Positions 1 to 29,451 of a stretch of 29,451 nt of DNA are shown one piece after another (within the stretch, counting starts at the first letter, position 1; the number at the start of each line of letters is the position of its first letter). Source of the DNA: Streptomyces sp. NRRL S-118 (GTDB taxonomy: Bacteria; Actinomycetota; Actinomycetes; Streptomycetales; Streptomycetaceae); the NCBI RefSeq assembly GCF_000716335.1, contig NZ_KL591034.1:7143-36593 (forward strand). The letters are read 5' to 3'. The position numbers and the translations under genes are program-made. The notes beneath the pieces were generated by a model. The model was given only the letters and a program-made list of their open reading frames with translations, had not been told where the DNA came from and did no database searches.

Positions 1-381
1 GACTACGAGGGGCTGCGCGCGTACTGCCGCAGCAAACTCGCACCGAGCTCGGCGACGTTCGAGCTCGCCGCCGAGCTCGACGGCACCGGCGTCACGGTCA
101 ACACCCTTCACCCGCCCACCTCATGGACACCGATACGGGGTGCTGGAGTACGGCCTCCGCCCCATCGCGAACAATCGGGACGAGCCTGCGCAGGGCAGCT
201 TCGGCGTGAGGTTGTCGACCACGCTTTGGCGCAGGTCATCGAGGACCTCATCGGCGTCCGGGACTGGACCGAGGCCGGCGTCTGGCCACCACCAGGACCA
301 CTCGCGAAGAGAAGTGCTCCAGACAGCGATTGCGCTTGCCGCACCAGCAGTAACTGGCTGCCGGAGGGAAGTTCATTCTGA
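1..381 (+). pseudogene. Short-chain dehydrogenase/reductase remnant (left end outside window)
   Basis: The first ~40 codons in frame 1 read as the C-terminal half of a classical SDR. A Y-x(3)-K-like active-site segment (AYCRSKLA) is followed by helix residues and then the VNTLHP strand-turn that normally precedes the substrate loop. After about base 120 the frame loses the family pattern. A neighbouring frame carries family-like text (MLEYGLRPIANNRDE near base 140), which indicates at least one frameshift. The frame-1 stop is at 379-381, and no NAD-binding half can be seen because it lies outside the window. In this family such proteins oxidise or reduce alcohol/carbonyl substrates. Here the gene is most likely inactive. 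A sequencing error could in principle explain the shift. Confidence 0.6.
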
Positions 382-623
382 AACGATCAGTCAGCCGATG
401 GAGGCCCGTCGCTACCCGGGCGCCATGGTTCCCCTGGTCCCCGGCGAGCGTTGTGCGCCGCGGACCCGCCCCGCTTCCGCCGGCCACCTCCGTTCCACCT
501 CCCGCCTACGCCGGACGACACGCTTCGAGCGGGATGTGGCGAGTTCACGCAACACGCTTCAGCGGGTCCTGACCATCTCCGATGGTCACTGTGTGTTCCC
601 GAAACCGGTGTGAGTGAGGTCTG
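382..623. other. Intergenic region with one short hairpin
   Basis: No coding frame with convincing family content was found. The one visible structure is a 7-bp inverted repeat, GACCATC/GATGGTC at 571-587 with a 3-base loop, 36 bp before the DUF6415 start. It could be an operator or a weak hairpin; there is no further evidence. Confidence 0.4.
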
Positions 624-1244
624 ATGCGTACAGTCAGTGACATTCAGCACGTCAGTAGCAGCCTTCAGCCCGACCTTCAGCCCCGCGTCGCCCGTGGGCT
701 GGACCGGCCCACGAAGCCCTCGGGCCAGAACCACACGGACGCCCGGAGCGAAGCCGGCAAGGCCATACTGCCGGCGCGCGTGCAGAAGGGGTACGGTCAG
801 GGTGCCGCGGCCACCAGCACCTGCACGGTCCTGTACGACCCCGACGGACTGATCGAGTCCGGGATCCCCCTCGACCGCGCCCCGTTCGAGGCACTCGCCA
901 CCGCCGTGCTCAGCAGCGCGGACCCGGCGCTCCCGGCCGGTGACTGCCAGCAGATCGCACTCGCACTGACCGGCCACGCCCGGGCGGTGGTCACCGACCT
1001 CCACCACCGCGCCCGGCTTCTGCCCGCGGACGACGCCCGCCGCACACCGGCCGAGGCGGTCCTCGACGCGGCGGAGCAGCATCTGTCCGCACCGCTGCAG
1101 GGCACCGCGCACTGCGTCCGGAGCCGCGCCGCGCTGGTCCGTGCGCTCTACGAGCAGCTCGACCGCCTGAAGGGAACACCTCTCCGCACCGTCACCCCGG
1201 ATGCCGAACGGGACCGGCCGGCCGGTCAGTCGGCACGGGACTGA
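624..1244 (+). CDS. DUF6415-family protein
   Basis: A 206-aa protein. Its C-terminal ~110 residues match the pattern I know for the Streptomyces DUF6415 family: a helix with ALTGHARAVVTDLHHRA, then LLPADDARRTPAEAVLDAAEQHLSAP, then a final helix ending in LYEQLDRLK. The first ~60 residues look disordered (many Gln, Pro, Arg), so translation may start further downstream, although the ATG at 624 has a GAGGT-like sequence just before it. Members of this family often lie near natural-product or conservon-type loci; their biochemical role is unknown. There is no signal peptide or membrane segment, so it is probably cytosolic. Its 3' end overlaps the 3' end of the convergent lipoprotein gene by 19 bp. 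Confidence 0.6.
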   Translation: MRTVSDIQHVSSSLQPDLQPRVARGLDRPTKPSGQNHTDARSEAGKAILPARVQKGYGQGAAATSTCTVLYDPDGLIESGIPLDRAPFEALATAVLSSADPALPAGDCQQIALALTGHARAVVTDLHHRARLLPADDARRTPAEAVLDAAEQHLSAPLQGTAHCVRSRAALVRALYEQLDRLKGTPLRTVTPDAERDRPAGQSARD

Positions 1245-1681
1245 TGGAAGCCGGTGATGTTGAGCTTGATGCCGTCGGTGGTCTTGAGGGTGGTGCGGTG
1301 CTCGCCCGTGATGGTCTGGCCGGGCTTGACGTCGGTGGCGGGCTGAGACTTCCTGGCCACTCGGTCGCCCTTGGCGTCGACCGCTTCCCACTCCCAGCTG
1401 TAGGTGGCTGTGCGGTCGCTGTTGTTCTTGATCGTCCACACGACCCGGATGTCGCTGGTCCCCCCTTCCGAGCGGTCGCTGAGCTCGAAGCGGACCAGGT
1501 CCCCGCGCTCCTCGTCGCTCCGCTCGCCCGGCGTCGCGCTCTGCGTCTGCCGGGTGGTGGGCTCGCCGGACGGGGTGGGGGTGGTGCTCGGGTCGCCGGC
1601 GCACGCGGAGCCGAAGACGAGACCGGTTCCCACGGCCACCGCAGCGATCACCGGTCCCACCCGGCGCTGGTGCTGGCTCAT
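1226..1681 (-). CDS. Small secreted lipoprotein with FxLYD-like beta domain
   Basis: 151 aa. A short hydrophobic segment (VIAAVAVGTGLVFGSAC) ends in a cysteine at about residue 28, which suggests a lipoprotein signal peptide, although the lipobox (GSAC) is not canonical. A Thr/Ser/Pro linker follows. The remaining ~100 residues form an Ig-like beta domain containing the pattern VVWTIKNNSDRTATYSWEWEAVDAKGDRV, typical of FxLYD/DUF4352-type extracellular domains. The start is supported by a strong GGAGGTGAGGAGG-type ribosome site just upstream. It is divergent from the 403-aa gene. Function unknown; probably tethered to the outer face of the membrane. Confidence 0.6.
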   Translation of the reverse strand: MSQHQRRVGPVIAAVAVGTGLVFGSACAGDPSTTPTPSGEPTTRQTQSATPGERSDEERGDLVRFELSDRSEGGTSDIRVVWTIKNNSDRTATYSWEWEAVDAKGDRVARKSQPATDVKPGQTITGEHRTTLKTTDGIKLNITGFHQSRAD

Positions 1682-1852
1682 GACAGGCTCCTCCTCACCT
1701 CCATAGTGCGCCGGTTCCCCCTTCCGTACCTCGCCCGCGGCCCCGGACGTCGCCGTGGGCCCGCCGGACCTGCCCGACCTGCCGGGCCCGGCCGGCGTAC
1801 CGCTGTCGGCCCGCCCTGCACAAGTGGGAGGCGGGCTGCCGGGGCCGCGATC

Positions 1853-1858
1853 TAGCAT
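1853..1858 (+). promoter_or_regulatory. -10 box placing the transcript start at GTG 1865
   Basis: TAGCAT lies 6 bases before the GTG at 1865. That spacing predicts a leaderless mRNA and favours the GTG over the ATG at 1874. No clear -35 was recognised. Confidence 0.4.
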
Positions 1859-1864
1859 CCCGGG

Positions 1865-3076
1865 GTGCCGGACATGGAGACGCTGATCCCGTCGGCCGGG
1901 CGGGCCGACACCGACGCCCTGCGCGCGTACGACGCCGACGAGCTCGCCCGGTACGTGGCCGAGCCGTCCCACCCCTGGTGGCGGCGGACGGCCTGCGCGC
2001 AGGCGCTCGCCGGACGCGTGCCGGAGGCGTGGGCCGGCGCTCTGCTCGACCGGGTCCGCGACGCCGGGGACGCGGGGGAGGTCCGCAGGGCGTTGCTGGA
2101 CATCGTCGGCGGCCGCCCGGAACTGCTGCCGTGGCTGCGCCACGAGGACCGCCGCCTGGAGACCTCGTACGGCATGCCGGAGGCGTTGGTCAGGACCCGC
2201 GGCCTGATCGGCGACCTCACCGTGGCCGGGGAAGCGGCCACCCTCGCGGCCGACCCGTGGCGGCACGGCCAGGAGGCTGGCGAGGCGGCGCTGGACGCGC
2301 TCGTCGAGCGCCATGGTGCTGAAGCCGTCATGGCCCGCCTCGGGGAGGACCGGCCCGAGGACCGGCTCTTCCGTCTGCGGATGCGGTTCCGGGCCGGCGA
2401 GGACGTGACGTACGCGCTCGCCGACCCCGACCGGCTGGTGGCCCACCGTGCCCACACGCTGGCCCACGACGCCGGACGCCTCCGGTCGTACCTCACCGAG
2501 GCCCCCACGACCGAGGCGAGGCTCTGGGCCGTCCTCGCACTCCACGAGCTCACCGAGGACGTGGACGAGACCCGAGCGCTGTACGAGGCGCTGGGCCGCC
2601 CCCGGGTCGAGGTCCCCGGCCTGGACGAGGAGCTGCGCACGGCGATCCTGCACGAGCACGTGTCCTGGAGCGAGCGGCTGACCGACCCCCGCTGGCGCGT
2701 CGAGGCCCTGTGCGCCGCACCACCCGCACGCCACGACGTGGAGGGCTGGCTGCGCCGCGCCACCGAGGCGCTCACCTCCGCGGGCTTCGCGCCGAAGCCC
2801 CCCGTGCACTGCGCGGCCGAGTACCGGCAGGGCGACGGGACCTACCACATCATCGAGTTCGACGACGGCGACAGCGAGGTCTGGATCAGTACCCTCGGCC
2901 GCTTCGCGATCGCCCGCGAGGGCGGGACCGCGGCCCGCCCGGTGCTGGAAGCGGCGGGCCTGCGCTGGATCGACGAGATGACCGAAGCCGTCGAGGTCAC
3001 CGGCCTGCACGTCTACTACTTCGGCCGGCGTGCGGAACTCTGCGTCGACACCCTGCTGTTCTACTGGCAGGACTGA
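1865..3076 (+). CDS. Helical-repeat (HEAT-like) hypothetical protein with C-terminal beta domain
   Basis: 403 aa, no signal peptide or membrane segment. Residues ~10-300 are a succession of amphipathic helix pairs rich in Ala, Leu, Arg and Glu (for example PEAWAGALLDRVRDAGDAGEVRRALLDIV and TEARLWAVLALHELTEDVDETRALYEAL), the look of HEAT- or ARM-like solenoids used for protein binding. The last ~100 residues change character to a beta-rich domain (YHIIEFDDGDSEVWISTLGRFAI, then LHVYYFGRRAELCVDTLLFYWQD). I do not recognise a named family. The start is GTG 1865, supported by a -10 box 6 bases upstream; ATG 1874 is an alternative with GGGG 8 bases before it. The two-part build (solenoid plus small beta domain) recalls some toxin-immunity proteins, but no toxin gene is adjacent. 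Confidence 0.55.
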   Translation: MPDMETLIPSAGRADTDALRAYDADELARYVAEPSHPWWRRTACAQALAGRVPEAWAGALLDRVRDAGDAGEVRRALLDIVGGRPELLPWLRHEDRRLETSYGMPEALVRTRGLIGDLTVAGEAATLAADPWRHGQEAGEAALDALVERHGAEAVMARLGEDRPEDRLFRLRMRFRAGEDVTYALADPDRLVAHRAHTLAHDAGRLRSYLTEAPTTEARLWAVLALHELTEDVDETRALYEALGRPRVEVPGLDEELRTAILHEHVSWSERLTDPRWRVEALCAAPPARHDVEGWLRRATEALTSAGFAPKPPVHCAAEYRQGDGTYHIIEFDDGDSEVWISTLGRFAIAREGGTAARPVLEAAGLRWIDEMTEAVEVTGLHVYYFGRRAELCVDTLLFYWQD

Positions 3077-3078
3077 CG

Positions 3079-3189
3079 GTGCGACAGGAACGGAGGCAGG
3101 CCGTGCTCGTCACCCACGACCGGGTGCTGCGGGAGTCCTTCTCGGGCGACCGCCTCCACCTCGTGGCGGGCCGCCCGGCGGCGCCCTGA
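3079..3189 (+). pseudogene. ABC-type ATPase C-terminal relic
   Basis: A 36-codon open frame reads VLVTHDRVLRESFSGDRLHLVAGRPAAP before its stop. VTHDR is the switch (H-loop) histidine motif of ABC ATPases, and the text after it resembles the very end of ABC-F-type (antibiotic-resistance or translation-factor) proteins. No Walker A, signature or Walker B motif precedes it; the stop codon of the 403-aa gene lies directly upstream. This is best read as the surviving tail of a deleted gene. Confidence 0.5.
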
Positions 3190-3214
3190 CCGCGGACCCG
3201 GACGCGCAAGCTCA

Positions 3215-3230
3215 GGACTTGCTCAAGTCC
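3215..3230. repeat. Inverted repeat, possible operator
   Basis: GGACTTG-CT-CAAGTCC, two perfect 7-bp arms separated by 2 bases. It lies about 85 bp before the small Gly/Cys-rich gene. The short spacer suits a dimeric regulator site better than a terminator. No regulator is assigned. Confidence 0.35.
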
Positions 3231-3312
3231 GGTTGGATCGCAAGCCCCGATGGGCATCGTCCCCGCACACACCACGCGGCACGAACGCGTGACCGAGACC
3301 CACGGGGGCAAC

Positions 3313-3504
3313 ATGACCGACTTCCTGCTGATCGCGGGCTTCGCCGCGATCGTGATCCTGCTCGTCATGTCGAGCGGGCGGAAGAAGACGAAGCGCCGGC
3401 GCGGCCGTGGGGGCGGCGACGGGGGTGGCGGCTGCGGCAGTGGCGGCTTCTCGTGCGGTGGCGGGTCCTCCTGCGGCGGCGGCGGAGGCGGTGGCGGCGA
3501 CTGA
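3313..3504 (+). CDS. Gly/Cys-rich small membrane protein
   Basis: 63 aa starting at ATG 3313, which has GGGGG 6-7 bases upstream. Residues ~4-20 form one transmembrane helix (FLLIAGFAAIVILLVM). A very basic stretch follows (RKKTKRRRGRGG), then a tail of almost only Gly, Ser and Cys with three cysteines (GCGSGGFSCGGGSSCGGG). The basic stretch after the helix predicts the tail is cytoplasmic. The GGFxCGGGxxCGGG-like pattern is similar to tails of small bacterial membrane proteins annotated only as hypothetical. The cysteines could bind metal or form disulphides, but nothing in the sequence proves this. A longer frame from 3250 exists but adds a non-hydrophobic leader. Confidence 0.55.
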   Translation: MTDFLLIAGFAAIVILLVMSSGRKKTKRRRGRGGGDGGGGCGSGGFSCGGGSSCGGGGGGGGD

Positions 3505-3622
3505 AGCGCCGCATCATGGCGGTGCATGCGGCGCGCGGGAGGGCGGACGGTGGGCGACGGCTCGGGACGGGCCCGCCGGGGCCGCCGGACAGCTCCGCGA
3601 AGTGAGCGGCGGCCGGCGGAGC

Positions 3623-3655
3623 GAGGTACGTGACCGCGCGGCGGTCACGTACCTC
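3623..3655. terminator. Bidirectional terminator hairpin
   Basis: Two perfect 15-bp arms (3623-3637 and 3641-3655) with a 3-base loop, between the small membrane protein gene and the convergent MFS gene. There is no long T-run, which is usual for Streptomyces terminators. Confidence 0.8.
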
Positions 3656-3763
3656 TTGGGACCGGGCCGGCCGGACGCCCGCCGAAAGCTCCGGGCCGCT
3701 GCCATCGGGCTCGTCTCCCGGTGGCAGCGGCCGGTCCGTTGTGCCGCACGCACCGGATCCGGC

Positions 3764-4948
3764 TCACTGGGCGACGGCGAAGGAGGAGAGGAGTGTCGCA
3801 GCGGCGAGGCTGCCCCAGAGGGCGGCCGAGCCGTGGGGCGCGAGGGTGGTGATGACCACCGGGGAGACGGCGAGGCCGACGCCCGTGGAGAGCTCGAAGC
3901 GGGCGAGGGCACGTCCCAGGACGCGGGACGGGGCGAGGGCGGTGACGAGCGCGGTGGCGCTGCCGGCGTAGATGATCTCGCCGAGGGTGCAGATGACGGA
4001 CACCGCGGCGACGGCCGGGGCGCCCCAGCCGTGTCCCAGTGAGGTGGCCGCGAGGAAGCCGAGGTAGGACGCGGTGAGGATCACGCCGGCGAGAGCCAGT
4101 ACGGCCCGCCGGGAGAAGCGGGACATCAGGACTGTGACCGGAACCTGCAGGGTGACCACCAGCACGGTGTTGGCCACGAAGACGGCTGCCGACCACACCG
4201 GGGACGCGTGCAGTTGTGTGACCAGGATGAGAGGCAGCGCGATTTCGGGAACATTGAGGCAGAAGGCGTAGATCACGTTGCCGGCCAGCAGAGCGCGCAT
4301 CCGCGGTGCGGGCCCGTCGGTCCCGTCCTCGGCCGGGGCAGTGGCCGGCTGCGCGCGGAGGCGGACCGACCACGCCAGGGCCGCCGCGGCGAGATGGGCG
4401 AGCCCGGTGACGGCTGCCAGCGCCTGCAACGCGGTGGTGCCACCCGCCAGGCATGCGGTGGCGATGAGCGCGCCCGCGCCCAGGCCCGCGTTGCGCAGGG
4501 CGCGGCCTGCCGCGAGAACGGCGTCCCGTTCCCGGCCGTGGGCGACCGTGGCCACGAGCGCCGCATGGGCGGCCGGCCACGCCTGGTTGCCGATGCCGAG
4601 GAAGAGCGCCGCCGTCGCGAACAGCCAGACGTGCCCCGCCGGGGTGGCCAGCAGCAGCACGACGCCCAGCACCCGCACCAGCATCGACGCCGCCACGACC
4701 GTGCTGCGTGCGCCCCGGTCCAGCCATCGGCCCACCACGGGCATGCACACCAGACCCGCGACGACGGCGACCGTCATGGCGGTGCCGGTGACCGGCGCGG
4801 ATAGCCGCAGCACCGTCATCCCGTAGAGCAGCAGGAAGGGCCGCAGCAGGCCGGTGCCGAGCGCGTCCACGGTCAGGGCGACGGCGTAACGGGGGCCTCC
4901 GGAGGCACGGACGAGGGCACGCGGCTCGATCTTGGTGGTGGTTGCCAT
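3764..4948 (-). CDS. MFS transporter
   Basis: 394 aa with about 12 hydrophobic helices, the usual size for a major facilitator superfamily drug/metabolite exporter. The motif-A loop between helices 2 and 3 is visible as VVGRWLDRGARSTV, and the second half carries the equivalent loop MSRFSRRAVLALAG. The N-terminus (MATTTKIEPRALVRASGGPRYAVALTVDALGTGLLRPFLLLY) fits the first helix. No good ribosome site precedes ATG 4948; a GTG at 4957 is an alternative. It is divergent from a DUF5937-ArsR regulator with a perfect palindrome between them, a common Streptomyces pairing in which the regulator is expected to control the exporter. Substrate unknown. Confidence 0.85.
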   Translation of the reverse strand: MATTTKIEPRALVRASGGPRYAVALTVDALGTGLLRPFLLLYGMTVLRLSAPVTGTAMTVAVVAGLVCMPVVGRWLDRGARSTVVAASMLVRVLGVVLLLATPAGHVWLFATAALFLGIGNQAWPAAHAALVATVAHGRERDAVLAAGRALRNAGLGAGALIATACLAGGTTALQALAAVTGLAHLAAAALAWSVRLRAQPATAPAEDGTDGPAPRMRALLAGNVIYAFCLNVPEIALPLILVTQLHASPVWSAAVFVANTVLVVTLQVPVTVLMSRFSRRAVLALAGVILTASYLGFLAATSLGHGWGAPAVAAVSVICTLGEIIYAGSATALVTALAPSRVLGRALARFELSTGVGLAVSPVVITTLAPHGSAALWGSLAAATLLSSFAVAQ

Positions 4949-4987
4949 GGCGCTCACGGTGCGGCCGGCCGCCGGGCCCGGCACGTG

Positions 4988-5008
4988 GGTTGACGGACCC
5001 CGTCAACC
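4988..5008. promoter_or_regulatory. Palindromic operator between MFS and ArsR genes
   Basis: Perfect interrupted palindrome: GGTTGACGG, 3 bases, CCGTCAACC. It contains a -35-like TTGAC hexamer on each strand and lies 40 bp from each divergent gene, the expected place for a winged-helix ArsR dimer to repress both. Assignment to this regulator is inference from position. Confidence 0.6.
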
Positions 5009-5048
5009 GGCGCCGTCAGCGGCCGGTCCCGTCGGTGATGATGAGGGG

Positions 5049-6134
5049 ATGACGCTGAGGATCGACATCGGCGGCCTGCCGTCCGAGCGACTGCGGTTCG
5101 CCGCCTCCCCGCTGGCCGAGCTGACCGCGATGCTGCACGTGCTGGCCGAGCCCGGGCATCATCCGCAGCTCGCGGACTGGGCCGCGGGTGTGTGGGCGGG
5201 CCTGCGGCCGGAACTGGCCGAGCGGTTGCGGGAGGCGGAGTTCCTCTGGCGTTCCTCCCAGGCCGACTTCCTGATTCCCGCCCGGCCCCGGCCGACCCTC
5301 GCCGAGGAGCTGGACGACGTGGACCGGATCGACGACGAGACGTATGCGACCGCCGCGCTGGTCACCACGTGCGGGACCCGCCGCGCCCACCCCGCCGCGC
5401 CGTCGCCGCTCACCGACGCGACCGCGCGCGAGCGGGCCCTGGACCTGGCCCAGGCGCGCGGCGCGCGGCAGGAGGCCTTCGCGGAACGGCTGCTCGGGGA
5501 TCCGGCGGCCGTACGGGCGCGGGTGCGCCGCACCCTCGAGCACTGCGCCGAAGCCTTCTTCGACGCCGCCTGGGCAGAGGCCGCCGTGCATCTCGCGACC
5601 GACCTGCGCCTGAAGAACGACCTGCTGAAGCGCCAGGGCATCGGGGCGGCACTCGCCTCGGTATCCGGCGCGGTCACCCTCGCGCCGGACGGCGACTGCA
5701 TCATCGTGGACAAGCTGCAGGACAAGGCGACCGCCGCCCACGGCGCGGGGGTCACCTTCATCCCCAGTGTCTTCAACCGCCCGCACCTGGTGGTGGTCCA
5801 CACGCCCGGGTGGCCACCGGTCGTGCAGTACCCCGTGGCCGAGCCGAGCCCCGCGGAGCCGGCGTCGCTGGAGACGGTCACCCTGCGGCTGGAGGCACTC
5901 GCACACCCTGTACGGCTCCGGCTGCTGCGCACCCTCGCCCGCGGCCCGCACACCACCGGTGAACTGGCCCACACCTGGGAGCTTTCACCCCCGGAGGTCT
6001 CCCGCCACCTCGCCGTCCTGCGTCGCGCCGATCTGCTCTCGGCCCGACGGCACGGCCGCTACGTGCGCTACACCCTCAACCTGCCCGGCCTCACGGCGCT
6101 GGGCACCGATCTGCTGGCGGCCGTACTGCGCTGA
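5049..6134 (+). CDS. DUF5937 / ArsR-family transcriptional regulator
   Basis: 361 aa. Residues ~1-270 match the DUF5937 N-terminal domain that Streptomyces couples to ArsR helix-turn-helix domains (opening LRIDIGGLPSERLRFAASPLAELTAMLHVL; later FIPSVFNRPHLVVVHTPGWPPVVQYPVA). Residues ~280-361 are the ArsR winged helix: LEALAHPVRLRLLRTLARGPHTTGELAHTWELSPPEVSRHLAVLRRADLLSARRHGRYVRYTLN. No metal-binding Cys pair of the arsenic-sensing kind is seen, so the signal is probably a small molecule sensed by the large N-terminal domain. Start ATG 5049 is preceded by GATGAT six bases away, compatible with a leaderless mRNA. It is divergent from the MFS gene and probably represses it. Confidence 0.8.
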   Translation: MTLRIDIGGLPSERLRFAASPLAELTAMLHVLAEPGHHPQLADWAAGVWAGLRPELAERLREAEFLWRSSQADFLIPARPRPTLAEELDDVDRIDDETYATAALVTTCGTRRAHPAAPSPLTDATARERALDLAQARGARQEAFAERLLGDPAAVRARVRRTLEHCAEAFFDAAWAEAAVHLATDLRLKNDLLKRQGIGAALASVSGAVTLAPDGDCIIVDKLQDKATAAHGAGVTFIPSVFNRPHLVVVHTPGWPPVVQYPVAEPSPAEPASLETVTLRLEALAHPVRLRLLRTLARGPHTTGELAHTWELSPPEVSRHLAVLRRADLLSARRHGRYVRYTLNLPGLTALGTDLLAAVLR

Positions 6135-6207
6135 GTGCCCACTGCCGTGACGCCCTTGCGGCACGATCGTCACACGTTTCCCCCACAACTCGCCTTCCTC
6201 TGTGTAT

Positions 6208-6251
6208 GGTTAACCGAGTTCACACCTCGACGTGCAACGTAAAAGGTTAAC
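6208..6251. promoter_or_regulatory. Paired GGTTAAC elements before secreted protein gene
   Basis: Two identical 7-mers GGTTAAC at 6208-6214 and 6245-6251, start to start 37 bp, just before the ribosome site of the secreted protein. The first overlaps a -10-like TATGGT (6206-6211). A/T-rich GTTAAC is conspicuous in this GC-rich DNA. Possible binding sites for a regulator. Confidence 0.4.
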
Positions 6252-6265
6252 AAGAGGGGGGTCAG

Positions 6266-8536
6266 GTGTCCCATCACCTGCGCACGACCAGCCGCCGTAC
6301 CCGGCGTACCCGCTGCACCGCCATCGCCGCCGTCCTCGCCGCGGGGCTGACGACCGTCCTGCCGGCCGGCACGGCTCACGCCGCTGAAGCGGCCGAGATC
6401 CTCATACCCGCACCCGACGCCTACGGCGACGGCACCGAGACGGTGCTGGCGACCGGCAGCCAGGGCGTGCTGCACCACGAGGGCGGCGGTTACCTCTGGA
6501 CCACGACGTACAACCGCACCACCAAGCCCGTCCCGGCCCTCGACGGCGTCCCGCAGGCGGCCATCGTGCGCGGCCACGACGAGTACAACCGCGTCACCTA
6601 CACCCGGCCGCGTGAGGACGGCGGCACGGACGTCGTGCGGGTCGGCATCGAGGACCCGCGCTTCACCAGCACCATCACCGTGCCCGCCGGATACCTCAAC
6701 CCGCGCATCGCCAACGGCTGGGTACTCGCCACCGTCGACCAGGGCGACGGGACGTACCAACTGCGCGTGGCCCGCGGCGGCGACCCGGCGAACGACCCCG
6801 TCGTGCAGCTGCCCGCCGGAGCCACCACCGGCGCCGAACCCCAGCTGCTCGGCGCCTACTACAACCAGCTCGTCATCGGCTACCGCACCGCCGACGGCAC
6901 CCCGGCCTACGGCATCCTCACCGCGTACAACGGCAGGGTCGCCCCGCTGCCCGTGACCGGCGAGGCCGGCAGCTTCCGCATCACGCAGACCACCGTCAGC
7001 TGGTTCTCCCGCAGCGGACAGCCCGGCGTGCGGGTCATGCCCTTGGGCAGCACGGCCGCCCCGCGCGTCGTGCCGCTCGCCACGGGGTCCGCCGACAGCG
7101 CGGTCACCTCGTTCGTGATCGGCGACAACGTGCTCTGGTACGAGGGCGACGGCGGCCCTCTGCGCCTCACCCCCTTCGCCGGGGCGGAGACCGAACGGAC
7201 GCTGCTCAGCGACGTCGAGCAGGCGTTCCTGCGTGCCGAGGGCACCGGTTCCCTCGTCGCGCTCGGCAAGGACGCCGACGGGAAGCGCGCCGTGCACCAC
7301 TACAGCGTGGACGGCCTGGGGCTCGTCTTCGACCTGCCGCTGCGCCAGGTCCCCCGTACGAAAACGGCCGACGGCTCGATCGGGGCGCTGAGCCTGGACC
7401 GCGGGCGGCTGCGGTACGTCAACTCCCTGACCGGCACGGAGACGTTGCACGGCAAGGACATCGGCACGGGACTCGCCCCGGCCGACGGCGCGCCGCTCGC
7501 CGACTTCCCCGGCATCGCGGCGGGCCGCTTCGCCGACGGCACCGACGAGGGTCTGGCCAGGCTGGTCGCCGACCCGGACACGGGTGCCGACGTGCTGGTG
7601 ACCGGCGACGACCCGGCGAAGCCGGCGGACAGCTTCCCGCTGCCGGGAAGGAACGGCCGCATCCTCGACACCGCACCGGAGTTCGTGGTGTACGAGGCGG
7701 GCGGACAGCAGTACGTCGTGGACACCGCTCGCGACCTCGTCGTCCGGCAGCAGCCGGCCCAGGCGGCCGTACTGGACCAGAGGAAGCTGTTCAAGCCGGC
7801 GCTCAACCAGCCCGGCAAGGTGAAGGTCATCAACCTGCACACCGGAAAGCCCACCGGAACCCTCGACCTCGGCTCCGCCTGCGTCCCCAGCGAGCTGCAG
7901 CACAGCGGCTCCCTGCTGTACTGGAGCTGCGCCTCGCAGGACGCGGCGGGCGTGCGCGACCTGTCGACCGGTCGCACCTTCTCCGCACCGGCGTCCGGCG
8001 TCCTGCTCGGCGACCGCTTCCTGGCCCACCGCGACGCGTCCGGCGCTCTCCGCCTCACGGCCCTGCAGGCGGACGGCGGCACGGCGGACCTGGGCACGGT
8101 CACCGGACTGAAGCAGCCCGCGGACGGCGATGGGCGCGGCACCACCTGGACCCTCGACCCGGGCGCCGGCAAGCTCGCCTGGGTCGGCGCGGACGACACC
8201 GTCCACGTCACCGCGCCGCAGCACGCGGTCTCTCCGCTGCGCATCGCCCGTACCGCCGCGCCCCGCACCGCGGCCGGTGAGTGGGCAGCCGCCTGGTGGC
8301 TCTCCAAGCCGGCGGCATCCTGGCAGGTGACGCTCACCCGCCGCGCGACGGGCGAGACCGTCCGCACCTGGACGGGCGAAGGGACCCTGAGCGCCGTACG
8401 GATCACCTGGGACGGCACGTCCCGGACAGGCACCCCGGCGGCGACCGGCGGCTACACCTGGCGACTGACCGCCACCCCGGCGGACGGCACGGGCCCGGAC
8501 GCGACGGCCTCGGGCGTCGTGAAGCTCACCGGGTGA
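6266..8536 (+). CDS. Secreted beta-rich protein with FlgD-like Ig C-terminal domain
   Basis: 756 aa. Start GTG 6266, preceded by GAGGGGGG. The N-terminus is a long signal peptide: Arg-rich n-region (TTSRRTRRTR), hydrophobic core and AHA-A cleavage site at about residue 39. The RR content might allow Tat export, but no canonical RRxFLK is present. Residues ~45-650 are repeating beta segments with WTTTYNRTT-, VARGGDPAND- and LSLDRGRLRYVNSLTG-type strands, which suggests a beta-propeller. Residues ~665-756 match a FlgD-type Ig domain (RRATGETVRTWTGEGTLSAVRITWDGTSRTGTPAATGGYTWRLTA). Streptomyces encodes several extracellular proteins with this layout; substrates are unknown. It is monocistronic, with a strong hairpin after the stop. 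Confidence 0.75.
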   Translation: MSHHLRTTSRRTRRTRCTAIAAVLAAGLTTVLPAGTAHAAEAAEILIPAPDAYGDGTETVLATGSQGVLHHEGGGYLWTTTYNRTTKPVPALDGVPQAAIVRGHDEYNRVTYTRPREDGGTDVVRVGIEDPRFTSTITVPAGYLNPRIANGWVLATVDQGDGTYQLRVARGGDPANDPVVQLPAGATTGAEPQLLGAYYNQLVIGYRTADGTPAYGILTAYNGRVAPLPVTGEAGSFRITQTTVSWFSRSGQPGVRVMPLGSTAAPRVVPLATGSADSAVTSFVIGDNVLWYEGDGGPLRLTPFAGAETERTLLSDVEQAFLRAEGTGSLVALGKDADGKRAVHHYSVDGLGLVFDLPLRQVPRTKTADGSIGALSLDRGRLRYVNSLTGTETLHGKDIGTGLAPADGAPLADFPGIAAGRFADGTDEGLARLVADPDTGADVLVTGDDPAKPADSFPLPGRNGRILDTAPEFVVYEAGGQQYVVDTARDLVVRQQPAQAAVLDQRKLFKPALNQPGKVKVINLHTGKPTGTLDLGSACVPSELQHSGSLLYWSCASQDAAGVRDLSTGRTFSAPASGVLLGDRFLAHRDASGALRLTALQADGGTADLGTVTGLKQPADGDGRGTTWTLDPGAGKLAWVGADDTVHVTAPQHAVSPLRIARTAAPRTAAGEWAAAWWLSKPAASWQVTLTRRATGETVRTWTGEGTLSAVRITWDGTSRTGTPAATGGYTWRLTATPADGTGPDATASGVVKLTG

Positions 8537-8570
8537 GCGCGGCAGCATCGCGCCGTTCCACGTGAAGGCC

Positions 8571-8606
8571 GGCCCCTTCCCCGCGTTCCTCGCGGGGGGA
8601 GGGGCC
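8571..8606. terminator. GC-rich hairpin terminator
   Basis: GGCCCCTTCCCCGCG pairs with CGCGGGGGGAGGGGCC across a 5-base loop, with one or two mismatches. It lies 34 bp after the secreted-protein stop and between convergent genes, so it may serve both. Confidence 0.65.
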
Positions 8607-8690
8607 GAAGCCCTGTCCACCTCCCGACAGGCGAAGCAGAAGGAAGCGGGCAGCCCGCGCCGGCGTCCCGGCGGTCCGCCCGCGCCGGTG

Positions 8691-11384
8691 TCACCGCCTG
8701 CGGGTCGCGGCCCCCTTGCCTCCGTCCCGGCCGTTGCCGATACGTCCGGGCGCTCCGAGGCCGGGCCCGCGGACACCGGCCGGGACCAAGCGGCTCAAGT
8801 GCGGCAGGCGCGGCAGCAGCAGCGGCAGCGCCGGCAGAGCCGGCAGCGAGGGCAGGAGCGGCCGGCCCCGCATCAGGCGCGTCACCGCGGTGGCGTAGGC
8901 GATGCCGAAGACGAGGGAGGCCACCAGGGCCAGGGGCTCGGAGAAGTCGTCGAGGAGCGGGTAGACCTGCCAGTGGGTCAGGTAGATGTACATCGAACTG
9001 GACGCCACCAGGCCGGCCACGCGGTTGACCCGCTCGTGGCCCGGCAGCGTCGGGAGCCACACCAGCAGGGTGAACCCGACGACGACGAACGCCTCGCGCC
9101 CGGGCTCGCCGGGGAAGAAACCCGGCACGGTGAGGACCGCCGTCGCGGTGACGATCAGCCGGTGCACCACCGTGCGGGACTTCGACGCCGCCCAGCCCAG
9201 GGCGAACAGCCAGAAGACGGTCACCGCGTCCGTCATGTGGGAGCGGTCCGGAAGCCCGGCGAGGTCGTAGCGGGTGAGCAGGCCGAGGGCCACCAGGGCG
9301 AGGGGCAGTCCGTACGGGAAGCGCCTCTCCGCCCGGTCCGCGGCGGGCAGCGCGAGCAGGGCGACGACGGCGATCAGGATGTAGACCAGGGCCTCGATGA
9401 ACCACAGGTGGATGCCCGACCCCATGTCCAGCGGCTTGAGGGCGTTGTGCAGGAGGAACAGGTTGGTCAGCGTGTAGTCGTCGCTGATGAGGAGGGCGAA
9501 GGCGATCCAGGCCATGCTCGGCAGGGCGATGCGCGCGATGCTGCGCGAGGCGTGGTGCACGCGCCGGCGGCGTCCCGCCGTGGTCAGGTGGAACCGGGCG
9601 AAGTTGAATCCCGCGACGGTCAGGAGCAGATGGGCTCCGCCCCTGATGTCGAACAGGGATATGTGCGAGCCGACGATGCAGAAGATCGCCGCGGCGCGCA
9701 GGGCCACACCGGTCTCCAGGGCGCGGTGCCGGGAGCGGCCGGGCCGAGCCGACCGCTCGAGCGCGCGGATCGGCGTCGTGTGCCAGTCCTGCGGCAGGTG
9801 ACCCAGCCGCTCCTCGAGGTTGACGGACATCTCGACGTACGACAGCGAGTCGCCGCCCAGACCGACGAAGGTGCTGTCCTCGGTCACGTCCGTACGGTCG
9901 AGGACCCGTGCGTAGAGCCCGCACAGGTCCTCTCCGCCGGACCCGGCTCCCACCCCGCCGGGAGCATCGGGCGCCGCCCGGGCGGCCAGTTCGCGGACCG
10001 CGCGGTAGTCGGGCTTGCCCGTGGGGAGGCGAGGCAGGTCCGCCAGGATGTGGACGCGCACGGCGCGGGCCGGCAGCTCGCACGCGCCCGCCACCAGTCC
10101 GCGGATCCGCCGCGCGTCGGACTCGGGCACACCGGTGGCGGCGACGGTGAGCGCCTCGTCGTCCCCGGTGCACAGGGCCGTGATGCCACGGCGTTCGAGC
10201 GACGCCTCGATCTGCTGCGGATCGATCCGCAGACCGAGGATCTTCACGAACCGGCTGCGCCGCCCGACGATCTCGTACAGCCCCTCCGGCGTACGCCGTG
10301 CGACATCGCCGGTGCGCAGCTCGTCCGTCGTCCGGCCGAGAGCGAGGTCGTCCGGGGTGTGCGCGTAACCCAGCATGACGTTGCGGCCGGTGTAGACGAG
10401 CTCCCCGGCCGAGCCGTCGGCACAGGGCAGGTCCTCGACCGGTTCGAGCCGGAACGCCCCGCCCGGCACCGGCACTCCGATCGCGCCGGGGTGTGCGGCG
10501 GCCAGATCAGGGGGCAGGTACGCCATGCGGGCCGTCGCTTCGGTCTGCCCGTACATGACGAACAGGTCCCAGCCACGCCGTGCACCCAGGTCCGCGTAGC
10601 GGGCCACCTTGTCGGGAGCCAGGCGGCCGCCGGCCTGCGTCACGTACCGCAGGTGGGGGAGGTCCATGCCGGCGAACCCGACGCGGTCGAGGAGGTCGAA
10701 CGTGTACGGGACGCCGGCGAGGGCCGAGCCGCGTGCCGTGCGGAAGAGGTCCCAGAAGCAGGAGTCGGCCACCGACAGGCCGGTGAGGATGAGGCCGGCG
10801 CCGCGCAGCAGGTGGCTGTGGACGACGGACAGGCCGTAGCAGTAGGAGAGGGGCAGGGTCGTCGCGGCGCGGTCGGTCTCGCGTATGCCGAGGTACGCCG
10901 CGATCGACTCCGCGTTCGCCTGAAGGTTGTCGTACGAGAGACGGACCAGCTTGGGTGACCCGGTCGACCCGGAGGTGCTCAGCAGCAGGGCGAGGTCCGG
11001 GTGCAGCGTGTGGGCGGAGACGGTGCGCCGCTCGTCGAGGATCCACGGTCCGTCCGCCGGCCGGACGACGACATCCGGGTCGTACGCGGCGGTCAGCGCT
11101 TCCACCGCCTCGGGGTGGTCGCCCGGTACGAGGAGTACGGGGTGTCCGGCCGACAGCGCCGCGAGGTGGACGACGAGGGCTTCGACGGTGTTGGCACCGG
11201 GCAGCAGGACGAGCCGGCGATGGGGGCCGAGACGCAGAGCGGTGTCCGCCACCCGCTGGGCGAGATCACGGTAGGAGAGCGTGCCGTCGGGAGTGATCAG
11301 GGCCGCGCGGTCGCCATGGGCGGCGAGGCCCTGGGCGAGGGGGAGCGTCATGCCGCCGGGAAGCGGTGCGGGGTGGTGCGTCAC
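8691..11384 (-). CDS. Adenylation - carrier protein - acyltransferase-3 fusion
   Basis: 897 aa from GTG 11384; ATG 11351 is a plausible alternative. Three parts are visible. (1) ANL adenylation domain, residues ~10-470: STSGSTGSPK (~136-145), YGQTEA (~278-283), TGDVAR (~358), GRRSRFVKILGLRI and PTGKPD (~454) with the catalytic lysine. (2) Carrier domain, ~485-545, with the phosphopantetheine site FVGLGGDSLSYVEM (Ser ~513). (3) Integral membrane acyltransferase-3 domain, ~555-855, opening LRAAAIFCIVGSHISL with the family's conserved Arg and His, then about ten helices, followed by a basic Pro-rich tail. Inferred path: an acid is adenylated, loaded on the carrier and passed to an acceptor at the membrane. 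It is divergent from an iron importer, and both units have an iron-box-like site. Acid and acceptor are unknown. Confidence 0.8.
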   Translation of the reverse strand: MTHHPAPLPGGMTLPLAQGLAAHGDRAALITPDGTLSYRDLAQRVADTALRLGPHRRLVLLPGANTVEALVVHLAALSAGHPVLLVPGDHPEAVEALTAAYDPDVVVRPADGPWILDERRTVSAHTLHPDLALLLSTSGSTGSPKLVRLSYDNLQANAESIAAYLGIRETDRAATTLPLSYCYGLSVVHSHLLRGAGLILTGLSVADSCFWDLFRTARGSALAGVPYTFDLLDRVGFAGMDLPHLRYVTQAGGRLAPDKVARYADLGARRGWDLFVMYGQTEATARMAYLPPDLAAAHPGAIGVPVPGGAFRLEPVEDLPCADGSAGELVYTGRNVMLGYAHTPDDLALGRTTDELRTGDVARRTPEGLYEIVGRRSRFVKILGLRIDPQQIEASLERRGITALCTGDDEALTVAATGVPESDARRIRGLVAGACELPARAVRVHILADLPRLPTGKPDYRAVRELAARAAPDAPGGVGAGSGGEDLCGLYARVLDRTDVTEDSTFVGLGGDSLSYVEMSVNLEERLGHLPQDWHTTPIRALERSARPGRSRHRALETGVALRAAAIFCIVGSHISLFDIRGGAHLLLTVAGFNFARFHLTTAGRRRRVHHASRSIARIALPSMAWIAFALLISDDYTLTNLFLLHNALKPLDMGSGIHLWFIEALVYILIAVVALLALPAADRAERRFPYGLPLALVALGLLTRYDLAGLPDRSHMTDAVTVFWLFALGWAASKSRTVVHRLIVTATAVLTVPGFFPGEPGREAFVVVGFTLLVWLPTLPGHERVNRVAGLVASSSMYIYLTHWQVYPLLDDFSEPLALVASLVFGIAYATAVTRLMRGRPLLPSLPALPALPLLLPRLPHLSRLVPAGVRGPGLGAPGRIGNGRDGGKGAATRRR

Positions 11385-11393
11385 CCGCGCATC

Positions 11394-11412
11394 GTAGGTA
11401 AGCCTCTCCTTA
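11394..11412 (-). promoter_or_regulatory. Iron box (DmdR/IdeR-type) before acyltransferase fusion gene
   Basis: The minus strand reads TAAGGAGAGGCTTACCTAC, 14 of 19 matches to the DmdR-type iron box as I know it (TTAGGTTAGGCTCACCTAA). It is 10 bp before the GTG start, so bound repressor would block transcription. Its AAGGAGAGG part could also act in the leader as a ribosome site, though about 20 bases from the GTG. Confidence 0.6.
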
Positions 11413-11578
11413 TCCGAAAGGGGGGAAGTGCGGCCCGCGCGGGGCGGCCGAGCGACGGTGCGGCCGCCCCGGCGGCCAACCGCTGGGAGCCGTGGGGGAC
11501 TTGGCCCGGCGGCCGCCCGGCGCACGCGCAGGACGCTGGTTTCCGCGACCAAGCTGTGATCTCGTACGCCCTTGACCC
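11413..11578. other. Divergent promoter region between the two iron-box sites
   Basis: About 165 bp between the two iron-box-like elements. No separate gene was recognised. The open frame continuing upstream of the fusion gene is Arg/Pro-rich and looks like non-coding GC-rich DNA. Confidence 0.5.
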
Positions 11579-11597
11579 TTAGGTAAGGATTACCTTA
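11579..11597 (+). promoter_or_regulatory. Iron box (DmdR/IdeR-type) before Fe ABC importer operon
   Basis: TTAGGTAAGGATTACCTTA is nearly palindromic (TTAGGTAA/TTACCTTA, one mismatch) and matches 15 of 19 positions of the DmdR-type iron box. It lies 106 bp before the binding-protein start, consistent with repression of the importer operon when iron is plentiful. Confidence 0.7.
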
Positions 11598-11703
11598 TGA
11601 ATGCCGTGTTCCGGTGTCTCCCGGGACCCATTCGCCCGCTCACCCGTGGGGGCGCCACGCCCTGATGACCGCAGCGAGCACGGCAGGAAAGGCATCACCC
11701 CCT

Positions 11704-12723
11704 ATGCGACGCCCCCTGGCACGCACCCTCACCGCGCTCGCCGCCACGGCGCTGCTCCTCCCGGCCCTCGCCGGGTGCGGCGACGACGAGCCGGCCGGTC
11801 TCGTCATCTACTCCGGCCGCAACGAGAACCTGGTGAAACCGCTCATCGAGAAGCTGGAGAAGCACCTCGGCACCCGGGTCGAGGTCCGCTACGGCGACAG
11901 CGCCGAACTCTCGGCGCAGCTCCTCGAAGAGGGTGACCGCACCGAGGCGGGCCTCTTCCTCTCGCAGGACGCGGGTGCCCTCGGCGCGCTGTCCAAGGAG
12001 GGGCGCCTCGCCCCGCTGCCCAAGTCGACGCTGGACAAGGTCGCCCCGGCCTACCGCGGCGCCGCCGGTGACTGGACGGGCATCAGCGGGCGCGTCCGCG
12101 TCATCGGGTACCACCCCGACAAGGTGGCCACGCCCCCGGACAGCGTCCACGACCTCGTGAAGCCGGAGTGGAAGGGCCGGATCGGGTACGCCCCGACCAA
12201 CGCCTCCTTCCAGGCGTTCGTCACCGGCATGCGCGTCCTGGAGGGCGACGACGCCACCCGCACCTGGCTCAAGGGCCTCAAGGCCAACGACCCCAAGGCG
12301 TACGACAACAACTCCAACCTCATGGACGCCGTCGACAAGGGCGAGGTCTCGCTCGGCCTCCTCAACCACTACTACTGGTACGAGAAGGTCGCCGAGAAGG
12401 GCGAGGAGAACGTCGACGTCAAGGTCCACTTCCTGCCCAAGGGCGACCCCGGCGGGCTGGTCAACGTCGCCGGAGCGGGCATGCTGAAGGGCGCCGACAC
12501 CCAGCAGAGCGCCTACGCGCGGAAGGCCGTGGACTACCTGCTCTCCGCCGAGGCGCAGACCTACTTCGCCGAGGAGACGAAGGAGTACCCACTGGCCGCG
12601 GGCGTGCCGACGGCCGACGGAGTGCCGCCCCTGGACTCCCTGGAACCGCCGAAGATCGACCTGGGCAGGCTGGAGTCGCTGAAGGAGACCCTGGCGATGC
12701 TCCAGGACGCAGGAATGGTCTGA
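11704..12723 (+). CDS. Iron(III) ABC transporter substrate-binding lipoprotein
   Basis: 339 aa from ATG 11704, with GGAAAGG about 11 bases upstream; a frame open from 11614 lacks a signal start. Signal peptide with lipobox LAGC, Cys ~25. The mature part opens GLVIYSGRNENLVKPLIEKLEKHLGTRVEVRYGDSAEL, typical of the FbpA/FutA/IdiA ferric-binding cluster of type-2 periplasmic binding proteins. NHYYWYE at ~221-227 supplies the adjacent tyrosines that bind Fe(III) directly in FbpA-type proteins. It is anchored outside the membrane and hands ferric ion to the permease. First gene of a three-gene operon, 2 bases before the permease start, with an iron-box-like site upstream. The divalent or other oxyanion specificities of related families cannot be fully excluded. 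Confidence 0.85.
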   Translation: MRRPLARTLTALAATALLLPALAGCGDDEPAGLVIYSGRNENLVKPLIEKLEKHLGTRVEVRYGDSAELSAQLLEEGDRTEAGLFLSQDAGALGALSKEGRLAPLPKSTLDKVAPAYRGAAGDWTGISGRVRVIGYHPDKVATPPDSVHDLVKPEWKGRIGYAPTNASFQAFVTGMRVLEGDDATRTWLKGLKANDPKAYDNNSNLMDAVDKGEVSLGLLNHYYWYEKVAEKGEENVDVKVHFLPKGDPGGLVNVAGAGMLKGADTQQSAYARKAVDYLLSAEAQTYFAEETKEYPLAAGVPTADGVPPLDSLEPPKIDLGRLESLKETLAMLQDAGMV

Positions 12724-12725
12724 GC

Positions 12726-14315
12726 GTGACGACACCGGATCCGCGCGTCCCGACGCGTCGCGATTCCCGCCCGGCTGGCGCCCCCGCGCCCGCCGGGCGC
12801 TCGCACACCGCGCGCCGACCGCCTCTGCTCCTGGCCCTGTTCGCCGGCGCGGCCGCACTGCTCGCGCTCCTGCCGCTCGGCTACATCGGCGTACGGGCCC
12901 TGGAGCGCGGCCCCGCGTTCGCGTGGAACGTCGTCTCCGACCACAGGACCGGGCTCCTGCTGCTGCGCAGCCTCGGACTCGCCGCCACCGTCGTCACCGC
13001 CTGCCTGGTGCTCGGTGTGTCGCTGGCCTGGCTCACCGTCCGCACCGCACTGCCGGGCGCGCGCGCCTGGTCGGTGCTGGTGACGCTGCCCCTCGCGGTG
13101 CCCAGCTACGTGGCGGCGTTCGCGTGGCTGTCCGCCGCCCCGGCCCTCGTCGGCTTCGCCGGCGCCGCGCTCGCGCTGACCCTGGTCAGCTTCCCGTACG
13201 TCTACCTGCCCGTCGCCGCCACCTTGCGGGGCATCGACCCGGCGCAGGAGGAGGTGTCCCGGGCCCTCGGGCACAGCCCGCTGCGGACCTTCCTGCGGGT
13301 CACCCTTCCTCAGCTGCGCCCGGCCGCCGGCGCCGGCGGACTCCTCGTGGCGCTCTACGTCCTGTCGGACTTCGGTGCCGTTTCGCTCATGCGGTACGAC
13401 ACCTTCACCCGCGGCATTTACACCTCGTACCGGGCCAGCTTCGACCGCACCCCCGCCGCCGCGCTCAGTGTGGTCCTGGTCGTCATGACCGTGGCGCTGG
13501 TCTTCGCGGAGGCCCGTACCCGCGGCCGCGCCGGACACTCCAGGACCGGCACGGGCACCGCCCGCCCGGCATCCGACGCCCCTCTCGGACGCCTGCGCCT
13601 GCCCGCCCTGGCGTGGTGCGGCGCGATCGTCACGGCGGCCGTCGGCTTCCCGCTCGCCGTACTCGGCTACTGGCTGGTCGTCGGGACCTCCGCCACCTGG
13701 GCTCCCGCCACCCTCGCGGACACCGCGCTCACCACGCTCGGCGTCGCGACCGCGGGCGCCGCGCTCACCACGCTGCTCGCCCTGCCCGTCGGCGTGATCG
13801 CCGCCCGCCACCGCGGCCGGACGGCCCACCTGCTGGAACAGTCCGCGTACGCGGGACACGCGCTGCCCGGCATCACCGTCGCCCTCGCCCTGGTCTTCTT
13901 CGCGGTCCGCTACGCCCGCCCGCTCTACCAGGAACTCCCGCTGCTGGTGTGCGCCTACGCCGTGCTGTTCCTGCCCGTCGCGGTCGCCGCCACCCGGGCC
14001 GCCGTCCTGCAGGCGCCGCCCGTGCTGGAGGACGTCGCACGCTCGCTCGGCCGCTCTCCGCTGCGGGTGCTGCGCGAGGTCACCGTGCCGCTCGCCGCGC
14101 CCGGGATCGCGGCGGGGACCGCCCTGACGCTCGTGGTGTGCATGAAGGAGCTCCCCGCTACCCTGCTGCTGCGCCCCACCGGCATGGACACCCTGGCCAC
14201 CCGGCTGTGGACCGAGACCGGCACCGGCTCCTTCGCCGCGGCCGCCCCCTACGCCGCCGTCCTGATTCTGCTCGCCGCAGTACCGTCCTACCTCCTCGGA
14301 AGGCACCGCTCATGA
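12726..14315 (+). CDS. Iron(III) ABC transporter permease
   Basis: 529 aa, GTG start 2 bases after the preceding stop. It is a double-length permease of the FbpB/SfuB type, with about 12 helices made of two homologous halves. Each half carries the cytoplasmic EAA loop that contacts the ATPase: EEVSRALGHSPLRTFLRVTLPQLRPA (~175-200) and EDVARSLGRSPLRVLREVTVPLAAPG (~434-461). The central linker (~255-290) is basic and hydrophilic. It forms the membrane channel for iron delivered by the upstream lipoprotein. Its stop overlaps the ATPase start (ATGA), so the two are translationally coupled. Confidence 0.88.
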   Translation: MTTPDPRVPTRRDSRPAGAPAPAGRSHTARRPPLLLALFAGAAALLALLPLGYIGVRALERGPAFAWNVVSDHRTGLLLLRSLGLAATVVTACLVLGVSLAWLTVRTALPGARAWSVLVTLPLAVPSYVAAFAWLSAAPALVGFAGAALALTLVSFPYVYLPVAATLRGIDPAQEEVSRALGHSPLRTFLRVTLPQLRPAAGAGGLLVALYVLSDFGAVSLMRYDTFTRGIYTSYRASFDRTPAAALSVVLVVMTVALVFAEARTRGRAGHSRTGTGTARPASDAPLGRLRLPALAWCGAIVTAAVGFPLAVLGYWLVVGTSATWAPATLADTALTTLGVATAGAALTTLLALPVGVIAARHRGRTAHLLEQSAYAGHALPGITVALALVFFAVRYARPLYQELPLLVCAYAVLFLPVAVAATRAAVLQAPPVLEDVARSLGRSPLRVLREVTVPLAAPGIAAGTALTLVVCMKELPATLLLRPTGMDTLATRLWTETGTGSFAAAAPYAAVLILLAAVPSYLLGRHRS

Positions 14316-15364
14316 CCGACCTCCAGATCGCCGGAGTGGTGAAGGGATACGGCTCCGGGGAACGGGTCCTGGACGGGCTCGACCTCTCCGTGCCCGGCGG
14401 GTCGCTGGCCGCGGTCCTCGGCCCGTCGGGATGCGGCAAAACCACCCTGCTCCGCGTCATCGCCGGTTTCCTGCGCGCCGACGCCGGCACGGTCACGGTC
14501 GGCGGCCGCACCCTGAGCGCCCCCGGCACCCACCTGCCGCCCGAACGCCGCCGTGTCGGTATCGTCCCCCAGGAAGGCGCGCTGTTCCCGCACTTGAGCG
14601 TGGCCCGCAACGTCGCGTTCGGCCTCACCGGCGCCGACCGGGCGGCCCGGTACCGCCGCGTCGGCGAGATGCTGGACCTGGTGGGCCTCGGCGGCTACGG
14701 CGACCGTATGCCGCACGGCGGCCAGCAGCAGCGCGTCGCCCTCGCACGCGCCCTGGCACCGGAACCCCAACTGGTGCTGCTCGACGAGCCGTTCAACGCG
14801 CTCGACAGCGCGTTGCGCACCGGGGTGCGTGATGACGTCCGCGCCGCCCTGCGGGCCACCGGCGCCACCGCCGTACTGGTCACCCACGACCAGCAGGAAG
14901 CGCTCTCGACCGCCGATCTCGTCGCCGTCGTACGAGGAGGCCGTGTGGCGCAGTGCGGCACTCCCCAGGACGTCTACCACCGCCCGGCCGATCCCTGGGT
15001 CGCGGATTTCGTCGGGGACGCCGTCATCGTCACCGGGACCGCCGACCAGGGCACGGCGACCACCCCTCTCGGCCGCGTTCCGCTGGCCGCACCGGCACCC
15101 GGCGTGCGGGAGGGGCTGGTGCTGCTGCGCCCGGAACAGCTGCGGCTCGCCGACGCGGACGGTGCGGAGGCCCACGGGACCGTGACCGAAGTGCGCTTCT
15201 ACGGTCACGACGCCATGGCGAGCGTCGCCGTCGACGGCCTGGACGCACCGGTCGACGTCCGCGTTCCCGGCCGGGCGCCCGTGCGGCCGGGCCAGCGAAC
15301 CGGCCTCCGCGTGACGGGGGAGGCCACGCTGCACCCGGTAGAGACCCCGGGCTCCTGCATGTGA
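14312..15364 (+). CDS. Iron(III) ABC transporter ATP-binding protein
   Basis: 350 aa, overlapping the permease stop by 4 bases. Walker A GPSGCGKTT at ~37-45, Q-loop VPQEGALFPHLSV at ~85-97, signature region HGGQQQR at ~135-141, Walker B LVLLDEP at ~154-160, and switch histidine in VLVTHDQQEAL at ~192. The signature is degenerate: the usual LSGGQ reads PHGGQ, a variation tolerated in several transporters. Residues ~235-350 form the C-terminal beta extension common to FbpC/PotA-type ATPases (LVLLRPEQLRLADADG...VTEVRFYGHDAMASVAV), possibly regulatory. It drives ferric import with the two preceding genes. Confidence 0.88.
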   Translation: MTDLQIAGVVKGYGSGERVLDGLDLSVPGGSLAAVLGPSGCGKTTLLRVIAGFLRADAGTVTVGGRTLSAPGTHLPPERRRVGIVPQEGALFPHLSVARNVAFGLTGADRAARYRRVGEMLDLVGLGGYGDRMPHGGQQQRVALARALAPEPQLVLLDEPFNALDSALRTGVRDDVRAALRATGATAVLVTHDQQEALSTADLVAVVRGGRVAQCGTPQDVYHRPADPWVADFVGDAVIVTGTADQGTATTPLGRVPLAAPAPGVREGLVLLRPEQLRLADADGAEAHGTVTEVRFYGHDAMASVAVDGLDAPVDVRVPGRAPVRPGQRTGLRVTGEATLHPVETPGSCM

Positions 15365-15423
15365 CCACAGCCGCACACCAACCGCGGGGAGCAGCGGGCG
15401 TTCAGGTCTCCCGTTCTCCGCCG

Positions 15424-15443
15424 CCGGCCCCTCGCCGGGCCGG
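15424..15443. terminator. Short hairpin after the iron operon
   Basis: CCGGCCC, 6 bases, GGGCCGG, about 60 bp after the ATPase stop. The stem is short, so the terminator call is tentative. The rest of 15365-15550 shows no gene. Confidence 0.35.
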
Positions 15444-15550
15444 ACGAGTGAGGCCGGGAGCGAGAAGAGGCCGGGCATGCGGTACGCAGGGTCGCCGGGA
15501 GACTCTTCCACCGCACGGCCGGTTCGCTGCTGGTCCTGTTCCGGCCGGCC

Positions 15551-16030
15551 TCAGCCCACCGCCTTCCTGACCAGCGCGCTGATGAGCTGTTCGTCGGCAG
15601 CGGTCAGCTCCTTCAGGGCGTAGGCGGTCGGCCACATGGTGCCCTCGTCGAGCATCGCCTGGTCGCTGAATCCGAGCGTGGCGTACCTCGACTTGAACTT
15701 CTGCGCGCTCTGGAAGTGGCAGACGACCTTGCCGTCCCTGGCGTAGGCGGGCATCCCGTACCAGAGCTTGGGCGTGAGGTCCGGAGCGGCGGCCTTGACG
15801 ATGGCGTGGACCCGCTCGGCGAGGACCCGGTCCGCCTCCGGCATCTCGGCGATCTTCGCGAGCACATCACGCTCTGCCGCCGCATCCTTCTCCGCCCGCG
15901 AACCGCGTCGCGTCGCCGCCTTCTTCTGCTCCTGCGCGTGCTCCTTCATCGCGGCCCGCTCCTCGGCGGTGAATCCGTTGTACTGCTCGGCCGTGCCGGA
16001 GTTCGCGGCGGACGACATCGTGTGCTGCAT
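15551..16030 (-). CDS. DUF1801-family protein (YdhG-like)
   Basis: 159 aa. The start ATG 16030 has GGAAGGA about 9 bases upstream. The C-terminal half carries the DUF1801 pattern: [50 protein letters not shown]. The N-terminal ~60 residues are charged and Lys/Arg/Glu-rich ([30 protein letters not shown]). Some family members are labelled iron chaperones because of a frataxin-like fold, but that label is not tested by this sequence. The gene starts 60 bp after the first VOC gene on the same strand with no visible separate promoter, so it is probably co-transcribed with it. Confidence 0.75.
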
Positions 16031-16090
16031 GGCTGTTTTCCTTCCGTACAGGGATGAGTCGGGTCGGGGCGGGAGTTCAGGGCCGGGAAA

Positions 16091-16759
16091 TCAGGAGACT
16101 GCGGACGCCGTGGACGGCGCGGGGGCGGGCGACGCGGCGGCCTCCCAGGCGAATCCGTCCGGGTCGGTGAAGGAGCCGGCGGTGCTGCCGAGGACGACGC
16201 GGTGCGAGCCGGTGCCGCCGGCGGGGATGCCGAGGTCCTTCGCCAGGCCGCGGCGCTTGTACAGCGCCAGCTTGACGGGGCTGGGCCGGCCGGAGGCGAA
16301 CTCGGCGTACTTGCCGCCGAAGCTCCTGGCCACGGTCATGCCCCGGCCGACGTAGAACTGCTTGCTTGCCTTCACGTCCTCGACACCGAGCAGAAGGACG
16401 ATCTCGCCGATCTCGCGGGTGGCCGGGCCGGTGTCCTTCTTGGCCGAGGTCGCGATTTTCCAGATGGTCCCGTCCGGGGCCTGGACGACGCCGCCGTAGC
16501 CCCACAGCGACTTCGCGGCGGGCTTGAGCACCGTGGCGCCGGCGTCCACGGCGGCGCCGAGGAAGCGGTCGACGGTGGCCGGCTGGGACACCGTGAGCGC
16601 CAGGGTGAAGCCGCGGAATCCGGTGGAGTGCGCCTCGGAGGCCCGCAGGCGTATGTACGTGTCCACCCCGAAGGCGGCGTAGAAGCGGTGGGCGGCCTCG
16701 GGGTCGGCCACCTCAAGAGTGACCGAAGCGACGGACGTGGTGGATGCGGTGGTTGCCAT
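16091..16759 (-). CDS. VOC-family (glyoxalase/dioxygenase-like) protein
   Basis: 222 aa with two VOC modules in tandem. The first opens VASVTLEVADPEAAHRFYAAFGVD and ends with DGTIWKIATS; the second opens EIGEIVLLLGVEDVKASKQFYVGRGMTVARSFG and ends with FTDPDGFAWEAAASP. Metal-ligand positions of the classical glyoxalase are not clearly conserved. Possible roles are binding or modification of a small electrophile or antibiotic. The start ATG 16759 is supported by TAGCGT seven bases upstream, implying a leaderless transcript. Upstream lies the 19-bp element shared with the second VOC gene. The AraC gene ends 6 bp from this start codon. Confidence 0.7.
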   Translation of the reverse strand: MATTASTTSVASVTLEVADPEAAHRFYAAFGVDTYIRLRASEAHSTGFRGFTLALTVSQPATVDRFLGAAVDAGATVLKPAAKSLWGYGGVVQAPDGTIWKIATSAKKDTGPATREIGEIVLLLGVEDVKASKQFYVGRGMTVARSFGGKYAEFASGRPSPVKLALYKRRGLAKDLGIPAGGTGSHRVVLGSTAGSFTDPDGFAWEAAASPAPAPSTASAVS

Positions 16760-16764
16760 GGCTG

Positions 16765-17313
16765 TCACGCTAGAGGCACCCCGGCGGCCGGGGCTTCTCG
16801 ATTCCTGACCGGTCTTGCCACCTGCTCCGCCACGCACGCCGGCATCCCCTCCAACGTGACCGCAGGCCCCGCACCACCGGCCGTACCTGCGGCATCGGCA
16901 CGGTCGGCCGCCGCATCCGCCGCATCCGCCGCATCCGCCGCATCCCCCGCACGGCGCCGGAAGGCCCCGGGCGGCATGCCGACCAGCTCGGTGAAGCGGG
17001 TGGTGAACGTGCCCGGCGACGCGCAGCCGACCGCGAAGCAGACCTCGGTGACGCTGAGATCACCCCGCCGAAGCAGCGCCGTCGCGCGCTCGATGCGACG
17101 CGTCATCAGGTACGCGTACGGCGACTCACCATAGGCGGCCCGGAACTGCCGGCTGAGGTGCCCGGCGGACATGTTCACGTTGCGGGCGAGCGCCTCCACA
17201 TCCAGCGGCTGCGCGTATTCCCTGTCGATCCGGTCGCGGACGCGGCGCAGCCGCGCGAGATCAGCCAGGCGCTGCGCCTGAACCCGTGCACGCCGCCACT
17301 CGGGGTGACACAT
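16765..17313 (-). CDS. AraC-family transcriptional regulator
   Basis: 182 aa. Nearly the whole functional part is the double helix-turn-helix: DRIDREYAQPLDVEALARNVNMSAGHLSRQFRAAYGESPYAYLMTRRIERATALLRRGDLSVTEVCFAVGCASPGTFTTRFTELVGMPPGAFRRR (~27-120). No N-terminal sensor domain is present. The C-terminal ~60 residues are an Ala/Asp-rich tail encoded partly by 9-bp tandem repeats. The start ATG 17313 is supported by GAAGGGGAG about 8 bases upstream. It lies between two VOC genes on the same strand, both with the identical 19-bp element, so it is the natural candidate for activating them. The trigger is unknown. Confidence 0.85.
   Translation of the reverse strand: MCHPEWRRARVQAQRLADLARLRRVRDRIDREYAQPLDVEALARNVNMSAGHLSRQFRAAYGESPYAYLMTRRIERATALLRRGDLSVTEVCFAVGCASPGTFTTRFTELVGMPPGAFRRRAGDAADAADAADAAADRADAAGTAGGAGPAVTLEGMPACVAEQVARPVRNREAPAAGVPLA
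16767..16772 (-). promoter_or_regulatory. -10 box of first VOC gene (leaderless)
   Basis: TAGCGT on the minus strand, 7 bases before the ATG. The same arrangement occurs at the second VOC gene. Confidence 0.4.
16793..16811 (-). promoter_or_regulatory. 19-bp shared element, copy 1 (candidate AraC site)
   Basis: The plus strand reads GCTTCTCGATTCCTGACCG, identical to the copy at 17887-17905. It lies 33 bp before the VOC ATG and 20 bp upstream of its -10 box, so it covers the -35 region. This copy sits inside the 3' end of the AraC coding sequence. Confidence 0.65.
16910..16945. repeat. Four tandem 9-bp repeats inside AraC gene
   Basis: Four exact copies of GCCGCATCC. On the coding strand this is GGATGCGGC, which encodes the Asp-Ala-Ala run of the AraC tail. 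Length variation would keep frame, because the unit is a multiple of three. Confidence 0.85.
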
Positions 17314-17442
17314 GACAACACTCCCCTTCTCTCAGTGATGACCGGCTGCGCCGGAGCCGACCGGCCCATGCCGGTGCGCCGCCAGCGCTGCTGCAGGCGG
17401 TCGCGATGCCGGCCCGCACGGCCGCATCGATGCCCGCACGGC

Positions 17443-17853
17443 TCAGCGAAGCTCCTGAATGCGGACCAGGTTGCCCGCGGGGTCGCGGAAGGCGCAGTCC
17501 CGGATGCCGTACGGCTGCTCGGTCGGCTCCTGCACGACCTCCGTATCACCGGCCTGCACCTTCTCGAACGTGGCGTCGAGGTCCGGGGTGGCCAGAAGGA
17601 TCCAGCCGTAGGTGCCCTTGGCCATCATCTCGGTGATGGTGCGGCGCTCGTCTTCGGTGACTCCCGGGTCGGCAGCAGGCGGCGCCAGAAGGATCGACGT
17701 GTCGGGCAGACCGGCCGGGCCGACCGTGATCCAGCGCATCCTGCCCTGCCCGACGTCGCTGCGGACCTCGAAACCGAGGACGTCGCGGTAGAAGGCGAGC
17801 GACGCATCCGGGTCGTCGTGCGGGAGGAAACTCGTGTGAATGGTGATGTCCAT
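17443..17853 (-). CDS. VOC-family protein
   Basis: 136 aa, one VOC module: opening HTSFLPHDDPDASLAFYRDVLGFEVRSDVGQGRMRWITVGP, closing GIRDCAFRDPAGNLVRIQEL. The final Glu in LVRIQEL matches the usual metal-ligand position, and the His in the opening strand (ITIHTSFLPHDD) could supply another ligand. The length is normal for a single-module VOC protein such as glyoxalase or bleomycin-resistance-like proteins. The start ATG 17853 has TAATCT seven bases upstream, so the mRNA is probably leaderless. It is separated from the AraC gene by about 130 bp with no visible structure. Substrate unknown. Confidence 0.75.
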   Translation of the reverse strand: MDITIHTSFLPHDDPDASLAFYRDVLGFEVRSDVGQGRMRWITVGPAGLPDTSILLAPPAADPGVTEDERRTITEMMAKGTYGWILLATPDLDATFEKVQAGDTEVVQEPTEQPYGIRDCAFRDPAGNLVRIQELR

Positions 17854-17860
17854 GACGGGC

Positions 17861-17866
17861 AGATTA
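17861..17866 (-). promoter_or_regulatory. -10 box of second VOC gene (leaderless)
   Basis: TAATCT on the minus strand, 7 bases before the ATG. Confidence 0.45.
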
Positions 17867-17886
17867 GGGGCGGCTCCGTACACCGC

Positions 17887-17905
17887 GCTTCTCGATTCCT
17901 GACCG
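17887..17905 (-). promoter_or_regulatory. 19-bp shared element, copy 2 (candidate AraC site)
   Basis: Identical to 16793-16811 and at exactly the same distance from its -10 box (20 bp) and start codon (33 bp). Confidence 0.65.
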
Positions 17906-18100
17906 ACCCGACACGCTCGTACGTGCACCGGCAGGTCACCCGGAGCGCACTTCCCGTGACATCGCCCCGACGCCCCGTCAGTCAGCCCGTGACAGCGCAG
18001 GCTCAGCGCCGGTCTCTCGTTCGGTGTCGCGACGCACCGACTCCGACCGGCTCGTCCGGCCGGGGAGCGACGCCCTCGTCGACCGGCTCAAGATGGCGGC

Positions 18101-18130
18101 GGCCGCAGCCACTTGTCCGTGGCTGCGGCC
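18101..18130. terminator. Strong hairpin terminator after GNAT gene
   Basis: Perfect 12-bp stem, GGCCGCAGCCAC and GTGGCTGCGGCC, with a 6-base loop. It is 7 bp past the GNAT stop. The adjoining 17906-18100 has no recognisable gene. Confidence 0.85.
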
Positions 18131-18136
18131 TACCGG

Positions 18137-18904
18137 TCAGCGTCGCTGCTCCCCGGGCAGTGCGAGGTAGAGGCGTGTGCCCTGCGGCCGGTAACCGACG
18201 CGCTCGTACACGCGGCGGGAACCCTCGCCGGAGTACTCCAGCCAGACGGAACCGGCGCCTGCGGCGAACATCGCCCGCGTCACCGCGGCGGTCACCGCGC
18301 CGGCGACGCCACGGCCGCGGTGAGCCGGGCGGGTTCCCACGCCGGACAGTTCAGCCGTGTCCTCGGCCGGTGGAGTGCAGGAGGCACCACCGGCGCAGCC
18401 GCCTTCCGGGGTACGGACGAAACGCACCGCCCCGCCGCCCTGCTGCGTGCGCCGCAGCCGGGCCGCGCCCTCCGCCGAGGGGGCGAAGACACCGCCGAAA
18501 GCCTCGGCGAGCGCGGCATCCAGTTCGGCGTACTCCTCGTCGGTCGCCGGGGTCTCCACGCCCGGGGCGGGGACGGACCGGGGGACCGTCAGCCCGGACG
18601 GGGTGCAGACGAGGTACTCGTGCACCGCCTCCGTCTCGAAGCCCGCCGCCCACAGAGCCGGCGCCGCACCGGGCGCGGCCCCCGGCGCGAACTCCAGCCG
18701 CGGCATGAGCCCGCGTTCCGCGAACGCGCCGATCAGCGCCGTGACGTCCTGCTCGGTCGGCTCGGCTCCGGGCAGCGGGGTCGCGTAGTTGAGGTGGGGA
18801 CTGGCTGTGTCAGGGGTGAAGCCCGCGACGAAGCCGCCGGTCTCGACGACGACGGGCCGGCGGCACAGATTGGCGACCGCGAAGTTCTGGACCTGTGTGT
18901 CCAT
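18137..18904 (-). CDS. GNAT-family N-acetyltransferase
   Basis: 255 aa. The C-terminal ~100 residues carry the GNAT fold with the acetyl-CoA loop: LSGVGTRPAHRGRGVAGAVTAAVTRAMFAAGAGSVWLEYSGEGSRRVYERVGYRPQG. RGRGVAG is the pyrophosphate-binding Q/RxxGxG/A-type motif, and RVYERVGY is the usual helix before the last strand. The N-terminal ~120 residues probably form a second, degenerate GNAT half or substrate domain. The start ATG 18904 has GAGGTG about 9 bases upstream. It stands alone with its own terminator. Acceptor unknown. Confidence 0.85.
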   Translation of the reverse strand: MDTQVQNFAVANLCRRPVVVETGGFVAGFTPDTASPHLNYATPLPGAEPTEQDVTALIGAFAERGLMPRLEFAPGAAPGAAPALWAAGFETEAVHEYLVCTPSGLTVPRSVPAPGVETPATDEEYAELDAALAEAFGGVFAPSAEGAARLRRTQQGGGAVRFVRTPEGGCAGGASCTPPAEDTAELSGVGTRPAHRGRGVAGAVTAAVTRAMFAAGAGSVWLEYSGEGSRRVYERVGYRPQGTRLYLALPGEQRR

Positions 18905-19590
18905 GGTGGGTTGTCACCTCACGACATCTCAGGATGAGCCCACGACGAACTCGATGAGTTCGGGGGCAGGAACGAGTGGGTGCCCAGGGCACCGCAACGT
19001 GGGACCGCCGTACGGGATCGCGCGTGGCGGACCGAGCCGGCCGACCGCTGTGGAGCGGGCCGCTCAGTGCCGACGGCGGCCGCTGGGGGACGCCGGAATC
19101 ATTGGCTCTCGTTCCTCACCATGAGTTTCGTCCGCACAGTCGCGGAACGCGTTCACCGTGCCACGAGCGGCAGGGGCTGGCAACGTGTTTTCCCGATCGT
19201 TCCTCCTGGCGGGCGGCGGCCGTTGGACGGGACCGCGCACCGCGCTTCCTGGTACCGGCGGTGGTGCGCGGTGCCGCAATGCACGGGACTCCCGCCAGGC
19301 GCGGTCATCGGACCGGCCGAGTGCGGTGACCGCCGACGCCGGGTTGTCGTGGCCGCCGCTCGGGCACCCGGCGGCGGGTGTACGGCACCGGGCGGTCGCC
19401 GGGCTGCGGGTTCTGGACCTGATGGACGTACCGCGCCTGGCGACTCCGGGCCGGGCAGCGTGCGGGCCGGCACCCGGCGGTGGACGATCACCGCGGGAAC
19501 GCGGAGGCCGGCGAGCTCCTCGACCGGTGCGAGCGCCTGTTCAGCGACTTCGTCCTCCGGCGGCGCAAGCCGGAAGCCGGTTCGGGACTC
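18905..19590. other. Long non-coding or decayed region
   Basis: About 690 bp without a convincing gene. Open frames exist only because of high GC content. A short stretch at about 19515-19570 (GELLDRCERLFSDFVLRRRKPEAGSG) has helix-like coding text but no recognised family, and it runs into the insertion-sequence edge, so it may be the interrupted end of a lost gene. A 10-bp inverted repeat with a 21-base loop lies at 19232-19272. Confidence 0.4.
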
Positions 19591-19639
19591 CTAGGGGGTG
19601 TTTCAGAAGTGAATAGAGGTGTGGCCCGGTCATCCTGCT

Positions 19640-19671
19640 CAACGCGAGCGATTGGCGAAGCGCTCGCGTTG
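19640..19671. repeat. 11-bp inverted repeat before passenger gene
   Basis: CAACGCGAGCG and CGCTCGCGTTG, perfect arms with a 10-base loop, about 30 bp inside the left end of the element. It could shield the passenger gene from outside transcription or be an operator. Confidence 0.55.
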
Positions 19672-19758
19672 AGGCCAGTACGTGTGCAGGGGGTGCTTCC
19701 TGTGATCGTCGTGCCCTTTACGCTTCCCTCGGCATCGGTTTTCTGGGGTGGGAGACGC

Positions 19759-20979
19759 ATGTACGAGGACAGGGCGCCGGATTCGGTATGGCTTCCGAAG
19801 CGGCGGCTGCGTGCGCTAAAACCGGTGTGGGAGGCCCGGCACGGCGGTCGCGCCGATTCCGAGGCGCTGGGTACCTGGCACTGCAATGGGCTCGTCGTCA
19901 GGGCCGCCTTCGATCGGCTCCGGGCCTTCGACACCGGGACCGGTGAGCAGCGCTGGGCCTGGGAGGTACCCGGCCGCGACGTGCTGTCGGCCATGGCCGA
20001 CGAGGTGGTGGACGGTGTCGCGTTGCTGGCCCACTGGCCGGACACCTCCGACGGTCGGAAGGACGCCACCGTCACCGCCCTCGACGTGACATCGGGCAAG
20101 GAACTCTGGTCGGCACGGCAGAACCTCGAGAAGCTCTGGCCCGGCGCCTCCGGTCTCAGGCCCGGCACCGTTGCCCTGTCCGGAGAACGAGCGATGGTCG
20201 CCACGGGAGCGGGCGTCGTCGCCCTGGACATGAGGACGGGCCGATCGGCATGGACCGTGCCGCACGGCCGAACGGACGAGGCTCAGATCCGGGCCGCAGG
20301 GGATCGGCTCGTTCTTGTCACGCGGCGGGCGGGCACCACCACCGTCAGGTCGGTGGATGCCGCCGACGGCACAGTGCGCTGGAAGAAGCCGATGCCCGTC
20401 GACGGCCCCGTCGCGCGGGTACGGATCGTTGCCGCGGACCCCCTGCTGCTGGCCGTCGAGGGCGAGGGCCGTCGCGGCCCGAACTGTGTGCTGCGACTGG
20501 ACGCGGACGGCAATGCCGTCGCGGAGATCTCGTCGGCCGACGACACCTCGATAGCCCCGTACGCCTCCTGGGTCCTCGCCGACGGACGACGCCGGGTCAC
20601 CTGGGCCGGGGACACGCTGATCGCGTTCGTCAGGTTGCCGGGGTACGACCACCTTGCCCGTCTCGTCGGCTTCTCGCTGTCGACGGGCCGGCACCTGTGG
20701 ACGTGGGACGACGGCCGGGGCATCGACGCGCTGGCCTGCCATCGTGGTCACGTGGTCGCGCTGCGCCACTACGAGGATGAGCAGGAGGGGCAGCATGTCG
20801 CGTGGCGATGCCAGGCACACGTGCTCGACCCCGCCGATGGCCATGAGGTGGCGCGGCGTCGCCTGAAGGTGACACGGGACGAGCCGTACACGATGCACCT
20901 GTACGGCAACCGGATGCTCTGGGTCAGTAAGGAGGGCAGGCCCGGCACCCCGCCGGTGAAGGCCTTTGATTGGCGCTGA
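19759..20979 (+). CDS. PQQ-like beta-propeller protein (passenger gene)
   Basis: 406 aa from ATG 19759, with GGGGTGGGAG about 7 bases upstream. At least six blades show the quinoprotein-like repeat (D-x-x-[TSD]G-x-x-x-W): LRAFDTGTGEQRWAWEV, VTALDVTSGKELWSARQ, VVALDMRTGRSAWTVPH, VRSVDAADGTVRWKKPM, LVGFSLSTGRHLWTWDD and a weaker HVLDPADGHEVARRR. No signal peptide or catalytic residues of true PQQ dehydrogenases are seen, so this is a cytosolic propeller, probably for protein binding or sensing. The frame is intact over its whole length, in contrast to the broken transposase behind it, which suggests selection on the passenger or recent capture. Codon use is like the rest of the window. Confidence 0.7.
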   Translation: MYEDRAPDSVWLPKRRLRALKPVWEARHGGRADSEALGTWHCNGLVVRAAFDRLRAFDTGTGEQRWAWEVPGRDVLSAMADEVVDGVALLAHWPDTSDGRKDATVTALDVTSGKELWSARQNLEKLWPGASGLRPGTVALSGERAMVATGAGVVALDMRTGRSAWTVPHGRTDEAQIRAAGDRLVLVTRRAGTTTVRSVDAADGTVRWKKPMPVDGPVARVRIVAADPLLLAVEGEGRRGPNCVLRLDADGNAVAEISSADDTSIAPYASWVLADGRRRVTWAGDTLIAFVRLPGYDHLARLVGFSLSTGRHLWTWDDGRGIDALACHRGHVVALRHYEDEQEGQHVAWRCQAHVLDPADGHEVARRRLKVTRDEPYTMHLYGNRMLWVSKEGRPGTPPVKAFDWR

Positions 20980-21061
20980 GCGCGGGTGGCCGATGCTCAG
21001 CCGATTGAGCCCTTCAGCCACATTCGGAATGAAGTGATCTTGATGTGTCAAGATCCACTTT

Positions 21062-21924
21062 ATGGGGAGGCGTGATCTGACGAATGCGCAGTGGGCGAAG
21101 CTGGAGCCGTTGCTCCCGGTCGGGAAGAGGCCCGGACGGCCGCCGGTGCACACCAAGCGGCAGTTCATGGACCGCATACGCTGGCGCACCCGCGCTGGTG
21201 CTCCCTGGCGGGACGTGCCCGAGCGGTACGGGCCGTGGGAGACGGGCTACGGCCTGTTCCGGCGTTGGCAGCGGGACGGCACCTGGCACCGCATTCTTCG
21301 AGCAGTTGCAGGCCCGGGCCGACGCCGAGGGACTGATCACCTGGGACGTCTCGGTGGACTCGACCATCGTCCGCGCCCACCAGCAAGCGGCGGGTGCCCG
21401 CGAAAAGGGGATCTGCAGGTCGAGCCGCCAGGCGGTGTCTTCACCGAGCCCGACGACCACGGGCTCGGACGCTCCCGGGGCGGGCTGACGACCAAGCTCA
21501 ACCTGGCGGTGGAGCAGGGCCAGAAGCCGATGTCACTGGTGATCACGGCCGGGCAGCGCGGTGATTCCCCGCAGTTCCAGGTGGTCTTGGGCCGTATCCG
21601 GGTGCCCAGGCTCGGGGCGGGCCGCCCTCGCAGCCGGCCGGCCAAGGTTCGCGCCGACAAGGCGTACAGTTCCGCGCGAACCGCGCCTACCTGCGCAAGC
21701 GCGGTATCCGCTGCACGATCCCGGAGAAGCGCGACCAGATCGCCAACCGCGAGCAGCGCGGCCGGCCGCCGAAGTTCGACCAGGCCGACTACAAACAGCG
21801 CCACGCGGTGGAGTGCGGAATCAATCGCCTCAAGCGGCACCGCGCGGTCGCCACCAGATACGACAAGCGCGCCGTGCGCTACGAGGCGACCGTACTCGTC
21901 GCAGCCATCAACGAATGGCTGTGA
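21062..21924 (+). pseudogene. IS5-family transposase, frameshifted
   Basis: Reading across frames gives a full-length IS5-type DDE transposase of about 287 aa: MGRRDLTNAQWAKLEPLLPVGKRPGRPP..., then FEQLQARADAEGLITWDVSVDSTIVRAHQ (first catalytic Asp region), then [33 protein letters not shown] and [10 protein letters not shown] (second Asp), and finally [17 protein letters not shown]...[22 protein letters not shown] (Glu region) to a stop at 21922. Frame changes occur near 21297, 21420 and 21673. The first could be a programmed shift, as used by some IS5 elements, but three changes indicate decay. Confidence 0.8.
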
Positions 21925-21943
21925 CCAGCACTTCTGCAACCCC

Positions 21944-22735
21944 CTAGGACGTGGGCGCGTCCGGCGTGGGCTTCCGCCTCCGCATCACGTCCGCCACGCT
22001 CACGTCCTCCGTCTCCGGAGCCCCGAACGCCTCGACGATCGCCCCGCTGCTCGTGCCGGTCACTTCCAGCGCCACGTGGCTGCCCATCAGGCGCAGGTCG
22101 AGCCTCGCCAGCGGCGCGCCCGAACGGTCCTGCATCCGGTGGATCCGGGACGCCGGATAGTCCAGTTCTGTCAGCTTCCGGTGCAACACCTGGTAGCTGG
22201 TCGTCCTGGGGCTCCTGAACGCCTCACCGACGCGCTGTGCGTGTTCGCTGCCGCTGCACTTCTCGACACCGGTCAGCGGCACCTCCTCGGCCGGCCCGGA
22301 CCCGGCGGGATCAGGTACCGCCTTCGTGGGCACGGCGTCACCCGCAGGAACGGGTATGTCTCCCTCGGCGTTCGGGGTCCCGGGCGGTGTCTCGCCGGGC
22401 CCGTACCTCGGCGCGGGCGTGTCCTCCCGGCCCGGCAGGTCCTCCGGCCCGGGAACCCCACCGTTGTCGCAGCCACCGGGGGAATCCGGTGCGCAGTCCT
22501 GCGTGATGCGGGTTCCCATCGCCACAAACCGCAACTCCGCGGCGTTGTCGCTCGGCGGATTCCTCGGTGGGGTGGCCGCCGGGGCGGTACTTCCCGTCGC
22601 GGTCCGTCCGGCCGTGGCGCTCGGAGCGCCGCAGCCGACGAGGACCATGCAGCCGAGCGCGGCCAGCGGAACAACCTTCAGGAGGGATATCGATCGCACG
22701 GGCGCATCATGCGGCGTGCCGGTCACCGCGCACAT
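21944..22735 (-). CDS. Lipoprotein, hypothetical
   Basis: 263 aa from ATG 22735, with GAGGTGAG about 11 bases upstream; GTG 22699 would give a more usual signal peptide. Hydrophobic core PLAALGCMVLVGC, with lipobox LVGC at ~35. A long Pro/Gly/Glu linker (~50-155) contains a small Cys pair (DCAPDSPGGCDNGG). The conserved-looking C-terminal ~90 residues run SYQVLHRKLTELDYPASRIHRMQDRSGAPLARLDLRLMGSHVALEVTGTSSGAIVEAFG. Family not recognised. Its TAG stop lies within the CTAG at the right edge of the insertion element, so the insertion left the protein end intact. Confidence 0.6.
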   Translation of the reverse strand: MCAVTGTPHDAPVRSISLLKVVPLAALGCMVLVGCGAPSATAGRTATGSTAPAATPPRNPPSDNAAELRFVAMGTRITQDCAPDSPGGCDNGGVPGPEDLPGREDTPAPRYGPGETPPGTPNAEGDIPVPAGDAVPTKAVPDPAGSGPAEEVPLTGVEKCSGSEHAQRVGEAFRSPRTTSYQVLHRKLTELDYPASRIHRMQDRSGAPLARLDLRLMGSHVALEVTGTSSGAIVEAFGAPETEDVSVADVMRRRKPTPDAPTS

Positions 22736-22769
22736 GGGTACGCGTACTCACCTCGTCCCCGCCCCCGGC

Positions 22770-22790
22770 CACCGCCACTCCGCGGCGGTG
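22770..22790. terminator. Weak hairpin after Rid-family gene
   Basis: CACCGCC and GGCGGTG, 7-bp arms with a 7-base loop, 51 bp past the stop of the Rid-family gene. Tentative. Confidence 0.35.
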
Positions 22791-22840
22791 TCCGGCGCGG
22801 GGTGACGGCGGTGCGAGGCGGCCGGGTCCCCGTACGGGAG

Positions 22841-23254
22841 TCAGCCGGCGGGGCGCACGGCAACCGCGTCGATCTCGAAGAGCATTCCAGGCAGTGCGAG
22901 CGCGGCCACCCCGCTCAGCGTCTGCGCCGGCAGGCGCTCCCCGAACGCCGCGTGGAGTGCCTTGCCGAGGACCTCCAGCTTGCCGAGGTCGTGGTCGACG
23001 ATGTACGAGCCGAGCCGCACCACGTGTTCGAAACCGAGCCTGACGCCTTCGAGCGCGTGCCGCAGGTTGGCGAGCGAGAGCTCGACCTGCGCGGCGAAGT
23101 CCCCGGGAACGGGCGCTCCGGTGTCGGGGTGGGAGGCGTACTGCCCGGCGATGAAGACGAGTTCGCCCGGCGCGGACACGGCGTGGCTGTAACCGAACGG
23201 GGTGGGGTCGTGCAGGGTGCCGGGGTTGGTGATGGTGCGCTGATCGGTGGTCAC
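22841..23254 (-). CDS. Rid-family (YjgF/YER057c/UK114) protein
   Basis: 137 aa from GTG 23254, preceded by AAAGGAAC about 9 bases upstream. It has the normal Rid length and pattern: FGYSHAVSAPGELVFIAGQYASHPDTGAPVPGDFAAQVELSLANLRHALEGVRLGFEHVVRLGSYIVD..., ending LPGMLFEIDAVAVRP. True RidA proteins hydrolyse reactive enamine/imine intermediates and need an Arg near the last strands (PARSCVEV in E. coli). Here the matching place reads PAQTLSGV, so the Arg is Gln. This points to one of the Rid subfamilies without proven imine deaminase activity. No operon partner; divergent from the 73-aa gene. Confidence 0.85.
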   Translation of the reverse strand: MTTDQRTITNPGTLHDPTPFGYSHAVSAPGELVFIAGQYASHPDTGAPVPGDFAAQVELSLANLRHALEGVRLGFEHVVRLGSYIVDHDLGKLEVLGKALHAAFGERLPAQTLSGVAALALPGMLFEIDAVAVRPAG

Positions 23255-23593
23255 TGCGGAGCGTTCCTTTCAGGGAAGGTGGTCGCCTGCCAAGCAGGCG
23301 GACGAGGTGAGCGTGGTGCCGTCCGGAGCACCGCGGTGAGGTCTTGTGCCGCAACGCGCACGTGGCGGGGCGGCGCCGGGCAGAGTCCTGGAGGGGGTGC
23401 GGCCGCGTGACGTGCCCGCACATCGCGCCACCAGTACCGCCACCACCGCAATCACCCCCCACGTACTGCGAACGCGTCGCTTCGGCAGTACATTCCACCG
23501 CGGCCGTCCATTCCGCCGCGGCCGCTCGGGCCCGCACGCCATCACCGCCTTTCCCTGGCCGCTGTGCAGGCCCGGGCAGGTGACGGCACGACA
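23255..23593. other. Intergenic region between divergent genes
   Basis: About 340 bp upstream of both the Rid-family gene and the small 73-aa gene. No gene or strong repeat was recognised beyond the -10 box at its right end. Confidence 0.4.
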
Positions 23594-23599
23594 TACGAT
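23594..23599 (+). promoter_or_regulatory. -10 box of a leaderless small gene
   Basis: TACGAT exactly 6 bases before ATG 23606, with no ribosome site. This spacing puts the transcript start at or next to the start codon. Confidence 0.5.
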
Positions 23600-23605
23600 C
23601 CACCC

Positions 23606-23827
23606 ATGACGAGCACCCCGGAGCACTGGATCGTGCGCCACTTCTCCCAGGCCAACCCCGAAGGCCCGGGCTGCGACAGCGCTCCGGCGCTCCTGCGGCG
23701 GCTTGCCGATTCCATCGAGGCGTTGGGGCCGGTCGAGGTGCAGGACATCGTCTTCGAAGCGGAGATGACGGAGTACGGGCCGTGGCGGTCGGGAACCGTC
23801 TACTTCCACCTGCCTGAAGACGAGTGA
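23606..23827 (+). CDS. Small conserved hypothetical protein
   Basis: 73 aa: MTSTPEHWIVRHFSQANPEGPG followed by APALLRRLADSIEALGPVEVQDIVFEAEMTEYGPWRSGTVYFHLPEDE. The layout (WIVRHFSQ..., a helix, then GPVEVQDI and a final strand) is one I recognise from small actinobacterial proteins of unknown function. There is no signal peptide or membrane segment. The start is chosen from the -10 box spacing and because the extension upstream of it lacks family-like text. Stand-alone gene; a predicted alpha/beta fold is all that can be said. Confidence 0.65.
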   Translation: MTSTPEHWIVRHFSQANPEGPGCDSAPALLRRLADSIEALGPVEVQDIVFEAEMTEYGPWRSGTVYFHLPEDE

Positions 23828-23899
23828 CACTTCCCCTGACCGGCGCCCTTTGGCCGCCCCATGCGCAACCAACGACCCAGCACACGCGTCGCATCACAC

Positions 23900-24325
23900 A
23901 TGGGACGCGCATGGCTCTTTTCTCTCATCCCTCTGGCGATCGGCACGGGTTTCCTCGCCTTCGGCGTGTACGGCCTGCGCCGCGCCCGCGCGCTGCGCCG
24001 CACAGGTGTCTCCGCCGAGGCGCGGATCGTCCGCCACGATGCGAGGCGGAGCGACGAAGGGGCTACGTTCTACCACCCGGTCGCGGCTTGGACGGCGCGG
24101 GACGGGCGTGCGTGCGAGTACCCCTCCAGGTTCGGCCGCGGCCGCGTCGGAAGCGGCTTCGGTGTCGGGGCGTACGTCATGGTCCGGTACGACCCCGTGG
24201 CCCCGCACCGTTTTGAGATCGAGGGCTGGGACGCGAGGACGGTCGACCTGCTCTTCACCGTGCTGGGGGCGGTGTTCACCACGGGCACGGTGCTGGTGCT
24301 GCTCGTCCGGCTGCTCACCCTCTGA
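23900..24325 (+). CDS. DUF3592-like membrane protein
   Basis: 141 aa from ATG 23900; ATG 23861 would add 13 polar residues. Two transmembrane helices bracket a soluble beta domain: helix 1 at ~4-25 (WLFSLIPLAIGTGFLAFGVYGL) and helix 2 near the C-terminus (LLFTVLGAVFTTGTVLVLLVRLL). Between them VSAEARIVRHDARRSDEGATFYHPVAAWTARDGRACEYPSRFGRGRVGSGFGVGAYVMVRYDPVAPHRFEI fits the DUF3592 beta-barrel-like (OB/Nfed-like) domain. Function unknown, possibly membrane or envelope stress related. No clear ribosome site at either start. Confidence 0.7.
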   Translation: MGRAWLFSLIPLAIGTGFLAFGVYGLRRARALRRTGVSAEARIVRHDARRSDEGATFYHPVAAWTARDGRACEYPSRFGRGRVGSGFGVGAYVMVRYDPVAPHRFEIEGWDARTVDLLFTVLGAVFTTGTVLVLLVRLLTL

Positions 24326-24440
24326 CCGGGGCGGGCTCCGGGCTGCCCTACCGCCGTAACCTGTCCGTGTTGGCTCGTCCAGGCGTACGGCTCGGTGGCC
24401 CGCGGCGCGAGTCGGCTGAGCAGAGGCCGGCGAGCACCGC

Positions 24441-24791
24441 TCATCCGGCGTCGAGGATGCCGAGCTCGGTGTCGGGCCGGCAGACCGCGCATGCCCGCAC
24501 CTGCTCGGCGAGGGCCCGCCGTGCCACGTCCGCGGAGGCGCTGGTCGAGGCCCTGCCCGCGAGCTTGCAGGTGCCGAGGTGGACCTGGACGGGGCTTCTC
24601 GAGCGGTCGACGCTGCGCTGGATCCGGAAGGGGGGAGGGGGCGGCGGAGCGGTCCGCTCCTGGATCGCCCGCCGACGCGCCAGTGCGGCCCGTTCCGCCC
24701 GCACGTACAGCAGCTGCACGGTCAGGTAGGCCTCGATGGCAGCAAGCCGTTCGTCATCGGGCGGATACGGGGAGGGCAAGGCGTCGGGCAT
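24441..24791 (-). CDS. DUF6233-family protein
   Basis: 116 aa. N-terminal helix RLAAIEAYLTVQLLYVRAERAALARRRAIQER, a proline run, then PVQVHLGTCKLAGRASTSASADVARRALAEQVRACAVCRPDTELGIL. The VQVHxGxC, AGR and RACxxCRPDTxLGIL segments match what I know of the Streptomyces DUF6233 family, and its three conserved cysteines suggest a metal or redox site. It lies 51 bp after a second small gene on the same strand, probably one transcript. Function unknown. Confidence 0.65.
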   Translation of the reverse strand: MPDALPSPYPPDDERLAAIEAYLTVQLLYVRAERAALARRRAIQERTAPPPPPPFRIQRSVDRSRSPVQVHLGTCKLAGRASTSASADVARRALAEQVRACAVCRPDTELGILDAG

Positions 24792-24842
24792 GTCCCAGTC
24801 CTGTCGGACGTCGATGCGGACGGAGGGCGGCCTCGGGCGGCT

Positions 24843-25214
24843 TCATGCGGCTTCGGTGATGCCGAGCGCCGCCGCGACGGCCGCCTTCGTCACCTGCTTC
24901 AGCTCGGTGCGGGTCGGTACACGCTGTTCGGCCTCGACGGTGCTCCAGAAGGGGTGGGTGGTGATGCGGGCGGACAGGTCGGTGCACTCGCGGCGCAGTC
25001 GCCTGACCGCGTCCTGCTGATCCCGGGTCCAGCCGGGGCTGCGCTCGCGGCCGCCGGTGACCTCACCGGTGTGCGGGTGCTGGGTACCCGGCCGGCCGGG
25101 CAGGGACTCGACGCTCCACGGCGGTGTGCGCAGCAGTGCGGCCAGCTCGGAGGCCGCCTGGTGGAGGCGGGTCTGCGCGGCGCGCAGGTCATCGGGGAAT
25201 GCGGTTCCGGCCAT
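24843..25214 (-). CDS. Hypothetical protein, upstream partner of DUF6233 gene
   Basis: 123 aa. Residues 1-35 form a helix (FPDDLRAAQTRLHQAASELAALLRTPPWSVE), followed by a Gly/Pro loop, a second helix (WTRDQQDAVRRLRRECTDLSARITTHPFWSTVE) and a third (RTELKQVTKAAVAAALG). No membrane segment. I recognise the pattern from Streptomyces hypothetical proteins that accompany DUF6233, but can assign no function. The start ATG 25214 is fixed by TATGAT seven bases upstream, a leaderless arrangement; an alternative ATG at 25226 would overlap that -10 box. Confidence 0.6.
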   Translation of the reverse strand: MAGTAFPDDLRAAQTRLHQAASELAALLRTPPWSVESLPGRPGTQHPHTGEVTGGRERSPGWTRDQQDAVRRLRRECTDLSARITTHPFWSTVEAEQRVPTRTELKQVTKAAVAAALGITEAA

Positions 25215-25221
25215 GGCCAGA

Positions 25222-25227
25222 ATCATA
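25222..25227 (-). promoter_or_regulatory. -10 box of leaderless DUF6233-pair transcript
   Basis: TATGAT on the minus strand, 7 bases before ATG 25214. Confidence 0.5.
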
Positions 25228-25353
25228 CGCCTGTTCGATTCGTTCGGGTCGGGGTGGTGGCGCCCCTCGTCCGGGGGTTCCCGCCCGCCGCGCGTGCCGG
25301 CCGCTGGGTCGGGGTGCCCTGCTGTCACGGGCGCCGCCGCGCGGGCAGGGGGA

Positions 25354-25977
25354 TCAGTCGCTGCTCCCGAAGATCCGTTCCAGATGTGCGTCCAGTCGTT
25401 CCAGCGCCTCCTCGCCCGTGTGGACCCCGAGCAGCGTGTAGGCCGTCAGGCCGTCGACCAGGCTGATCAGCAGCATGGCTTCGGTCCGCGGGTCGAGCGC
25501 CCGCCCGGCAGGCAGTTCCCCCCGCTCCTGGGCGTTGCGCAGGAGCTCCGTGAAGAGCGCCGCCAGCTGCGGGATCCCTTCCCGGGCCTCCGTGCGCAGG
25601 CGCTCGTCGTGGACCGCGCGCGCGAAGTACGCGGCGCCCACCAGTGCGCCCACCCTGCTCTTCTCGTCGAGTGGCAGCATGCCCACCAGGCACTCCCGCA
25701 GGACGGCCCGCGGCGGCGGTTCGTGCCCCGGACTCGCCGGGAGGGCTCCGATGCGTTCGCGGATCCGCCGTTCGGCCAGGGCGTTGATGTGGCGCAGGGC
25801 GAAGAGCAGCATCTCGTCCTTGGTGCGGAAGTAGTGCTGAAGCCTGCCCAGTGAGATGTCCGCCTCGGCTGCCACGTCCCGCAGGCTCACGCCGTCCAGG
25901 CCGCGCGTGCTGGCGATGCGCTGGAGCGCCTCGGCGATCTCCCGGCGTCTGGCCTCGTGGTCCACCTTCTTCGGCAC
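25354..25977 (-). CDS. TetR-family transcriptional regulator
   Basis: 207 aa from GTG 25977, with GAGGT about 9 bases upstream. The N-terminal TetR helix-turn-helix is clear: RRREIAEALQRIASTRGLDGVSLRDVAAEADISLGRLQHYFRTKDEMLLFALRHI (~10-65). Residues ~75-205 are the helical ligand-binding domain (TEAMLLISLVDGLTAYTLLGVHTGEEALERLDAHLERIFG), resembling the TetR_C_6/BetI-like class. It is divergent from the PH-domain membrane pair, with two related palindromes in the 115-bp gap, so it very likely represses that pair and itself. Inducer unknown. Confidence 0.85.
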   Translation of the reverse strand: MPKKVDHEARRREIAEALQRIASTRGLDGVSLRDVAAEADISLGRLQHYFRTKDEMLLFALRHINALAERRIRERIGALPASPGHEPPPRAVLRECLVGMLPLDEKSRVGALVGAAYFARAVHDERLRTEAREGIPQLAALFTELLRNAQERGELPAGRALDPRTEAMLLISLVDGLTAYTLLGVHTGEEALERLDAHLERIFGSSD

Positions 25978-26027
25978 CCGTACAACCTCACTTTCGATGC
26001 GGCGGGCGGGAGTCGTCCGCCGCTTTC

Positions 26028-26079
26028 ACAAGTCACTTGTACCGTTGTAGCCTATCGGCATCCAATACAACTGACTTGG
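26028..26079. promoter_or_regulatory. TetR operator pair in divergent promoter
   Basis: Perfect palindrome ACAAGT-C-ACTTGT at 26028-26040 and a weaker copy ACAACT-G-ACTTGG at 26067-26079, start to start 39 bp. The first overlaps the minus-strand -10 region (TACAAG) of the regulator; the second is just before the membrane-gene start. Confidence 0.6.
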
Positions 26080-26092
26080 AAAGCGGTCGACC

Positions 26093-26749
26093 ATGTCCTC
26101 TCCTCCCGTCCGGCGCTTGCGCCCACCCCGTCACCGGGTCGCCCCGCTGGCCCGCCGCTGGTGGACAGTCCAGGCGTTGGTGCTGGTGAGCGGGCCGATG
26201 CTGCTGACCGCGCTCACCCTCGGCCTGCTCTCGGCGCTCTTCTTCGCCGGTGCGCTGCCCTGGCTGGCTCCGCTCCTGCTCCTCACCCTTGTCGCACCCG
26301 CCCTCGGATACCTGTTCCTCATGCCGCGCCGCCGGTACGCGGCGCACGCCTGGGAACTCGGCACGTACGCCGTCTACGGGGCGGGCGGCTGGATATGGCA
26401 GTGGCGCCGGATCGCCCCGCTGTCCCAGGTGCAGACCGTCGACACGGTCCGCGGCCCGATCCAGCGGCGCTACGGCCTGACGACGCTGACCGTCACCACC
26501 GCCTCGACCGCCGGTGACATCAGGATTGCGGGCCTGGCCGAGGCCGACGCCGAGGAGCTCGCCCGTCTCATCGGCCGCGCCGCCCAAGAAAGCCGCGCCG
26601 CCCACGATGGCTGCACCGCTCACGATGGCTGTACCGCCGGTGACGGCCGTACCGCTCCGGCCGCGGCTGCCCCCTCCGCCTCCACCGCCGTCGGTGGCAC
26701 GCAGCAGGGCTCCCTTCACCAGGGCCGCGCCCAGGGAGGCGCCGAGTGA
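26093..26749 (+). CDS. PH-domain (bPH_2) membrane protein, YdbS-like
   Basis: 218 aa. Two helices at ~25-75 (VQALVLVSGPMLLTALTLGLLSALFFAG and WLAPLLLLTLVAPALGYLFLM) precede a bacterial PH domain at ~80-160: AHAWELGTYAVYGAGGWIWQWRRIAPLSQVQTVDTVRGPIQRRYGLTTLTVTTASTAGDIRIAGLAEADAEELARLI. The QVQTVDTVRGPIQRRYGLTTLTV core is characteristic of YdbS-type proteins. The last ~50 residues are a low-complexity tail with three imperfect repeats of AHDGCTA. The stop overlaps the next start by 4 bases, so the pair is coupled. In Bacillus the YdbS/YdbT pair has been linked to resistance to a membrane-active peptide; that role is only suggestive here. Confidence 0.8.
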   Translation: MSSPPVRRLRPPRHRVAPLARRWWTVQALVLVSGPMLLTALTLGLLSALFFAGALPWLAPLLLLTLVAPALGYLFLMPRRRYAAHAWELGTYAVYGAGGWIWQWRRIAPLSQVQTVDTVRGPIQRRYGLTTLTVTTASTAGDIRIAGLAEADAEELARLIGRAAQESRAAHDGCTAHDGCTAGDGRTAPAAAAPSASTAVGGTQQGSLHQGRAQGGAE

Positions 26750-28269
26750 GCCGCCACGCGGGCGCCTGGCGGCGGCCTGCCGCCCGTAGCCTGCTCCTGC
26801 ACTGCCGCTGGCTCGTCCCACCGCTCGGCTCGCTCGCGCTCACCGCGCTCGCCACCGGCGGTGCCATCCCCACGGGCGCTCGCATCACCCTGCTCGCCCT
26901 CATGCTGTCGTTCGCCGCCGTGACCGCCGCCGGTCTGGTCCGCTGGTCGCGCACCCGCTACCGGCTCACCGCCGACGCGTTCCTGCTGCACAGCGGCGTG
27001 TTCAGCAGGCGGCGGCGCTCCATCCCCCTCCACCGGGTCCGCAACGTGGACCTGACCGCGACCGCACTGCACCGGTTGCTCGGCCTCACCGTCGTACGCG
27101 CCGGCACCACCGCATCGAACGGCGAGCAGGACGGGATCACCCTCGACGCGGTGACGCTCCGCGAAGCACACCGGCTGCGAGCCGCGCTCCTCGCGCACGC
27201 CGACGCCCGGGCCGACGCGCGCCCGGCCGAACTCAGCCGCCTCGACTGGCGTTGGCTGCGCTACGCGCCGTGCACCTTCTGGGTGTTCGGCGGCGTGGGT
27301 GTCGCCGCGGGAACGGCGTACAGGATCTTCGACGGCATGGGCATCGAACTCTGGCGGATGCCCTTCGTCCAGCAGCTGTTCGCCGCATTCGGCCACCGGG
27401 CGCTGTGGCTGACCGTACCCGCGGCGCTGATCACCGTGACCGCCCTCGGGTCCCTCGGCGCGCTCGCCCTGTACGCGGAGAACTGGTGGGGTTACCGCGC
27501 CGCCTGGACCGACGCCGACACCCTCACGGTACGGCGCGGACTGCTGACCACCCGTTCGGTCGCGCTCGAACGCAGCCGCCTGTACGGTGCGCTGCTGCGC
27601 GAGCCGTTGCTGCTGCGGGCCGCCGGCGGGGCGAGCGTGACGGCGGTGGCGGGCGGGCTCGGAGACGCGGAGGAGGCCCACGCACGCGGCGCCCTGCTCC
27701 CGCCGGCACCGCGGGACGAGGCCCTGCGCGCCGTCACCGGTGCACTCCGCGTGCCCGCGGACCGCGTGGACTCCGTCCCGCTGACGCCTCACCCCAGAGC
27801 CGCGCTGCGCCGCAGGACGGTGCGGGGGCTGCTGTTCGAGGTCCTGCCCGTGACGGTCGCACTCCTTGTCCTCGGAGCGCTCCTCAGCCCCGCCTTCCTG
27901 CATGCCGCCTGGATCCACGCGCTGGTGGCGACAGCGGTGACGCAACTGCTGGCACGTGATGCGTACAAGAGCCTGGGCCATGCGCTGGACGGCCGCCACC
28001 TCCTTGTCAGAGCGGGCACGTTCAGCCGTGACACCCTTGTCCTGGAGCGCTCGGCGATCTCCGCCTGGACGTTCTCGACCTCACCGTTCACGCGGCGCTC
28101 CGGGCTCGTCACGCTCACGGCGGCCGTGGCTGCGGGGAAGCACGCCTACCACCTGCGGGATCTCGCGGCCGACGATGCGGTGACCGTGGCCGTCACAGCC
28201 CGGGCGGGCATCGTGGAGGAGTTCCTGGAACCTGCCGGCCGGCCCGGCGGTCCACGGAGCGGAGAGTGA
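26746..28269 (+). CDS. Multi-PH-domain membrane protein, YdbT-like
   Basis: 507 aa from GTG 26746. It carries a YdbT-type repeat of membrane helices and bPH_2 domains: helices ~22-66, first PH domain ~70-150 (RYRLTADAFLLHSGVFSRRRRSIPLHRVRNVDLTATALHRLLGLTVVRAGTT), helices ~165-240, second PH domain ~245-310 (AAWTDADTLTVRRGLLTTRSVALERSRLYGALLREPLLLRAAG), a third helix pair ~350-400 and a third PH domain ~405-490 (LDGRHLLVRAGTFSRDTLVLERSAISAWTFSTSPFTRRSGLVTLTAAV). Each PH core has the expected strand-turn text. It probably forms a complex with the preceding gene in the cell membrane. Regulated by the divergent TetR by inference. Confidence 0.82.
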   Translation: MSRHAGAWRRPAARSLLLHCRWLVPPLGSLALTALATGGAIPTGARITLLALMLSFAAVTAAGLVRWSRTRYRLTADAFLLHSGVFSRRRRSIPLHRVRNVDLTATALHRLLGLTVVRAGTTASNGEQDGITLDAVTLREAHRLRAALLAHADARADARPAELSRLDWRWLRYAPCTFWVFGGVGVAAGTAYRIFDGMGIELWRMPFVQQLFAAFGHRALWLTVPAALITVTALGSLGALALYAENWWGYRAAWTDADTLTVRRGLLTTRSVALERSRLYGALLREPLLLRAAGGASVTAVAGGLGDAEEAHARGALLPPAPRDEALRAVTGALRVPADRVDSVPLTPHPRAALRRRTVRGLLFEVLPVTVALLVLGALLSPAFLHAAWIHALVATAVTQLLARDAYKSLGHALDGRHLLVRAGTFSRDTLVLERSAISAWTFSTSPFTRRSGLVTLTAAVAAGKHAYHLRDLAADDAVTVAVTARAGIVEEFLEPAGRPGGPRSGE

Positions 28270-28306
28270 ACCACCGGCGGAAACGGCACCGCCCTCGGCG
28301 TATCCA

Positions 28307-28343
28307 CCCGGCCTGCACCGTGGGGCGACGGCCGCAGGCCGGG
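28307..28343. terminator. Hairpin after the PH-domain operon
   Basis: CCCGGCCTGC and GCAGGCCGGG, perfect 10-bp arms with a 17-base loop that itself can pair (CCG/CGG), 37 bp after the stop. Confidence 0.6.
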
Positions 28344-28349
28344 CCGGGT

Positions 28350-28632
28350 TCAGCCCGTCGACCGCCCCGGGGCAGCGGGCACCCGGCCGATCTCGAACGT
28401 CGTACCCGGCGCGGCGTACGCGATGGGGCCGTCGAAGCGCCTGGAGGCCCGTGTCACCGCCTGTTCCGGCGTGAGGAACCGGCCGACATGCGTGACGACC
28501 AACCTGCCCGCCCGGGCCGCCCTGGCGGTCTCGCAGCCGGTGGTCTCGCCACCGGCCACAGCGCCTGTTACTGACCGGCAGGAACGGCCGCAGTCGCTCC
28601 CACTCGGCATCCGTCAGGTCACCCCGCCTCAT
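28350..28632 (-). pseudogene. IS5 transposase N-terminus joined to metallo-hydrolase C-terminus
   Basis: From 28632 downward the minus strand reads MRRGDLTDAEWERLRPFLPVSNRRCGRWRDHR, the start of an IS5-family transposase. At about 28540 the text switches to a different family and frame: RAGRLVVTHVGRFLTPEQAVTRASRRFDGPIAYAAPGTTFEIGRVP, the C-terminal part of an MBL-fold metallo-hydrolase (ElaC/RNase Z-like), ending with a stop near 28350. Both partners are truncated: no transposase catalytic residues and no MBL HxHxDH are present. This is a deletion junction, not a working gene. Confidence 0.6.
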
Positions 28633-28777
28633 GTCCACTTCAAGCGACGCCGACATGAAGCAGACATGACCGACCGGCAGCTTGTGGGGGCGGGCGTCCG
28701 ATCAGGTGGCGGTGCTGGCGAAGCCGGTGTGCCTGAGTCCCGCCGACCGGATCCGACCTAGGTTCGTAGGGAGATCA

Positions 28778-28784
28778 AAGGAGG
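28778..28784 (+). promoter_or_regulatory. Strong ribosome binding site
   Basis: AAGGAGG, close to the anti-Shine-Dalgarno optimum, about 5-6 bases before ATG 28790. It fixes the start of the SnoaL-like gene. Confidence 0.7.
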
Positions 28785-28789
28785 CTGCC

Positions 28790-29182
28790 ATGGCCGATCA
28801 CCCGAATATCGGGGTGTTTCACCGGGCTCTGGAGGCGTTTTCGGCTGGCGATATGGAGGCGCTGGCGGAGGTGTTCCACCCGGATGTGGTGTGGCATCTC
28901 GGCGGTCACGGTCCGCTGGCCGGCGACTACCGGGGGCGCGACGCCGCCTTCGCCCTGTTCCAACGGGAATTCGAGCTGACAGGCGGCACCTACCGCCCCC
29001 AGCTCCACGATGTGCTAGCCAACGACGAGCACACGGTCGCCCTGCTCCACGTCACGGCGTCACGCGAGGGCAAAGAGCTGGACATGAACGAGACGATCAT
29101 CTTCCACATCCGGGAGGGCCGGATCACCGAAGCCTGGGGGCTGTGGTCCGACCAGAAGGCGTACGACGCGTTCTGGTCGTAG
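28790..29182 (+). CDS. SnoaL-like / NTF2-fold protein
   Basis: 130 aa, full length for a stand-alone SnoaL-like domain. It opens HRALEAFSAGDMEALAEVFHPDVVWHLGGHGPLAGDYRGRDAAFALFQREFELTGGTY and closes DEHTVALLHVTASREGKELDMNETIIFHIREGRITEAWGLWSDQKAYDAFW, the standard helix-then-curved-sheet order. The conserved W-H and final D/W positions are present. Such proteins bind or isomerise small hydrophobic molecules, or are purely structural. It follows a degraded transposase region and may be monocistronic. It has a cluster of rare TTC/GAT codons early on, unlike its neighbours, but not enough to prove transfer. Confidence 0.8.
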   Translation: MADHPNIGVFHRALEAFSAGDMEALAEVFHPDVVWHLGGHGPLAGDYRGRDAAFALFQREFELTGGTYRPQLHDVLANDEHTVALLHVTASREGKELDMNETIIFHIREGRITEAWGLWSDQKAYDAFWS

Positions 29183-29349
29183 AGACGCCGCCCGTTTGCC
29201 ACGCGCAGGACCGCCCCCGGCACGATGGCGGTCCGGCGTTCGCGGAAGTCCGGTACCAGGGCCAGGCGTCGTAGACCCGGCCAAGATCCACCGGTCAGGG
29301 CCCTAGTCTTCTGAGTCAGGAATTCTGTTCAGATGTGTAGGATTGATTT
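29183..29349. other. Gap with probable left end of IS630 element
   Basis: No gene recognised. From about 29304 (CTAGTCTTCTGAGTC...) base composition drops in GC, which marks the likely left end and promoter of the following transposase; the exact terminal repeat cannot be confirmed because the right end is outside the window. Confidence 0.4.
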
Positions 29350-29451
29350 GTGGCGCGTACGGGGCGGCCTAAAGCCGAGTTGACGTTGTCGGATCAGGAA
29401 CGGGCCGCGCTCGAGGGGTGGGTGCGGCGCCGTTCCACGCCGCAGGCGTGG
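29350..29451 (+). CDS. IS630-family transposase, 5' part (cut by window edge)
   Basis: GTG 29350 opens 34 codons reading MARTGRPKAELTLSDQERAALEGWVRRRSTPQAW with no stop before the edge. GRPKAELTLSDQER and the following helix are the standard start of Streptomyces IS630-type transposases, which continue into a helix-turn-helix and a DDE domain. It is too short to judge whether the gene is intact. Confidence 0.75.
   Translation, partial: MARTGRPKAELTLSDQERAALEGWVRRRSTPQAW

Follow-up and report, generated by a model that had tools for sequence, protein, structure and literature searches.

Among the closest described systems is DltA-DltC-DltB(-DltD), in which an ANL ligase charges a carrier and a membrane acyltransferase then moves the acyl group outwards. 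Ferric-ion importers of the FbpABC, HitABC and SfuABC kinds are another point of comparison for the locus described here; we know of none with a dedicated acyl-transfer enzyme, and no dedicated iron source is known to us for the FbpABC importers of actinobacteria. Membrane acyltransferases of the AT3/TmAT kind are described, in the available portions of the papers cited, as carrying acyl-CoA through a pore towards an acceptor on the outside (PMC9833829, PMC12423673), with the acceptor side extracytoplasmic (PMC12423673). The AT3/TmAT fusions named in these portions are with SGNH, racemase and NRF domains and have acyl-CoA as donor (PMC9558356, PMC9833829, PMC12423673), and the term "AMP-binding" is absent from the main texts of the same three papers.

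The window, by which we mean the whole 29,451-nt stretch of Streptomyces DNA that was analysed, encodes a ligase, a carrier and a membrane acyltransferase of the AT3 kind as one chain:

8691..11384, minus strand: fusion gene for ANL ligase, carrier and AT3/TmAT membrane acyltransferase; open frame of 897 aa with a GTG start
10365..11324, minus strand: AMP-binding (ANL) domain, residues 21-340 (PF00501, 4.7e-40)
9801..9929, minus strand: phosphopantetheine carrier domain, PP-binding, residues 486-528 (PF00550, 8.3e-06)
8883..9701, minus strand: AT3 membrane domain, Acyl_transf_3, residues 562-834 (PF01757, 8.4e-10)

The domain search that the earlier note had called for found AMP-binding, PP-binding and Acyl_transf_3 in the 897-aa protein, each over its curated Pfam cut-off (38.6 bits against 31 for PF01757). 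All three domains are present in 106 of the 120 best database matches listed, for which domain order is not given, and AMP-binding and AT3 occur together in all 120. The relatives with all three domains show that the fusion is no frame or assembly artefact; together with the open frame and the Pfam matches they bear out the note's claim that the domains share one reading frame. The ligase-carrier-AT3 fusion is thus a real and common architecture. Residue conservation was read from an alignment of 36 sequences, the window protein included, in which the key catalytic residues of ligase, carrier and AT3 show no variation.

The fusion gene's 3' end is closely followed by a frame at 6266-8536 that points towards the gene; its product, of 756 aa, has a FlgD-type Ig-like match towards the end of the chain and no counterpart in any of the other fetched loci. 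Further away, the frame at 21062-23410 has an IS5-family transposase match within its first 230 residues. On the other side of the fusion gene lies an importer operon:

11704..12723, plus strand: FbpA-type ferric-ion-binding lipoprotein, likely start at 11704, with a LAGC lipobox and a di-tyrosine motif, NHYYWYE
12726..14315, plus strand: permease of a ferric ABC importer, a single chain with two BPD_transp_1 stretches
14312..15364, plus strand: ATPase of a ferric ABC importer, with a TOBE domain

The binding protein at 11704-12723 matches solved ferric-binding proteins (7w3w at 9e-74, and also HitA, sfuA, YfuA and FbpA), and the permease and ATPase follow it in the same direction. Judged by these matches the neighbour is an FbpABC ferric-ion importer of the FbpA/HitA/SfuA kind, which places it among the FbpABC/HitABC/SfuABC importers. 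A siderophore importer was considered as the partner and rejected, since the binding protein is of the ferric-ion type by its match to 7w3w. This FbpA is the only close one in the genome, the next match having an E value of 5e-5.

Iron boxes were scored as matches out of 19 to the consensus TTAGGTTAGGCTAACCTAA, with a cut-off of at least 13/19. Only two sites in the window reach it:

11394..11412, minus strand: iron-box-like site, 14/19, its nearest base 10 upstream of the fusion gene's start codon
11579..11597, plus strand: iron-box-like site, 15/19, upstream of the divergent ferric importer

The first of these is the site that the earlier note had likened to an iron box, and the relatives uphold the likeness. 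Searching from 350 bases upstream to 60 bases inside the start of the match, we found a box of at least 13/19 near the fusion gene at 100 of 109 related loci, compared with 29 of 4,019 length-matched random stretches drawn from those loci; the 109 include close kin and possible species repeats, and the genome's other ligases (L001-L008) and weak or end-cut matches had been dropped. A count restricted to boxes directly before the gene gave 13 of 20 loci against 13 of 762 random stretches at the same cut-off, and it falls short of the wider count mostly because copies downstream of the importer use the operon's box. Where the fusion gene does not lie behind the importer on the same strand, a box precedes it at 72 of 75 loci, and unlinked copies have their own box in 34 of 37 cases. 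Where it does lie behind the importer, only 4 of 18 loci have a box before the fusion gene itself and all 18 have one within 450 bases before the FbpA gene, these 450-base stretches having no random control of their own. By one route or the other, the fusion gene stands under an iron box at 90 of 93 loci. The genome also encodes a DtxR-type repressor domain (PF01325 match, 8.3e-20), and iron-starvation control of the fusion gene is likely from this pattern of sites. The DmdR1 regulon of S. coelicolor is described, in the available part of the source, with no such gene named (PMC12161575).

A mini-frame of three codons, ATG CGC GGG TGA, at 11381-11392 shares bases with the fusion gene's GTG start codon, and an AGGAG stretch lies inside the iron box at 11394-11412. 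Taken together, these features suggest possible translational coupling to the fusion gene. No sigma-70-type promoter or terminator was found in a search of 11300-11760.

To what extent the fusion gene keeps company with FbpA was read from two sets of genomes, in both of which some of the fusion-gene matches are partial. In the class-level draw of 394 genomes the fusion gene was found in 66, spread over 25 of 137 genera, and FbpA in 118: both genes occur in 66 genomes, the fusion gene alone in none, FbpA alone in 52 and neither in 276. The two lie at most 7 kb apart in 50 of the 66. Among 295 genomes of the same genus there were 38 with fusion-gene matches and 45 with FbpA, distributed as 35 with both, 3 with the gene alone, 10 with FbpA alone and 247 with neither; two of the three gene-alone matches are ligase-only at 45-46% identity and the third is partial. 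Fisher values for such counts take no account of kinship among the genomes. Since every gene-bearing genome of the class-level draw has FbpA and 52 genomes have FbpA only, the fusion gene depends on FbpA and not the reverse.

The ten same-genus genomes with FbpA and no fusion gene at the cut-off used (G030, G094, G130, G135, G146, G153, G172, G187, G219 and G279) are natural comparison strains. One further genome, G197, carries a partial fusion gene (C1:307416-308735) and no FbpA at that cut-off, as if both were being lost.

FbpA and permease genes lie within 6.5 kb of the fusion gene at 56 of 93 loci, counted over those of the 103 loci whose two flanks each span 5 kb or more. Conservation near iron importers, which the earlier note had named as a test of its idea, is therefore what was found, both here and in the 66 gene-bearing genomes. 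Five arrangements occur: the importer is divergent at 30 loci, lies upstream in the same orientation at 17 and downstream in the same orientation at 7, has its ATPase gene split off at 1 and is convergent at 1. They need 17 changes on the tree, over which the linked copies are spread; the tree is a FastTree tree only, with long branches, and leaves out L163 and L164 (apparent repeats of L117 and L064), both of which remain in the 93-locus counts. The FbpAs of linked loci have diverged, with identities to the window FbpA down to about 29-37%. In Rhodococcus opacus, R. fascians and Mycolicibacterium chubuense the gene occurs on plasmids, where annotations identify the adjacent binding protein and permease as components of an iron ABC transporter.

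No further conserved neighbour gene was found: with a crude frame caller, the largest family besides the fusion gene and importer occurs at 13 of 80 named loci, and most families are without annotation. Among the ten annotated neighbours, a Micromonospora contributes a luciferase-like protein and an FMN reductase, two Rhodococcus loci dehydrogenases and a Nocardioidaceae locus a glycosyltransferase. In Rhodococcus sp. KRD197 (L096, 2606-9209) the fusion gene adjoins genes for an M1 peptidase, an MFS protein and a second adenylation-carrier protein that has hexapeptide repeats. Plasmid copies in Mycolicibacterium chubuense (L173) and Rhodococcus fascians (L174) adjoin cadmium-transporter and cation-ATPase genes, L173 being beside arsenic genes as well. 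No iron importer adjoins the relatives in Rhizobium, Sinorhizobium and Leisingera (L168, L170 and L171), which are about 37-41% identical; the one in Rhizobium etli has as neighbours an ABC importer of another kind, a YcaO gene and adenylate cyclase genes.

The ligase and carrier have the features of an NRPS module, with adenylation and carrier domains that include Lys457 and Ser513, and a Pfam scan of the 897 aa found no condensation domain. The ligase motifs are STSG(S/T)TGSPK at 136-145, YGxTEA at 278-283 and TGD at 358-360; the STSG(S/T)TGSPK residues checked, T281-E282, T358, D360 and Lys457 are invariant across the 36 aligned sequences, as is carrier Ser513 (36/36). Where amino-acid adenylation domains anchor the amino group by an Asp, the window protein has the stretch YCYGLS (181-186), in which there is no Asp. 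The anchoring Asp of LgrA aligns with Cys182 (first adenylation domain) or Gly184 (second), an alignment that is not unique; neither of these two columns, each invariant among the 36 sequences, holds Asp. Lacking this Asp, the ligase probably loads an acid other than an alpha-amino acid, and D-alanine or another alpha-amino acid is disfavoured as the substrate for the same reason. Three alphaproteobacterial relatives have YSYGLSV in this stretch. In aryl-acid ligases, which take acids of the catechol or salicylate type, the usual residue is Asn. Structure comparison gave the ligase half the general ANL fold but singled out no closest relative: the matches to FACL13, PigI, MenE, HitB, EntE-EntB and others were tied in score, so no substrate can be assigned from them. 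A ligase-only relative at 38.6% identity on a plasmid of Deinococcus sp. NW-56 (L172) has glycosyltransferase genes around it and shares its locus with genes for an acyl carrier protein, an SDR, an acyl-protein synthetase and an acyl-CoA reductase; these surroundings may hint at the type of acid.

The AT3 domain has about 10 membrane-length helices and a TmAT-like predicted fold, and R563-x10-H574 in its first membrane helix is invariant (36/36). Modelled alone, the membrane half reached a pLDDT of 88.2; in VIA-align this model scored clearly higher against HGSNAT and GWT1 than against the remaining chains, and Foldseek alone ranked HGSNAT first at a weak E of 0.11. The predicted structure thus resembles the transmembrane acyltransferases HGSNAT and GWT1.

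One feature sets the domain apart. The RxxR motif of TMH3 is stressed in the available portions of work on AT3/TmAT proteins (PMC9833829, PMC12423673), which also report that its first Arg is conserved in most TmAT members and that most of the conserved TmAT residues touch the adenosine and pantothenic parts of CoA (PMC12423673); in a simulation of OafB, the contact from this motif to the 3'-phosphate is made by the second Arg (PMC9833829). In the fusion proteins the first Arg, at position 615, is replaced by Ser in 31 of 36 sequences and by Gly in the other 5, and the second, the residue of the OafB phosphate contact, is retained in 34 with Lys in 2. Ordinary AT3 proteins of the same genome keep the first Arg in 6 of 7 readable rows, L183 being without it; the 7 come from 10 loci, of which L178, L180 and L182 were not readable. 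With a looser RxxR pattern, Arg was seen in 11 of 16 matches from 38 loci, and the other 5 look misplaced. The Asp of DxxR is also missing in the window protein (Val560), a position that is variable in the ordinary AT3 rows. Because the full RxxR motif is lacking, we did not file the fusion as an ordinary CoA-using AT3. A phosphopantetheine arm on a carrier has no adenosine part, so loss of the first Arg fits a donor that is carrier-bound rather than acyl-CoA, and we infer that the loss may reflect such a donor.

Our best reading, to which we give a probability of roughly 45%, is that the fusion protein is an iron-starvation enzyme that passes an acyl group from acyl-AMP to its carrier and on to an extracytoplasmic acceptor, and that the resulting ferric ligand or surface group supplies FbpABC. 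At low iron a DtxR/DmdR-type repressor would leave the iron boxes, as their conservation suggests. The ligase, whose motifs are in place, would then adenylate a carboxylic acid, probably not an alpha-amino acid, and load it onto its own carrier. Instead of acyl-CoA, the phosphopantetheine arm with its acyl thioester would enter the cytoplasmic mouth of the membrane domain, where His574 would help to shift the acyl group to an acceptor at the outer face; the residues and predicted fold are those found here, and the donor and the direction of transfer are modelled on TmAT enzymes. The product, either a released small molecule or an envelope group, might hold Fe3+ near the membrane for FbpA, which would account for the one-way co-occurrence.

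These parts are not equally secure. That the fusion enzyme is a dedicated partner of FbpABC under iron control is very probable, and transfer from its carrier to the outside is probable to a lesser degree. That the product acts as a ferric ligand we put at a little under even odds: the one-way dependence on FbpA, the boxes by either route and the want of another widespread neighbour point to a product that supplies FbpABC. The earlier note's idea of an iron-related acylated molecule gains from the same 66 genomes with both genes and 52 with FbpA only. A sharper version, in which one enzyme sends an acid on its own arm through the TmAT pore and builds a ferric ligand on the outer face for the bare-ferric FbpABC to collect, is more tentative again.

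Among the alternatives, the one that survives best, though we think it unlikely, is that the enzyme remodels the envelope at low iron, acylating a wall polymer, glycan or lipid in the manner of Dlt or Alm with an acyl group that does not bind iron. A ligase with its own carrier follows the Dlt logic, and no other neighbour gene recurs widely. Known AT3 enzymes also acylate surface glycans, according to the available portion of PMC9558356. Remodelling does not, however, predict that the gene should be absent wherever FbpA is absent (0 exceptions among 66 in the class sample) or that it should be linked to FbpABC in five gene orders, and a Dlt-like version lacks the Asp for the amino group of D-Ala.

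Clearly less probable is the tailoring of a small molecule: the enzyme would acylate a siderophore or antibiotic made elsewhere in the genome, and a siderophore target would explain the shared iron control. Antibiotics are substrates of stand-alone AT3 proteins in the portions available of PMC9558356 and PMC9833829, an iron box is present, and the Rhodococcus copy L096 has a second adenylation-carrier gene and an MFS gene nearby; against this, the importer coupled to the fusion gene belongs to the bare ferric-ion type and no other neighbour family rises above 13 of the 80 named loci, with most families unannotated.

Slightly more improbable still, the importer could itself be the acceptor, with FbpA, its lipid anchor or the permease being acylated and the importer thereby activated or placed. 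The one-way dependence on FbpA, the lipobox of the window FbpA and the extracytoplasmic acceptor side of TmAT enzymes (PMC12423673, in the part available) would suit this, but FbpA occurs without the fusion gene in 52 class-level genomes, and linked FbpAs diverge to about 29-37% identity. An AT3 enzyme with a protein target is, to our knowledge, not on record in citable form.

Last, it is highly improbable that the iron link is a by-product of shared location with the box serving the importer only: divergent genes do share one intergenic region and 20 of 56 such regions hold fewer than two boxes, but the other 36 hold at least two, unlinked copies retain their own box (34/37) and the gene orders number five.

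If the one-enzyme reading, with a ferric ligand built on the outer face, were true, neither an exporter nor a siderophore receptor would be needed, and the FbpABC importers of actinobacteria would gain a named, dedicated iron source, a form of ferric capture without a classical siderophore. The protein would be, as far as we know, the first TmAT enzyme shown with a built-in carrier instead of CoA, and transmembrane acyl transfer, described with acyl-CoA, would extend to a fused carrier thioester. The gene is widespread and present in many actinobacteria of the soil, occurring in 66 of 394 class-level genomes and never without FbpA in that sample.

Titles and abstract starts of the open-licence literature yielded no description of the fusion or of its iron link, in keeping with the earlier note's statement that no system of this form had been described. 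The available portions of PMC9608346 and PMC4531530 mention iron importers or FbpABC and no AMP-binding partner.

Compared with Dlt, the fusion is one chain with a fused carrier and an AT3/TmAT in place of an MBOAT enzyme; it lacks the Asp for an amino group and has an iron box and an FbpABC partner. The earlier note's account thus stands for the fusion, the intact residues, the iron box and the importer linkage, and the closeness to Dlt that it proposed is less well supported: activation, carrier and transfer are shared as a scheme, but the membrane part is AT3 rather than MBOAT, and D-alanine or another alpha-amino acid is unlikely for a ligase without the amino-anchoring Asp. The Pls and PosA synthetases of poly-lysine and poly-ornithine likewise unite adenylation and carrier domains with membrane helices in a single polypeptide, with amino acids as substrates and a membrane part that has polymerising domains and is not AT3; by Pfam, the Pls-type C-terminal polymerising domains are absent after the carrier of the fusion protein, where only AT3 is found. 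Aas-type acyl-[ACP]--phospholipid O-acyltransferases also combine ligase and acyltransferase in one protein, with another acyltransferase type and a role in lipids. Unlike the fusion gene they are not iron-linked, and the Aas NCBIfam models match the fusion's ligase region at 97.7 bits, far under their cut-off of 1221. HGSNAT and GWT1 were solved with CoA ligands, have no carrier domain and are 9-11% identical to the membrane half. The AT3 and AT3-SGNH acetyltransferases OafA/OafB and OatA share the PF01757 domain with R-x10-H and the expected extracytoplasmic acceptor (PMC9833829, PMC9558356); in the portions available they are described with acyl-CoA and, where fused, with an SGNH or racemase domain, whereas the fusion protein has a ligase and carrier fused and has lost the first RxxR Arg. 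The parts are of known kinds, and what is new is their combination, the FbpABC partner and the missing first Arg.
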